55,848 nt of DNA from Gammaproteobacteria bacterium. GTDB taxonomy: Bacteria; Pseudomonadota; Gammaproteobacteria; Steroidobacterales; PWYM01. The stretch spans positions 1 through 55,848 of the forward strand of contig PWZL01000091.1 of assembly GCA_003567475.1 (NCBI GenBank), in the 5' to 3' direction. Position numbers and translations under genes: made by a program. Shown here piece by piece: positions 1 through 55,848 of this stretch. The first letter of the stretch is position 1, and each line of letters begins with the position of its first letter. The notes under the pieces are model-generated. The model ran no database searches, was not told the origin of the DNA, and was given only the letters and a program-made list of their open reading frames with translations.

Positions 1-398
<398 letters not shown>

Positions 399-512
399 AA
401 GCTTTGAGCTTCGTACTTAAAGCAGAACCTGACATCTCTCTCGAGACGGTTGGTTCGCTTTCATGATTGCAGTCACAACCACGCAAGCGCCCACACAAAT
501 CATCTGCACTAA

Positions 513-525
513 TTTTTAAAGAGCT
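513..525 (-). promoter_or_regulatory. boxA antitermination element of the rrn leader
   Basis: The minus strand reads AGCTCTTTAAAAA, close to the boxA consensus TGCTCTTTAACA. It sits between the rrn promoters and the 16S 5' end, where Nus-factor antitermination signals of rRNA operons lie. No boxB was assigned. Confidence 0.7.
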
Positions 526-552
526 GATCCGCCACATCCGGGCAGACCCACA

Positions 553-580
553 ATTATACACTCGATCGCCTTGCAGTCAA
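553..580 (-). promoter_or_regulatory. rrn promoter P2 (proximal)
   Basis: The minus strand carries TTGACT (575-580), a 16-base spacer and a perfect TATAAT (553-558). The position about 155 bases upstream of the 16S 5' end suits an rRNA promoter. A second, near-identical promoter lies about 110 bases further upstream. Confidence 0.8.
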
Positions 581-664
581 CACCTTAACGGGCGATTTTC
601 GTGCCGCCCGGGACGGGTGTCCCAAGGCGCCTGCCAGTGCCTGTCGCCGATGGCAGAGCGCGGC

Positions 665-692
665 ATTATAGGCGCTCGCATCGAGCCGTCAA
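665..692 (-). promoter_or_regulatory. rrn promoter P1 (distal) with A-tract UP element
   Basis: The minus strand carries TTGACG (687-692), a 16-base spacer and TATAAT (665-670). A run of seven A residues lies directly upstream of the -35 (695-701 on this strand) and looks like an UP element. The initially transcribed side is GC-rich, as in growth-rate-controlled rRNA promoters. Confidence 0.75.
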
Positions 693-833
693 CACTTTTT
701 TTCAGGCCGACCGGCAAAGGCATGAAACCCCTATATATCCAGGCTGCGCCGGCGGTGACCACCCCGGGAAACACCTATGTCCGGACGGGGCGCTGCCGGG
801 GTGGGCCATGAGCCGCCGGGGTGGCCGGCCGCG

Positions 834-2033
834 TCAGCCGCGCAGACGCACCCGAGCGAATCGTCGCTTGCCCACCTGCACGACATGACTGCCCCCCGGG
901 GCCAGGACCCGCGCGCGGTCCTCGCAGCGCTCGCCATCGATCCGCACTCCGCCCTGCGCCAGCAGACGCAGCGCCTCTGAGGTGCTCTGCGCGAGGCCCG
1001 CCTGCTGCAGCACATAGGCGATGGCCAGACCCTCGGCGGAGGCCTCAAGCTCCAGCTCAGGCATCGTCTCCGGCTGAATCCCCTGGCTGAACCGGGCAAC
1101 AAAGCCCTCGCGGGCGCGCTCGCCGGCACCCTGCCCATGGAAGCGATCGACGATTTCGACCGCCAGTTCGAACTTCGCATCGCGCGGGTTGGCCCCGCCG
1201 TCGATGCGGCTGCGCAGTGCCTCGAGCTCGCCCAGCGGCCGGAAACTCAGCAGCTCGAAATAGCGCCACATCAGCTCGTCGGAGATCGACATCAGCTTGC
1301 CGAAGATCTCGTCGGGGGGTTCGCTGATCCCCACGTAGTTGCCGAGCGACTTGGACATCTTGTTGACACCGTCGAGCCCCTCGAGCAACGGCACGGTCAA
1401 CACCACCTGAGGGGCCTGCCCCCAGGCCTGCTGCAGCTGTCGCCCGACCAGCAGGTTGAAGGTCTGATCGGTACCGCCGAGCTCCACGTCGGCTCGCAGG
1501 GCCACCGAATCGTACCCCTGCACCAGCGGGTAGAGGAACTCGTGGATCGCGATCGCCTGGCCGCCCTGATAGCGCTTGCGGAAGTCGTCGCGCTCGAGCA
1601 TCCGCGCGACGGTATGTCGAGAGGCAAGCTGGATCAGACCTGCAGCGTCCATTTTGCTCATCCAGCGGCTGTTGAAATCCACCCGGGTAAGCTCAGGGTC
1701 GAGAATCTTGAACACCTGCTCGGCGTAGGTTGCGGCGTTGGCGGCAACCTCCTCGCGCGTCAGCGGCGGGCGGGTCTGGTTCTTGCCACTGGGGTCGCCA
1801 ATCATTCCGGTGAAGTCGCCAATCAGGAACACGACTTCATGGCCGAGCGTCTGAAACTGGCGCATCTTGTTGAGCAATACCGTGTGTCCGAGATGCAGAT
1901 CTGGCGCGGTCGGATCGAAGCCGGCCTTCACGCGCAGTCGGCGTCCCGAGGCGAGCCGCTCGCGCAGTTCGCTCTCGACGAGAATCTCGGCGGTACCGCG
2001 GGTGAGTTCCCGCATCGGGTCAGCTGTCGTCAT
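834..2033 (-). CDS. tyrS: Tyrosyl-tRNA synthetase (TyrZ type)
   Basis: Charges tRNA-Tyr with tyrosine in the cytoplasm. The 399-residue class I synthetase has the ATP-binding HLGH signature at about residues 47-50, the KMSKS loop at about 225-229, and an S4-like RNA-binding domain over the last 60 or so residues. The text [15 protein letters not shown] groups it with the TyrZ-like subfamily rather than with E. coli TyrS. The ATG at 2033 is preceded by GGGGA at good spacing; a longer upstream reading adds 42 unrelated residues and was rejected. It lies immediately upstream of, and in the same direction as, the rRNA operon, the order I remember from Pseudomonas. Confidence 0.96.
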
Positions 2034-2068
2034 CGTGTCCCCGGCAGGCCCGGTGATTGGGGCGCGAG

Positions 2069-2097
2069 AGCATAATCCATCGTCTCGGCGCGGTCGA
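2069..2097 (-). promoter_or_regulatory. Putative tyrS promoter
   Basis: The minus strand shows TCGACC (2092-2097), a 17-base spacer and TATGCT (2069-2074), about 36 bases upstream of the tyrS start. The -10 is good and the -35 is weak. Confidence 0.4.
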
Positions 2098-2191
2098 CAC
2101 GCCCGCGGACCGACATCCGGGCAGCGCCAGGCGACGAACGGTGTTGGCGACGCTAACATGCCTGCCAGACCGCCGAACCAGGAGAACCCGG

Positions 2192-4378
2192 ATGCCCGTG
2201 ACCCGACGCAAGGTAGTGCTGAGCGGGCTCGCCGTGGGCGGGGGACTTATCGTCGCCGCGGCACTGCGCCCGAGCCAGGACATCCCGCGCGCCGAAGCAC
2301 GCCTCGGGCGGGAGGATGCGCGGATGCTCACCACCTGGCTGCGTATCGGCCATGACGACAGCCTCCTGGTTGTCGTGCCGCACTGCGAAATGGGCCAGGG
2401 GGTCTTCACCGCCCTGCCGATGCTGGCGGCAGAAGAGCTCGGTGCGGATTTCTCGCGGGTCTCGGTGATGCATGCGCCCGCCGCGCCCGAATTCGTCTCC
2501 GGGCAGGTGCTGCTGACATTCCTCGAGCAGGGCAGCGGATACCGTCCGGGACATCTGGCCCGGCGGCCGCTGCGCGCGGCCAGCCGCCGCGCCTCCCGGC
2601 TGTTCGACGTGATGTTTACCGGCGCGAGTACGACAGTGCGCAACGGCTGGGTGACCTTCCGCGAGGCCGGCGCGGCGGCGCGAACCCTGCTGATCGCAGA
2701 AGCGGCCGCGCGCTGGCAGGTGCCCGAGGAAGAATGTGACAGCCATGACGGGCGAATCTGGCACGCCGCGAGCGAGCGCAGCCTGCGCTTCGGTGAACTG
2801 GTCGAGGGGGCAGCCGCGCGCCCTGTGCCGGCGCGGCCGCCATTACGCGACCCCGCCGAGTTCAGACTGATCGGCCGGAGCCTGCCGCGCCTGGACATTC
2901 CCGACAAGACCTCAGGACGCGCGGTCTTCGGCGTGGATGTGCGCCCGCCCGGGCTCAAGCATGCCGCACTGGCAACGGCCGCCTACCCCGATGCCCAACT
3001 GGTCGACTTCGACGCGCAGGCCGCTCGGCAGTTGCCAGGTGTGCAGGCGGTGGTTGCCCTGGAAGACGCGGTCGCCGTGGTGGCTGACAGCTGGTGGGAA
3101 GCGCGCCGCGCGGCCGAGGCCCTCACCGTCAGCTTTCGCCGACCCGACGGCGCGGCCGACGACACCGCAGCGGCCGAGCAGCGGATTCGCGACGCCCTGG
3201 ACACCGGCCGGCGCTCGCGGCGACTGCGCCGGGGCGATGCGCCAGCCGCCCTCGCCGACGCCGCCCGGCGGCTGGAGGCGGAGTACGTCGTGCCGCACCT
3301 GGCCCATGCCTGCATGGAGCCGATGAACGCCACGGCATGGGTTCATGACGGTCGCTGCGAGCTGTGGGTGCCCACCCAGGCACCACTGCGCGCGCGCAGC
3401 GAGGCGGCCCGCGTCGCCGGGCTGCGCGCGCGCGATGTGGAGGTACACACCACCCTGCTGGGCGGGGGGTTCGGCCGACGCGCAGAGATCGATGTCGTCA
3501 GCCAGGCGGTGGCCATCGCGCGGGAAGTCCCTTATCCGGTGCAGCTGCTGTGGGACCGCAGCCAGGACCTGCAGCGCGGCTTCTACCGGCCGCTGGTGAT
3601 CTGCCGTATGCAGGGGGGCGTGGACGAGGGCGGCAGGCCCGTGGCCTGGACCCAGCTGTTCAACGCCGACCATCAATCGGTCGATCTGATGCCCTATGCG
3701 GTGCCGAATGTCCTGGCCCAGCGGGTGCGGGTTGACGATGCGCTGCCGTGGGGCTGGTGGCGCAGCGTCGATCATTCCCAGCATGCCTTTTTCACGGAAT
3801 CGATGATCGACGAACTGGCAGCGCTTGGCGGCCAGGATCCGGTGGCCCTGCGGCGGGCATTGTTACCTGCCGACTCCCGGCTGCAGGGTGTGCTCGAGCG
3901 GGTTGCCGAGGCCAGCAGCTGGGGTAGTACTCTGCCGCCAGGCCGTGGCCGGGGGGTGGCGATCAGTGCCTGTTTCGGCAGCTACATTGCACAGGTGGCC
4001 GAAGTCAGCATCAACCCGGATGGGCGGCTGCGCGTGCACCGGATCGACTGCGCCCTGGACTGCGGCCAGGTGGTCAACCCCGACACGGTTCGCGCCCAGG
4101 TGGAGGGCGGCATCCTGTTCGGCCTGTCGGCTGCGCTACGCGAGGAAATCACCCTGCGCGGCGGTGCCGTGGTGCAAGGCAATTTTGATGGCTACCCGCT
4201 GTTGGGGCTGGCCGAGTCGCCGGAGATCCATATTCACCTGGTGGCGAGCCGCGAATCCCCAGGAGGCGTCGGTGAACCCCCCACCCCCCCGGTGGCCCCG
4301 GCCGTGACCAACGCACTCTACGCCGCCAGCGGCCGACGGGTGCGGCGTCTGCCGCTGAGTGCGGCCGATCTGGCCTGA
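2192..4378 (+). CDS. Molybdopterin-dependent aldehyde oxidase-type large subunit, Tat-exported (IorB-like)
   Basis: Large catalytic subunit of the xanthine dehydrogenase/aldehyde oxidase superfamily, closest in layout to isoquinoline 1-oxidoreductase beta and periplasmic aldehyde oxidases. At 728 residues it starts with a twin-arginine signal (TRRKVVLSG then a hydrophobic run). It keeps the cofactor loop LLGGGFGRR near residue 424, [13 protein letters not shown] earlier, and the catalytic glutamate motif GVGEPPTPP near 692. The ATG at 2192 has AGGAG at ideal spacing. The 2Fe-2S small subunit and cytochrome subunit that normally accompany this protein are not adjacent. Substrate is unknown. 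It sits between tyrS and the M23 peptidase gene, which are neighbours in related bacteria as I recall. Confidence 0.88.
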
Positions 4379-4441
4379 CCCCCGAACGCCCCGGAGGCGG
4401 CGCCAGAAACGCGTGCTACGTCACTGGATTACAAAGAAAAC

Positions 4442-4470
4442 TGGACGGCCTGCCGGGTTGCCGCTAGGCT
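4442..4470 (+). promoter_or_regulatory. Putative promoter of the M23 peptidase gene
   Basis: TGGACG (4442-4447), a 17-base spacer and TAGGCT (4465-4470), about 35 bases before the ATG at 4506. Both boxes are imperfect. TAGnCT-type -10 hexamers recur upstream of several other genes in this window. Confidence 0.35.
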
Positions 4471-4505
4471 ACCCGGCGGTGGGTAGCAGCGACATGGGGA
4501 GGATC

Positions 4506-6158
4506 ATGGCGCGGCAGTCTGGCGGCATCAGCCACGATTACAAGCACGTGTACACGGACTCGGCGCGGGCCGGCCGCGGCTATCGCTGGCCGTGGTTTGC
4601 CGCTGGGCTGCTCCTGCCCGTGGTCGGGGTACTGGCCATCAGCGGACGCCCGGACGCTGCCAGCCCGGCAGGACCCGACCTCGAAGTGACCGAGGCGCCC
4701 GTCGTCGTGCTGGCCATGGCCGCGGAGACCTCCACGCGGTCAGTCCCCATGGCCCGTGCCCCTGAAGCGCTGCCGGCGACCGAGTCTTTGCCGCCGCCGG
4801 ACGCCCCAGACCGGGCGGCTGACGGCGTCGAGAGTATCGCCGCAGACGTGACGGCTCCCCCGCGCGACGCGCCCCCGGCCGACGTGACTTCGACCCCCGC
4901 GGCGGCGCCCCTCCAGGTCGCCCTGCGGGCGGCGCCGAACCCGCTCGTGCTGGCGCCCCCGCCCGACGACGATGCGGTACAGGCCGCCATGAACCGCGAA
5001 GCCGCACCGGCCGGACCGATGCCTGGCCACGACCTGCACGAGGCGGGTGCCGTCCAGACCGTGGCACTGCGGGTGGCACGCGGCGACACGCTCGAGCGCA
5101 TGTTCCGCCGGCATGAACTCAGCGTCTCCGACATGTTCACGCTGCTGCGTGACGATCAGGCCCGCCGGCATCTCTCCATCTTGCGCCCCGGCGACATCAT
5201 TACCGTCGAGCACGTGCAGGGCCGAGTCCTGACGCTTAGCCGCGAGCTCGACGAGATCCGGGTGCTGGAGGTGGCACGGGCCGAGCAGGGCTATCGCTCG
5301 GCCATTACCGAGCAGGCGGTGGAGACCCGGGTGGTCACGGCGCAAGCCATCATTCAAAGCTCACTGTTCAACGCCGGGCGAGCCGCCGGCATGCCCGACA
5401 GCGTCACCATGAACGTGGCCGGGCTGTTCCAATGGGACGTCGACTTTGCCCTGGACATCCGCCAGGGAGATCAGTTCTCGGTGGTCTATCAGGAACTCTG
5501 GCGCGACGGACAGCGGCTGCGAACCGGCAACATTCTCGCCGCCGAATTCGTCAACCGCGGGCGCACCTATCGCGCCGTACGCTTCGACATGGGCGATCGA
5601 GCGGATTATTTCACGCCGGAGGGACGGAGCATCCGCCGCGCATTCATCCGCGCCCCGGTGGACTTCACCCGCATCAGCTCCCGTTTCAATCTCAACCGCC
5701 GCCATCCGGTGCTGCACACCATCCGCGCGCACCGCGGGGTGGACTATGCCGCGCCCACCGGCACACCCATCAAGGCCGCTGGCGATGGCCGGGTGATCTT
5801 CCGGGGGGTGCAGGGAGGCTACGGCAATACCGTGATCGTTCAGCATGGCGGCAACATCACCACGCTGTACGCCCATATGTCGCGTTTCCACCCCGAGGTG
5901 CGCCACGGGAACCGCGTGCGACAAGGCCAGGTGATCGGCTACGTCGGCATGACGGGGCTCGCCACCGGGCCGCATCTGCATTACGAGTACCGGGTCAACG
6001 GCGTTCACCGCGACCCGCTCACGGTCGAACTGCCGCCGGCGGAACCCGTGCCTGCTGCCTACCGCGAGCGCTTTGCCCGCGAGACGGCGCCGCTGCTGGC
6101 CTTCCTCGACAGGGCCCAGGACGCCAGCGAAGCGCAGCTGGCCATGAGTGGCCGCTGA
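4506..6158 (+). CDS. M23 murein DD-endopeptidase, MepM-like
   Basis: Zinc endopeptidase predicted to cut peptidoglycan cross-links in the periplasm. The 550-residue protein has one N-terminal membrane anchor (about residues 25-42), a long Ala/Pro-rich linker, an OapA/LysM-like region (about 185-265) and a C-terminal M23 domain. The metal motif HRGVDYAAPTG is near residue 410 and HLHYEYRVNG near 490. The ATG at 4506 has GGGGAGG four bases upstream; an ATG at 4494 lacks this. It overlaps the start of anmK by 11 bases. In Pseudomonas the homologue lies between anmK and tyrZ, as far as I recall, so this is the ancestral place. MepM itself is an E. coli name and exact orthology is not proven. Confidence 0.9.
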   Translation: MARQSGGISHDYKHVYTDSARAGRGYRWPWFAAGLLLPVVGVLAISGRPDAASPAGPDLEVTEAPVVVLAMAAETSTRSVPMARAPEALPATESLPPPDAPDRAADGVESIAADVTAPPRDAPPADVTSTPAAAPLQVALRAAPNPLVLAPPPDDDAVQAAMNREAAPAGPMPGHDLHEAGAVQTVALRVARGDTLERMFRRHELSVSDMFTLLRDDQARRHLSILRPGDIITVEHVQGRVLTLSRELDEIRVLEVARAEQGYRSAITEQAVETRVVTAQAIIQSSLFNAGRAAGMPDSVTMNVAGLFQWDVDFALDIRQGDQFSVVYQELWRDGQRLRTGNILAAEFVNRGRTYRAVRFDMGDRADYFTPEGRSIRRAFIRAPVDFTRISSRFNLNRRHPVLHTIRAHRGVDYAAPTGTPIKAAGDGRVIFRGVQGGYGNTVIVQHGGNITTLYAHMSRFHPEVRHGNRVRQGQVIGYVGMTGLATGPHLHYEYRVNGVHRDPLTVELPPAEPVPAAYRERFARETAPLLAFLDRAQDASEAQLAMSGR

Positions 6159-7260
6159 GCGTCCGGCGCTGTATGTCGGACTGCTGTCCGGCACCAGCAT
6201 GGATGCCGTCGACGCCGCACTGGTCGGGTTCGAGAGCCCGCAGCCCGTTCTGCATGCCACCCTGGCCACGCCGCTGCCGACGGATCTGCGGATCGCGCTG
6301 CGCGAACTCGCTCTGAGCGAGACCACGGACCTCGACACGCTCGGCACCCTCGACCAGCAGGTGGCACGCTGTTTCGCCGAGGCGGCGCTGGCCTTGCTGG
6401 CTGAAGCCGGCGTCACGCCCGACGCGGTTCGGGCGATCGGCAGTCATGGCCAGACGGTCCGCCACCGTCCGGACAGTCCATGGCCGTTCACGCTGCAGAT
6501 CGGCGATCCTGGCGCGATCGCCGAGATCACGGGCATCACCACCGTGGGCGACTTCAGGCGACGCGATATGGCGGCAGGCGGCCAGGGCGCGCCACTGGTC
6601 CCGCCTTTCCATGCCAGACTGCTGGCCGATCACGCCGGTCGCCACGCCGTGCTGAACCTCGGCGGTATCGCCAATCTGAGCCTGGTCGAGAATGGCACGC
6701 TCTGTGGGGGCTTCGACACCGGGCCGGCCTGCACCCTGCTGGACGCCTGGACGCGTCGCCATCTGGCCTGCGCCTGCGATCGTGACGGTGAGTGGGCCGG
6801 CCAGGGCACCGTGGTCCCTGCGCTGCTGGCGCAGCTGCTCGAGGAACCCTATCTGGCGCTGCCGCCGCCGAAGAGCACCGGTCTGGAACTGTTCAATCTC
6901 ACCTGGCTGGACCGTGCGACCGAGACGATGACGGCACTGCCGGCGGCCGATGTCATGAGCACGCTCGCCGAATTCACCGCACACAGCGTGGTCAACGCAC
7001 TGGAGCGCTGGTTCCCGGGATGCGAGCGTGTCTGGCTGTGCGGCGGCGGGGCCAGGAATCGCGATCTGGTCCGCCGTCTCGCCGGGCTGCGTCCGGCGCT
7101 GGGCTGGGAGACCACCGCGCAGCTTGGCCTGGCACCCGACTGGGTGGAAGCCGCGGCGTTTGCCTGGTTGGCTGAACGCCGTCTGACGGGGCGGCCTGGC
7201 AACGCGCCGGTTGTGACCGGCGCCCGGCACGAGGTCCTGCTCGGTGGCGTATACTGCTGA
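6148..7260 (+). CDS. anmK: Anhydro-N-acetylmuramic acid kinase
   Basis: Recycles murein sugar: it opens and phosphorylates 1,6-anhydro-MurNAc to MurNAc-6-phosphate in the cytoplasm. The 370-residue protein begins with the ASKHA phosphate loop (VGLLSGTSMDAVDAAL, from about residue 10) and shows the family motifs GSHGQTVRH, NLGGIANLS and FDTGPACTLLDAW, then CGGGARN near residue 295. Length is normal. The start is a GTG at 6148 overlapping the end of the peptidase gene, suggesting translational coupling; no better ATG precedes the domain. Its substrate is the product of the lytic transglycosylases encoded at 20410 and 37763. Confidence 0.95.
   Translation: MAAERPALYVGLLSGTSMDAVDAALVGFESPQPVLHATLATPLPTDLRIALRELALSETTDLDTLGTLDQQVARCFAEAALALLAEAGVTPDAVRAIGSHGQTVRHRPDSPWPFTLQIGDPGAIAEITGITTVGDFRRRDMAAGGQGAPLVPPFHARLLADHAGRHAVLNLGGIANLSLVENGTLCGGFDTGPACTLLDAWTRRHLACACDRDGEWAGQGTVVPALLAQLLEEPYLALPPPKSTGLELFNLTWLDRATETMTALPAADVMSTLAEFTAHSVVNALERWFPGCERVWLCGGGARNRDLVRRLAGLRPALGWETTAQLGLAPDWVEAAAFAWLAERRLTGRPGNAPVVTGARHEVLLGGVYC
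7250..7255 (+). promoter_or_regulatory. -10 element (TATACT) of ppk1, six bases before the start codon
   Basis: TATACT ends exactly six bases before the ATG at 7262, inside the last codons of anmK. No Shine-Dalgarno sequence is visible and the -35 is poor. If it is used, transcription would start at or next to the ATG and give a leaderless mRNA. Confidence 0.4.
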
Positions 7261-7261
7261 T

Positions 7262-9379
7262 ATGAATGAAGAAAACGTAACTCTCCCGCAACAGGAGACC
7301 CAGCCCTCCGTGGACCTCTCGGCCCCCGAGTACTACATCAACCGGGAACTCTCACTGCTGGAATTCAACCGTCGGGTACTCGACCAGGCGAAGAACCCCG
7401 AAACGCCGCTGCTTGAACGACTGCGTTTTCTTTGCATCTCCTGCACCAATCTTGACGAGTTCTTCGAGATCCGGGTGGCCGGACTCAAGCAGCGCGTGGA
7501 AATCGGCTCCGCCGCGCCCGGACCCGACGCGATCAAGCCCGGCGATCTGCTGACCGCGATTGCCGAGACCGCCACCGGGCTGGTCGCGGAGCAGTATCGG
7601 GTCCTCAACGAAGACATGATCCCCGCACTGGATCGCGAGGGGATCCGATTCATCCGCCGCGGTGACTGGACCGAACCGCAGCGGCAATGGCTGTGCGAGT
7701 TCTTTCGGCGGGAGATCGTCCCGGTGCTCTCACCGATCGCGCTCGATCCAATGCGCCCGGTCCCCAAGATTCTGAACAAGAGTCTGAACTTCATTCTCAA
7801 GCTGCACGGTAACGACGCCTTTGGACGCCCGGTCCAGCGTGCCCTGGTGCAGGCCCCACGGTCGCTGCCGCGACTCATTCAGCTGCCGAGCGAATTACCC
7901 GAGACGGGCGGCAGCGACTATGTGTTTCTCTCCTCGGTCATCCATGCCTTCGTGCACGAACTGTTCGCCGGCATGGACATCGAAGGCTGCTTCCAGTTCC
8001 GGGTCACGCGCAATTCTGATCTCTATGTCGACGACGAAGAAGTCGACGACCTGATGCGCGCGCTCGAGGGCGAGCTCACCGCCTCGCGCTACGGCGCTGC
8101 CGTACGCCTGGAGATTGCCGAGAGTTGCGCACCGGAGCTCGCCGACTACCTGCTCCGTCACTTCCACCTCGAGCCCCAGGATCTCTATCGCGTCGACGGC
8201 CCAGTCAACCTCAACCGTCTCGCCGCCGTGTATGACCTTATCGATCGCCCGGACCTCAAATACCCGCCATTCACTCCGGGTGTGCCGGCCGCGATTCGCG
8301 GTGCAGACGATATCTTCGAGGCCATCCGTCGCCAGGACATCCTGCTGCATCACCCGTTTGAATCCTTCGCGCCGGTCATGGAGTTCATCAACCGCGCCGC
8401 AAGCGATCCGGCCGTGCTGGCGATCAAGCAGACCCTCTACCGGACCGGTCCGGACTCACCGATTGTCGAGAGCCTCGTACAGGCGGCACGCGCAGGCAAG
8501 GAAGTGACCGTGGTGATCGAGCTGCGTGCCCGTTTCGACGAGGCCGCCAACATCCAGCTCGCCAACGCCCTGCAGGAGGCCGGCGCGCATGTCGTCTACG
8601 GTGTCGTGGGCTACAAAACCCACGCCAAGATGGCCCTGGTGGTGCGTCGCGAGAGTGGCCGGCTGCGCCGCTACGTCCATCTCGGCACCGGCAACTATCA
8701 TCCCAAGACCACCCGGGCCTACACCGACTACGGGCTGCTGAGCGCCGACGAGGAGATCGGCGAGGACGTCCACGAGCTCTTCCTGCAGCTCACCAGCCTG
8801 ATGAAAATGCCGCGGCTGAAACAGGTGTGCCACTCGCCTTTCACCCTCTCCGACCGGTTGCATGAGCTGGTCGAGCGGGAGATGGCGCATGTCGCCGCAG
8901 GACGTACGGGGCATATCGTGGTCAAGGTCAACGCCCTCGTCGAACCCGAGATCATCCGCGCCCTCTACCGGGCCTCCAGCGCCGGCGTCCATATCGATCT
9001 GGTGATCCGCGGGATCTGCTGCCTGCGACCGGGCATCCCCGGAGTGTCGGACAATATCCGGGTGCACTCGATCATCGGTCGCTTCCTGGAACACACCCGC
9101 GCCTACTACTTTCATAATGGCGGGGAGGAAGAAGTCTGGTGCTCCAGCGCAGACTGGATGGACCGCAACCTCTTCCGCCGCGTGGAGCTGATGTTCCCGC
9201 TCAACGACCCTGGTATCCGCGACCGGGTCATTGCGGATCTCGACGTCTACCTCGGCGACAACCAGCAGGCCTGGTGCCTGGCCGCCGATGGCAGTTACCG
9301 GCGCATCACGCCGCCTGCGCATGAAGCGCAGCGGTGCGCGCAGCTGGAGATGCTGAGCCGTTGGGCCGAGAGCACCTAA
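7262..9379 (+). CDS. ppk: Polyphosphate kinase 1
   Basis: Polymerises the gamma phosphate of ATP into polyphosphate, reversibly. The 705-residue protein has the four-domain PPK1 layout: N-terminal helical domain (YYINRELSLLEFN near residue 25), middle head domain and two PLD-like C-terminal domains. The phosphoacceptor histidine is in VGYKTHAKMAL (near residue 453) and the second active-site histidine in RFLEHTRAYYF (near 610). The ATG at 7262 is chosen because it fits the family; a GTG at 7244 is possible. The stop overlaps the ppx stop on the other strand by four bases, so synthesis and degradation genes converge. Confidence 0.96.
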   Translation: MNEENVTLPQQETQPSVDLSAPEYYINRELSLLEFNRRVLDQAKNPETPLLERLRFLCISCTNLDEFFEIRVAGLKQRVEIGSAAPGPDAIKPGDLLTAIAETATGLVAEQYRVLNEDMIPALDREGIRFIRRGDWTEPQRQWLCEFFRREIVPVLSPIALDPMRPVPKILNKSLNFILKLHGNDAFGRPVQRALVQAPRSLPRLIQLPSELPETGGSDYVFLSSVIHAFVHELFAGMDIEGCFQFRVTRNSDLYVDDEEVDDLMRALEGELTASRYGAAVRLEIAESCAPELADYLLRHFHLEPQDLYRVDGPVNLNRLAAVYDLIDRPDLKYPPFTPGVPAAIRGADDIFEAIRRQDILLHHPFESFAPVMEFINRAASDPAVLAIKQTLYRTGPDSPIVESLVQAARAGKEVTVVIELRARFDEAANIQLANALQEAGAHVVYGVVGYKTHAKMALVVRRESGRLRRYVHLGTGNYHPKTTRAYTDYGLLSADEEIGEDVHELFLQLTSLMKMPRLKQVCHSPFTLSDRLHELVEREMAHVAAGRTGHIVVKVNALVEPEIIRALYRASSAGVHIDLVIRGICCLRPGIPGVSDNIRVHSIIGRFLEHTRAYYFHNGGEEEVWCSSADWMDRNLFRRVELMFPLNDPGIRDRVIADLDVYLGDNQQAWCLAADGSYRRITPPAHEAQRCAQLEMLSRWAEST

Positions 9380-10929
9380 GCTGTTCCAGACGATGAGACC
9401 TGCGGCGTCTCGTCGCCAGACTGCACGCGGAGCGAGATGCCTGCGGCGGCAAGATACTCCACCTCCAGGCGCAGGTCCGCCAGCGTCAGCGGGTTGGCGG
9501 CGAGCCAGTCCTCCGGCACCCGCATCACCAGCGTGCCGTCAGCCACTTCCAGAACGATGTCAGGCAAAGGCTCCTGCGCCCGACTGCGATGCAACAGCAC
9601 CGCCAGGCGCAGCAGCACGATCAGACGTCGGGCGATGCGTCGCCAGCTCTCCGGCAGGCGCTCGGTGGCCTCCGGGTCGAGCTTGCGACGATGGTTACCG
9701 ACCAACGCGGCGAGCAGGCGCTGCTCGTTGCGAGGGAAGCCCGGCATGTCGGCGTGTTCCAGCAGGTAGGCCCCATGGCGATGATACTTGGTATGGGAGA
9801 TGTCCAGACCGACCTCGTGCAGCCGGGCAGCCCAGCCCAGCAGCTTCCGATCGCGGCTATCCTCGAGCGCCAGCGCCGTGCGAACCTGGCCGTAGAACTG
9901 ACCGGCAGTGGCCGCCCCCCGGGTGGCCTGGGACAGATCGACATGGTAGCGCGCGGCCATGGCACGGACACTGAGCTCACGCGCGTCCTCGTGCTGCAAC
10001 CGCCCGAGCATGTCGTAGAGCAAACCTTCGCGAAGCGCGCCGTCCGAGGCCTCCATGTGCTCCACACCGAGCATCGAGAGCACTTCGACAAGCACGCTCA
10101 TTCCACCGGCGAATACCGGCGCCCGTTCCTCGGATAACCCAGGCAAGTCCAGACGTGAGACGCGCCCCGCGGTGAGCATGCGCTCAATGATCGCCTCGGC
10201 GGCTTGCGGAGTGATCCCGGACTCCGACAGGCCCAGCAGCCGGGCGATGTTCGCCGCTGCCCGGATGGTCCCGGACGAGCCGACCGCACGATCCCAACCG
10301 CGCTCGGTGAAAAAAGCCCGTACCGGACGCAACTCCAGCTGTGCGGCCGTGCGGGCACGCTCGAAACGCTTGCGGGTCAGCTTGCCATCGGGAAAGTAGG
10401 CCTGAGTGATGCCCACGCAGCCCATGAACAGGCTTTCGAGCTTCAGGGGCTTAAGTCCCGTCCCGAGGATGAGCTCGGTGCTGCCGCCGCCGATATCCAC
10501 CACCAGGCGGGTACCGGGTTCCGCGGGCATGGTGTGAGCGACCCCCAGATAGACCAGCCGGGCTTCCTCGCGACCCGGGATGATTTCCACCGGATGACCG
10601 AGCGCCTGTTCACAATCGGCAATGAAACTGCGTGACTTGCGCGCCTTGCGCAGGGTGTTGGTCCCGACCACCCGCACGCGATCTGCGCTGACCTCCCGCA
10701 ATCGCTGACCGAAGCGCCCGAGACAGGCCAGTGCCGCGTCGCGGCTGACGGGATCGAGACGACTTCGCTCATCGAGACCCGCGGCGAGCCGCACCATCTC
10801 GCGCAGCCGGTCGATGACGATCAGCTGGCCGTGGTGCAACCTCGCCAGGAGCATGTGGAAGCTGTTGGATCCAAGATCGACGGCGGCCAGCACGTCGTCG
10901 TGACGCGGGTCCGCCACCACTGGCAGCAT
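9376..10929 (-). CDS. ppx: Exopolyphosphatase (Ppx/GppA family)
   Basis: Removes terminal phosphates from polyphosphate, opposing ppk1; members of this family can also hydrolyse pppGpp. From the ATG at 10929 it is 517 residues, matching E. coli PPX. The ASKHA fold is marked by AAVDLGSNSFHMLLARL at the N-terminus, VVGTNTLRKA, VVDIGGGSTELILG and AVGSSGTIRA, followed by a C-terminal HD-like region (HEVGLDISHTKYHRHGAYLL). A GTG at 10989 would add 20 residues and cannot be excluded; neither start has a strong ribosome site. Convergent with ppk1, with shared stop bases. Confidence 0.93.
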   Translation of the reverse strand: MLPVVADPRHDDVLAAVDLGSNSFHMLLARLHHGQLIVIDRLREMVRLAAGLDERSRLDPVSRDAALACLGRFGQRLREVSADRVRVVGTNTLRKARKSRSFIADCEQALGHPVEIIPGREEARLVYLGVAHTMPAEPGTRLVVDIGGGSTELILGTGLKPLKLESLFMGCVGITQAYFPDGKLTRKRFERARTAAQLELRPVRAFFTERGWDRAVGSSGTIRAAANIARLLGLSESGITPQAAEAIIERMLTAGRVSRLDLPGLSEERAPVFAGGMSVLVEVLSMLGVEHMEASDGALREGLLYDMLGRLQHEDARELSVRAMAARYHVDLSQATRGAATAGQFYGQVRTALALEDSRDRKLLGWAARLHEVGLDISHTKYHRHGAYLLEHADMPGFPRNEQRLLAALVGNHRRKLDPEATERLPESWRRIARRLIVLLRLAVLLHRSRAQEPLPDIVLEVADGTLVMRVPEDWLAANPLTLADLRLEVEYLAAAGISLRVQSGDETPQVSSSGTA

Positions 10930-11002
10930 GGCCGCATCCGTATCATCCGGGGCAGGTCGCTGGTCGGTACTGTCTGGCTCCAGAGCCACCGTCCGCGCCA
11001 GC

Positions 11003-11365
11003 TCAGACCGAAAAGGACGATCCGCAGCCGCAGGTGGTCGAGGCGTTGGGGTTCCGGATGACGAACTGCGCGCCCTCGAGATCTTCCTTGTAGTCGATCT
11101 CCGCGCCCATCAGGTACTGGACGCTCATCGGGTCGACCAGCAGGGTGACGCCTTCGTTCTCAATGGCGGTATCACCATCCTGAAGGTCTTCATCGAAGGT
11201 GAAGCCGTACTGGAAGCCGGAACAGCCGCCCCCGGAGACGAACACCCGCAACTTGAGGGCCGGGTTCGCTTCTTCCCGAATCAGTTCGCCCACCTTGCGT
11301 GCGGCCGAGTCTGTGAAGACCAGTGCCGGCGGCAGTTCGTCGGGGTTGTAGGTCTGTACGCTCAT
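11003..11365 (-). CDS. erpA: Iron-sulfur cluster insertion protein ErpA
   Basis: A-type carrier that delivers Fe-S clusters to apoproteins. The 120-residue protein has the three conserved cysteines: C48 in [12 protein letters not shown] and C112/C114 in TTCGCGSSF. Length is typical and the extreme C-terminal motif is intact. The ATG at 11365 follows GGGAG. Upstream lies a TATACT -10. It sits between ppx and the bactofilin gene, on the same strand as both. Confidence 0.96.
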
Positions 11366-11408
11366 GACTGCACTCCCGTCCCGTGGGAATTCAAGATAAC
11401 CATAGACC

Positions 11409-11414
11409 AGTATA
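11409..11414 (-). promoter_or_regulatory. Putative erpA -10 element
   Basis: The minus strand reads TATACT about 44 bases before the erpA ATG, in the short gap after the bactofilin gene. A weak -35 (CTGACT) is 19 bases upstream. I could not confirm an IscR site. Confidence 0.4.
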
Positions 11415-11431
11415 GCTCAAGCGCCCCGGCT

Positions 11432-11881
11432 TCAGTCAGCGCCGCGGACTTCCGGCGTGGGAGCGCCCCCGGCAGGCAAGGCCTCCCGGCTGTCCTGTTG
11501 CTCCAGCAGGGCCTGCTGTTCGGCCTGATGAACGAGTTTGCCGTTGATCTCGGCGCCGATCGCCATCTCGATCAGCCGATAGTGGACGTTGCCCACCACC
11601 CGGGCGGTCGCCCCCAGCTCCACCCGCTCTCCGGCGTAGACGTCACCCTGCACCGTACCGTTCAGCACCACGCGCGCCGCGCTGACACTGCCCTCCACGC
11701 GGCCGCCCTCGCTGATGCACAGGGTCGAGACGTCGCCGTCCGCAGCGCGCAAATGACCGACGACCTCGCCATCGACGTGGCAGCCCCCCGCGAAGTCGAT
11801 ATCGCCCCGAACCCGGGTGCCCGCGCCGATCAGCGTCTGGATGTTGATCGTATCTCGCCGTTTCCTGTCACTGCCGAACAT
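11432..11881 (-). CDS. Bactofilin (polymer-forming cytoskeletal protein)
   Basis: Bactofilins self-assemble into beta-helical filaments and scaffold cell-wall or polar machinery. The 149-residue protein has a basic N-terminus, the domain opening TLIGAGTRVRGDIDFAGGCHVDGEVVG, here spanning roughly residues 16-42, and further rungs such as GGRVEGSVSAARVVLNG and ERVELGATARVVGNVHY, then a polar tail. Its ATG shares one base with the stop of the upstream gene (TGATG), so the two are translationally coupled. Association with erpA is a known gammaproteobacterial arrangement. Confidence 0.9.
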   Translation of the reverse strand: MFGSDRKRRDTINIQTLIGAGTRVRGDIDFAGGCHVDGEVVGHLRAADGDVSTLCISEGGRVEGSVSAARVVLNGTVQGDVYAGERVELGATARVVGNVHYRLIEMAIGAEINGKLVHQAEQQALLEQQDSREALPAGGAPTPEVRGAD

Positions 11882-12609
11882 CAGCTTGCGCCCTCCCCGG
11901 GCCAGTCCATCTCGTGATCCAGCGGCACCGCGTCGCGCCCCGCCGGCCGCAGCTCTACCCGCAGCCGCTCAGGCGTAAAGTCCTCGGGCAGCCGGAACTC
12001 CCACTCCAGTTGCTGAAAATAACGGAATGAGAAGCCCAGATCGACCGAATGGGTCTCATCGGCAGCCCATTCGGCCAGGTCGACACTGTGCTCGCCCTCG
12101 GCGTCGGCGCCGTACAGGAGGAGGCGGACCTCGCCCTCCTGGCGGTCCACCTGACGCAGCGCCTGGACCACGACCAGCCGGACGAGAAAGCGCCGCGATC
12201 CCGTGTCTGGCCTTATTTCCGCACGCTCCAGGCGCAGCCCCGCCACCCGGTCCTCGGGCGAGACGATCCCCCGATAGAACTGCAACTCCTCTGCCTGCGC
12301 CTGCAGGGCGGCCTCCAGCTCCGCCAGTGAATCCTCGACTTCCCGGTAGGCGCCACGGTCGATCTCCCGCGACGTCTCGAGCAGCGTGATGCGCTCGCGC
12401 AGGGTACGGTTGGCCTGCGTCAGCTCGGCACGCTCCCGTTGCCAGGCCCGGCGCTCCTGCTGCACCTGGGCACGCTCGTGGCCGGCGTGACGAACACCCA
12501 GCTCATAGACACCAACACCCCCGCCGACCAGCGCGGCCGTGGCCACGACAGCACCCACCCACTGGCGGCGGCCAGAGGGCCGCGGCCGGATCTCCAGAGC
12601 GCCCCTCAC
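11881..12609 (-). CDS. Membrane-anchored coiled-coil protein (DUF6776-like)
   Basis: Function unknown. The 242-residue protein has a short basic cytoplasmic tail, one transmembrane helix (about residues 18-36), a charged coiled coil rich in Glu, Gln and Arg (about 42-112) and a beta-rich C-terminal domain (about 125-235), presumably periplasmic. It matches the layout of proteins I know as DUF6776 that accompany bactofilin and erpA. One-base overlap with the bactofilin gene makes a shared role at the envelope plausible; that is inference. Confidence 0.75.
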   Translation of the reverse strand: MRGALEIRPRPSGRRQWVGAVVATAALVGGGVGVYELGVRHAGHERAQVQQERRAWQRERAELTQANRTLRERITLLETSREIDRGAYREVEDSLAELEAALQAQAEELQFYRGIVSPEDRVAGLRLERAEIRPDTGSRRFLVRLVVVQALRQVDRQEGEVRLLLYGADAEGEHSVDLAEWAADETHSVDLGFSFRYFQQLEWEFRLPEDFTPERLRVELRPAGRDAVPLDHEMDWPGEGAS

Positions 12610-12666
12610 TGCCGAAGATGCCGTCTGCTAAGCTTGCGCCGCCCGCGCGTGCCACCGGAGAGCGGA

Positions 12667-13083
12667 ATGCTGCTGATCAAGGCCCTGCACATCATTTTCA
12701 TGGTCACCTGGTTTGCCGGCCTGTTCTACCTGCCGAGGCTGTTCGTGTATCACGCGGCGAGCGCGGATGCCATCTCGCTGGCCCGCTTCAGCCTGATGGA
12801 AAAAAGGCTGTTCATTCTGATGACGCTCGGCGGTCTGCTGACAACCCTGTTCGGAGTCTGGCTGATTGTCGCCGAGCCGGGGCTGCTGCGACAGGGCTGG
12901 ATGCAGGCCAAGCTGTTGCTGGTCACCCTGCTGATCGGCTACCACGCCTGGTGCTGGCGGCTCCACCGCCAGCTCGCTGAGGGTTCAAGCCGGCGAAGTT
13001 CGGGCTGGTTCCGGGCGTTCAACGAGGCGCCCACGATTGCCCTTGTGGGGATCGTGCTGCTGGCGATACTGCGGCCGTTCTGA
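12667..13083 (+). CDS. hemJ: HemJ-like protoporphyrinogen IX oxidase (CopD/UPF0093 family)
   Basis: Predicted to oxidise protoporphyrinogen IX in haem synthesis, in the inner membrane. The 138-residue protein has four hydrophobic helices. The conserved histidine lies in IKALHIIFMVTWFAGLFYLPRL near residue 8, and lysine-containing QAKLLLV and GYHAWCW follow. The ATG at 12667 has a GGAG ten bases upstream. A TAAGCT -10-like element lies at 12629-12634. It is divergent from the DUF6776-like gene and convergent with rppH (gap five bases). Confidence 0.85.
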   Translation: MLLIKALHIIFMVTWFAGLFYLPRLFVYHAASADAISLARFSLMEKRLFILMTLGGLLTTLFGVWLIVAEPGLLRQGWMQAKLLLVTLLIGYHAWCWRLHRQLAEGSSRRSSGWFRAFNEAPTIALVGIVLLAILRPF

Positions 13084-13088
13084 GCCGG

Positions 13089-13670
13089 TCAGCATTCCGC
13101 CGGCCGGCCCTCGCCGGGACACAGTGGCACACGATCTGGCGCGCTGCGCCAGTGCTTCGGCCACCATCCGGGTGGCGGGGGCGCGCCCTCGGGAAACAGC
13201 GCTGGCGCGAGCTCCTGCAGCGCGCGCACATAGACGGTGCGCTTGAAGTAGATGACCTCTTTCACCGGGCGCCAGTAATCGACCCAGCGCCAACGATCGA
13301 ATTCGGGCCTGGAGGAGACGTCGAGGCGCACGGCCTGCTCGTCGGCCAGCAGGCGAAGCAGGAACCAGATCTGTTTCTGACCGATGCAACGCGGCGTGCT
13401 GTTGCGCCGGATGAAGCGGGGCGGCAGACGATAACGCAGCCAGTCACTGGTCTGGGTGATCAGTGCCACATCCCGCGACTGGAGGCCGACTTCTTCATAG
13501 AGCTCACGGAACATCGCGGCCTGCGGGGTCTCCCCCGGGTGCACGCCGCCTTGCGGAAACTGCCAGCCACGCCGCCCGGTCCGGCCGGCGAGCATCACGC
13601 GGCCGCTCTCGTTGCTCAGAATGATGCCGACGTTGGCACGAAAGCCCTCGGCATCGATGAAGTCCGTCAT
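13089..13670 (-). CDS. rppH: RNA pyrophosphohydrolase (Nudix)
   Basis: Removes pyrophosphate from 5'-triphosphate mRNA and so primes decay. The 193-residue protein opens [17 protein letters not shown] and has a complete Nudix box from [10 protein letters not shown] to RELYEEVGL (about residues 38-60). The RppH-specific C-terminal part includes KQIWFLLRL and [10 protein letters not shown]. The ATG at 13670 fits the family start; a TTG at 13691 is possible. It is convergent with hemJ. Confidence 0.94.
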
Positions 13671-13756
13671 AGCCCGTTCGATGCCTTTCAACTTGTCGAC
13701 CAGTATTCCACAGCGCGACCCCGATGGCGAACCACCCGTCTGCCGCGGCGCAGGCG

Positions 13757-14854
13757 TCAGCCGCCGACGACGCGGTTGCGTCCGGCCGCCTTGGCTGCGT
13801 AGAGCGCCGCGTCCGCGCGCGCGATCAGAGCCTCACCCAGGGCCTTGAAGTCGCCGGTCTGCTCGGCCGGCCGCAGCTCCGCGACCCCGATGGACAGCGT
13901 AATCGCACAGGCCTGTCCGGCAATGACAAAGGGCTCGTCGGCCACGGACGCACGAATACGCTCGGCGAGAATACCCCCGTCGGCAGCCTTTGTTTGCGGC
14001 AACAGGATGGCGAACTCCTCGCCGCCGTAGCGGGCGGTCACATCGCTGCCACGCACCTCGCCCTCGATCCGCTGGGCAACCTCACGCAAGACCTGGTCGC
14101 CGGCAAGATGGCCGTAGGTGTCGTTGATCGTCTTGAAGTGGTCGATGTCCAGCATCATGCAGGTCAGCGCAGTCCGGTCACGGCGGGCGCGGGACAGCTC
14201 CTCGCGCATGCGGGTCTGGAGATACCGACGGTTGTGCCAACCGGTCAGCACATCGGTCAGCCCGCTGCGCAGCAGCCGGGCGCGGTTGATGGTGTTCTCC
14301 AGACAGTAGGACGCGATCACCGCAAGGTGCGCGAGAAACTCGCCATCCTCCCGCCGGGTGAAGTGCTCCAGGTCGGCGCTGGCGAAATTCACGCTGCCGA
14401 CGAGCCGCTGCTGGCGCAGCAGCGGCAGGATCGCGATGCTCTCGAGATCCACCGCCTGCGGGAACAGGAGTCCATGATCGGCTGCCCGAAAGGCACCGAG
14501 CCAGGGCGAGCGCAGCGAGTTGAACTGCGGGGCCAGGCCGACCAGCGCATCCACGAAGAACACGTCCGGGTGGTCTTCCGGTCTCCGACCAGCATCCAGC
14601 AAGAGATGGCGAATCTCGTGCTGCGGGTCATGTAGCAGGACCGTCACCCGCTTGAGCTGATAGCTCTCGCGGAGATAGTGACTGAAGGAATGGAGCAGCG
14701 CGGGCAGGTGTTCCGCCTGCAGCAAGGCCAGCTCGCGGGTCCTCGAACGCTGCAGCGCGACGTTACGGCATTCCGCCGCATGCGCGACCGCCGCCAGTTG
14801 ACTCCTGAGCTGCTGGAGCTCCGATGCCGTATCGACACGCTCATCCCCCGCCAT
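13757..14854 (-). CDS. Diguanylate cyclase with N-terminal GAF-like sensor
   Basis: Makes cyclic di-GMP from two GTP. The 365-residue soluble protein has an N-terminal coiled segment, a DUF484/GAF-like sensor (about residues 35-190) and a C-terminal GGDEF domain (about 200-360). The active motif is [10 protein letters not shown] and an intact inhibitory site RGSD lies five residues before it, so both catalysis and product feedback look functional. The start ATG is two bases after the tyrA stop with a GGGG stretch at good spacing; a GTG at 14860 would overlap that stop. It is therefore in an operon with tyrA. Confidence 0.9.
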
Positions 14855-14856
14855 CC

Positions 14857-15945
14857 TCACCCCCTGCTCGCAAGATACCGGCTGCCTGCTTCCATCAGTT
14901 CGACGAAGCCCTGCTCATCGCCCCCGCGGACCAGCCCGACCACGCGCTCCACGGCGGCGGACAGGGCGCTCAGGGCCTCGTCGTTGTAATCGTTCAGGGC
15001 CTGGATCTCGAAGTACAGCCGCGGGTTCTCGGCGGCCACTCGCGAGGCGACGGCGAGCTGGGCGTCGAAGGTGGTGCTGGAGAGCTTCGCCAGTCGCGGC
15101 GCTGCCTCCCCGCTGCCCGCCAGTGCCGTGAAAAACGCAATGTTCAGAGCATGCGAGAGGCCCAGCACATAGGCGATGAGCCGATCGTGATCCTCGAGGT
15201 CCATGTCGATCTGCTCGGCCATCGTGGAGGAGAACAGTTCGCGCACCCGGGCGGTGGCCTCGGGCCTGCCGACATCCATGAAGATGACGTGTCGCCCGGA
15301 CAGCAGCCGGGTATCGGGGCCGAACATGGGATGCAGCGACGTGACCGCACAGCCAGCCGCGGCGAGCTTGCCCAGACCCTCGCGCAGTGGCGACTTCAGG
15401 GAACCGATATCGAACACCACTCCGCCAGGACGCAGCTCCGCCAGTCCTTCGAGCACCATGGCGCTGGTCCCCAGAGGGGCGGCCACGACGATCAGATCAT
15501 GCTCGGGCACGGGATCGCGCCAGTCGTCGACAAAACCGAAACCCGCTACCGGCCCGGCCGGGTCGGCGATGTCGACGGCATAACCCTGCGAATCCAGGAA
15601 CTCGGCAAACCAGCGCCCCATCTTGCCGGCGCCGCCGATGACCAGCGCCCGTTGCCCATCCCCCCTTCCGGCGGCAGCCACCCGCGCGCGCTCCTGGTGA
15701 GTCAGCGACGAGCGGATCAGCAGCCGCAGGATGTCCTCCGCGAGATCAGGCCCCAGGCCGCTGGCCTCGGCGGTCGCGCGAGCGTCTTCCAGCACCTGTT
15801 TCTCGCGCTGAAAATCACGGGTGGCACGCCCGGTAGTGAGCTTGTTGCGGCCAATCTCGTCGACGATAGACTGGCGCTCGGCGATCATCTCGATGATCCG
15901 CCTGTCCACCGCCGTGAGACGGCTGCGCAACTCTTCCAGGCTCAA
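14857..15945 (-). CDS. tyrA: Chorismate mutase/prephenate dehydrogenase (T-protein)
   Basis: Bifunctional enzyme of tyrosine synthesis. The 362-residue protein has an AroQ chorismate mutase domain at residues 1-90 ([20 protein letters not shown]) and a prephenate dehydrogenase domain from about residue 95, with nucleotide loop [16 protein letters not shown], then SLHPMFGPD and the catalytic region [11 protein letters not shown]. This fusion is like E. coli TyrA. The start codon is TTG at 15945, supported by a strong GGGAG seven bases upstream. A TACAAT -10-like sequence lies near 15985-15990. It is coupled to the diguanylate cyclase downstream. Confidence 0.94.
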
Positions 15946-16101
15946 TGGTGTCTCCCTCGATCGCGGTCATCAGCACGCTTTGCTGCGATTGTAGCCGCAT
16001 CCGGTGGCGGACGAACCCTTTCGACGCCGCTCGGTCATCCCTCGGCGCACTGGTACCATGCCGGACATCGCAACCCTTGCAACGGTGATCAAGGAGCCGT
16101 C

Positions 16102-16953
16102 ATGTCCCAGGCACTGGAACTGCTCAACGAGGCACGCTGCTTCGGCGGCTGGCAGCGCACCTATCGTCATCGCTCCACGCGCTGCAACGCCGCCATGCAG
16201 TTCGCCGTCTACCTGCCACCAGCCGCCGATCACGCGCGCGTGCCGGCACTTTACTGGCTGTCGGGCCTGACCTGTACCGAAGAGAATTTCAGCGTCAAGG
16301 CCGGCGCGCAGCGCTACGCCGCGGAGCTGGGCATCGCTCTGGTGATCCCCGACACCTCACCGCGTGGGCTGGGGCTGGCCGGGGAAGATGACGACTGGGA
16401 TTTCGGCAGCGGGGCCGGCTTCTACCTGACCGCCACCGAAGCCCCCTGGGCCGACCACTACGACATGTACGGCTACGTGATGGAGGAACTGCCCGCCATC
16501 GCCGAGGCCACATTGCCGCTGCTGCCCGGCGTGCGCTCAATCAGCGGGCATTCGATGGGCGGGCACGGGGCGCTCACCATCGGTCTGAAACACCCCGAGC
16601 TCTACCGCTCGATCTCGGCGTTTGCACCGATCTGCGCGCCGATGCGCTGTGCGTGGGGTCGCAAGGCGTTCAGTCGCTATCTCGGCGAGGATCACACCCG
16701 CTGGCGGGAGTACGACGCCAGCTGGCTGGCCGAGCACCGGCCCTGCGCGCACACGCTGCTCATCGATCAGGGGACGGCCGACCCGTGGCTCGCCGAGCAA
16801 CTGCTGCCGGAAGAACTCGAGCGGGCCTGCGCGGCCTCGGGTCAGCCGCTGGAGCTGCGCCGGCAGCTCGACTACGAGCACGGCTATTATTTTGTCGCAA
16901 GCTTCATCGGTGAGCATCTGCGTTTCCATCAGGCGGCGCTGACCGGAGGATGA
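16102..16953 (+). CDS. frmB: S-formylglutathione hydrolase
   Basis: Hydrolyses S-formylglutathione to formate and glutathione in formaldehyde detoxification. The 283-residue esterase has the nucleophile in SGHSMGGHG (Ser near 151), the acid in DQGTADPWL and the base in LDYEHGYYF. WLSGLTCTEENFSVKAGAQ is a family hallmark. AAGGAG lies six bases before the ATG. No glutathione-dependent formaldehyde dehydrogenase gene is adjacent. Its last bases overlap the next start as ATGA. Confidence 0.95.
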   Translation: MSQALELLNEARCFGGWQRTYRHRSTRCNAAMQFAVYLPPAADHARVPALYWLSGLTCTEENFSVKAGAQRYAAELGIALVIPDTSPRGLGLAGEDDDWDFGSGAGFYLTATEAPWADHYDMYGYVMEELPAIAEATLPLLPGVRSISGHSMGGHGALTIGLKHPELYRSISAFAPICAPMRCAWGRKAFSRYLGEDHTRWREYDASWLAEHRPCAHTLLIDQGTADPWLAEQLLPEELERACAASGQPLELRRQLDYEHGYYFVASFIGEHLRFHQAALTGG

Positions 16954-18479
16954 AGGTCGCCGTCGCGGCCAGCTCCCAGCTGGCAGCCGATGCCGGGGCT
17001 GCCGTCGCCGAGGCCGGCGGCAACGCGGTCGACGCGGCGCTCGCCGCCGCGCTGGTCTCCGCCAACACCGAACCGGGCGTTTGCGCGTTGGCCGGCGGCG
17101 GCTATGTCACCGTCTGGCCCCCCGGCCAGCCGCCCGAAACCCTCGATGGACAGGTCCGCATGCCGGGAGCGGGGCTGGCGCCGGAGCGTCTTGGCGACGG
17201 CGCGGTCGCGGTCGACATGGCTTACGGTGGCGGCGTCACCACGCTGGTCGACGCGGGCAGCGTAGGCGTCCCCGCCGCGCTGGCGGCACTCGAAACCGCC
17301 TGGCAGCGCCACGGCCGGATCGCCTGGCGCCAGCTGTTCGAGCCGGTGATCCACGTGACCCGCCGCGGCTTTCCGCTGCCTGTGGCCTGTCACCACTATC
17401 TGGGTTACTCGGCGGGGCCCGTGTTCTCGCGCAGCACCGAAGGTCACACGGCGCTGCATGACGACACCGGACACCTGCGGCCCCCGGGCAGCGCCATCGT
17501 CGTGCCGGGCCTGGCCGACAGTCTCGCCCTGATCGCCAGCGCGGGTGCCGAGGCGTTCTACCGCGGGCCACTGGCCGAGGCCATGGTCGCGCATGTGCAG
17601 GCCCGTGGCGGCATGCTCACCGGCGACGATCTCGCGGGCTGTCAGGCGATCGTCCGTCCGGCGCTGACGCTGCGTGTTGGCGACTGGCAGATCGCCACCA
17701 ACCCCCCGCCGGCGGTCGGTGGCGCGATCCTGGCCGCCATGCTGCTCGCCGCCGGCTGGCCACTGCCGGCCGGCGCTGGCGCCGGGGTCACCGCCCGTCT
17801 GGCCGCGATCCAGCAGTGTGCTCTGGACTTCCGCCGCACCCGCCTGGACGGCGCCGAGGACCCGATCCCGGCAATCACCGAACTGCTGGCCGGTGTCGCG
17901 CAGCATGGCGACGCCGCGCTGGCCTCACCCTCGACCATCCACGTCTCCGCCACCGACAGCGAGGGCCTGTGCTGCGCGGTTACCCTCTCGGCAGGCTATG
18001 GCTCGGGGCTGATCCCCCCCGGTACGGGTCTCTGGCTCAACAACTGCCTTGGCGAACTCGAGCTCAACCACCGCGGCCTGGTCTTCGGCCCGCCCGGCAC
18101 ACCCGTACCGTCGAATATGGCCCCGACCTGCGCGCGGCATGCCGGCGATGACGCCGCGCTGGCCATCGGCTCGCCCGGGGCCGACCGCATCACCACCGCC
18201 ATGTTCCAGGTGCTGCTGCGTTTCCTCGGCGATGGGCTGTCGCTGGCCGAGGCCATCGCCGCGCCAAGACTGCACCTGGAGTACCGCACCGAGCGCTGGC
18301 AGGCCGCGGTCGAACCGGGACTCGAGACTGACGGGCTTGACCTGCCGGTCCGGGCGTTCGACGTGCTATCGATGTTCTTCGGCGGCGTGGGCGCCACCCT
18401 GCGCGGGCCCGACGGTCATCTGGTGGCGGCCGCCGACCCCAGACGGGCTGGCGGGACCCGAGTCACTGCCCAGCGATGA
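16950..18479 (+). CDS. Gamma-glutamyltransferase-family Ntn-hydrolase, cytoplasmic form
   Basis: Belongs to the GGT superfamily, which self-cleaves to expose a catalytic threonine and acts on gamma-glutamyl bonds such as that of glutathione. At 509 residues it lacks the usual signal peptide: the mature-like text AVAEAGGNAVDAALAAALV begins near residue 18. The predicted nucleophile is the Thr in SPSTIHVSATD (about 329), and VPSNMAPT matches the oxyanion PLSSMTPT region of GGT. The conserved second Thr of true GGTs (TTH) is Ile here, so substrate may differ. It overlaps frmB by four bases, hinting at joint glutathione-conjugate metabolism. Confidence 0.85.
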   Translation: MKVAVAASSQLAADAGAAVAEAGGNAVDAALAAALVSANTEPGVCALAGGGYVTVWPPGQPPETLDGQVRMPGAGLAPERLGDGAVAVDMAYGGGVTTLVDAGSVGVPAALAALETAWQRHGRIAWRQLFEPVIHVTRRGFPLPVACHHYLGYSAGPVFSRSTEGHTALHDDTGHLRPPGSAIVVPGLADSLALIASAGAEAFYRGPLAEAMVAHVQARGGMLTGDDLAGCQAIVRPALTLRVGDWQIATNPPPAVGGAILAAMLLAAGWPLPAGAGAGVTARLAAIQQCALDFRRTRLDGAEDPIPAITELLAGVAQHGDAALASPSTIHVSATDSEGLCCAVTLSAGYGSGLIPPGTGLWLNNCLGELELNHRGLVFGPPGTPVPSNMAPTCARHAGDDAALAIGSPGADRITTAMFQVLLRFLGDGLSLAEAIAAPRLHLEYRTERWQAAVEPGLETDGLDLPVRAFDVLSMFFGGVGATLRGPDGHLVAAADPRRAGGTRVTAQR

Positions 18480-18519
18480 TCGCGCCGTGGACCGGACAGA
18501 CAGATCGGGCGACTGCGGC

Positions 18520-18525
18520 TAGACT
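18520..18525 (+). promoter_or_regulatory. Putative -10 element (TAGACT) of the repeat lipoprotein gene
   Basis: TAGACT lies about 31 bases before the ATG at 18557, just after the end of the GGT-like gene. No good -35 is seen at 16-18 bases upstream. Confidence 0.3.
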
Positions 18526-18556
18526 GGGCGTAGGCGACTCGGGGGAGATCAGTACG

Positions 18557-19261
18557 ATGAGCACCTTCAATACCTGCATCAAGACGCTTTCAGCTGCCTG
18601 CCTGGGCATCGTGCTGGCAGCATGCTCGGCCACCGTCAACGACAGCATCACCCTTGCCGACGGTGAACGCCACGACGGTGCCCTGGCCACGGTGAACGGC
18701 AGCGTCGAACTCGGCGAGCGCGCCGAGGTCACCGGCAGCGTGCGCACGGTCAACGGCGGCATCCGCCTCGGCGAGCAGGCGCGGGCCGGACGAGTGGAAA
18801 CGGTCAATGGCAGCATCCGGATCAGCGCCGGGGCCGACGTCGGGGGTGCCGCCACAGTCAACGGCGCGATCGAACTCGGTGAGAACGTGAGTGCCACAGG
18901 CGACCTCGCCACCACCAACGGCCGGATCACAAGCCAGCCAGGCTGCCGTATCAGCGGTGACGTGGCGACCACCAACGGCACCGTGCGCCTCTACGGCACC
19001 ACCGTCGACGGCACCGTGGCAACCACCAACGGCAATCTGCAGATCCTCGACGCCAGCCGCGTGGCCGGTGGGCTCCACCTGCGCCCGCGCGAGGCCGGCG
19101 AGCGGGCGGGGGAGCTGCGCGTGATCATCGGCCCGGACAGCATCATTGAGGGTCCGATCCTCATCGAGAGCCCGGCGCGCCTGTTCGTACACGAGTCCGC
19201 AACGGTCGGCGAAGTCAGTGGCGCCGAGATCGAGCGCTACGCTGGCGAACGCCCGGAATGA
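18557..19261 (+). CDS. Lipoprotein with T(V/T)NG beta-repeats
   Basis: Function unknown. The 234-residue protein has a lipoprotein signal ending LAAC (lipidated Cys23). Residues 30-185 consist of about eight short repeats of roughly 18 residues, each centred on TVNG or TTNG followed by an I/V-x-L rung, for example ATVNGSVELGERAEVTGS. This is the pattern of a right-handed beta-helix and resembles bactofilin and DUF4097-type rungs. A different C-terminal segment follows (about 190-234). GGGGGAG precedes the ATG at 18557. The stop overlaps the next ATG by four bases. Confidence 0.82.
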   Translation: MSTFNTCIKTLSAACLGIVLAACSATVNDSITLADGERHDGALATVNGSVELGERAEVTGSVRTVNGGIRLGEQARAGRVETVNGSIRISAGADVGGAATVNGAIELGENVSATGDLATTNGRITSQPGCRISGDVATTNGTVRLYGTTVDGTVATTNGNLQILDASRVAGGLHLRPREAGERAGELRVIIGPDSIIEGPILIESPARLFVHESATVGEVSGAEIERYAGERPE

Positions 19262-20406
19262 GCCCGGCTCTCGACGACTACGTCCTGCTCGGGCGGACCG
19301 GACTCCGGGTGAGCCGACTGGCGCTCGGCGCGATGACTTTCGGCACCGAGTGGGGGTTCGGCTGTGATCGGCAGACGGCCCAGCGCCTGTTCGATGCCTA
19401 CCTCGCGGCGGGCGGCAACTTCATCGACACCGCAGACGTCTACACCGCAGGCACCAGCGAGTGCTGGCTCGGCCGCTTCATGCGGGAGCGGGCCTGCCGC
19501 GACCGGATCGTACTCGCCACCAAGTTCGGCTTCACCGCCGAGCTCGGCAACCCGAACGCCGGCGGCAATCAGCGCAAGAACATTCTACGGGCGCTGGAGG
19601 GCTCGCTGCGGCGGCTGGATACCGACTACATCGATCTCTACATTCTGCATGTCTGGGACCGCCTCACCCCGCCGGAAGAGGTGCTGCGCACCCTCGACGA
19701 CCTGGTCCGCGCCGGGCGCATCCGCCATTACGCGCTCTCCGACGTCCCGGCATGGTATGCCGTGCGCATGCAGACCCTGGCCGAGGCACGCGGCCTTGAA
19801 CCGGTGGCCGCACTGCAGCTCGAGTACTCGCTCGCCCAGCGCAGCATCGAGCGCGAACACCTGCCGGCTGCGCAGGCGTTGGGGATGGGCGTGATGGCCT
19901 GGAGCCCGCTGGCGTCCGGGCTGCTCTCTGGCAAGTACCGGGCCGAGGGTGAACCGGTCAGCGGTCGGCTCACGGCGGGCGATCCCGCGGCGGCGGCGAC
20001 GCTGGATGCGCGGCACCGGAGCCTGCTCGCCGCCTTGGGTGAAGTTGCCGATGAACTCGATCGCCCGATGGCCCAGATTGCGCTGAACTGGCTGACGACC
20101 CGCCCGGGCGTGACCTCCGTGATTGTCGGCGCGACCCGTCCCGAACAGCTGGAGACCAACCTCGACTGCCTTGGATTCACACTCCCGGAGACGCTGGCCG
20201 CGCGTCTCGAATCGGCGAGCCGGCCGACGCCCGAGTTCCCCCAGACCCTGTTTGGCGATCCGATGCAGCGCCTGCTCACGGGCAATACCAACGTCAGCCG
20301 CTGCCCGCCAGGGCATACGGCGCCGCCGCGTGTCGCCCGCGGCGAGAGTCTCGCGCTGCCTTTCATTGCCGCCCAGGCGGCCCCTCGTCATTCTGCTGGA
20401 GAGTAA
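19258..20406 (+). CDS. Aldo/keto reductase
   Basis: NAD(P)H-dependent reductase of the YajO/Tas-like AKR branch; substrate unknown. The 382-residue protein has the catalytic tetrad at Asp57 (NFIDTADVY), Tyr62, Lys89 (LATKFGF) and His131 (LYILHVWD), and the NADPH-binding end VTSVIVGATRPEQLETN near residue 285. About 35 extra residues extend past the usual C-terminus. Its ATG overlaps the lipoprotein stop as ATGA. Confidence 0.92.
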   Translation: MSPALDDYVLLGRTGLRVSRLALGAMTFGTEWGFGCDRQTAQRLFDAYLAAGGNFIDTADVYTAGTSECWLGRFMRERACRDRIVLATKFGFTAELGNPNAGGNQRKNILRALEGSLRRLDTDYIDLYILHVWDRLTPPEEVLRTLDDLVRAGRIRHYALSDVPAWYAVRMQTLAEARGLEPVAALQLEYSLAQRSIEREHLPAAQALGMGVMAWSPLASGLLSGKYRAEGEPVSGRLTAGDPAAAATLDARHRSLLAALGEVADELDRPMAQIALNWLTTRPGVTSVIVGATRPEQLETNLDCLGFTLPETLAARLESASRPTPEFPQTLFGDPMQRLLTGNTNVSRCPPGHTAPPRVARGESLALPFIAAQAAPRHSAGE

Positions 20407-20409
20407 GCG

Positions 20410-21630
20410 ATGCGCCTGTGGTCATCCGCCGTGCCGATCCTCCTGTCTCTCGCCAGCTTCGGGCCACCCGGCGCCGCGCTGGCGGCCGACGAGGAGCGCC
20501 AGGCCTTTGCGGCGTGTATCGCCAGCCTGAGCGACCGGGCCCGCGGCGAGGGCATTTCCGAACAGACTCTGGCCGCGACACTGGCGAGGGCCCAATACCT
20601 TCAGCGCATCATCGATGCCGACCGCCGCCAGCCGGAGTTCACCGACAGTTTCGCCCGCTATCTGGGGCTGCGGATCACCGATACGCAGGTCGAGCGCGGC
20701 CGCGCCCTGGCCGACACCCATGGGCCGCTGCTGGCGCGGATCAGTCGGGAGCACGGTGTGCCGGCACAGATCCTGCTCGCGCTCTGGGCGGTGGAGACCA
20801 GTTTCGGCCGGTTCTTCGGCGAGATTCCCACCTTCGACGCCCTGGCCACGCTGGCCTGCGACCAGCGACGTTCGGCGTTTTTCGCCGGCGAGCTGATGGC
20901 CGCGCTGCGGCTGGTTGAACGCGGCCACGTCGCTCCGGAGGACATGCTCGGCTCCTGGGCCGGGGCCATGGGACATGTCCAGTTCATGCCCTCGGTCTAT
21001 CTGCGGCATGCCATCGATGGCGATGGCGACGGGCGTGCCGATCTGTGGAACAGTGTCCCCGACGCGCTCGCCTCGGCGGCAAATTTCCTCGCAGCACTGG
21101 GCTGGCAGCCCGGCTGGCGCTGGGGCCGGGAGGTCCAGCTGCCGGCAGAGTTCGACTACACCCTCGCCGGTCGCGGGCAACGTCGGCCGCTCGCCGAATG
21201 GCAGCAGCTGGGCCTCCGGAACGCCGGCGGCGGGCCACTGCCGGTGGCTGACGCCACAGCCAGCCTGCTGGTCCCCTCCGGCCACCAGGGACCGGCCTTC
21301 CTCGTCTACGACAACTTCCATGTGCTGATGCGCTGGAACCGTTCCGAATTCTTCGCGCTCACCGTCGGTCTCCTCGCCGACCGCATTGGCGGCGCACCGC
21401 CCCTGGTGACGCCGCCACCGGCAGACACCCTGCGCCTCAGCCGCATGCAGGTGACGGCGCTGCAGCAGGCGCTCAACGACGCTGGCTTCGATGCCGGCAG
21501 CCCGGACGGCATCATGGGTCCGGCCACCCGGGGGGCGATCCGGGAGTTCCAGCATGCCCGGGGACAGATCGCCGACGGCTTTCCGAATGCTGCCGTGCTG
21601 GCAGCCCTGGGCATCGAGGCCTCGCCGTGA
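20410..21630 (+). CDS. mltB: Lytic murein transglycosylase B with peptidoglycan-binding domain
   Basis: Cleaves the MurNAc-GlcNAc bond of peptidoglycan, forming 1,6-anhydroMurNAc, the substrate pool for AnmK. The 406-residue protein has a Sec signal peptide (cut near residue 26), an SLT_2 domain with catalytic Glu129 in WAVETSFGRFFG, the motif GAMGHVQFMPS, a calcium-loop-like DGDGDGRADLWNS, and a PG_binding_1 domain at about 340-402 (LQQALNDAGFDAGSPDG). No lipobox is present, so it is probably soluble in the periplasm. GGAG precedes the ATG. Its stop overlaps the next GTG start by four bases. Confidence 0.93.
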   Translation: MRLWSSAVPILLSLASFGPPGAALAADEERQAFAACIASLSDRARGEGISEQTLAATLARAQYLQRIIDADRRQPEFTDSFARYLGLRITDTQVERGRALADTHGPLLARISREHGVPAQILLALWAVETSFGRFFGEIPTFDALATLACDQRRSAFFAGELMAALRLVERGHVAPEDMLGSWAGAMGHVQFMPSVYLRHAIDGDGDGRADLWNSVPDALASAANFLAALGWQPGWRWGREVQLPAEFDYTLAGRGQRRPLAEWQQLGLRNAGGGPLPVADATASLLVPSGHQGPAFLVYDNFHVLMRWNRSEFFALTVGLLADRIGGAPPLVTPPPADTLRLSRMQVTALQQALNDAGFDAGSPDGIMGPATRGAIREFQHARGQIADGFPNAAVLAALGIEASP

Positions 21631-22451
21631 GCGGCGGCCAGGCCAGACGACTCTACGCCAATACCCCCGGAGGCCAGGTCCATGGCCGCATGCTCGGTCA
21701 CGGTGCGCCGCTGGTGCTGCTGCACCCGAGCCCGTTGTCCTCGGTCTTCATGGCACCCCAGCAGGTGGCCCTGGCGACGCGCTGGCGCACCGTGGCCCTG
21801 GACACGCCGGGTTACGGCCAGTCCGATCCACTGCCCGTGCCGGCCGAGTCGCTGACCCCCTACGCCCACACCCTGCTGGCGGCACTCGACAACCTCGGGA
21901 TCGAGCGTTTCGCCCTGTTCGGCAGCGCAACTGGCGCGCAGATTGCGCTGGTGATCGCCAGACAGACACCCGAGCGGGTCACCCGACTCGTCCTGGACAA
22001 CTGCGGACACTTCGACGACGCCGATGTCGACGCCTGGATGTCGCGCTACTTCCCCGACCTCGCGCCGCGCGACGACGGCAGCCATCTCACGCAGATCTGG
22101 GACCTTGCCCGTCGCCAGTTCCAGGCGTTCCCCTGGTTTTCCGACGCGCCCGAACACCAGCTCGACCGCCCCCCGGCGCCGGCCACACTTGTCCAGTCGA
22201 TGGCGCTGCACTACCAGCTTGCCGGCAGTGACTACGCCCGCGCCTACCGCCTGGCCTTCCGGGCCGAGCGCGCCGAGAGTTTTCACGGGGTCAGCGTCCC
22301 CACCGTCCTGATCGACTGGGCCGGTTCGATCATGCGCCCCCACACCCGGGCCCTGATCGAGGCCGGGCTGCCCGCCTGCGTGCGCGTTCGCCGGGCCGCG
22401 GCCCCACCCAGCGCACGCATCGAGGCGATCGTCGAGGCGTTCGCCGACTGA
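21627..22451 (+). CDS. Alpha/beta-hydrolase fold protein, active site apparently lost
   Basis: The 274-residue protein has a clear alpha/beta-hydrolase fold: HPSPLSS loop near residue 33, then TVALDTPGYGQSD, and a nucleophile elbow region FALFGSATGAQIALVI. In the G-x-S-x-G elbow (residues 99-103) the third position, normally the nucleophile, is Ala101. No histidine follows the IDWAG acid segment where the catalytic His should be. The fold is intact, so it may be a non-catalytic binder or use other chemistry. It starts at a GTG overlapping the mltB stop (GTGA). Confidence 0.8.
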   Translation: MSGGQARRLYANTPGGQVHGRMLGHGAPLVLLHPSPLSSVFMAPQQVALATRWRTVALDTPGYGQSDPLPVPAESLTPYAHTLLAALDNLGIERFALFGSATGAQIALVIARQTPERVTRLVLDNCGHFDDADVDAWMSRYFPDLAPRDDGSHLTQIWDLARRQFQAFPWFSDAPEHQLDRPPAPATLVQSMALHYQLAGSDYARAYRLAFRAERAESFHGVSVPTVLIDWAGSIMRPHTRALIEAGLPACVRVRRAAAPPSARIEAIVEAFAD

Positions 22452-22480
22452 GCGCCTGCCTGCACTCGAGGGAGAGTCCG

Positions 22481-23077
22481 ATGTTCAGAACCCTGCCGTT
22501 CATTCTGCTCGCCGCCGCGCTGGTGCTCGGACCGTCTCTCGTCCCCGGTCCGGCCGGTGCGGCACCCGTGCCGGAGGCTGAGCGCATCCCCATCGACATC
22601 CGGCGCACCACCTTGCTGGTCAGGGACATCGAACGCTCGCTGCCGGTCTATCGCGACGCGTTGGGACTGACCGTCATCTACGACGAGCAGCTCGGCGGCG
22701 GCACCGATGCCGAGGGCAATCGTCGACCGCCGACCACGCGCCTGGTCCTGCTGCGGGCCAACGACACGTTCATCGGTGCGCTGGGCCTGATGCAACGCCT
22801 CGACATCGAGCCGCCCCCGCCCCCCGAGAACCGCCGCGCCATGCCCGGCGACGTCATCCTCGTGATCAACGCCCTGGACCTGGAAGAACGCTTTGAGCGC
22901 ATTGCGGGCACACCGGGCGTCACGGTGGCCACGGCGCCGACCCGGGTCGAGTACCCCGCGCCCGACGGGGGGGTGATCCCGGTGCTGTTCAGCGCCTTCT
23001 GGGACCCGGACGGCTATTTCATCGAGGTCAACAGAATTCTCGGCACCCCGGCAGGCGTGTCGACAACCGAGGACTGA
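22481..23077 (+). CDS. Exported VOC-family (glyoxalase/dioxygenase fold) protein
   Basis: The 198-residue protein begins with a Sec-type signal peptide (about 1-27, ending AGA). It has one vicinal-oxygen-chelate domain: TTLLVRDIERSLPVYRDALGL near residue 42 and AFWDPDGYFIEVNRI near 172. The terminal Glu of FIEVN is a usual metal ligand; the first-strand His ligand position is Thr in RRTTLLV, so metal binding is uncertain. Export is unusual for this family. GGGAGA precedes the ATG. It lies 100 bases before the amidase-like gene and may share its transcript. Confidence 0.8.
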   Translation: MFRTLPFILLAAALVLGPSLVPGPAGAAPVPEAERIPIDIRRTTLLVRDIERSLPVYRDALGLTVIYDEQLGGGTDAEGNRRPPTTRLVLLRANDTFIGALGLMQRLDIEPPPPPENRRAMPGDVILVINALDLEERFERIAGTPGVTVATAPTRVEYPAPDGGVIPVLFSAFWDPDGYFIEVNRILGTPAGVSTTED

Positions 23078-23174
23078 GGATGAGCGCGTCGCGTGCGGCG
23101 CACCAGCGGCAGGGATCGCCGCGTCACGTCCCGGATGACTCCGGGCCATTGTATGCCCCTGTGGAGACGACACC

Positions 23175-24365
23175 ATGAGCAACGACAACGCCCCCCTCAA
23201 CACCTCACGCCGCGCCCTGCTCGCCGGCGCCGGCGCCGCCGGCGTGGCCGGGGTACTGGGTCCCACCGCAGCCGCCGGCCAGGCTCGCGCAGCGGAGGCC
23301 CATGAACGCATCTCGGTGGCGCGCAACGGGCGTTACGACACCGTCGAACTGCGCCAGCAGGCGATCAATGTCACTGCCATCCAGTCGCGGGTGCGCTCAG
23401 TAGATCTGAACAACCTGCGCCGTACCAACCGGGAGAATCTCGCGCATGTGCTCAAGCTGATCGACCAGGCACAGGGCTCACCCGAGGAGTGGGGTGGCGA
23501 GCGGCTGTGGGGCGCCAAGCAGGATTTGCTGTGCATGCACGAGTTCCCGATCCAGGGCTGGCAGCCCTGGGGGCGCACCGAACTCCAGCGCGTGGCCTAT
23601 GAGCTGCCGGGACCGGAGTCCGAGGCCATCGGCGAGCGCGCCCGACGCTATGGCTGCTACATTTCCTGGGGGGCCTATGTCCGGGATCCCGACTGGCCGG
23701 GGCATATCCTCAACCTGTCGATTCTGACCGGCCCGGACGGCAGCATCGTCGCCAAGCAGTGGAAGGGCCGGAATGCGCTGGGGCTGTTCGGCAACTTCGC
23801 CCTGATCGGGACGACGGTCTACGATGTGCTCGACCGCTTCGTCGAGATGTATGGCTGGGACGAGGTGCTGCCGGTGGCCCGCACTGACATCGGGAACATC
23901 GCCTTGACGGCGGTCGGCCTCGAGCCGCTGCTCTACCAGTGCCTGGCGTTGAAGGGCACGGAACTCCTGGTGATGACGGTGACGGGCGGCTCGAACGCAC
24001 AGTCGGCCATTGCCACCGCCCGTGCCAACCGGATCTACACCGTCGGCGTGGGCAATTCGGTCACCCAGGACAATATCGGATTCCCCGAGGCCACCGGTGT
24101 CCGCGGCGACGGCTCGGTGATTGTCGACCCGACCGGTCGGACGCTGGCACAGACCGCCAATCACCACGAAGACTTCGCCAGCACCCGCATCCCCATCGCG
24201 GACTTCCGCGAGACCCGGCGTTTCCCCGAGATCCCGGCGGCGATCCTGCTGCCTGTGCTCCAGCAGTACGAACCGACCTTCAAGCCCAACGGTTTCATGG
24301 ACCGCCTGCCGGAAACCTATCGCGACGCGGCGGAGCTGGTGCGCGAGCGAATGTCCGAAGGCTGA
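23175..24365 (+). CDS. Tat-exported nitrilase/amidase-fold protein lacking the catalytic cysteine
   Basis: The 396-residue protein has a twin-arginine signal (SRRALLAGAGAAGVAGVLG, residues 11-29) and a carbon-nitrogen hydrolase domain most like aliphatic amidase. The family Glu is at 123 (MHEFPIQGW) and the Lys at 194 (IVAKQWKGRN). Aligning the segment before LALKGTELLV with the CxDGxxP motif of amidases puts Thr245 (TAVGLEP) in place of the nucleophilic Cys. All other landmarks and the length are intact. So it is either a pseudoenzyme or a new catalytic variant. It is 16 bases upstream of an ATP-grasp ligase gene, so the two are surely co-transcribed. Confidence 0.85.
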   Translation: MSNDNAPLNTSRRALLAGAGAAGVAGVLGPTAAAGQARAAEAHERISVARNGRYDTVELRQQAINVTAIQSRVRSVDLNNLRRTNRENLAHVLKLIDQAQGSPEEWGGERLWGAKQDLLCMHEFPIQGWQPWGRTELQRVAYELPGPESEAIGERARRYGCYISWGAYVRDPDWPGHILNLSILTGPDGSIVAKQWKGRNALGLFGNFALIGTTVYDVLDRFVEMYGWDEVLPVARTDIGNIALTAVGLEPLLYQCLALKGTELLVMTVTGGSNAQSAIATARANRIYTVGVGNSVTQDNIGFPEATGVRGDGSVIVDPTGRTLAQTANHHEDFASTRIPIADFRETRRFPEIPAAILLPVLQQYEPTFKPNGFMDRLPETYRDAAELVRERMSEG

Positions 24366-24381
24366 GCACGGGAGCGCGCAG

Positions 24382-25932
24382 ATGGCTGAGGCCAGCCCGG
24401 CACCGGGATCGGCGGAAGAGCGGGCGCGTTTCGTGGCGCTGCAGACGAAGCTTGCCCCGATGTTCCGCGACACCTACGCGAATCCCCTGGCGGAACGTAC
24501 GGTGGTGGTGGTGCCCGGGCTGAGCCTTGACCAGGAGACCCTCGGCCACATCCCTGGCGCGGCGCACTACGAGGAGCGTCAGCTCAGCATGCTGATGCTC
24601 CTGCGCCTGCCGCATACGCGGCTGGTGTTCGTCACCAGCACGCCGGTCGACCCGGCGATCATCGACTACTATCTCAGCCTGCTCTCAGGCGTACCCAGCA
24701 GCCATGCGAAGCGGCGCCTGGTGCTGCTGTCGGCCTATGACGCGGCGCCGCAGTCCCTGAGCTCCAAGATCCTGGCGCGGCCTCGGCTGCTGGACCGCAT
24801 CCGCGAGGCCATTCCCAACCTCGAGAGCGCCCATCTGAGCTGTTTCAATGCCACCGCCGAGGAAGTCACACTGGCCGTGCAGCTCGGTATTCCGCTGTAT
24901 GCCTGCGATCCGGCACTGGCCTGGCTGGGCACCAAGAGCGGCAGCCGCCAAGCGTTCCGGGAAGCCGCAGTGGACCTGCCGGACGGTGCCGAGGGGCTGC
25001 GCGGTGCCGACGAGCTGAGCGAGGCTCTGGCGGCGCTGAAAGCGCGCCGGCCCCGACTGGCCCGCGCAGTGGTCAAGCTCGAAGAAGGCTTTTCCGGCGA
25101 GGGCAACGCGGTATTCGATTTCCGTGAGCTCGACGGCCGCAGCGTCACCGCAGCCTGGATCCGGGAGGCGTTCGCGACCCGGCTCCGGCCGGAAGCCAAT
25201 GGCATGAGTGCCGAACGCTTCCTGGCGAAATTCGGTGAGATGGGCGGGATCGTCGAAGTCTGGCTGGAGGGCCGAGAGAAACGCTCACCCTCGGTACAGA
25301 TGCGGATCACGCCCACCGGTGTGCTCGAGGTGATTTCCACCCATGACCAGCTGCTCGGCGGCAACAGCGGCCAGGTGTTCCTCGGCAGCACCTTCCCGGC
25401 GGACGAGCGCTACCGCTGCTCGCTGCAGCAGGCCGGCCGACGCGTCGGCGAAGTGCTGGCCGGGCATGGCGCGCTCGGACGCTTCAGCGTTGATTTTGTC
25501 ACGGTGCGCGAGGACGAGGGCTGGGCGCACTACGCGATCGAGGTCAATCTGCGCAAAGGCGGCACGACCCTGCCCTTTCAGATGCTGCAGTTCCTCACCG
25601 ACGGGCGCTATGACGCCGAGCGCGGCGAGTTTCACACGCCCACCGGCCAGCGCCGGGTCTACTTCGCCACCGACAATCTGCAGCGCGACGCCTATCGGCA
25701 GCTCACGCCCGAGGATCTCGTCGACCTCATCGTCGAGCATCGGCTGCACTTCGATCCGACCCGACAGCAGGGCGTGGTCTTCAACCTGATCGGCGCGCTC
25801 AGCGAGATTGGCAAGCTGGGCATGGTGAGCATCAGCGACACGCCCGCACATGCCGAGACGCTGTATCGGCGGACGGTCGCGGTGCTCGATCGCGAGGTCG
25901 GCGTCGCCATGCTGCACGGGCGCGCGGACTGA
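24382..25932 (+). CDS. ATP-grasp ligase, PGM1-related (peptide ligase-like)
   Basis: Predicted ATP-dependent carboxylate-amine ligase. The 516-residue cytoplasmic protein has an N-terminal Rossmann-like half (about 1-190), an ATP-grasp core (lysine segments ARAVVKLEEGFSGEGNAVF near 230 and metal/ATP region IEVNLRKGGTTLPFQML near 390) and a C-terminal helical part. It resembles proteins named after PGM1, the pheganomycin peptide ligase. GGGAG is seven bases before the ATG at 24382. There is no precursor-peptide gene that I can see next to it. Substrates are unknown; the neighbour at 23175 is the obvious partner. Confidence 0.82.
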   Translation: MAEASPAPGSAEERARFVALQTKLAPMFRDTYANPLAERTVVVVPGLSLDQETLGHIPGAAHYEERQLSMLMLLRLPHTRLVFVTSTPVDPAIIDYYLSLLSGVPSSHAKRRLVLLSAYDAAPQSLSSKILARPRLLDRIREAIPNLESAHLSCFNATAEEVTLAVQLGIPLYACDPALAWLGTKSGSRQAFREAAVDLPDGAEGLRGADELSEALAALKARRPRLARAVVKLEEGFSGEGNAVFDFRELDGRSVTAAWIREAFATRLRPEANGMSAERFLAKFGEMGGIVEVWLEGREKRSPSVQMRITPTGVLEVISTHDQLLGGNSGQVFLGSTFPADERYRCSLQQAGRRVGEVLAGHGALGRFSVDFVTVREDEGWAHYAIEVNLRKGGTTLPFQMLQFLTDGRYDAERGEFHTPTGQRRVYFATDNLQRDAYRQLTPEDLVDLIVEHRLHFDPTRQQGVVFNLIGALSEIGKLGMVSISDTPAHAETLYRRTVAVLDREVGVAMLHGRAD

Positions 25933-26018
25933 GAACAGCGCGGGTGAGCGCCGACCACTTCGGAAACTACCAGTCGCGATAAGCATCTTCTGGGCCACTG
26001 CTGGAGCGCCGGCACTGC

Positions 26019-26024
26019 TAGTCT
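26019..26024 (+). promoter_or_regulatory. Putative -10 element (TAGTCT) of korA
   Basis: TAGTCT ends ten bases before the korA ATG (26035); no Shine-Dalgarno is visible in between. A transcript from here would have a leader of only a few bases. The -35 is weak. Confidence 0.35.
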
Positions 26025-26034
26025 TGCGCGCACC

Positions 26035-27798
26035 ATGCAACCCAGTTTTTCCCTTGCCCTGACCGGTAGCGGTGGCGCCGGCGTCATGACCGCCGGCCAG
26101 CTGCTGCTCGATGCCGCAGCCCTCGCCGGACGCTACGGCCTGATGGCGCGCAGCTTCGGCCCGCAGATCCGGGGCGGTGAGGCCGCCGCCCTGCTCCGCC
26201 TGGCCAATCGGCCGGTGGAGTCCCCGGACGACGCCTATGATCTGCTCGTCGCCCTGGACTGGGGCAACATCGAGCGTTTCGCCGACGAACTGCCGCTGGC
26301 GCACGGCGCCATGGTCGTGGCCGACCCCGGGCAGGGGGAGATCCCGGCCGTGATCGCCGCACAGACCCGCCGGATCATCCAGGTGCCGATGACCGCCCTT
26401 GCCCGTGACATCCCCGGCGGTCGGCCCAACATGGTCGCGCTCGGTCTGACCGCGAGCCTGGCCGGTCTGCCGGACGCCGCCATGGAGACGCGGGTCCGCC
26501 AGGTGCTGGCCCGCCACGGTACGGACAGCGTCACCGCCGCGATGGCCTGCCTCGCAGCCGGCCGAGCGGCCGCCGCGGATTGCGCCCGCGACGGGCTGCC
26601 AGCGTTCGGGGACGCCTCCCCGCCTGGCGTCGCTGCGCACCTCGATCGCTGGGTCCTGAACGGCAATGAAGCCACCGGCTTCGGCGCACTCGCGGCCGGT
26701 GTGCGGTTCTGTGCGGCGTATCCGATCACGCCCGCAACGGAAATCCTCGAGTGGCTGGCTGGCCGTCTGCCACGGGTCGGTGGTCGGCTGGTCCAGGCCG
26801 AAGACGAACTGGCGTCTATCGGCATGTGTATCGGGGCCGCCTACGGTGGGGTCCCGGCCCTCACCGCCACGGCTGGACCGGGGTTGTCGCTGATGATCGA
26901 GAGCCTCGGCCTGGCGGTCGCCGCGGAGATTCCGCTGGTGGTCGCGAACGTGATGCGCGGCGGTCCGTCTACCGGCATCCCGACCAAGTCGGAACAGACC
27001 GATCTCAACATCGCGGTCTATGGCCTGCATGGCGAGGCACCCCATGTGGTGGTGGCACCGATCGGGATCGCCGACTGTGCCCCGACTTCAGCCTGGGCGG
27101 TGACGCTGGCCGAGGCCCTGCAGACCCCGGTGATTCTCCTGTCAGATCAGGCCCTGGGCCAGACGCGCACCATCGCGGATCCACCCGCCGCCGCGTTGCC
27201 CGCCGCCGCGCGCCGCTGGCATTCACCCGGGGCGGCCGATGCGCCGGGCGTCTACCAGCGCTACGCGCGTACCGCTGACGGGGTGTCACCCATGAGTTGC
27301 CCGGGCATGCCGGGCGGGCAGTACACGGCCGATGGACTCACCCATACCGACGCCGGCATCCCTTCGACGCGTGCGGAGGATCATGTCGGTCAGCTCGACA
27401 AGCGTCGCCGCAAACTCGAGCACCACGACTACGGCGGGCGCTGGGGCGAGGTCAGCGGAACGGGCGAGCTTGCCGTCATCACCTGGGGCTCTGCCTCACC
27501 CCCTGTGCGTGAAGCCTGCGAGCGCGCGGCGGCGGCGGGACTGCAGGTGCGACTCATCGCCCTGCGCCTGCTCTCGCCCCTGCCGGTCGTCCAGCTCGAG
27601 GCGGCGCTGGCCGGTGTCCAGGCCTGTGTGGTGGTGGAACACAACCACTCCGGCCAGCTCTACCGTCATCTGCGAGCCTGGGTCGAGTTGCCACGCCCGA
27701 CGCTGGCCTGGCACCGCCCGGGACCGCTGCCGCTGCGACCGGGTGAGATTCTTGACGCCCTGCACCACCTGCAGCGTCAACTGGAGGTGGCAGCGTGA
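26035..27798 (+). CDS. korA: 2-oxoacid:acceptor oxidoreductase, fused gamma-alpha subunit (KorA type)
   Basis: Large subunit of a CoA-dependent 2-oxoacid (probably 2-oxoglutarate) ferredoxin oxidoreductase. In the 587 residues, the gamma domain comes first (LTGSGGAGVMTAGQLLLDAA, residues 8-27), followed from about residue 205 by the pyrimidine-binding alpha domain (GNEATGFGALAAGVRFCAAYPITPATEI), with THxD-like and transketolase-C parts at the end (VVVEHNHSGQLYRHLR). The order gamma-alpha is standard for two-subunit KorAB. It overlaps korB by four bases. No ferredoxin gene is adjacent. Confidence 0.93.
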   Translation: MQPSFSLALTGSGGAGVMTAGQLLLDAAALAGRYGLMARSFGPQIRGGEAAALLRLANRPVESPDDAYDLLVALDWGNIERFADELPLAHGAMVVADPGQGEIPAVIAAQTRRIIQVPMTALARDIPGGRPNMVALGLTASLAGLPDAAMETRVRQVLARHGTDSVTAAMACLAAGRAAAADCARDGLPAFGDASPPGVAAHLDRWVLNGNEATGFGALAAGVRFCAAYPITPATEILEWLAGRLPRVGGRLVQAEDELASIGMCIGAAYGGVPALTATAGPGLSLMIESLGLAVAAEIPLVVANVMRGGPSTGIPTKSEQTDLNIAVYGLHGEAPHVVVAPIGIADCAPTSAWAVTLAEALQTPVILLSDQALGQTRTIADPPAAALPAAARRWHSPGAADAPGVYQRYARTADGVSPMSCPGMPGGQYTADGLTHTDAGIPSTRAEDHVGQLDKRRRKLEHHDYGGRWGEVSGTGELAVITWGSASPPVREACERAAAAGLQVRLIALRLLSPLPVVQLEAALAGVQACVVVEHNHSGQLYRHLRAWVELPRPTLAWHRPGPLPLRPGEILDALHHLQRQLEVAA

Positions 27799-28670
27799 AC
27801 ACGGCGGTCGTTATCAGACCGAAGGACTACAAGTCGGCAACCAAGCCCGTCTGGTGTCCGGGCTGTGGCGATTTCGGCGTCCTCAACGCGCTGACCAAGA
27901 CCCTGGCCGGACTTGCGCTGGCGCCGGCGCAGGTCGCCGTGGTCTCGGGCATCGGCTGCTCGTCCCGGCTGCCCGCCTATACCAGCGTCTATGGTTTCCA
28001 CGGAGTGCATGGCCGCGCGCTGCCCGTCGCCACCGGGCTTGCCGTGGCGCGCCCCGACCTGACGGTGATCGCCACCGGCGGTGACGGCGACGGCTTCTCG
28101 ATCGGCGGCAACCACTTTCTGCACGCGTGCCGGCGCAACGTCAACCTGACCTACCTGGTCATGGACAATGCGGTCTATGGCATGACCAAGGGTCAGGCCT
28201 CGCCGACCAGTGCGGCTGACTGGGCCGGCAGCAAACTCACGCCGGACGGCACGGGGATCGCGGCGTTCCGGCCACTGGAGATCGCCCTCTCCGCCGGCGC
28301 GGGCTTCATAGCCCGCGGGTTCTCCGGCGACCCGAATGCTCTGGCGGGACTGCTGGCCGAGGCGATCGAGTACCCGGGATTCGCCTTCCTGCAGGTGCTG
28401 AGTCCCTGCATCACCTACCGGCCGGAACAGATGGAATACAAGGCGCTGGTCGCTGCGGGGTTCGAACCGCTGGCCGACCGCAACGCGGCCTTCCGCCGGC
28501 TGCTCACCGACGACGGGTTCACGACCGGGCTGCTGTACCGCGCGCCGGTCGCTGCCGGCGGATCAGCCCTGGCGACCGCGGCCACACCGGATGACACCGC
28601 CAGCCTCGCCGGCATTGCCCGCGAGTTCACTGCAGCGCGGCTGCATGCGGCCAACGAGCATGAGTCCTGA
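27795..28670 (+). CDS. korB: 2-oxoacid:acceptor oxidoreductase beta subunit (KorB type)
   Basis: Thiamine-diphosphate and 4Fe-4S subunit. The 291-residue protein has cysteines in WCPGCGDFG (near residue 21-24), GIGCSS (near 55) and VLSPCITY (near 198), which ligate the cluster in two-subunit enzymes. The TPP motif runs from GDGDGFSIGGNHFLH to the Asn in MDNAVYGMTKGQ. The start is a GTG overlapping the korA stop. These enzymes are oxygen-sensitive and reduce ferredoxin or flavodoxin. Confidence 0.93.
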   Translation: MNTAVVIRPKDYKSATKPVWCPGCGDFGVLNALTKTLAGLALAPAQVAVVSGIGCSSRLPAYTSVYGFHGVHGRALPVATGLAVARPDLTVIATGGDGDGFSIGGNHFLHACRRNVNLTYLVMDNAVYGMTKGQASPTSAADWAGSKLTPDGTGIAAFRPLEIALSAGAGFIARGFSGDPNALAGLLAEAIEYPGFAFLQVLSPCITYRPEQMEYKALVAAGFEPLADRNAAFRRLLTDDGFTTGLLYRAPVAAGGSALATAATPDDTASLAGIAREFTAARLHAANEHES

Positions 28671-29187
28671 GGCCCATGCGGGCGCCTCGGTGGCGCTGTT
28701 CCTCGCCCATGCGGTGACCCTGGAGGAGGAGGCCGCGGAGCGCTATGACGAGCTCGCCGACACCATGGCGGTGCATCACAACGAGGTGGCGGCGCTGTTC
28801 CGGCGCATGGCCGGCTATTCACGACTCCACCGCGACGAAGCCCTTGGCCGCGCGGCGGCCGAGGGCGACGCGCTGCCGGCCCTGCGGCCCTGGGAATTCG
28901 CCTGGCCTTCGCCGGAAAGTCCTGAGTCGGCTGCGCTGGAGTACACCCATTACCTGATGGATGCGCACCAGGCCCTGACGCTCGCCCTGGCCGCCGAGCG
29001 TCAGGCCCAGGCGTTCTACCAGCAGGTCGCCGATACCACCGCAGATAGCCGCGTGCGGGCGCTTGCCGGCGAATTCGCCGAGGAAGAGGCCGAGCACGCG
29101 CGCCTGCTCGAAGACTGGCTGGCCCGCCACCCGCCCACCCCGGCGCAGCCCAAGGACGATCTCGACCCGCCGGTGGCGGTCGACTGA
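28660..29187 (+). CDS. Ferritin-like (rubrerythrin-type) four-helix protein
   Basis: The 175-residue protein is helical and Glu/His-rich. Carboxylate helices are visible as LEEEAAERYDELAD (near residue 20) and LAAERQAQAFYQQVAD (near 112), and a complete ExxH di-iron motif as EEEAEHARLLEDW (near 148). The first half's ExxH appears altered (YSRLHRDEA). The ATG at 28660 lies inside the end of korB, an 11-base overlap; a GTG at 28691 is an alternative. Coupling to korAB suggests protection of the oxygen-sensitive enzyme or electron transfer, which is inference. Confidence 0.8.
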   Translation: MSPEAHAGASVALFLAHAVTLEEEAAERYDELADTMAVHHNEVAALFRRMAGYSRLHRDEALGRAAAEGDALPALRPWEFAWPSPESPESAALEYTHYLMDAHQALTLALAAERQAQAFYQQVADTTADSRVRALAGEFAEEEAEHARLLEDWLARHPPTPAQPKDDLDPPVAVD

Positions 29188-29196
29188 CCGTTGCCG

Positions 29197-29226
29197 TTGC
29201 CGACGGCACGGCGCCTTGAGTAGGCT
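29197..29226 (+). promoter_or_regulatory. Putative promoter of the Na+ channel gene
   Basis: TTGCCG (29197-29202), an 18-base spacer and TAGGCT (29221-29226). The leader to the ATG would be about 42 bases. A second TTGCCG directly precedes the first. Confidence 0.45.
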
Positions 29227-29274
29227 TGGCGCCCCGCCGCGATAAGCGGCCGTCTCGCAGCGAGGAACACCACC

Positions 29275-30126
29275 ATGTCGGACTCCCGGGGCCTGCGCCA
29301 GCGCGTCGGCGACTGGATCGAATCGTCACCGGTACAGCGCGTCATCATCGGGCTCATCGTGCTGAACGGCGTGATTCTCGGCCTCGAGACCTCGCAGACC
29401 GCGATGGCCGTGGCAGGCGGAGTCCTGATCGGGGCGGATCGCCTCATCCTGGGCGTTTTCGTCGTCGAGATCGCGCTGAAACTGTTCGCGAAGCGGCTGG
29501 CCTTTTTCCGCAATCCATGGAACGTGTTCGATTTCATCGTGGTCGGCATCGCGCTGATCCCGACCACCGGCCCCCTGTCGGTGCTGCGCATCCTCAGGCT
29601 GCTGCGCCTGGTCTCGATGGTGCCGAAACTGCGCTTCATCGTCGAGGCGCTGCTCAAGGCCGTCCCGGGCATCGTGTCGATCTTCGGCCTGCTGCTGCTC
29701 ATGTTCTACGTGTTCGCCGTCATCGCCACGGGATTGTTCGCTGCGGACTTCCCCGACTGGTTCGGTACGCTGGGCGCGTCGATGTATACGCTCTTCCAGG
29801 TGATGACGATGGAGAGCTGGTCGATGGGTATCGCCCGGCCGGTGATGGAGCTCCATCCGTACGCCTGGGTGTTTTTCGTACCCTTCATCCTGCTCGCTAC
29901 ATTCACCGTTCTCAACCTGTTCATCGCGGTCATCGTGAACACCATGCAGACGCTGCATGACGCCCAGCATCGGGCCGAGGTCAACCAGATCGAGGGTATT
30001 GTTCACGAGGAGGGCGCGGCACTGCACCAGGATCTCGTGCGTGTGCGTGACGAGAATCGGCAACTGCATGAGGACCTGCTGGCGCTGCGCAGCGAGATCC
30101 GGGCGCTGCGGGAGCGACTGGATTAG
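29275..30126 (+). CDS. Voltage-gated sodium channel (BacNav/NaChBac family)
   Basis: Homotetrameric six-helix channel of the inner membrane. The 283-residue protein shows S1 (about 22-38), S2 (about 55-72), S3 (about 83-96), an S4 with regularly spaced charges (R105, R108, R111, then K118 and R120), S5 (about 133-154), the selectivity filter TMESWSMG with Glu180, and S6 (about 195-220, VLNLFIAVIVNTM). A C-terminal coiled coil (about 235-283) matches the tetramer-forming neck of BacNav channels. GAGG precedes the ATG. Such channels are common in halophilic and alkaliphilic bacteria, where they are linked to Na+ and pH homeostasis and motility. The stop overlaps the next minus-strand gene. Confidence 0.94.
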   Translation: MSDSRGLRQRVGDWIESSPVQRVIIGLIVLNGVILGLETSQTAMAVAGGVLIGADRLILGVFVVEIALKLFAKRLAFFRNPWNVFDFIVVGIALIPTTGPLSVLRILRLLRLVSMVPKLRFIVEALLKAVPGIVSIFGLLLLMFYVFAVIATGLFAADFPDWFGTLGASMYTLFQVMTMESWSMGIARPVMELHPYAWVFFVPFILLATFTVLNLFIAVIVNTMQTLHDAQHRAEVNQIEGIVHEEGAALHQDLVRVRDENRQLHEDLLALRSEIRALRERLD

Positions 30127-31532
30127 CCTGTGTTCGCTGCGGTCGTCTCAAGGTCCTCACCGAGCTGCGAGGCAAGCTCGGTGCAGGCCTCGGCACGACC
30201 AGCCGCCGGCGCCGGCCAGGCCTCGGCGGTTCGCGCATTCAACGCTGACCATTCCGGGCGCGCCCGGGCGCGCAGCAGCGCCCGCGGCAGGGTGGCGCTG
30301 CGCCAGCGCTGGTCGACCTCGTCGGCGGTATCCAGCGGGGCGACTGCACCGTGTCCGCGGCGCTCGAGGGCCCGTAACAGCCGGCGCTGACGCAAGGCCA
30401 GCAGCCTCAACGTGGCATCATCGACCCGCAGTTCACGATAGCCGCGCACACGATTGAACACCCGTCTGCCCAGACCATGCCGGTCACCGAACAGGGCACC
30501 CAGCATCGCGCCGGTCAGCGTACCCACCCCGAGGGTCAGCCCCGCGCTCAAGGTGTCGACGGCGAGGCCGGCCGCGGCCCCGACCCCGGCACCCCGCCCA
30601 GCTTTCAAGCCGTATTCGCCAAGCGCCTCCGGTGTGAACAGATCCGTGTGCCAGCGACCCTCGTCGAGCGGCAGGGCCTCAACCGCGTAGGCCACGCCGC
30701 CGAAAGAGAACAGCTCGATCACCTGGTCGGTGCAGCGGCGTTCGCGCTCGCGCACCCGCTCGCGCAGCGCAGCTTCGTCACGGCGGCGGGCCGCCTCGTC
30801 GTCGGCATCCACCAGCGCGACCGCCGCCGCCACGTCGAGCAGCAGATCGGCCATCGAGCGCGTGGCCGCTTCACGCCGCCAGCGCGCATCGCGCTCCCGG
30901 GCCGCCTGCAGCTCGGCCAGCGGCGCCCGCCACTGGTCCAGGACGCTGCTGAGTTTCTCGAACAGGCGTCGTTCACCGATCGCATCGAACACCACGGAAT
31001 CGAACTCGATGACGGTATGGAGCCCGAGTTCGGCCAGCGCTTCACGCCAGGCGGCCACCCGCGTGCCCGGGCCGGCGATGAAATTCAACACCGGTAGCAA
31101 TGGCCTGGCGCAGAGGGCCAGCACCGCCAGCTCGTCACGGTACTTCGGCAGCACGGGTTCCCGCGCGTCGATGACATACAGGCCGACATCGCTCTCCTGG
31201 AGCTGACGCAGGACCTTGGTCTCCTGCTCGAAACGCCCGGCCGCGTCAGGGGTGTCGAGAAAGCGCTGCAACGACCGGGCGCCCTCATGGCGATCCCCCG
31301 GGTGCGCCTCCAGCCAGTCGAGAATCCCGGGCGCGTCCTCGAGGCCTGGCGTGTCATAGAGCGCCAGCAGGGCCTGGCCATCCACCAGCAGCTGTGCACC
31401 TTCGACGTGACGGGTCGTCGCCGGGGCATCGCGCACCTCACCGAAGCGGGTATCGCGCAACAGGGTACGCAACAGTGATGTCTTGCCGGTGTTGGTATGG
31501 CCGACGACAGCCACACGCAGGACCTCAGTCAC
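30123..31532 (-). CDS. Era-like GTPase with DUF3482 domain
   Basis: Function unknown. The 469-residue protein has an N-terminal GTPase domain: P-loop GHTNTGKTS at about 11-19, switch region RFGEVRDAPATTRHVEG, and G3 DTPG near 68. The DUF3482 part follows, helical and Arg/Glu-rich (about 200-330), then a glycine/alanine-rich hydrophobic stretch (about 345-385, GAAAGLAVDTLSAGLTLGVG) that may insert in the membrane, and a basic tail. The GTG at 31532 (GTG ACT GAG) fits the family start MTE and overlaps the DUF2868 stop. The pair GTPase-DUF2868 recurs in proteobacteria, so the two probably act together. Confidence 0.88.
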   Translation of the reverse strand: MTEVLRVAVVGHTNTGKTSLLRTLLRDTRFGEVRDAPATTRHVEGAQLLVDGQALLALYDTPGLEDAPGILDWLEAHPGDRHEGARSLQRFLDTPDAAGRFEQETKVLRQLQESDVGLYVIDAREPVLPKYRDELAVLALCARPLLPVLNFIAGPGTRVAAWREALAELGLHTVIEFDSVVFDAIGERRLFEKLSSVLDQWRAPLAELQAARERDARWRREAATRSMADLLLDVAAAVALVDADDEAARRRDEAALRERVRERERRCTDQVIELFSFGGVAYAVEALPLDEGRWHTDLFTPEALGEYGLKAGRGAGVGAAAGLAVDTLSAGLTLGVGTLTGAMLGALFGDRHGLGRRVFNRVRGYRELRVDDATLRLLALRQRRLLRALERRGHGAVAPLDTADEVDQRWRSATLPRALLRARARPEWSALNARTAEAWPAPAAGRAEACTELASQLGEDLETTAANTG

Positions 31533-33036
31533 CACCTGCAGACCCCTCGTCGGCAAGCCGGGAGAACAAGACCTCCAGCCGTCCGTGTGCCGCTGTCGCA
31601 GCCGTCTCGACGACCACCGCATCGATCCCGGCGCGCCCGGCCACCGCCTCCCAGGCACGGGTGCGACCGGCAGGATCGATGCCGAGCGCGCCGGTGCGAT
31701 CAGCGCCGATCAGCGCCAGCCAGACCGGTGCCGGTGTGGCCGCGCGGACCTGCGCGAGCAGCGTCGCGGCGTGGCGATCCGGCGTGCGCAGCAGCGAGGA
31801 GACGACAACCACCACCGCCGGCAGCGGCGCAAGGGCAGGCAACTCGGACAGCAGGCGGGCCTGGGCACGCCGGTCGTCCACGCTGCCCCAGACCTGCACC
31901 CGGGCATCGGCGAGCCGCTCCAGAGGTTCCCGGCAGTCGTCCTCCAACGCAAGCCAGGCGAGCAGTACCGGCCCGAGGCGGGTGACGGCGCGGCGATCAC
32001 CGGCGCCGGCGGCCAGCGCCGTGACCGGGGCAGGATCCACCACGCCGAGGGCGGTGCTGACCGGCATGAGACGAGGGGCCAGCCGTTGATAACCCGGCGC
32101 TTGCAGCTCCAGACCAGTGGTCCGCAGGCGGCTGCCCAAGCGCCAGCGGCAGAGGCCCGCGAGCAACAGACGCGGCACGATACCGTAGGCCAGCAACGCC
32201 GCGAGCAGCAGCGTGGACCAGGCACGCCGCCCGGCCGGCATGCTCTCGACCCCGATCCGGCTGGCCGACACCAGCGCCCCATCCGGGACGTCGAGCCCGA
32301 TGGCTGCCGGCAGCGCACCCATGCCAGCGACCAGGGCGACGAAATTCTCCTCGCCGAGCAGTGTCGTACCCCAGACGAAATCATACTGACGGAATGTCAG
32401 CGCCAGCACGCTCATCAGCAGCGCACCGACGCCGAAGGCCGCCCACAACAGGTGCGTGAACATGCCGGCAGCCCAGCGCGCGCCACCCGTGCGCGCCAGC
32501 CAGCCCAACAGCGCCACGACGGTGAGCGCATGAATCCCGTCGCGATTCGCCCGGCGGGCAAGCGACGCCGTGGCGCTGATCAGCGCCTGACCGAGCACCC
32601 CACCCTGCGAGCGCGGCAGCGCCATGAACAGCCCCCAGACGAGCAGCAACAGCGTCTGCAGCCCGAGCAGGCTGCTCAGGACCCAGAAGATGTTCAGTTG
32701 CCCGCGTGACTCGGTGGCCGCAGCCCCGAAAACCACGCCAGCCGCCGCCATCCCCGAGACCAGCGCCAGCACCATAGCCACCAGCGCGGCGCCGGCCGCC
32801 AGGCCGCGCAGGCGCTCCAGCGACTGCGCGACCTGAGTCCCCAGACGGGTCGCCACTGCCCGGGCCACGATACGCGGCTCAAGGCCACCGAGCGCGGCAT
32901 GTCCCTCGCGCCAGGCATGCGGTTCGTCGATCGGCTGGCCGGCCCGTTCCTCGTGCAACCGCACCGCCTCAGCCACGACACGGCCCGTCACTGGCCCCGA
33001 GGCTGGACCTGCCGAATTTGCCGACGGTGATAGCAT
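31525..33036 (-). CDS. DUF2868 membrane protein, partner of the GTPase
   Basis: Function unknown. The 503-residue protein has a soluble N-terminus, transmembrane segments at about 80-103, 117-139, 168-182, 190-213 and 275-300, and a large soluble C-terminal domain (about 320-500) with an alternating beta-alpha look (LPAVVVVVSSLLRTPDRH). The ATG at 33036 has GAGG close upstream. It overlaps the GTPase gene by eight bases, so stoichiometric, coupled synthesis is likely. A membrane complex driven or gated by GTP hydrolysis is a reasonable guess only. Confidence 0.85.
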   Translation of the reverse strand: MLSPSANSAGPASGPVTGRVVAEAVRLHEERAGQPIDEPHAWREGHAALGGLEPRIVARAVATRLGTQVAQSLERLRGLAAGAALVAMVLALVSGMAAAGVVFGAAATESRGQLNIFWVLSSLLGLQTLLLLVWGLFMALPRSQGGVLGQALISATASLARRANRDGIHALTVVALLGWLARTGGARWAAGMFTHLLWAAFGVGALLMSVLALTFRQYDFVWGTTLLGEENFVALVAGMGALPAAIGLDVPDGALVSASRIGVESMPAGRRAWSTLLLAALLAYGIVPRLLLAGLCRWRLGSRLRTTGLELQAPGYQRLAPRLMPVSTALGVVDPAPVTALAAGAGDRRAVTRLGPVLLAWLALEDDCREPLERLADARVQVWGSVDDRRAQARLLSELPALAPLPAVVVVVSSLLRTPDRHAATLLAQVRAATPAPVWLALIGADRTGALGIDPAGRTRAWEAVAGRAGIDAVVVETAATAAHGRLEVLFSRLADEGSAGGD

Positions 33037-33173
33037 GGCACCTCGCGCGGGCGATGGCTCGGACCGGCACGGAAGGCCGGGGTGTTTCGCCGATTCTATA
33101 GGGTCGGCCCGACGCCGACACCCGACGTACTCACATCATCAGCGGATGGTCAGTCATCCAACAGGGGGCAACG

Positions 33174-33977
33174 ATGGGCAGACTAAAGGATCGCGTCGCA
33201 GTCATTCTCGGTGCTGCGAGCAAGGACAACATGGGCCAGGTGATGGCCCGACGGTTTGCGGCAGAGGGCGCGAACGTCCTGGTAGCAGGGCGCAATGAGG
33301 CCCCGTTGCGGGTGCTGGCCGAAGAGATCGGCGGTCGGTGGGCGACCTGTGACATCACCCGCAAACAAGAGCTCGAAGCGCTGGCCCAGACAGCCGTCGA
33401 GGCCTGGGGCAAAGTCGATGTCGCGGTGAACTGCACCGGCTGGGGGCTGATGGAAAAGCTGGTCGACACCACCGAGGAGCAGATCGACCGGTTGATGGAC
33501 CTGCAGTTCAAGGGGACGTATTTTTTCCTCCAGACATTCTGTCCGCTGCTGGGCCAGCAGGGCGGCGGATCGGTCATCGTGACCACCTCGGCGTCGGTGG
33601 AATGCCTCTTGTTCAACCACGCCGCCTACATCGGCACCAAGGCCGGAGGGGATGCGCTCATGCGCTGTTTCGCCAACGAGTTCGGGGCACAGGGGGTCAA
33701 GGTCAATTCCCTGGCTCCGGGACTTACGGCCACCCCGATGACGGCCGATGCCATGGGCGTGCCTGGGCTGGAAGAGGCGTTTCTGCCGGAATATCCGCTG
33801 GGCCGCATCGGCACCTCCGAAGACATCGCCAACGCGGCGCTGTGGCTCGCCACCGACGAGAGCTTTGTCACCGGCCAGGTCCTGCAGATCAACGGCGGTC
33901 TGACCCTGAGGCGCAATCCGTTTCCCTGGGAGATCAACCAGAGCATCGCCGCGGCCGCCACCAAGGCCAAGGGCTGA
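33174..33977 (+). CDS. Short-chain dehydrogenase/reductase
   Basis: NAD(P)-dependent oxidoreductase with unknown substrate. The 267-residue protein has the Rossmann glycine region VILGAASKDNMGQVMARRFA (a long-loop variant like that of enoyl-ACP reductase-type SDRs), NAG-equivalent NCTGWG near residue 87, Ser in TTSASVE near 140 and the Tyr-Lys pair in AAYIGTKAG near 155. The C-terminal dimer region GRIGTSEDIANAALWLATDE is standard. AGGGGG precedes the ATG. It is monocistronic, convergent with the HerA-like gene. Confidence 0.9.
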   Translation: MGRLKDRVAVILGAASKDNMGQVMARRFAAEGANVLVAGRNEAPLRVLAEEIGGRWATCDITRKQELEALAQTAVEAWGKVDVAVNCTGWGLMEKLVDTTEEQIDRLMDLQFKGTYFFLQTFCPLLGQQGGGSVIVTTSASVECLLFNHAAYIGTKAGGDALMRCFANEFGAQGVKVNSLAPGLTATPMTADAMGVPGLEEAFLPEYPLGRIGTSEDIANAALWLATDESFVTGQVLQINGGLTLRRNPFPWEINQSIAAAATKAKG

Positions 33978-33992
33978 GGCGCGTTCAGCGCC
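33978..33992 (+). terminator. Short stem-loop between convergent genes
   Basis: GGCGC, loop GTTCA, GCGCC lies directly after the SDR stop and before the end of the HerA-like gene. There is no T-run on either side, so it is a weak or factor-assisted terminator at best. Confidence 0.3.
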
Positions 33993-34028
33993 CGGCGATG
34001 ACTGCCGAATCAAGGACGCGCCCGACCG

Positions 34029-35516
34029 TCAGCGTTTGCCGCCGAACAGCGAGCCCAGCAGGCCCCGGGAGATTTCCCGACCGAGGGTGGTCCCGACGGT
34101 GCGGACGGCAGATTTTACGAAGGCCTCGCCCACGCCCTGACGATTCCCGGTGCGACGTGCCGGGCGAGCCTTTGCCTGTGCTGCGGCCTCCGCGGCGGCC
34201 GCCTCGTCAGCTTGCGCCTGCGCCTCGGCCGCCCGTGCTGCGGTTTCCGCCTGCTGCTTGAGCATCTCGTAGGCTGACTCACGGTCAATCAGCGTGTCAT
34301 AGCGACCACCGACCGGACTGCGCGCCCGGATCGTCGCACGCTCCTCCGCGGACAGAGGCCCCATGCGGCAACGCGGTGGCGCGACCAGCGTACGCTGCAC
34401 GGGCTGGGGCACGCCGCGTTCACCCAGCGTTGACACCAGCGCCTCGCCAACACCCAGCGTGGTCATCACCTCGCGCACGTTCAAGGCGGGATTCGGTACG
34501 AACGTCTCGGCTGCACTGCGCACGGCCTTCTGATCGCGTGGGGTGAACGCCCTGAGCGCATGCTGAATCCGGTTACCCAACTGGCCAAGGATCTCATTGG
34601 GGATGTCATCGGGGCTCTGGGAACAGAAGTAGACGCCCACGCCTTTTGAGCGGATCAACCGGACCACCTGCTCAACGCGCTGGCGAAGCGCCGGCGGGCA
34701 GTCGTTGAACAACAGATGTGCCTCATCGAAGAAGAACACGAGCTTCGGCACCTCGGGATCGCCGACTTCTGGCAGCCGTTCGAACAGCTCGGAAAGCAGC
34801 CACAACAGGAAACTGGAATACAGCCGCGGCTGCAGAATCAGGCGCTCGGCGGCCAGGATGTTGATGATGCCCCGACCGGAGAGATCCTGACGCATGAGGT
34901 CCTCGAGTTGCAGCGCAGGTTCAGCAAAGAAATGCGCGGCGCCGTCGGCCTCCAGGCGCAGCAGCGCACGCTGGATGGCGGCCAGGCTGGCCGGGTTCAC
35001 CAAGCCGTAACGCTGGCTGAGCTCGGCGCGGTTGTCGTTGACATGATTGAGCAGCGAGCGCAGGTCCTTGAGGTCCAGCAGCAGCAGGCCGGCATCATCT
35101 GCGGCGCGGAACGTGACATTCAGGACACCCTCCTGGGTATCGTTCAGGCCGAGCATCCGCGAAAGTAGCGTCGGACCGATCTCGCTGATGGTGGCGCGAA
35201 CGGGGTGACCGAGCTCACCCCAGAGGTCCCAGAACACGACCGGGTTACCCTGCTGGACATAGTCGTCGATCCCGATGCGCTCGACCCGTTCATCAATCCG
35301 GGCATGCGGTGTGCCGGGCATGGACAGCCCTGCGATGTCGCCCTTGGCGTCCGCAATCAACGAGGGCACGCCAAGGCGCGAGAACCCCTCGGCCAGCACC
35401 ATCAGACTGACCGATTTGCCGGTGCCGGTGGCACCCGCCACCAGTCCGTGGCGATTCGCGTAGCGGCCGGAGAGATAAACCTTGTCTTCACCCAGGCCCA
35501 CCAGAATGTCTTTCAT
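34029..35516 (-). CDS. HerA-like ATPase (DUF853/YjgR family)
   Basis: FtsK/HerA-superfamily ATPase of unknown cellular role. The 495-residue protein has Walker A GATGTGKS at residues 28-35 and Walker B LVFFFDEAHLLF near 255, with the arginine/glutamine sensor segment VYFCSQSPDDIPNEILGQLG following. The C-terminal 100 residues include an Ala/Glu coiled segment and the family ending LGREISRGLLGSLFGG. The ATG at 35516 fits the family; the ribosome site is weak. Confidence 0.9.
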   Translation of the reverse strand: MKDILVGLGEDKVYLSGRYANRHGLVAGATGTGKSVSLMVLAEGFSRLGVPSLIADAKGDIAGLSMPGTPHARIDERVERIGIDDYVQQGNPVVFWDLWGELGHPVRATISEIGPTLLSRMLGLNDTQEGVLNVTFRAADDAGLLLLDLKDLRSLLNHVNDNRAELSQRYGLVNPASLAAIQRALLRLEADGAAHFFAEPALQLEDLMRQDLSGRGIINILAAERLILQPRLYSSFLLWLLSELFERLPEVGDPEVPKLVFFFDEAHLLFNDCPPALRQRVEQVVRLIRSKGVGVYFCSQSPDDIPNEILGQLGNRIQHALRAFTPRDQKAVRSAAETFVPNPALNVREVMTTLGVGEALVSTLGERGVPQPVQRTLVAPPRCRMGPLSAEERATIRARSPVGGRYDTLIDRESAYEMLKQQAETAARAAEAQAQADEAAAAEAAAQAKARPARRTGNRQGVGEAFVKSAVRTVGTTLGREISRGLLGSLFGGKR

Positions 35517-35619
35517 GATATCTGCGCCCTGACGCTGTTCACCGCACTGGATACTACCGCCGGGCGGTGACGACTGCACAATGAGCGGTCTTCGCCAACG
35601 GCCGGCGCGTGGCATGACC

Positions 35620-35625
35620 TATACT
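35620..35625 (+). promoter_or_regulatory. Putative -10 element (TATACT) upstream of the YceH-like gene
   Basis: TATACT lies 30 bases before the GTG at 35656. Its position inside the longer reading supports the downstream GTG as the true start. The -35 is weak. Confidence 0.4.
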
Positions 35626-35655
35626 CACGGGGCCCTAATCCCTTCCGGTACACAT

Positions 35656-36306
35656 GTGAACATCGAACTCGACGCCATTGAAGCCCGGGTGCTCGGCTGC
35701 CTGCTGGAGAAAGCCCGGCTGACACCCGACCAGTACCCCCTGACACTCAACGCGCTGGTGAATGCCTGCAACCAGAAGACCAGCCGCGATCCGGTGCTGT
35801 CGCTCGATCCCGGCACGGTCCAGCGCACCGCGCGACAGCTCGCCGAGCGTCACCTGGTCACCCGCCACGAAAACTTCCGCAGCGGGATCGAAAAATTTGA
35901 GCAGGCACTCTGCAACACCACCTTCGGCCGGCTGCAGTTCTCGCCGGCGGAATACGCGATGCTCTGCCTGCTGCTGCTGCGCGGCGCGCAGACGCCCGGG
36001 GAACTGCGCTCGCGCAGCGGCCGACTGCATGAATTCGGCGATAACGAAGAGGTGCGGGCAGTCCTTCAGGGACTTGCCGAACGCGAAGACGGGCCCTTCG
36101 TCGTGCGCCTGCCGCGCACCCCGGGACGCCAGGATGCCACCTGGATGCACCTGTTCTGCGGCCCGGTGGCGATGGCCGAGCGCGCCCCGCCGCCGGCGCC
36201 GCCGAGCACGGGCCGCAGTGACAGGCTCGGTGAGCTTGAGCAGCGGGTGGCGGAACTCGAGGCGGCCGTGGCCGCACTGAGCGCGCGACTCGCCCGTCAC
36301 GATTGA
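35656..36306 (+). CDS. YceH-family (DUF480/UPF0502) winged-helix protein
   Basis: Function not established; YceH is a double winged-helix protein. The 216 residues begin IELDAIEARVLGCLLEKARLTPDQYPLTLNALVNACNQKTSR (here described over residues 3-44), which is the family hallmark. The second winged helix is around 95-165, and a short C-terminal coiled coil (ELEQRVAELEAAVAALSARL) ends the protein. The GTG start is inferred from alignment to the family and the promoter position; an out-of-frame ATG overlaps it. Confidence 0.88.
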   Translation: MNIELDAIEARVLGCLLEKARLTPDQYPLTLNALVNACNQKTSRDPVLSLDPGTVQRTARQLAERHLVTRHENFRSGIEKFEQALCNTTFGRLQFSPAEYAMLCLLLLRGAQTPGELRSRSGRLHEFGDNEEVRAVLQGLAEREDGPFVVRLPRTPGRQDATWMHLFCGPVAMAERAPPPAPPSTGRSDRLGELEQRVAELEAAVAALSARLARHD

Positions 36307-36434
36307 GCCCGCGACGACAGCCGGTCTTGTCATAAGCCCGGACAGTGGCGTGATTCTGTGATCTTCCTCTCAGTGGACGCATGAGCACGCCCCTGATAGT
36401 GGACGCCACCCGTTACCGTAAACCGGGAGCGATC

Positions 36435-36920
36435 ATGGCAGACACGGAGCGACACGGTCGACGGATCACTCGATGGACGGCCTGCCTGGCCCTGGCGGTG
36501 GGCCTGGCAGTGCCGGGCGAGCGCGCGCGTGCCGACAGCGTCGACCTGATCGAAAGCGTCTGGCGTCTGGTCCCCTATTTGGGCGACAGAAGCACGCTGC
36601 TGGCGTCACGGACCGGGCCGGCACTGCAGGATGACGGTGTCGCGCTATCTGTCAGCTTTGGCCGTGCCGGGCTCGAAGGCTGGCGCGTGCAGGCTTCCGG
36701 CCGGCGCCTGCCGGTGCGAGCGCGCAGCGTGGAGCTGATCGACTTCGATCCGTCACCGCGGCGCCATCGCCACGGGTCGCGGTTGCGGCAGGTCCGTAGC
36801 CTCGGGCTCGAGACCGATCTCGGCGAGACCGTCGAGGTGCGCCTGGACTGGAACCGCTACCTGATGTTCGGGGAAGATTTCGACGTCCTGGCGATCGGGT
36901 TCAACTTGCGGCTACGCTAG
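36435..36920 (+). CDS. Small exported protein of unknown function
   Basis: I do not recognise this family. The 161-residue protein has an N-terminal signal-like segment (basic ITRWTACLALAVGLAVPGERARA, residues 13-35). The rest is rich in Arg, Leu and Asp with alternating beta-strand character and ends with VLAIGFNLRLR, a strand that could belong to a barrel or surface domain. CGGGAG is five bases before the ATG at 36435; an upstream ATG at 36381 lacks a site. The 128 bases before it contain the direct repeat AGTGGACGC twice (around 36373 and 36399). Confidence 0.65.
   Translation: MADTERHGRRITRWTACLALAVGLAVPGERARADSVDLIESVWRLVPYLGDRSTLLASRTGPALQDDGVALSVSFGRAGLEGWRVQASGRRLPVRARSVELIDFDPSPRRHRHGSRLRQVRSLGLETDLGETVEVRLDWNRYLMFGEDFDVLAIGFNLRLR
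36913..36918 (+). promoter_or_regulatory. Putative -10 (TACGCT) six bases before the aminotransferase start
   Basis: TACGCT ends six bases before the ATG at 36925 and overlaps the previous stop. No Shine-Dalgarno is visible. Same geometry as at ppk, dusB and the gene at 45560. Confidence 0.3.
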
Positions 36921-36924
36921 CGCC

Positions 36925-37788
36925 ATGACCAGCTATGTCAGTGAACGGCACCGTGGCGTCGGCTTCGGTGAGATGGCCATGCATGCCGGCTCGCTGGCGG
37001 ACCTGGCGGCCAGCGAGCCGGCCAACGGCGTCTATCTGGTCGCGCGCAGCTGGCAGGGTGGCAAGGTGCTGGAGCTCGACACCCACTTCGACCGGCTGGC
37101 GCGCTCTGCCGAGGCCCTCGGCCACGCTATCGAGGTGCCGCGGGCGCAGCTGCGCGCACAGCTCGAGGCCCAGCGACTGGCCTCGGGCTGGCGGGATATC
37201 CGATTTCGCATCACCGCCATCCTTGATACGCCGGCGTGGTGGCGGGTCTCGATCGAAGAGGCACGCGCCGTACCCGAGGGGCTGCTGCAGGGCGGTGTGC
37301 GCTGCCGGACGGTGTCTCACGGCGCGCGTCCGCAACCCAAGGTCAAATCCACCGCCTGGCTGCACGACCGTGAGCGGTTGCACACCGCCGACGATGGCGA
37401 CGAGCCGGTGTATGAACACCTTCTCACCCACAACGGCGACCGCATCCTCGAGGGCAGCTCCACGAATTTTTATGCGATCGTCGACGACACCCTGAGGACG
37501 GCGGGCGAGGGAATCCTGGAGGGCATTGCCAGGCGCATCATCCTGACCGTCGCCCGACCGCTCATGCCCGTGCAGCTGGTGGCGCCCCGGCTGGCTGACC
37601 TCGGGCCGGATGACGAGGCGTTCATCAGTTCAGCCACGCGGGGCGTGGTGCCGGTGAGGCGGATCGACGATCATCTCCTGGGCCCACCGGGCCCGGCCAC
37701 CCGGCAACTCATGGCGGCCTATGACGCCTGGCTGGAAAAACATCTCGAACCGCTGGTGGCGGCTAGCGACTGCAACCCGTCAAGGTGA
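36925..37788 (+). CDS. Class IV aminotransferase (branched-chain aminotransferase/aminodeoxychorismate lyase-like)
   Basis: Fold-type IV pyridoxal-phosphate enzyme of 287 residues. The Schiff-base lysine lies in PQPKVKSTAWL (near 139-141); the Glu and cofactor residues are in ILEGSSTNFYAIVDD (near 178), and the phosphate loop is LEGIARRIILTVA. FISSATRGVVPVRRID near 232 is the usual C-terminal signature. The residues do not fix whether the substrate is a branched-chain amino acid, D-alanine or aminodeoxychorismate. Its last 26 bases overlap the end of the lytic transglycosylase gene on the other strand. Confidence 0.88.
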   Translation: MTSYVSERHRGVGFGEMAMHAGSLADLAASEPANGVYLVARSWQGGKVLELDTHFDRLARSAEALGHAIEVPRAQLRAQLEAQRLASGWRDIRFRITAILDTPAWWRVSIEEARAVPEGLLQGGVRCRTVSHGARPQPKVKSTAWLHDRERLHTADDGDEPVYEHLLTHNGDRILEGSSTNFYAIVDDTLRTAGEGILEGIARRIILTVARPLMPVQLVAPRLADLGPDDEAFISSATRGVVPVRRIDDHLLGPPGPATRQLMAAYDAWLEKHLEPLVAASDCNPSR

Positions 37789-39202
37789 GCCGCTGACCGG
37801 GCCGGATCATGTAGCGCGGCCCACGGATGTCGTTGTCGCGCGCGATGGCCATCATGCTGGGGCAGCCGTTACGTCGCGCGATGGTCGACAGGGTGTCGCC
37901 TCGCTGAACGGTGTAGATGCGTGTCGGCGGCCGTCGCTGATCACGGGATTCGTGCAGTCGCGCGGCCAGCTGCGCCTGTTCGCCCTCGATGCAGTTCGCC
38001 CGATAGCGCTCCACCAGCGCCGCAGGCAGGGCGAGCTCCGTCCCCTCCGGCAGCCGATCGAAAGGTTCACGGCTGGGATTGAGATTGCGCAGGGTGCGGA
38101 ACCAGCCGGCGCGGGTCCCCGTCTGGCCCAGACAGACCGATAGCTCGCCGAGGCTCATCGGTGCGGCGAGCGCGACTGCAGCGGGCAGGACGTCAAGCTC
38201 GGGGAACTCGACACCGTACTGCTCCGGATGCAGAAACAGCCAGGCTGCCGCGAGCACATAAGGCACATAGTCCTGCGTCTCCCGCGGCAGTTGCGCGCGG
38301 ATCTCCGGGTTCCAGAAACTTGGCGCAGCCGACTGGCGGGTCAAGCGCAACACCCGGCCTTCACCGCCGTTGTAGGCCGCCAGCGCCAGTTCCAGGTCGT
38401 TATTCAATTCAGCGAAGCGCTCATTGAGATACGCCACGTTGGCGCGTGTCGAGAGCTCGGGATCAAAGCGCTGATCGAAACCATTCACCCGGCTCAAACC
38501 GAAGCGCTGACCGGTGTGCGGCATGAACTGCAACGGCCCGGCCGCCCCGGCGCGTGAGACGGCATGCACCCGTCCTCCGGACTCCTTGGCCAGAATCCCG
38601 AACAGCAGCGCCTCGGGCAACCCCGCCTCCTCATACACGGGCCACATCAGGTGGCGCATGAACTGGTAGTTCTCCCAGGCATCCATCAGCAGCGGCCGCA
38701 TCCAGGTCAGCCAGTCATGCAGCGCGGCGTTCACCGGGCCGTTGAGCTCGATCATCTCGCTCAGCGCGCGCCCGTTCAGAAGATTGACCGAGCGGACGGC
38801 CGCCGGCAGGTCAGCCAGCACCGCGGAGCTCTCCTCAGGCGCCACCTCCAGCTCGACGAACGCCTCGGCATCCCCGGTGAGGACGTCACTGCGCAGCGTG
38901 AGCAGATTCCCATAGGCGGCCATGAAGCGTTGGGGCTCGCAACCCGGCTGCAGCGTGCAGGCATTTCCCGCGGCGGCAAGCGTGGCGACGGCGCGGTCGA
39001 TCTCGGCCCGACCCAAGGTGTCGTCGCCGGCGCGCAGTGCCGCAAGTCCATCCTCATAGGCCTCGACGCTGATGCCAATCAGTTCGTAGAGTGCATTGAT
39101 CGCGAGCTCGTCCGCCTGGACAGGCGCCGGCGGCGTCTCCTCGAGCGTGGCACAGGCCGCGAGGAACACCCCGGACAACAACAGGCAGGACAGTCTGGAC
39201 AT
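37763..39202 (-). CDS. MltD-like lytic transglycosylase lipoprotein with LysM
   Basis: Cleaves peptidoglycan to anhydro-muropeptides at the outer membrane. The 479-residue protein has a lipobox FLAAC (lipidated Cys near residue 16), an unusual N-terminal helical region of about 160 residues, an SLT_1 domain with catalytic Glu in LFGILAKESGGR (near 205), then AGAAGPLQFMPHTGQ and LALAAYNGGEGRV, and one LysM domain at the end (YTVQRGDTLSTIARRNG). E. coli MltD has two LysM domains, so this is a shorter relative. The ATG at 39202 begins the lipoprotein signal. Confidence 0.92.
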   Translation of the reverse strand: MSRLSCLLLSGVFLAACATLEETPPAPVQADELAINALYELIGISVEAYEDGLAALRAGDDTLGRAEIDRAVATLAAAGNACTLQPGCEPQRFMAAYGNLLTLRSDVLTGDAEAFVELEVAPEESSAVLADLPAAVRSVNLLNGRALSEMIELNGPVNAALHDWLTWMRPLLMDAWENYQFMRHLMWPVYEEAGLPEALLFGILAKESGGRVHAVSRAGAAGPLQFMPHTGQRFGLSRVNGFDQRFDPELSTRANVAYLNERFAELNNDLELALAAYNGGEGRVLRLTRQSAAPSFWNPEIRAQLPRETQDYVPYVLAAAWLFLHPEQYGVEFPELDVLPAAVALAAPMSLGELSVCLGQTGTRAGWFRTLRNLNPSREPFDRLPEGTELALPAALVERYRANCIEGEQAQLAARLHESRDQRRPPTRIYTVQRGDTLSTIARRNGCPSMMAIARDNDIRGPRYMIRPGQRLTLTGCSR

Positions 39203-39271
39203 GGGACTCACCGGGTCACGCAAACGGTGCCCGAGACTACCCGAGAGCTGCGCATCCGACAACGGCGCAAG

Positions 39272-40312
39272 CTAGTCCAGGCCGACCAGTTCGGCGCCAA
39301 GCCGGGTGGCGTCGCCAAGCGTCGGTGCATAGCCGTCCGCGCCGAGGCGGCGCCACACCCCTGGCCCCTCGTCAAAGGCCCCGCCACCGACCAGGATGCG
39401 GATGTTCTCTCCGCACTCGCGACGTACCGCCGCGATGCTGTCGCCGACCGGGCGCAGCTGGGTGGCCAGCACCGCACTGAGGATCAACAGGTCCGCGCCA
39501 AAATAGCCGATGGCGACCGGCAGATCCTCGGCCGGGACATCCGCACCGAGCAGCAGGGCCCGCCAGCCGGCAAGCTCGAACAGATCGGCGGCAACCCGCA
39601 GTCCGAGTTCATGCACATTGCCCGCCACCCCGGCGATCAGCACCGTCCGGCCGTTCGCCGGGGCGCGTCCCGCACGGTGCGCAAGAATCGCCATGGCCCG
39701 CTCGGTGGTCGTGGTGACGAGGTGTTCCTCGGGAATGCTGAGGTCGCCGAGCTGCCAGAGGGTACCGATTTCACGCTGGGCGGGCATCAGCACGTCCAGA
39801 TACACCTTCTCCACCGGCCACGTCTCCGCAGCACCGGCGATCTGCGCCAGGGCGTCCGTGACGTTGCCCTCCAGCACCAGGTTCAGGAAGTTCAGTGCCA
39901 GCCGGTCCTCCGGGCGCGCTGGATCGAGGCCCGCCGCTTCGGGCTGGCGGGCTGGCGCGCGAAGCGCTGCCAACGCCGCGTCGATGATTTCTCGCGGCAA
40001 CGGCCCAGCGGCCGGCGGCAGTTGCCGATCCAGCACCTCGCGCAGTGCCGCGAAACTCGCCAGCAATCGGCTGACATCGCGACCCCGGGCCTCGAAGGCC
40101 TTGCGGCTCCAGCGCGCCCGTGCCACGAACAGCTCGGGCTCGCCGTGGGCAACCGCTGCGGCCAATTCGAAGATCCGTTGGGTCAGCTGTTGTTGCCAGG
40201 CGTGAAAGTCCTCACCGGCATGTCCGGCCAGGGTGACCGCCGCCTCCGCCGCATAAGCCGACGCGCTGCGCTCGAGCAGGGTGGCGGCGAAGTCCGTTGC
40301 TGCTGCAGTCAT
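39272..40312 (-). CDS. Cobalamin-binding sensor, CarH/AerR-like, without DNA-binding domain
   Basis: The 346-residue soluble protein has an N-terminal helical domain of unknown type (about 1-115), then a B12-binding module. The helix-bundle cap shows W186, nine residues, then E196-H197, the Wx9EH signature of adenosylcobalamin photoreceptors such as CarH. The Rossmann half carries VHELG with lower-ligand His234 (the usual Asp two before it is Asn) and LLGADVP, and ends with ILVGGGAF. There is no MerR-type domain, so it resembles AerR/PpaA-type antirepressors instead. A GGAGGA lies five bases before the ATG, right after the dusB stop. A PduO-type adenosyltransferase gene is in the same window. 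Confidence 0.85.
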   Translation of the reverse strand: MTAAATDFAATLLERSASAYAAEAAVTLAGHAGEDFHAWQQQLTQRIFELAAAVAHGEPELFVARARWSRKAFEARGRDVSRLLASFAALREVLDRQLPPAAGPLPREIIDAALAALRAPARQPEAAGLDPARPEDRLALNFLNLVLEGNVTDALAQIAGAAETWPVEKVYLDVLMPAQREIGTLWQLGDLSIPEEHLVTTTTERAMAILAHRAGRAPANGRTVLIAGVAGNVHELGLRVAADLFELAGWRALLLGADVPAEDLPVAIGYFGADLLILSAVLATQLRPVGDSIAAVRRECGENIRILVGGGAFDEGPGVWRRLGADGYAPTLGDATRLGAELVGLD

Positions 40313-40327
40313 GCGTTCCTCCGGCAC

Positions 40328-41308
40328 TCAGGCTGCGTGACGCCCGGCGAGGGTGGCGAAATGCTCGCGCACGAGCGTCTGTTGCGTCGCCGCCGTCTCG
40401 GCTCGGTTGACCCGCGCACGGAAGTCTTCGGATCCGAGGTGATCGGCGCAGTACCAGGCCAGGTGCTTGCGTGCGATGCGCACCCCCTGAGGCTCACCGT
40501 AAAACAGATACAGCGCCTCCAGATGCTCCAGCAGGATCGCCTCGACCTCGGGTGGCGCGGGTGGGGGCAGCAGGGATCCGGTCGCCAGATGATGGGCGAT
40601 CTCGCGGAAGATCCACGGCCGACCCTGCGCGGCGCGCCCGACCATCACGGCATCCGCACCGGTCTGGGCCAGCACCTCGGCGGCCTTGGCCGGCGAGTCG
40701 ATATCGCCATTGGCGATCACCGGCAGGTTTACCGCGGCCTTGACGCACCGGATGGTCTGGTACTCTGCAACACCGCTGTAGCGCTGCTCGCGGGTCCGTC
40801 CGTGGACGGCGATCGCGGCGATGCCAGCGGCCTCGGCGATGCGTGCCACCGCCACGGCGTTGTTCTGGGCGGCGCTCCAGCCGGTGCGGATCTTCAGTGT
40901 CACGGGGACGGCCACCGCCGCGACCACGCCCTCGAGAATGCGCGCCACCAGCGGCTCGTCGCGCAGGAGCGCCGAGCCCGCCCAGGCACGACACACTTTC
41001 TTTGCCGGGCAGCCCATGTTGATGTCGATGATCTGCGCGCCATGATCCACGGCGTGGCGCGCGGCTGCCGCCAGCATGGCGGGATCGGCGCCCGCGATCT
41101 GAACCGCGATCGGCGCGGGCTCACCCTCATGATCGAGGCGCAGACGCGTCTTGCGAGTGCTGCGCAGACGAGGATCTGCAGTGGTCATTTCGGAGGCGCA
41201 CAACCCGGCGCCCAAGCGTTTGCACAACACCCGGAACGGCTTGTCGGTCACCCCCGCCATGGGCGCGAGCAGCACCGGCGGGTCGATGGCATGAGCACCG
41301 ATATCCAT
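40328..41308 (-). CDS. dusB: tRNA-dihydrouridine synthase B
   Basis: FMN enzyme reducing uridine 17 region positions in tRNA. The 326-residue protein opens VLLAPMAGVTDKPFR and has the catalytic cysteine C100 in NMGCPAKKV, followed by GSALLRDEP; ANGDIDSPAKA and GADAVMVGRAAQGRPWIF complete the barrel. In many gammaproteobacteria dusB heads an operon with fis; here the following gene encodes the cobalamin sensor. The start has TATACT six bases upstream and no Shine-Dalgarno. Confidence 0.94.
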   Translation of the reverse strand: MDIGAHAIDPPVLLAPMAGVTDKPFRVLCKRLGAGLCASEMTTADPRLRSTRKTRLRLDHEGEPAPIAVQIAGADPAMLAAAARHAVDHGAQIIDINMGCPAKKVCRAWAGSALLRDEPLVARILEGVVAAVAVPVTLKIRTGWSAAQNNAVAVARIAEAAGIAAIAVHGRTREQRYSGVAEYQTIRCVKAAVNLPVIANGDIDSPAKAAEVLAQTGADAVMVGRAAQGRPWIFREIAHHLATGSLLPPPAPPEVEAILLEHLEALYLFYGEPQGVRIARKHLAWYCADHLGSEDFRARVNRAETAATQQTLVREHFATLAGRHAA

Positions 41309-41314
41309 CGCGAC

Positions 41315-41320
41315 AGTATA
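41315..41320 (-). promoter_or_regulatory. -10 element (TATACT) six bases before the dusB start
   Basis: On the minus strand TATACT is followed by GTCGCG and then the ATG at 41308. No ribosome site fits in this space. A leaderless dusB transcript is suggested. The -35 is poor. Confidence 0.4.
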
Positions 41321-41350
41321 GCGGCCAGATTCGGGGCGAGCGGCAGTCTC

Positions 41351-43207
41351 TCAGGCAGCGTCTGCGGCGGCAATCGTCTCGAGCAAGGCCTCGCCATACG
41401 CCGCCAGCTTGGCGGCCCCGAGCCCGGGAATCCCCGCGAGCGCCTCGCGCGTGCGCGGGCGCTCCGCGACCATGGCCGCCAGGCTGGCATCGTGAAATAC
41501 CACGTAAGGAGGCACTTCCTGAGCCCGTGCCAGCGTCAGGCGCAGTGCGCGCAACGCCTCCCATAGGGCGCGGTCTGCCGGGTCGGTCAATTGATCAACC
41601 GGCACGGGGGCTCGGCTGCGCCGTGCACTGCGCATGCGCGCAGGCGGCGCACGGCGCAATTGCAGCGTGCGCTCGCCACGCAGCACGGGGCGACAGGCCT
41701 CGGTGAGGTGAAGCCCGCCATGACCATCGATATCCACCCCGATCAGGCCGACAGCGATCAACTGGCGGAACAGCGTGCGCCATTGTTCCGCAGACAGGGA
41801 CTGGCCGATCCCGAACGTGCTGATCCGGTCGTGGCCAAATCTCTGAATCCGCTCATCCTCTCGCCCGAGCAGCACATCGACGAGATAGTTCACGCCGAAC
41901 CGCTGACCGGTGCGATGGATGCACGACAAGGCCTTCTGCGCCGCTTCGGTGGCATCCCAGGTCTCAGGTGGCCAGAGGCACGTGTCGCAGTGACCGCAGG
42001 GCTGAGCGAGCGTTTCGTCGAAATAGTCGAGCAGGGCCTGGCGCCGACAGCGGGTGGTCTCGCAAAGCCCGAGCATCGCCTCGAGGCGCGCGTGCTCGGC
42101 GCGCTTGTGCGTCTCATCGGCCTCGGACCCCGCCATCATCTGACGCAGCGTGATGACGTCCTGGAGCCCATAACTCATCCAGGCATTGGCAGGCAGTCCG
42201 TCGCGGCCGGCCCGGCCGGTCTCCTGATAATAGGCCTCAACGCTCTTCGGCAGATTGAGATGCGCCACGAAGCGGACATTCGGCTTGTCGATCCCCATGC
42301 CGAAGGCAATGGTGGCCACCACAATCAGGCCTTCTTCAGCCAGGAAGCGGCGCTGGTTCGCCTCGCGTTCGCTCGCCTCCAGACCGGCGTGATAAGGCAG
42401 CGCCTCGAGCCCCTGGGCACACAGCCAGGCGGCGGTTTCTTCCACGCGTCGCCGTGACAGGCAATAGACGATTCCAGCGTCGCCCGGATGATGCTCACGA
42501 ATGAACCTGAGCAGCTCGTTACGCGGCGAGCCTGACGCCTGATGAATGAGATAGCGGATATTCGGCCGATCGAAACTGCTGATGAAGGCGCGCGCACCCT
42601 GGAGCGCCAGCCGCTCGATGATTTCCCGCCGGGTGCGGGTGTCGGCCGTCGCCGTCAGGGCAATGCGCGGTACGCCGGGAAACCGTTCCGCCAACAGCGA
42701 AAGCGCGAGGTATTCGGGTCGGAAGTCATGCCCCCACTGGGAGACGCAATGGGCCTCGTCAATGGCGAACAGGGACAGCGGCACCTCGTCCAGGCGGGCC
42801 AGCGTCGCCTCCTGGAGCAGTCGCTCCGGCGCCATGTAGAGCAGGTCCAGATCGCCGGCATGCAGCCGGGTCAGCACCTCGCGCGCCTCCGCCGGCGCCA
42901 GCGTCGAGTTCAGGAAGGCCGCGTTCACGCCGGCCTGCACCAGTGCCGCCACCTGGTCCTGCATCAGCGAAATCAGTGGCGAGACGACGATGGCCGTGCC
43001 CGGGCGCAACAGCGCGGGGATCTGATAGCACAAGGACTTGCCGCCCCCCGTAGGCATCAGTACCAGCGCATCGTCACCCGCGGCCAGGGTGCCGATCACC
43101 TCTTCCTGAGGAGGGCGGAAGCGGTCGTAACCGAACACCTGACGCAGGATGGCCAGCCCGGGCGGCGGGTCTCGGGACACAGGGGCGGCAACGGGACGCG
43201 AACTCAT
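41351..43207 (-). CDS. recQ: ATP-dependent DNA helicase RecQ
   Basis: 3'-5' helicase in recombinational repair. The 618-residue protein has motif 0 [10 protein letters not shown], Walker [17 protein letters not shown] (near residue 52), DEAH box [20 protein letters not shown], motif [14 protein letters not shown], zinc-binding cysteines in the RQC region ([15 protein letters not shown] and CGHCDTC) and a C-terminal HRDC domain (about 535-610). A CATAAT hexamer lies eight bases before the ATG. Length is normal. Confidence 0.96.
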
Positions 43208-43215
43208 GAGCCGGG

Positions 43216-43221
43216 ATTATG
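43216..43221 (-). promoter_or_regulatory. Putative recQ -10 element (CATAAT)
   Basis: CATAAT on the minus strand ends eight bases before the recQ ATG, with no Shine-Dalgarno between. A near-leaderless transcript would result. An AT-rich patch at about 43312-43350 may hold other promoters for either flanking gene. Confidence 0.35.
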
Positions 43222-43420
43222 CGACATGCCGCGGATGATGGCAGGCTGCGAAATCGCGGAGAGGCGGGACATTGACCGCGGACGTCGCCGGCAGCCTCCT
43301 GTCGACCTGGTTTTTCCATAATAAATCAGTCGGTTGAAAATTCGTGAACCAACCCACGGTGGCCGGGTGGCGCCGGGGCTAGCTTGAGCAGTACGCGCAA
43401 TCACTGCCCTGGAGTTCATC

Positions 43421-44014
43421 ATGTCCCGTGCCACACTGATGCCATTGTTCGCCACGCTGAGCCTTGCCGGCGCGTTCACGCTTGCCCCCACCGCGCCGGC
43501 CGTAGCCGATGACACGCAGGTACGGCTGCAGGCGGCGCAGCAGGTGATGTTCGAGGAACGCGACGCCATCTGCAGCCGCCTGGCCACCGAGTACACCCGC
43601 CGCCTTGGTGCGAACGGTGCGAACGGCGCGAACGGTGCCAATGGCACGCTCGAGGCCGCCGAGGCCTGGTCGGCCTGCCGCAGGCAGTCACCCTACGGCG
43701 CCATTCCGCGCTGGCGCCATGAGGATGAACTGATGTGGTGCCGTGACCAGCACGCCACGTATGCACCCCTCCGGCAGCGCCTTGAGGATGAACGCAGCTG
43801 GCTTACGCGCGAGTATTCGCTCATCACCAGCACGGCGGCCCCGGCAGCACGGGTAGAGGCCTATAACGAGCGCAGCCGCGCCTATCAGGCACTGAGTGCC
43901 CGCCACAGCCCGGAACTGACGCGCTATACCAAGCGGTGCACGGGCTATCGGACGTCGCCGAGAATCACGCTGTCAGTGTGCAGCGGGCGAAACGACGGAT
44001 TCTGTCGGAACTGA
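43421..44014 (+). CDS. Secreted protein with Gly-Ala-Asn repeats, unknown function
   Basis: I do not recognise this family. The 197-residue protein has a signal peptide (about 1-29, ending AVA). Residues 63-74 are four GAN repeats from a 9-base tandem repeat. Six or seven cysteines are spread through the mature part (CSRLATEY, SACRRQ, MWCRDQ, KRCTGYR, SVCSGRNDGFCRN), suggesting disulfides in the periplasm. The ATG at 43421 is preceded by GGAG; TAGCTT at 43380-43385 may be its -10. Confidence 0.7.
   Translation: MSRATLMPLFATLSLAGAFTLAPTAPAVADDTQVRLQAAQQVMFEERDAICSRLATEYTRRLGANGANGANGANGTLEAAEAWSACRRQSPYGAIPRWRHEDELMWCRDQHATYAPLRQRLEDERSWLTREYSLITSTAAPAARVEAYNERSRAYQALSARHSPELTRYTKRCTGYRTSPRITLSVCSGRNDGFCRN
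43607..43642 (+). repeat. 9-base tandem repeat, four copies (Gly-Ala-Asn)
   Basis: GGTGCGAAC is repeated four times with changes in the last two copies (GGCGCGAAC, GGTGCCAAT). It is in frame in the secreted-protein gene, so copy-number change would only alter length. Confidence 0.85.
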
Positions 44015-44046
44015 GCAGACGCCTGGCGCGCACGGCCCGCGCCGGC

Positions 44047-45459
44047 CTAGCGCGAATCGGTGCCGCTGGCCGGGAGTGCCGGCGGCTCGGCGAGCGTCAT
44101 GTAGCGATTGCGGCCGTCACGCTTGGCCAGGTACATCGCCTGGTCGGCGCACCTGAGCAGCGCGTCGGCTTCGATCGCATCGTCGGGGTACAGAGCGATG
44201 CCGATACTCACTCCAATCTGGCAAGGCTCTCCCTGGACTTCGATAGGCGTGGCCAGACTTGCGATCAGGCGCGCGGCCACCTGCTCGGGCATCAGCGGTT
44301 CCGAGGATGGCCCCAGCAGCACCGTGAACTCATCGCCCGCCACCCGCGCCAGGCTGTCGCTCTCACGGACCACCGTCGCCAACCGATCCGCCACGGCGCG
44401 CAGCACCTCATCGCCGACGAGATGTCCGTGTGAATCATTGATGACCTTGAAGCCGTCGAGGTCGAGGAACAGCAACGCCAGCGGTTGCTCCTGCCGGCGC
44501 GCCAGGCGCAGCCGCTCTTCCAGACGGTCGAAGAACAGCCGGCGGTTCGGCAGCCCGGTCAGCGAATCGGTATGCGCCAACTCGGTGAGCCGCAGCTCCA
44601 TCTCCTTGTGGTCGCTGATGTCACGGGTGATGCCGAGGATCTCCACCGGCGCCCCATTCTCGGCGCGCAACAGGTCTACCGTCACCTGTACCCACAGGCG
44701 CCGCCCGTCGCGCGTGGGCTGTTCGAACTGCCAGTGGCGCCGCGGCGGCGTACCTTCCGTGCGCAGCATCTCCAGCGCTGCACTGACATCTTTCGCGACG
44801 GTCGGGTCCACGGCATCCTGGATCTGCTGGTCGAGCAACTCCTCCGGCGCCCAGCCGGTCAGCCGCTCCAGCGACGGGCTGGCGTAGGTGATCCGACCAT
44901 CGAGGGCGGCGGTCCAGATACCGTCATAGGCACTCTCCGCGAAAGAACGGAAACGGCGCTCGCTGGCCCTGAGTCGTCTTTCGAACTCGCGTGCGGCGGT
45001 CACATCAATGGCCATCGAGACCACGGCGGCCACATCGCTGTGGGCATCCTTGATCACCGAATTGCTCCAGTCGCAGAGCAGCCGGGTGCCGTCGGCGCGC
45101 AGGCTCCAGTTCAGTGTCGTGCTGCGCACGGTCGTGCGCAGCGTCTCGTCTACGGCGTCCCGGAGCTCCACGACTGCCCCGCCCGGCCCGACCAGGGTGA
45201 AGAAGTCCTGTCCGAGCGCCTGCGCTCTCGACCAGCCGAACAGCCGCTCCGCCGCCCGGTTCCAGTCGACGATCCGGTGCCCCCGGTCATGGACGATGAT
45301 GGCGACCGGCGCGAGCTCGTAGAACACCCGGTAGCGTGCCTCGCTGTCGCGCAACCGCGCGAGCAGCTGGCGCGACCGCCACAGCCATGCGACGCCGGCC
45401 AGCAGCAGTGCCGCCAGCAACAGCAGCAGTCCACGTACAGTGTCCGGCTCGTTTAACAT
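44047..45459 (-). CDS. PAS-PAS-GGDEF membrane-anchored diguanylate cyclase
   Basis: Predicted c-di-GMP synthase of 470 residues. One N-terminal transmembrane helix (about 10-28, LLLLLAALLLAGVAWLW), two PAS domains (about 45-165 and 170-295, the second with the PAC text EILGITRDISDHKE) and a GGDEF domain (about 305-455). The active-site motif is AGDEF rather than GGDEF, a tolerated variant in some active enzymes; the inhibitory site RESD is intact five residues before it. The ATG at 45459 is chosen because it starts just before the membrane helix. Confidence 0.9.
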   Translation of the reverse strand: MLNEPDTVRGLLLLLAALLLAGVAWLWRSRQLLARLRDSEARYRVFYELAPVAIIVHDRGHRIVDWNRAAERLFGWSRAQALGQDFFTLVGPGGAVVELRDAVDETLRTTVRSTTLNWSLRADGTRLLCDWSNSVIKDAHSDVAAVVSMAIDVTAAREFERRLRASERRFRSFAESAYDGIWTAALDGRITYASPSLERLTGWAPEELLDQQIQDAVDPTVAKDVSAALEMLRTEGTPPRRHWQFEQPTRDGRRLWVQVTVDLLRAENGAPVEILGITRDISDHKEMELRLTELAHTDSLTGLPNRRLFFDRLEERLRLARRQEQPLALLFLDLDGFKVINDSHGHLVGDEVLRAVADRLATVVRESDSLARVAGDEFTVLLGPSSEPLMPEQVAARLIASLATPIEVQGEPCQIGVSIGIALYPDDAIEADALLRCADQAMYLAKRDGRNRYMTLAEPPALPASGTDSR

Positions 45460-45547
45460 ATGGCTACTCTGCAGCGGGCGCCTGGAGCTGTCCGTGAGGC
45501 AGCTCACGGATACGCGCACAACCCCGCCTGGCAACAAGCGCTGGTGG

Positions 45548-45553
45548 TAGGCT
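45548..45553 (+). promoter_or_regulatory. Putative -10 element (TAGGCT) six bases before the GTG at 45560
   Basis: TAGGCT is followed by ACGCGG and then GTG. It has the same six-base geometry as ppk and dusB. The -35 is weak. Confidence 0.3.
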
Positions 45554-45559
45554 ACGCGG

Positions 45560-45859
45560 GTGGACGAGCGTGATCGCCAAACCTTATCGCTGCGTCAGCA
45601 GGTCGAACAGCGCCTGCCGGGGTGGCGGAGCTGGTACCCGAGCATTTTCGCCGCGGCGGAGGATCTCGGCCTCATCCGTGCGCGCGTCTGTCCGCCCGGC
45701 CAGCTGATGCTGAGCGCCCGTCATGCCGGCGTGCGCAATGATGCCGAACAACATCACCGCGACCGCTGGGGCGGGCTTGAGGAGGAGTTGCATACCGGCG
45801 ACGGGCCCCCACCGACCCCGCCGGGACCCGGACGGCGGCGCCGACGCAAGCGCCGCTGA
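45560..45859 (+). CDS. Small basic protein, unknown function
   Basis: I do not recognise this 99-residue protein. The first two thirds are ordinary (LSLRQQVEQRLPGWRSWYPS, then IFAAAEDLGLIRARVCPPG), and the last third is a proline run followed by an Arg/Lys tail (GRRRRRKRR), as in nucleic-acid-binding tails. It starts at a GTG and ends 28 bases before pdxH, so it may be the first gene of that operon. Without a recognised family it is only moderately supported. Confidence 0.5.
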   Translation: MDERDRQTLSLRQQVEQRLPGWRSWYPSIFAAAEDLGLIRARVCPPGQLMLSARHAGVRNDAEQHHRDRWGGLEEELHTGDGPPPTPPGPGRRRRRKRR

Positions 45860-45887
45860 TGGCCCACCCCTGACCCACAGCCCGTTC

Positions 45888-46568
45888 ATGATCGATCTGC
45901 TGCCGACACCCCTGCCCGACAACCCCTTCGAGACGCTGACCGCCTGGCTTGAGGAGGCCACCCTGCGCGCACACCAGCCCAACCCGAATGCGATGACTGT
46001 GGCGACGGTAGACGCCGATGGCACGCCGTCGATCCGGGTGGTCCTGCTCAAGGCACTGGTGACGGACCTCGGATACCTGGTGTTCTACACGAACTATCAG
46101 TCCCGCAAGGGGCAGGCGATCGCCGCCAATCCGCAGGTCGCCTGCTGCCTGCACTGGGACGCCCTCGGCCTGCAGGTGCGCGTGGAGGGTATCGCCGTAC
46201 CCTCGCCGGGCGAAGAGAGCGACGCCTATTTCGCTTCCCGGGATCCGGCGAGCCAGTTGGGTGCCTGGGGCAGCGACCAGAGCCGGCCGCTGGTCTCGCG
46301 CGAGGCCCTGATCGCGCAGACCCTGGCGCGCGGGCGCGAACTGGGACTGCCCGAATCGACCACCCTGGCGGAGGTCAACCCGCCGGACGGCGTGCTGCCC
46401 CGACCCGCTCACTGGGGCGGCTACCGCGTCTGGGCCCGGGCCATGGAGCTGTGGGTGGACGGCGCGGCACGCATCCACGACCGGGCACGCTGGGAGCGGC
46501 CGCTGGTCATCGCGGACGACGACCAGGCCCAGCCGGGGGCCTGGCGGGCGCAGCGCCTGCAGCCATGA
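45888..46568 (+). CDS. pdxH: Pyridoxamine 5'-phosphate oxidase
   Basis: FMN oxidase forming pyridoxal 5'-phosphate. The 226-residue protein has FMN-binding TVDADGTPSIRVVLLK (near residue 37), FYTNYQSRKGQAIAANP and the C-terminal signature WGGYRV followed by ELWVDGAARIHDR. Length is typical. No ribosome site is obvious before the ATG. Its stop overlaps the next start as ATGA. It supplies cofactor used, among others, by the aminotransferase at 36925. Confidence 0.94.
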   Translation: MIDLLPTPLPDNPFETLTAWLEEATLRAHQPNPNAMTVATVDADGTPSIRVVLLKALVTDLGYLVFYTNYQSRKGQAIAANPQVACCLHWDALGLQVRVEGIAVPSPGEESDAYFASRDPASQLGAWGSDQSRPLVSREALIAQTLARGRELGLPESTTLAEVNPPDGVLPRPAHWGGYRVWARAMELWVDGAARIHDRARWERPLVIADDDQAQPGAWRAQRLQP

Positions 46569-49357
46569 GTGCGCTGCCGTGGCTGCTTGCGGTCGTCCAG
46601 GCCGCCGCGGCCGTGACGCTGGTTGAATTCAGCGAAGGCAGCGACCTGTCGCTCGACGTCTCTCCGGACGGCAGTGCGCTGACCATGGATCTGCAGGGCA
46701 TCGTCTGGACCCTGCCCGCCAGCGGCGGTGCAGCCACCCCCCTCACCGATCCGCTCTGGCAGGCCCGGCAGCCCCGCTGGAGCCGGGATGGCGAACGCCT
46801 GATCTTTGCCGCGCTGCACCCGGCATCCTGGAACCTGTGGCAGGTCGAGCGCGTTGGCGGCGCGCCCCGTCAGCTCACCGAGGACCCCTGGCACGACCGC
46901 GATCCTGCGGTGCATCCGGATGGTCAGTCGGTCGTGTTCGTGTCCGATCGCAGTGGCAGCGACGACCTGTGGCGACTGCGACTGGCCGACGGCCGACTCG
47001 AGCAGCTCAGCTTCCATGCCAGCCGCGAGTCCCAGCCCGTCATCTCGCCGGACGGCCAGCGGATCGCCTACATCTCGCACGACACCTCCGGCTATCACCT
47101 GCGTGTGCGCAGCTTTACCGGCGCCCAGAGCACGCTGTTGACCAGCGCCTCGCCACTCGCCGCCCCGTCCTGGCGGGCCGACGGGTCGCTGCTCATGCTG
47201 GTGCAGACGCGCGACGGCCGCGCCGAGAAGACCCTGGTCCTGGTCGGGCCGGATGGCCCTCTCCTGAGACCTGCCAGCTGGGGCGAATCGGTTGCCGCCC
47301 AGGCGGCCAGCTGGACGGACCGAAATCTGTTCGTCTATTCGGCCGATGGCCTGATCAAGCGGCGGGCGCTGGGGTCGCGGCGTGCCGAGGTCATTCCGTT
47401 CTTCGCGGTGACCAGCCTGCCGCAGACGGCGCGCGCGCGCCCAACCGTCGCGCTCGACGAGCAGGGACGCCACCGCGTCCATGGGCTGCGCGCGCCACGG
47501 GTCTCGCCCGATGGCTCGGCGGTGATCGTGACCGCCCTGGGCCGGCTCTGGCGCGTGGCGCGAGACGGCAACGCACAGCTCGTGCTGGATCCCGGGTCGC
47601 GGCCACTCGATCCGGCCTGGTCACCGGACGGGCAACGCATCGCCTTCATTGCCAAGGGCGAGGACGGCACCAGCCGGCTGTTGAGCAGCTCGCCCGAGGG
47701 CGCAGACCTGCGCGAGCACCTGCGCCACCCGGACCGCCTGTTGCTGCCCGCCTGGGGCCCGGCGGCAACGCGCATTGCCGTGATCGCCGCACCGACCGAT
47801 GGCCGCGACGCCGAACTGCTTCTCGTCCCCGTCGGCGGGGGCACACCCGAGGTGATCGCGCACGACCTGGTCGCCCCCAGCCGACCGGAATGGGTCCATG
47901 GCCAGCGCCTGCTGCTCTCGCACGGACCACACTCCAGCGGGCGTGTCCGTGACATCACGACCTTCGACCTCGCCAGCGGAACCCGTGCGAGCCTGCCCGG
48001 TCTGCCGGTGGATGGCTTCGCCCCCGGAGTCCACGATGGGCCGAGCGTCAGCCCGGATGGCCGCGGGATCGCCTTTGTTCGCGATGGGGCGCTGTGGCTG
48101 GGAATGCTCGACGCCACGGGAGAGCGACTGGAGACGGTACGGCGACTGAGCGAAGGGCCAGCGGCCAGCCCCTCCTGGGTCGGCAACAACCGTGAACTGG
48201 TCTTTCTCGCCGGCAACAGCCTGCGCAGGATCGACACCCGGGATGGCCAGTCTCAGGTCTGGCCGGTCGATCTCGATCAGCGCACCTATTCCGGTGACGC
48301 GGCCTGGGTACTGCGCGCACGACGGGTCCTCAACCCGGCAGCCGGCGGGTATCTGGAAGAGATCGATATCCACATCACGGGTCAGCGTATCCGCGAGGTC
48401 GTGCCCCGCGGTGCACTGCCGCTGCCGGAGAGGGTCATCGATGCGGGCGCCCTGACGGTCCTGCCAGGGCTGATCGATCTGCACGCGCGCAGCCTGCTGC
48501 CCGACGACGGGCATGATGGTCGACGCTGGCTGGCAGCCGGGATCACCACGGTGCGCGAACCGGTGAGCGATCCCGTCGATGCGCTGGAGCGCAGCGAGGC
48601 CTGGCGCAGTGGCCAGCGTCCGGGGCCGCGCCTGCTGTATGGGGGCCCGATCCTGGACGGGCTGCGGTCCGACGAGGCCGCGGCAGTCGGGCTGCGCAGC
48701 GAGACGCAACTGGTGACCGCGCTGGCCCAGGCCGAAGCGCTTGGCCAACACATGATCATGACCGGGTCCGGACTGCCAGGCGTCCAGCGCCGGAAGCTGG
48801 TGGAACTCGCCGCGCCAGCGGGGATTGCGGTCGCCACCCGCGATATCACCGCGGCAGCGTTCAGCGGCGCGGCCGCGGTCGAGGGACTGCATTCGGGGCG
48901 GGGGACGGCAGGCCTGCGCGGCGGCGCCGATCTCGCGCGGCTGGCCACCCGTGCCGACCTGGCACTGACACCCCTGCTGGCGCAGGTGGGCAGCCCCGGC
49001 AGCGAAGCCGCCCTGGCACGCATCGCGGCGGGCGGCGGCCTGATAGGTGCTGGCAGCGGTGGGCCGGCCAGCGCACAGCCCCCGGGCTTGCATACAGAGA
49101 TCGCGCGCCTCGCTGCCGGCCCACTCGGTGCCGCCGGGGCACTGCGGGCAGCAACCCTGGACGCCGCCTGGGCCCTGGGGCTTGCCGGGCATCTGGGCTC
49201 CGTGAGCGAAGGGAAGCTGGCCGATCTCGTGCTGGTGGACGGTGATCCGTTGGCAGACCCCGGCGCCTTGGCACGCATCCGGGCGGTGATCAGCGGCGGG
49301 CGGTTTCTGCCGGTGGATGTGCTGCTGCCTGTACAGCGGGGCGCGACCGCCGAGTAG
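46565..49357 (+). CDS. TolB-type beta-propeller fused to a degenerate amidohydrolase domain
   Basis: The 930-residue protein begins with a short hydrophobic segment (possibly a signal, about 1-18), followed by a long series of TolB/WD40-like PD40 blades (LSLDVSPDG, PAWSPDGQRIAFIAKGEDG, PSVSPDGRGIAFVRDG) to about residue 600, then an amidohydrolase fold (LPGLIDLHARSLL near 637 to GKLADLVLVDGDPLAD near 893). In normal enzymes the first metal motif is HxH; here it is HAR. The late metal Asp (GTD or GSD) is replaced in IGAGSGG near 829. So hydrolase activity is doubtful. It is coupled to pdxH by a four-base overlap. Confidence 0.85.
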   Translation: MSALPWLLAVVQAAAAVTLVEFSEGSDLSLDVSPDGSALTMDLQGIVWTLPASGGAATPLTDPLWQARQPRWSRDGERLIFAALHPASWNLWQVERVGGAPRQLTEDPWHDRDPAVHPDGQSVVFVSDRSGSDDLWRLRLADGRLEQLSFHASRESQPVISPDGQRIAYISHDTSGYHLRVRSFTGAQSTLLTSASPLAAPSWRADGSLLMLVQTRDGRAEKTLVLVGPDGPLLRPASWGESVAAQAASWTDRNLFVYSADGLIKRRALGSRRAEVIPFFAVTSLPQTARARPTVALDEQGRHRVHGLRAPRVSPDGSAVIVTALGRLWRVARDGNAQLVLDPGSRPLDPAWSPDGQRIAFIAKGEDGTSRLLSSSPEGADLREHLRHPDRLLLPAWGPAATRIAVIAAPTDGRDAELLLVPVGGGTPEVIAHDLVAPSRPEWVHGQRLLLSHGPHSSGRVRDITTFDLASGTRASLPGLPVDGFAPGVHDGPSVSPDGRGIAFVRDGALWLGMLDATGERLETVRRLSEGPAASPSWVGNNRELVFLAGNSLRRIDTRDGQSQVWPVDLDQRTYSGDAAWVLRARRVLNPAAGGYLEEIDIHITGQRIREVVPRGALPLPERVIDAGALTVLPGLIDLHARSLLPDDGHDGRRWLAAGITTVREPVSDPVDALERSEAWRSGQRPGPRLLYGGPILDGLRSDEAAAVGLRSETQLVTALAQAEALGQHMIMTGSGLPGVQRRKLVELAAPAGIAVATRDITAAAFSGAAAVEGLHSGRGTAGLRGGADLARLATRADLALTPLLAQVGSPGSEAALARIAAGGGLIGAGSGGPASAQPPGLHTEIARLAAGPLGAAGALRAATLDAAWALGLAGHLGSVSEGKLADLVLVDGDPLADPGALARIRAVISGGRFLPVDVLLPVQRGATAE

Positions 49358-49365
49358 CCCGCCTG

Positions 49366-50142
49366 TCAGCCGGTGCCACCGGCCAGCGCATCCTGCAATA
49401 CCGGATGCAGCAGCGGGGTGCTCGCCAGCACGCTGGTGGTCCCGAGGCCGACGGGCTGGCCAGCGAGATCGGTAAACCGTCCCCCGGCCTCGGTGACGAT
49501 CACCGCCAGGGCTGCGATGTCCAGAATGTTGACGTCGGACTCGATGACTGCATCGATCCCGCCACGCGCCAGCAGATGATAGTGAAGGAAGTCACCGTAG
49601 CCGCGGATGCGATTGACACGAGCCACCAGCCGGCCGTATGCCCCCCAGGCCGGACCGGCGGCGAGCGACTTGAGATTGCCAGCCGACAGCGCACACGCCT
49701 CGATCCGGTCGACCGCCGAGACGCTGAGCCGACGGCTGTCCTCCCAGGCGCCTGCGCCACGCTGCGCCCAGAGCAGCTCCCTGAATTCGGGGGCACTGGA
49801 GACCCCAAGCACCAGCTCACCGCGGTGCATGAGGGCGATCTGGGTAGAGAACATCGGATAGCCACGCACAAAGGCCTTGGTGCCGTCGATCGGATCGACC
49901 AGCCAGAGATACTCGGCGTCGAGGGCCGCCTGGCCGGTCTCCTCACCAAAGAAGCCATGATCCGGAAATGCCTCCTCGATGATCGCCCGGATCGCCTGCT
50001 CCGACTCGACGTCCGCACGGGTCACCGGGGTCGCGTCGGCTTTTTCGTGTACGGTGACCCCGGCGCGATAGTAATGCCGGATGATTTCCGCGGCAGCCGC
50101 GGCGGCGGCCTTCGCGACCTCCAGGAATCGCTGTTCGGACAT
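49366..50142 (-). CDS. hisN: Inositol monophosphatase-family phosphatase, probably histidinol-phosphatase
   Basis: Li+-sensitive Mg2+ phosphatase fold of 258 residues. Metal motifs are GFFGEETG (Glu near 66) and WLVDPIDGTKAFVRGYPMF (near 80-97), with ILDIAALAVIVTEAGG near 205 closing the site. The VRGYPMFSTQIAL text and the overall length resemble HisN-type histidinol-phosphatases more than SuhB, but the substrate is inferred only. The ATG at 50142 has GGGGAG six bases upstream; a GTG two codons earlier is too close to that site. Confidence 0.85.
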   Translation of the reverse strand: MSEQRFLEVAKAAAAAAAEIIRHYYRAGVTVHEKADATPVTRADVESEQAIRAIIEEAFPDHGFFGEETGQAALDAEYLWLVDPIDGTKAFVRGYPMFSTQIALMHRGELVLGVSSAPEFRELLWAQRGAGAWEDSRRLSVSAVDRIEACALSAGNLKSLAAGPAWGAYGRLVARVNRIRGYGDFLHYHLLARGGIDAVIESDVNILDIAALAVIVTEAGGRFTDLAGQPVGLGTTSVLASTPLLHPVLQDALAGGTG

Positions 50143-50264
50143 GCTCACTCCCCTTGTGCCTGTCGCGCCCAGGCACTAGCCTCTGGGCTGACCGGCCGCA
50201 ATGATCGGCGCATCAGGCACTGAATACCAGCGCGGCGCCGCCAACCCCTCGACATGGAGCGTTC

Positions 50265-50834
50265 ATGGGCAACCGATTGACAAAGATTTACACGCGAACC
50301 GGCGATGACGGCACGACCGGCCTTGGTGATGGCAACCGGATTGCCAAAGACCACCCGAGGGTCGAGGCGTACGGCACGGTCGACGAAGCCAACAGTGCCA
50401 TCGGCATGATCCTGGCGGTACCCGGGGTACCCGCAGCGGTGCAGACGTGTCTGACCGAGGTCCAGCACGACCTCTTCGACCTCGGCGGCGAACTGTGCAT
50501 TCCGGGTCATGTGGCCATCGGACCCGAGTTCATCACCCGGCTGGAGGAGACCCTGGACGCCTTCAACGCCTCGCTCCCGCCACTCAAGGACTTCATCCTG
50601 CCGGGCGGTGGCCCGGCGGCGGCGGCCTGTCATCTGGCCCGCACTGTCTGCCGGCGGGCCGAGCGGCGCGTGTGGTCGCTGGCACACCAGGAGGAGATCA
50701 ACCCCGAAGGCCTGCGTTACCTCAACAGGCTCTCCGACCTGTTGTTCGTGCTGGCCCGCGTGCTCGCCCGACACGAGCATGGCAGCGAAGTGATCTGGAA
50801 GCGCGGCAAACAGGGCAGCCCACCGCCGGCCTAG
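50265..50834 (+). CDS. PduO-type cob(I)alamin adenosyltransferase
   Basis: Makes adenosylcobalamin from cob(I)alamin and ATP. The 189-residue protein has the N-terminal ATP loop KIYTRTGDDGTTGLGDG (about residues 7-23), VEAYGTVDEANSAIG, and the later signature HLARTVCRRAERRVW followed by LNRLSDLLFVLAR. It forms trimers in the known family. It gives the cell the ligand expected by the sensor encoded at 39272. The last four bases overlap ampE. Confidence 0.94.
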   Translation: MGNRLTKIYTRTGDDGTTGLGDGNRIAKDHPRVEAYGTVDEANSAIGMILAVPGVPAAVQTCLTEVQHDLFDLGGELCIPGHVAIGPEFITRLEETLDAFNASLPPLKDFILPGGGPAAAACHLARTVCRRAERRVWSLAHQEEINPEGLRYLNRLSDLLFVLARVLARHEHGSEVIWKRGKQGSPPPA

Positions 50835-51724
50835 ATCGCCCAGCCGAACAGGGTCATCAGCGCGATGACGGTCACCCAGACGAACACGGTCCGCTGCACC
50901 AACCGCAGGGCGGCGCCTACACACAGGACCGGCGATTCGCTGGGCGACCTGGCCAGTGCGGCGCGGCCCACCGTGGCCACCAATTCGTCGTTGACATCAT
51001 AGAAGCGTCGGGCGGGCTGCTCCCGGTATGTGCGCCAGGCGCTGATGGCCTCTTCGAAACTGCCTGCCAGGGCATACCCGAGACAGGTCAGCCGCGCGGG
51101 CACCCAGGCCAGCGCGCCGTGGAGGCGCTCGATCAACACGTAGGGTGGCGCGCCTTCAACCGCCTCCTGGCGGCCCGCTTCGAACACCGCACGACGGCGG
51201 AACAGATCGCCGACGCGGAACAGCCACGCACCGATAGGACCAAACGCGATGAAGAACAAGAGCACACCGAAAATCCGATTGTTGGCCTGCACCAGTACCG
51301 CCTCCTCGACGGCGAGGTCACGCCGCCCGTAGTCGCGGGGCACCTCGGTCTCGAGCAGTTGCTTGGCCGTCCGGGTGGCCTGAGCCTCGTCGCCGCCAGC
51401 CACCTGATCACAATAATCCTGCACCTCAGCCCCGAGGTCCCGCGGCCCGAGACTGAACAGCAGCACCAGCACGGCAAAGAGAAAATAGGGCACGTCCCAG
51501 AAGATGTCAGCCTCGAGCAACCCGATCGACACCAGCGCGACGGGAACCACCGGCAACAGCAGCAGCAGCGCGGCGAGGACTTCGCCGCGCCACCCCGCCT
51601 GCTTGCCCAGGCGTGCCAGCGCCCAATCGAAATAGCGATCGAACCAGCGGAGTTCGCGGAGATGCAGCAGCCGAGTCAAGGAGCGTTCCAGCACCAGCGC
51701 GACGACCAGGGCGATGAGTTTCAT
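50831..51724 (-). CDS. ampE: AmpE, inner-membrane signalling protein
   Basis: Partner of AmpD in the beta-lactamase/murein-sensing locus; role unclear. The 297-residue protein has several transmembrane segments: about 50-70 (VLAALLLLLPVVPVALVSIG), 75-95 (FLFAVLVLLFSLGPRDL), 150-170 (IFGVLLFFIAFGPIGAWLF) and the last 25 residues. FSLGPRDL is a family mark. GGAG precedes the ATG. It lies 26 bases after the ampD stop, so the two form an operon. No ampC or ampR was seen nearby. Confidence 0.9.
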   Translation of the reverse strand: MKLIALVVALVLERSLTRLLHLRELRWFDRYFDWALARLGKQAGWRGEVLAALLLLLPVVPVALVSIGLLEADIFWDVPYFLFAVLVLLFSLGPRDLGAEVQDYCDQVAGGDEAQATRTAKQLLETEVPRDYGRRDLAVEEAVLVQANNRIFGVLLFFIAFGPIGAWLFRVGDLFRRRAVFEAGRQEAVEGAPPYVLIERLHGALAWVPARLTCLGYALAGSFEEAISAWRTYREQPARRFYDVNDELVATVGRAALARSPSESPVLCVGAALRLVQRTVFVWVTVIALMTLFGWAI

Positions 51725-51750
51725 GTTCGTCTCCGCAGGCTTCGGTTCGC

Positions 51751-52314
51751 TCAGGCGAGCAGTGCTGCCAGGGTCTGCCAGTCGAACGCGGGCCCTGGAT
51801 CGGTTTTCCGCCCTGGGGCAATGTCCGAATGGCCCACGGGCAGGTGACGGCCGACCGCGGGATAGGCACGCTGCAGCGCCTGCACCACGGCGGCAAGCTG
51901 CCGATATTGTACGGGCTCGTAGGCCTGCGTGTCGGTGCCCTCGAGTTCAATGCCGATGGAGAAGTCGTTGCACCGGGTCCGGCCCTGCCAGCAGGAGACA
52001 CCGGCATGCCAGGCGCGCAGGTGAAACGGGACGTACTGCACCAGTTCACCGTCACGCCGGATCAGGACGTGACTGGAGACCCGGAGCGCGGCGATCTCAC
52101 GAAACGCCGGATGCGCTTCGGCCGGCAGTTCATTGGTAAACAGCCGATCGATCCAGGGGCCACCGAATTCCCCTGGCGGCAGGCTGATCCCGTGCACCAC
52201 GAGCAGCTCCGGCGAGCACCCCGCGGGACGTGCATCATGATTCGGCGAGGCCAGCCAGCGGGCCTGGCGCAACACCCCATCGACGATCTCCAGGCGAGGC
52301 AATCCGGCGTCCAT
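51751..52314 (-). CDS. ampD: 1,6-anhydro-N-acetylmuramyl-L-alanine amidase AmpD
   Basis: Cytoplasmic zinc amidase that releases peptide from anhydro-muropeptides in murein recycling. The 187-residue protein has zinc ligands His in LLVVHGISLPPGEFGG (near 40), His and Asp in VGHSDIAPGRKTDPGPAFDW (near 155-165) and WHAGVSCWQGRTRCNDFSIGIELEG (written here over residues 102-126). Length matches E. coli AmpD. The ATG at 52314 fits the family; a longer start adds twelve residues. It feeds anhMurNAc to AnmK (6148). Confidence 0.95.
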   Translation of the reverse strand: MDAGLPRLEIVDGVLRQARWLASPNHDARPAGCSPELLVVHGISLPPGEFGGPWIDRLFTNELPAEAHPAFREIAALRVSSHVLIRRDGELVQYVPFHLRAWHAGVSCWQGRTRCNDFSIGIELEGTDTQAYEPVQYRQLAAVVQALQRAYPAVGRHLPVGHSDIAPGRKTDPGPAFDWQTLAALLA

Positions 52315-52361
52315 GCAGGGTATTCTTGAGGCTGGCCAGGCCAAGCACAAGCGGAGTGCTC

Positions 52362-53114
52362 ATGCGTTGTCACCGCGTATTCAGCAGTGAGCCACTCGAC
52401 GACCGGACACGCATCACGCTCGTTGGCGACCGGGGACGTTATCTCACCCGTGTGCTGCGGCTGGCCCGTGGCGCCGAGGTCGTCCTGTTTGATGGCAGCG
52501 GGCTGGAATGGCCAGCCGTCATTGAAGGACTGGGACGGGATCGGGTCGAACTGGTCACCGGTCATGCCGACCGACCGAATCGCGAGAGCCCGCTTGCGCT
52601 GCGTCTGCTGCAGGGCGTCTCCCGGGGCGAACGGATGGATTACGCCGTGCAAAAGGCGACGGAACTGGGGGTTCGCAGTATTTTTCCGGTACTCACCCGC
52701 TACGGTGTCGTCAGGCTGGAAGGCGCCCAGGCCGAAAAGCGGCGCCGGCACTGGCAGGATGTGGCGATCAGCGCCTGCGAGCAGAGCGGTCGCTGCCATG
52801 TGCCCACGATCGCGCGGCCTGCCCCGCTGTCATCAATAGTCGCGGCACTGCCTGCGGACGGACCACGCTGGCGGCTGGACCCAACAGGCGAGTGCGCGCT
52901 GGGCCAGGACTCCGCGCCGGCCAAGGGTGCGACGGTGACGGTGCTGATCGGGCCGGAAGGCGGTTTTGACGAGCAGGAAGCCCTGCTCACGACAGCGGCG
53001 GGATTCGAGGTACGCACGCTCGGCCCGCGGGTGCTGCGTACCGAGACGGCGGCTGCGGCGGTCGCTGCGGTGCTGCAGGCGCGCTGGGGCGATCTCTCGC
53101 CGCAGGTGGATTAG
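52362..53114 (+). CDS. rsmE: 16S rRNA (uracil1498-N3)-methyltransferase
   Basis: Methylates U1498 of 16S rRNA with S-adenosylmethionine. The 250-residue SPOUT-knot protein has the N-terminal PUA-like part (HRVFSS to DGSGLEW), KATELGVRSIFPVLTRYGVV near 100 and the knot signature IGPEGGFDEQE followed by LGPRVLRTETAAAAV. GGAG precedes the ATG at 52362. Its stop overlaps the cheW stop by four bases. Confidence 0.95.
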   Translation: MRCHRVFSSEPLDDRTRITLVGDRGRYLTRVLRLARGAEVVLFDGSGLEWPAVIEGLGRDRVELVTGHADRPNRESPLALRLLQGVSRGERMDYAVQKATELGVRSIFPVLTRYGVVRLEGAQAEKRRRHWQDVAISACEQSGRCHVPTIARPAPLSSIVAALPADGPRWRLDPTGECALGQDSAPAKGATVTVLIGPEGGFDEQEALLTTAAGFEVRTLGPRVLRTETAAAAVAAVLQARWGDLSPQVD

Positions 53115-53582
53115 GCTCCGCGGCTGGCCGACACCACGGACAGCATCATACGCTCCAGGCAGTCGAGATCGGGAATCAGCGGCGCCTCGTTCAACATGCG
53201 GATCCGGCAGATGACGGGACCATCCTCCGGGAAACGCTCCGGATCTGCGGTGAGCACGCCCGCATTGATCCTCACCAGCTGCGGGAACCCCTGTGTCAGC
53301 ACGCCGAAAAAAGGGGGCTGCAGCTGTCCCCCTGCCGCGTGAAACACGACCACGCGCGTGCGTCCCGTGCGCTCCGGCGGCGGCTGCCCGGCGGCAGTTT
53401 CAAACGAAATCACCGGCAATTGCCGACCGTTCCAGCCGAGCATACCGACAAACCACGCCGGGGCCTCCGCGACTGGCTCAGGGCGGGTGTATCCCACCAC
53501 CTCCGCCACGCAGGCGCGGGGCACGATCAATCTCGCTTCGTGCAGCGGCACCAGCAGGCTGTACAACTCGTCCTGCGCAGCG

Positions 53583-53590
<8 letters not shown>
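53111..53590 (-). CDS. CheW-like chemotaxis coupling protein
   Basis: The 159-residue protein is a single CheW domain (LVPLHEARLIVPRACVAEVV near 12, FVGMLGWNGRQLPVISFE near 47). It couples receptors to the CheA-type kinase encoded directly upstream; the ATG lies eight bases before that gene's stop end (overlap). It resembles the ChpC-like CheW proteins of twitching-motility (Chp) systems, where it follows the kinase gene; this assignment is inferred from position. Confidence 0.88.

Positions 53591-55848
<2,258 letters not shown>

Follow-up and report, generated by a model that had tools for sequence, protein, structure and literature searches.

Textbooks define the nitrilase superfamily by its cysteine nucleophile. 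The described enzymes closest to the 396-residue, probably exported protein studied here are the aliphatic amidase AmiE (2uxy, 2plq) and the formamidase AmiF (2dyu, 5g3o), with which it shares the nitrilase fold, spanning residues 59-395 (Z 28.4-30.4), the Glu and Lys of the catalytic triad, the overall length and a C-terminal extension. However, identity to these enzymes is only 17-18% and, unlike them, the protein contains no Cys nucleophile, is two residues shorter after that position, carries an extra insertion between Lys197 and residue 216 as well as a Tat-type signal, and displays the branch-specific motifs HEFP, WKxRN and EMYG. Proteins that NCBI names 'nitrilase-related carbon-nitrogen hydrolase' (for example Haladaptatus WP_227379662.1 and Tsukamurella WP_068525714.1) are distant relatives, with 26-33% identity; in contrast to this branch they have the canonical loop length, and they form separate lineages. 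In a literature search that reached few subscription journals, no paper linked the term 'pseudoenzyme' to 'nitrilase superfamily', and Cys-less bacterial members did not come up. The 516-residue product of the adjacent gene resembles PGM1-type ATP-grasp ligases, having the same PGM1_C and IQCH ATP-grasp domains, and its sole solved relative is BesA (8yi6, L-propargylglycine--L-glutamate ligase; residues 47-502, E 7.5e-42), with which it has the E-x-N-L-R-K active-site motif in common.

In the window (the whole 55,848-nucleotide stretch of contig PWZL01000091.1 that was analysed), the 396-residue protein scores 44.1 bits against PF00795 (CN_hydrolase; cut-off 23.2) and thus belongs to the nitrilase superfamily by profile. 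The structure predicted by AlphaFold2 with 50 sequences (mean pLDDT 84.7) has a clear nitrilase fold of the alpha-beta-beta-alpha type, and its best structural match is aliphatic amidase 2uxy (Foldseek E 3.6e-17; Z 30.4, rmsd 2.8 and 277 residues in VIA-align), the kind of enzyme named for superposition in the initial annotation. The N-terminus, a twin-Arg NTSRRALLAGAGAAGVAGVLG...ARA stretch, resembles a Tat signal; TIGR01409 scores 14.9 bits, under its cut-off of 16.7, and residues 1-42 of the predicted structure have low pLDDT. Under a strict rule, at least 61 of 79 homologues have RR ahead of a hydrophobic stretch, several of the missed ones being clear by eye, and some paralogues (L002, L031 and L033) are without a signal peptide. 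Judged from its N-terminal sequence, the protein is predicted to be exported via Tat. The twin-Arg N-terminus, the fold and the alignments together uphold the earlier description of a Tat-signal, amidase-fold protein without a Cys nucleophile, with export as a prediction.

A purine-rich stretch precedes the start of each of the two genes (Table 1), and PADLOC, which covers anti-phage defence, gave no match for either product. Sequencing error or pseudogene status was rejected as the origin of the Cys-less gene: independent MAGs share its residues, and dN/dS is about 0.05.

Table 1. Positions of the two genes, of the pocket codons and of the related Ser/Arg-family copies (coordinates refer to the window unless another locus is named).
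Feature	Position	Strand	Evidence
Amidase-fold CDS, 396 aa, CN_hydrolase without catalytic Cys, Tat-type signal	23175..24365	+	ORF, profile, fold
Predicted twin-arginine signal peptide, residues ~1-40 (NTSRRALLAG...)	23175..23294	+	sequence; cleavage ARA/AE possible, by eye
Glu123 codon, general-base position of triad, kept	23541..23543	+	alignments
Lys197 codon, catalytic Lys position of triad, kept	23763..23765	+	alignments
Asp220 codon, column of Glu in canonical 'FYEK', candidate second acid of C-E-E-K tetrad	23832..23834	+	alignment
Thr245 codon, position named in the initial annotation, two residues before probable nucleophile column	23907..23909	+	alignments
Val247 codon, probable structural equivalent of nucleophilic Cys, followed by two-residue deletion relative to canonical enzymes	23913..23915	+	alignments
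PGM1/BesA-like ATP-grasp ligase CDS, 516 aa, EVNLRK active-site motif	24382..25932	+	ORF, profiles
Ser/Arg-family copy of window genome, L004, one copy	G000:C57:34167-35267	-	alignments
Ser/Arg-family copies in common clusters	L088:9008-10048; L089:8135-9169; L110:12412-13137		

Glu123 had been correctly named as the triad Glu: it aligns with the canonical Glu in 27 of 27 canonical sequences. Lys197, the last K of the canonical 'YRK', aligns with the canonical Lys in the same 27 of 27. The triad Lys had been placed at residue 194, which is certainly wrong; that position varies, with K in only 47 members of an 81-sequence set, whereas Lys197 is invariant (81/81) and aligned with the canonical Lys. 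Glu123 is kept in 80/80 of this set, which derives from a search of genome contigs (best 80 of 239 relatives) with patterns including HEFP and EMYG, so that the conservation of residues in these two motifs is inflated. Homologues from a whole-protein search, made without any Glu- or motif-containing pattern, also keep Glu123 and Lys197, with the exception of L003. The nitrilase superfamily has a C-E-E-K tetrad (PMC6946656), for whose second acid Asp220 is a candidate; Glu224, four residues further on, is invariant, the alignment being uncertain at this stretch. His122, Trp174, His177, Trp196, Asn200 and Asn241 are invariant in the branch and are not found in canonical enzymes.

L003 (G000:C15), L133 and L134 are Tat-signal paralogues from the same genus with Ala, Gln and Val at the triad positions, and each is possibly a full pseudoenzyme. 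Glu and Lys are missing in no other lineage, and in this one Glu, Lys and Cys were lost all together. Thus, the Glu-Lys pair is not retained by the fold alone.

None of the alignments made places a Cys at the nucleophile position of the 396-residue protein, which falls on Val247 or, in another register, on Thr245. Between G240 and P251 the protein lacks two residues that canonical enzymes have, so the assignment of the Cys column hinges on gap placement. When the family is aligned with 17 intermediates and with 27 canonical Cys enzymes of the same order, every canonical Cys stands at column 247, and the strand register is plain when the intermediates TELGNIAMMPCGEIMYPE (L142) and RTEIGNLAMIASEEILYPE (L150) are set against the window's RTDIGNIALTAVG--LEP. 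With hhalign, the gap falls after residue 247/248 against both the sister family and a carbamoylputrescine-amidase-like group. A plasmid formamidase points to column 247 when added to the multiple alignment but to 245 when compared directly, and single-sequence profile alignments are split on the register. On these alignments, Val247 is probably the equivalent of the Cys, and Thr245 a possible one if the strand has slipped. The initial annotation, which had put Thr245 at the Cys column, was right that no Cys stands there; most alignments favour Val247 over its choice of residue, and the direct formamidase comparison agrees with it, as does the gap-free motif that it used. As for its proposal to check whether Thr is fixed at the site, column 245 is Thr or Ser in 79/81 family sequences (versus 1/27 canonical and 0/17 sister sequences); at column 247 the counts are V 61, T 8, C 6, A 2, S 2 and I 2, with Cys limited to six sequences.

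The Cys substitution is real, old and odd. Both the 81-sequence set and a tree show it to be a property of the whole family and not of this genome alone. In that tree, a quick one with long-branch warnings from which the nucleophile columns and those of Glu123 and Lys197 were left out, the family and its nearest degenerate relatives form a clade of 52 rows (SH-aLRT 99). Within the genus, dN/dS is 0.045-0.062, indicating purifying selection. The absence of Cys is therefore more than chance, being common to a supported clade whose genes are under purifying selection. Within the clade, Cys occurs at column 247 only in one nested group from a single genus (SPCKMEPE), and for this reason looks regained. 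Members of that group (L095, L101, L106 and L116) retain the two-residue deletion with Cys back at 247, and from their sequences they are possibly regained thiol enzymes. Two genes annotated 'nitrilase-related carbon-nitrogen hydrolase' (L184:2989-4095 from Haladaptatus and L185:4001-5092 from Tsukamurella) have Ala at column 247; thus, Cys loss seems to have occurred in further lineages.

According to the record titles of the best 80 of 239 relatives, where MAG titles can be wrong, the family is found in Gammaproteobacteria (many Steroidobacteraceae, Nevskiaceae and Lysobacterales MAGs and one isolate, Peristeroidobacter agariperforans), Alphaproteobacteria (Rhodospirillaceae, Hyphomonadaceae, Parvularcula, Oceanicaulis and Marinicaulis), Acidobacteriota (Blastocatellia, Pyrinomonadaceae) and one cyanobacterial MAG (Symploca). 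Of 147 genomes from the order, 52 match its profile at E < 1e-60, often with several paralogues. Its distribution is patchy, since among 398 genomes sampled from the phylum only one besides the window's own matches strongly. No usable canonical relatives were found in viral contigs. The window genome encodes seven CN_hydrolase genes, four of them degenerate copies without the Cys, and the automatic name 'carbon-nitrogen hydrolase' is misleading for many such genes.

The ATP-grasp gene downstream had been described as PGM1-like and 16 bases away, and it is real on both counts: its ATG at 24382 lies 16 bases past the stop of the exported gene on the same strand, and its product scores 87.2 bits against ATP-grasp_IQCH (cut-off 27) and 44.4 bits against PGM1_C (cut-off 22.5). 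The ligase is not BesA itself, because its score against the NF042917 equivalog, 168.6 bits, is far below the cut-off of 750. A gamma-glutamyltransferase-like ORF, recognized by eye, occupies positions 16950-18479 of the window, with ~6 kb between it and the BesA-like ligase downstream; genes for the alpha and beta subunits of a 2-oxoacid:acceptor oxidoreductase follow the ligase (26035-28670), and the alpha gene comes after the ligase in L041 and L042 too. Among the 147 genomes of the order, seven contain the ligase and nine a close orthologue (>60% identity) of the exported gene. Four genomes, all from the window's genus, contain both, and the genes are adjacent in three of these congeneric MAGs. 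In the fourth (G001) the two are split between contigs and have unrelated neighbours, with a serpin-like ORF beside the exported gene and a thioredoxin-like ORF beside the ligase, both read by eye from translations. Outside the genus, five of the 147 genomes have one gene, three have the other and none has both. At the 80 loci fetched (the best 80 of 239), the ligase is near the exported gene only in two sister MAGs, and adjacency of the pair was not found across genera, being confined to three MAGs within a single genus. At the two distant ligase loci with the best coverage, the neighbours are glycogen synthase and other ATP-grasp genes.

A sister family, which its profile match likewise assigns to CN_hydrolase, keeps the Glu but has Arg in place of Lys and Ser in place of Cys (IASEEILYPE). 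This Ser/Arg family and the window family occur together in 45 of the 147 genomes, the window family alone in 7, the Ser/Arg family alone in 6 and neither in 89 (Fisher p 1e-23 for co-occurrence, a value that ignores kinship, the co-occurrence being partly due to common ancestry). The two also co-vary inside taxonomic families; in f10, for example, G072, G090 and G137 have both and G013 and G026 neither. They lie a few kilobases apart in three gene clusters (L088, L089 and L110), and the Ser/Arg-family copy of L110 has a Tat-like signal. The L088 cluster also holds MmgE/PrpD, amidohydrolase, MFS, SnoaL, aldehyde dehydrogenase and DUF3598 genes, a content that suggests a small-molecule catabolic setting for clusters of this type, although other lineages have different neighbours. 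If the exported protein has any functional partner, the Ser/Arg family is a more likely and better candidate than the ATP-grasp ligase.

The reading preferred here, to which we assign a probability of about 0.5, is that a Tat-exported nitrilase branch lost its thiol and retained the rest of its pocket, where a small amide- or acid-like ligand would be handled without a Cys-thioester. The branch no longer has the thiol nucleophile, nor two residues of the following loop, but it retains Glu123 and Lys197, together with an acid at 220/224 and the branch-specific residues; in the periplasm, the pocket may still bind or convert its small molecule in a way that would dispense with the thioester. The pocket is judged to work on a ligand still because the one lineage freed of the constraint lost Glu and Lys too; residue conservation can also be structural, reflecting an oligomer interface or a scaffold. 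A non-catalytic subunit, a pseudoenzyme binding a ligand or joining a member of the Ser/Arg family (or some other nitrilase) in a heteromer, is unlikely. Nitrilases oligomerise, and such a role is consistent with the strong co-occurrence of the two families, their three common clusters and the four degenerate copies in the window genome. However, L004, the Ser/Arg copy of that genome, is without sign of export in the alignments, so that the two proteins may occupy different compartments, and the strictness with which Glu and Lys are conserved exceeds the needs of a scaffold. It is rather improbable that the Thr/Ser245 hydroxyl serves as the nucleophile, the two-residue deletion having slid the strand to create a Ser/Thr amidase or esterase on the nitrilase fold. 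Alignments with the intermediates set 247 and not 245 on the Cys, the returning Cys sits at 247, near Ser245, and Cys-to-Ser changes inactivate several nitrilase superfamily members; the idea draws on the near-constancy of Thr or Ser at 245, on the direct formamidase alignment, on the retained Glu and Lys and on the fact that strand residues i and i-2 face the same side.

The initial annotation had offered another explanation, in which an amide or peptide made by the ATP-grasp ligase would be bound or processed by the exported protein. It fails the test of gene-pair conservation that its own proposal contained (4/147 genomes with both genes, three with them adjacent, one genus) and, since the pair is not conserved, it has no comparative support. 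The 16-base spacing, the same order in three MAGs and the relationship to BesA, which joins L-propargylglycine to L-glutamate, count in its favour, but the pair is broken inside the genus and absent together outside it, many genomes have the exported family without the ligase, and relatives of the ligase stand in unrelated surroundings. Such a pathway is very improbable and no longer a reason for interest in the locus; the ligase is probably a local neighbour in one small species group and neither part of the ancestral function nor a functional partner; a lineage-specific recruitment in three species is conceivable. An ordinary Cys hydrolase using a displaced pocket Cys, C161 or C256, is barely plausible: C161 is invariant in A1 and A2, but it begins the core strand E162-170, distant in sequence from the nucleophile turn, and C256 is Ala in 36/81 sequences. 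Returning to the preferred reading of a retained pocket, a Cys-less and mostly (by prediction) exported branch that keeps Glu and Lys under purifying selection offers a natural test of thiol-free chemistry on the nitrilase fold. A thiol-free nitrilase branch might employ the Thr/Ser245 hydroxyl, or Glu and Lys with His122/Asn200/Asn241 in a different reaction, and might form a periplasmic/cytoplasmic module with the second Cys-less family, a proposal that we consider doubtful.

The neighbourhoods of the exported gene have no substrate theme in common across lineages. In the freshwater Steroidobacteraceae-like group, TonB receptor, MaoC, D-2-hydroxyacid dehydrogenase and RND genes are found near it; in other lineages the neighbour families are mixed, with CpeT and alpha/beta hydrolases seen at most three times in 115 neighbours. 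At L051, L052, L084 and ~15 further loci, the gene lies between a TonB receptor gene and MaoC/D-2-hydroxyacid dehydrogenase/HlyD/RND genes, in constant order.

Follow-up and report, generated by a model that had tools for sequence, protein, structure and literature searches.

Background

Photocobilins join a CarH-type cobalamin domain and a bilin-type globin in the same chain and are grouped by whether the adenosylcobalamin (AdoCbl) domain lies at the N- or the C-terminus (PMC10979010); BBD-CBD fusions are listed in PMC11796333. In the protein SasPcob Asp270 holds biliverdin (BV), and Trp296 forms a hydrogen bond with the corrin and packs on ring D of BV (PMC10979010). A coordinating Asp is a trait of the BV-binding members and not of the whole family; AbPcob, which has His there, is also called a photocobilin, responds to red light and takes up BV to a limited extent (about 20% occupancy), and stand-alone photocobilins are able to regulate a separate diguanylate cyclase (PMC10979010). 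The light response of cobalamin domains has an experimentally defined signature made up of the elements GxxW, EH, GxxH and GxxxP (PMC11796333). Ligation by His132 marks the light state of TtCarH, and SasPcob has Gln at the equivalent position (PMC11796333).

Here we describe pcob, a gammaproteobacterial gene in a stretch of 55,848 nucleotides (the window), whose product is a photocobilin-family protein consisting of a photoglobin and a B12 domain in the globin-first order. As globin-first photocobilins have already been published, this is no novel kind of protein, and as a family assignment pcob is ordinary. What deserves attention is the probable loss of the bilin from a retained phycobilin-type domain and the coexistence with an AerR/PpsR pair in the same genome.

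The gene and its neighborhood

The frame singled out in the earlier note is a genuine gene: it encodes 346 amino acids, opens with an ATG preceded by a perfect GGAGG (Table 1) and has orthologues of 86, 77 and 62% identity within the genus. Because the gap after dus is only 15 bp long and contains the GGAGG, the two genes are probably co-transcribed, with pcob in the distal position. Two congeneric genomes, those with the 86 and 77% orthologues, retain the order recQ-dus-pcob-mltD; in the third this order is interrupted by inserted genes, and outside the genus it is not kept in the loci of relatives that were compared. A PduO-type gene had also been reported from the window, and the ORF in question does carry the corresponding motif; its product is a possible source of AdoCbl.

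Table 1. Features of the pcob locus (positions in the window; residues are those of the pcob protein)
Feature	Position	Strand	Evidence or remark
mltD-like lytic transglycosylase (SLT + LysM)	37763..39202	minus	neighbor downstream of pcob
pcob, photocobilin-family protein, globin-first, 346 aa	39272..40312 (stop included)	minus	ATG at 40312
PF02310 (B12-binding), Rossmann domain, residues 223-328	39329..39646	minus	Pfam, E 4.6e-12
Signature GxxxP, G256-P260	39533..39547	minus	sequence
Signature GxxH, G231-H234, with N232; H234 = lower axial cobalt ligand	39611..39622	minus	sequence
PF02607 (B12-binding_2), helical-bundle cap, residues 142-210	39683..39889	minus	Pfam, E 4.7e-14
Signature E196-H197	39722..39727	minus	sequence
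Signature GxxW, G183-W186	39755..39766	minus	sequence
Photoglobin / phycobiliprotein-like domain, residues 1-124, six helices	39941..40312	minus	AlphaFold2, pLDDT 93
Trp68 codon, equivalent of SasPcob Trp296	40109..40111	minus	alignment; 50/50 relatives
Gln42 codon, equivalent of biliverdin-coordinating SasPcob Asp270	40187..40189	minus	alignment
Shine-Dalgarno GGAGG (perfect)	40318..40322	minus	5 nt 5' of the pcob ATG, within the 15-bp dus-pcob gap
dus (tRNA-dihydrouridine synthase)	40328..41308	minus	neighbor upstream of pcob, 15 bp away
Candidate PduO-type cobalamin adenosyltransferase	50265..50834	plus	motif TRTGDxGTTGLGDG alone

The cobalamin domain

Pfam recognizes only the B12 modules PF02607 and PF02310 in the pcob protein, both above their gathering cut-offs, and returned no match to an HTH or MerR domain. 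The light-response signature is complete, in agreement with the earlier claim of a B12-light-receptor signature, and W186, E196, H197 and H234 stand exactly where they had been placed. The light-response residues rank among the best-conserved positions of the protein, with W186, E196, H234, G256 and P260 present in all 50 relatives compared and H197 in 46 of them. The GxxW-x9-EH signature is absent from the MetH and the AerR-like protein of the same genome. The best sequence matches to solved structures are the photocobilins 8j2w/8j2x (phmmer, E 4e-21), followed by CtMerR and TtCarH, and the photocobilins also head the fold matches of the B12 domain (8j2y, Z 25.6; 8j2w, Z 25.4). Membership of CarH/LitR, which have a MerR-type domain at the N-terminus, is not indicated: such a domain is missing, and the NCBIfam CarH model scores 75.7 bits against a cut-off of 400.

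Two positions within the signature region call for comment. The Asp-to-Asn change before VHELG was read correctly (N232); the accompanying suggestion that the Asn tunes the ligand as a special feature of this protein can be discarded, since 39 of the 50 relatives share it and it is thus a property of the clade. The residue after the signature Trp is Q187 in pcob, with His at this position in 40 of the 50 relatives. As Q187 takes the place of the bis-His residue of TtCarH, the light state may differ from that of CarH and, judging from the sequence, be closer to that of SasPcob.

The N-terminal domain is a bilin-type globin

Fold searches with the full model returned mainly B12-domain matches, and residues 1-124 were therefore modelled and searched separately. 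With an alignment of 11 sequences as input, AlphaFold2 gave a pLDDT of 90 for the full-length protein and 93 for residues 1-124 alone. The top match of the latter model is allophycocyanin (VIA-align Z 15.3, rmsd 2.5 over 118 residues), and the bilin domain of SasPcob (chain residues 225-345) matches with Z 14.0 and rmsd 2.9 over 114 residues at 25% identity; Z values of this size come easily for helical bundles. As the Foldseek E-values for the isolated domain were all above 0.01, the assignment as a globin draws on these Z values together with two sequence comparisons: in an alphaproteobacterial relative this domain matches allophycocyanin with E 3e-5, and phmmer pairs residues 43-96 of pcob with the bilin globin at the C-terminus of SasPcob, placing W68 on W296, which suggests a domain-swapped photocobilin. 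The region that the earlier note had recognized as not being MerR-type, and for which it had recommended a fold prediction, is accordingly a bilin-type globin. An N-terminal globin of this type ahead of a CarH-type B12 domain defines the protein as a photocobilin or photoglobin-B12 fusion; at the position of the BV-coordinating Asp it has Gln42. What had been a B12 photosensor with an unplaced N-terminal domain is now assigned to a known, structurally solved family, and the exact residues of interest for experiments are named.

The bilin site

The chain numbering of SasPcob is offset by 6 (W61 of the paper is chain residue 55), and with this offset Gln42 corresponds to D270 and Trp68 to W296. 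When the alphaproteobacterial relatives were aligned to SasPcob separately, their Asp fell on D270. The bilin-site Asp is retained in alphaproteobacterial and Magnetococcales relatives, and the six Asp-bearing relatives form one clade (support 0.92). Gammaproteobacterial relatives outside this clade never have Asp at this position, where His, Tyr, Asn, Ala, Val, Phe and Gln occur instead. Trp68 is invariant (50/50). Given a variable Asp site alongside an invariant Trp68, the constraint for bilin coordination appears from these alignments to have been relaxed and the contact to the B12 domain kept. The natural series of Asp, His and Gln at the bilin site, combined with the invariant corrin-contact Trp, makes the part played by the globin in the B12 photoreaction accessible to experiment.

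A PF01126 heme oxygenase was found in 6 of the order's 196 genomes and in none of the five congeneric ones. In the genome carrying pcob, an HmuQ-like query, run without a positive control, and a search for the phytochrome PHY family gave no match; among heme-degrading families the searches covered PF01126 and HmuQ-like proteins. With Gln in place of the bilin Asp and no bilin-making enzyme detected, biliverdin is probably no longer carried by the globin of pcob, as far as sequence comparisons can indicate. AbPcob binds BV in part despite its His, so that loss of the Asp predicts, and does not prove, loss of the bilin.

In the Asp-bearing relatives we observed a recurring module (L013:2355-4411, L009:2255-4406, L010:248-3200, L012:5101-8440 and L092:1095-4003), in which a gene for an ABM-fold protein is followed by the photocobilin, or by separate globin and B12 genes, and then by a PAS/HisKA/HATPase kinase gene; split versions occur at L095 and L096. 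The ABM-fold protein is nearest to the heme-degrading HmuQ/IsdG/MhuD proteins, and in four of five aligned ABM proteins Ser occupies the position of the catalytic Asn of IsdG. PF01126 is absent from the genomes of L009, L010, L012 and L013. The module is possibly a cassette comprising a bilin-supply enzyme, a sensor and a kinase. At L068:6947-9212 (genome G136), from the same order as the window, the gene for an Asp-type photocobilin overlaps a HisKA/HATPase kinase gene and has no ABM gene adjacent to it.

Gene context in relatives

Amine oxidase, DUF1365 and CFA-synthase genes are associated with singlet-oxygen regulons. In ten loci of relatives a CFA synthase gene lies at most about 7 kb from pcob, usually accompanied by DUF1365 and FAD amine-oxidase genes; as many of the carrier genomes are related, these are not ten independent events. 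The clearest independent case, from another family (L078), has amine oxidase, DUF1365, CFA synthase and pcob genes following one another in the same orientation, overlapping or separated by short gaps. At L062 the amine oxidase and DUF1365 genes are directly upstream of pcob on the same strand, and in several loci an NmrA-like SDR gene is immediately 5' of pcob. In Vibrio cholerae CFA synthase is induced by blue light, and the photo-oxidative response runs via ChrR and a MerR-like protein (PMC5241685). The genome studied here has its own cluster of amine oxidase, DUF1365 and CFA-synthase genes (L090:7320-10601, contig C58), which is unlinked to pcob and beside which no B12 regulator was found; the neighbors of pcob in its own genus are recQ, dus and mltD, and not light-stress genes. 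The gene context in relatives thus supports, without being proof of, a role of pcob in photo-oxidative stress.

Other arrangements were noted in the same survey. L062 also has a second B12-binding frame (L062:11167-11811) about 5 kb from the photocobilin gene and near the contig end, which may be a truncated CarH/LitR-type regulator belonging to the same cluster. A second paralogue group (L065, L070, L071, L073, L082 and L083) consists of globin-first photocobilins encoded directly 3' of an HlyD/AcrB-type efflux pair, suggesting light-linked efflux. At L080 and L081 the photocobilin gene has in its vicinity a very long ORF that contains two UvrA-type ABC cores, and a link between light and DNA repair may exist there.

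Proposed mechanism

The present analysis yielded the domains, the fold, the signature, the loss of the Asp, the lack of a detected heme oxygenase and the separate AerR/PpsR pair; from these, we infer AdoCbl binding, photochemistry, dimerization, the absence of a bilin, a partner and an output for the pcob protein as follows. Most likely it is a B12-using green-light sensor with a second, phycobilin-type domain that seemingly lacks a pigment. The chain would be laid out as a photoglobin (1-124), a linker and a CarH-type cobalamin domain (about 132-346). By analogy with characterized relatives, AdoCbl would be bound in the dark in the base-off/His-on form via H234 in a head-to-tail dimer, across which W186 and the E196-H197 pair would hold the adenosyl group. 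Green or blue light would then cleave the Co-C bond and release adenosine, upon which the EH helix may shift and the dimer rearrange. The globin would pack on the B12 domain with W68 at the corrin edge; as the full-length structure comparison covers only the B12 domain, the aligners being sequential and the domain order swapped, this docking on the corrin is proposed from W68 alone. In such a single-pigment switch the globin could serve as a lid or as a docking or interaction surface, and the output would be a protein-protein contact with a partner, the route by which stand-alone photocobilins can act on a separate diguanylate cyclase (PMC10979010). We put the probability of this reading, namely a globin-first photocobilin acting as an AdoCbl-only light switch with a probably bilin-less globin lid and an output via partner contact, at roughly two in three. 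The protein would plausibly function in the control of responses to light or photo-oxidative stress.

We further advance, tentatively and with somewhat less than even confidence, that the gammaproteobacterial photocobilin clade converted a domain of the phycobiliprotein type into a pigment-free structural lid, and that its members are single-pigment, globin-first B12 photoreceptors guarding membrane lipids against photo-oxidation in bacteria that are mostly not phototrophs, here beside an unrelated AerR/PpsR switch.

Alternative explanations

The genome itself is phototrophic, with pufLM on contig C90 and puhA, bchG-like and bchP-like genes nearby. The photosynthesis gene cluster on this contig (L048:1-18001) holds puhA, MFS light-harvesting assembly proteins, the AerR-like gene, the PpsR gene, bchG-like and bchP-like genes and an IPP isomerase-like ORF, with pufLM upstream. 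This setting, and the fact that a B12 protein lacking a DNA-binding domain must work via a partner, speak for an AerR/PpaA-type antirepressor, in this case a second co-regulator of PpsR/CrtJ, and the earlier note had proposed a regulator of this style. Part of that proposal stands, as a CarH-type AdoCbl domain without a DNA-binding domain makes an output through a partner likely. The search for a PpsR/CrtJ gene that it recommended did find one (TIGR02040, 503 bits against a cut-off of 275), but directly downstream of an AerR-like gene (L048:7896-8843; best PDB match AerR 7te2, E 2e-14), whose product lacks the EH of the light signature. This dedicated gene fills the role, and we reject the equation of pcob with AerR, which would be expected beside ppsR/crtJ; pcob is flanked by dus and mltD on contig C70. 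Furthermore, relatives of pcob occur mostly in non-phototrophs: within the order, 8 of 43 carriers and 21 of 153 non-carriers have reaction-centre (Photo_RC) genes, an absence of enrichment that reveals no link of pcob to phototrophy. An AerR-type function thus appears improbable, and the case cautions that, even in a phototroph, B12 proteins lacking a DNA-binding domain need not be AerR. Still further down the scale, and hardly credible, is the notion that the protein is no light sensor and instead the corrinoid protein of an MtaC/MtbC-like methyltransferase system, the outcome that had been named as refuting the photosensor. The two-domain B12 module is identical in kind and the NCBIfam MtgC and MtbC models do match, but far under their cut-offs (55 bits versus 370 and 47 versus 350); there is no partner methyltransferase among the neighbors recQ, dus and mltD, the light signature is complete in pcob and absent from the MetH of the same genome, and the nearest matches are photoreceptors. 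We accordingly reject this candidate.

A more serious competitor of the AdoCbl-only switch, if still an unlikely one, is a two-pigment photocobilin, in which the globin would bind biliverdin or another bilin despite Gln42 and confer sensitivity to red as well as green light, as in SasPcob. It would have the same domains and fold and the same retained W68, and the red-light response of AbPcob, with its partial BV occupancy and His at the site (PMC10979010), gives it a precedent. Against it count the unconstrained Asp site across the gammaproteobacterial clade and a genome in which searches for PF01126 heme oxygenase, HmuQ-like proteins and phytochromes gave no match. The signal might alternatively be ligand availability and not light, the CarH-type pocket then serving as a sensor of AdoCbl or of redox or cobalamin status; a response to redox state is described for AerR relatives, among them the one of R. 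rubrum (PMC10734443). This we consider very improbable, as the light-response residues are among the best conserved and the loci of relatives hold genes typical of light-induced stress responses.

Comparison with known systems

Several described systems are comparable with pcob. CtMerR (8jbs) and TtCarH (5c8d) share the signature in their light-responsive B12 domain (E 2e-18 and 1e-17), and bear a MerR-type DNA-binding domain at the N-terminus where pcob has the globin. AerR/PpaA (7te2) and the SCHIC domain of AppA (4heh) likewise have a B12-type domain and no DNA-binding domain (Z 20.6 and 19.3), but are less similar in sequence and lack the globin, and AerR acts on CrtJ/PpsR. The photoglobin-B12 fusions of the BBAG-2 lineage (PMC10151467, PMC11796333) likewise unite a globin of phycobiliprotein lineage with a B12 domain; this lineage includes biliverdin binders, whereas the coordinating Asp has been lost in pcob. 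AbDPcob, an Acidimicrobiaceae photocobilin-diguanylate cyclase (8j2y), has a similar B12 fold (Z 25.6) and, like most gammaproteobacterial relatives, a replaced bilin Asp (here by His), and differs in its fusion to a GGDEF enzyme and its C-terminal globin. SasPcob of Saccharothrix syringae (8j2w/8j2x; PMC10979010) is likewise composed of a CarH-type B12 domain and a bilin-type globin without an output domain, with 31% identity to pcob in the former (Z 25.4) and 25% in the latter (Z 14.0). Equivalents of its Trp61, Glu71, His72, His108 and Trp296 are all present in pcob, and both proteins have Gln after the signature Trp; in SasPcob, however, the globin comes second and retains the BV-coordinating Asp270, where pcob, with its globin first, has Gln42.
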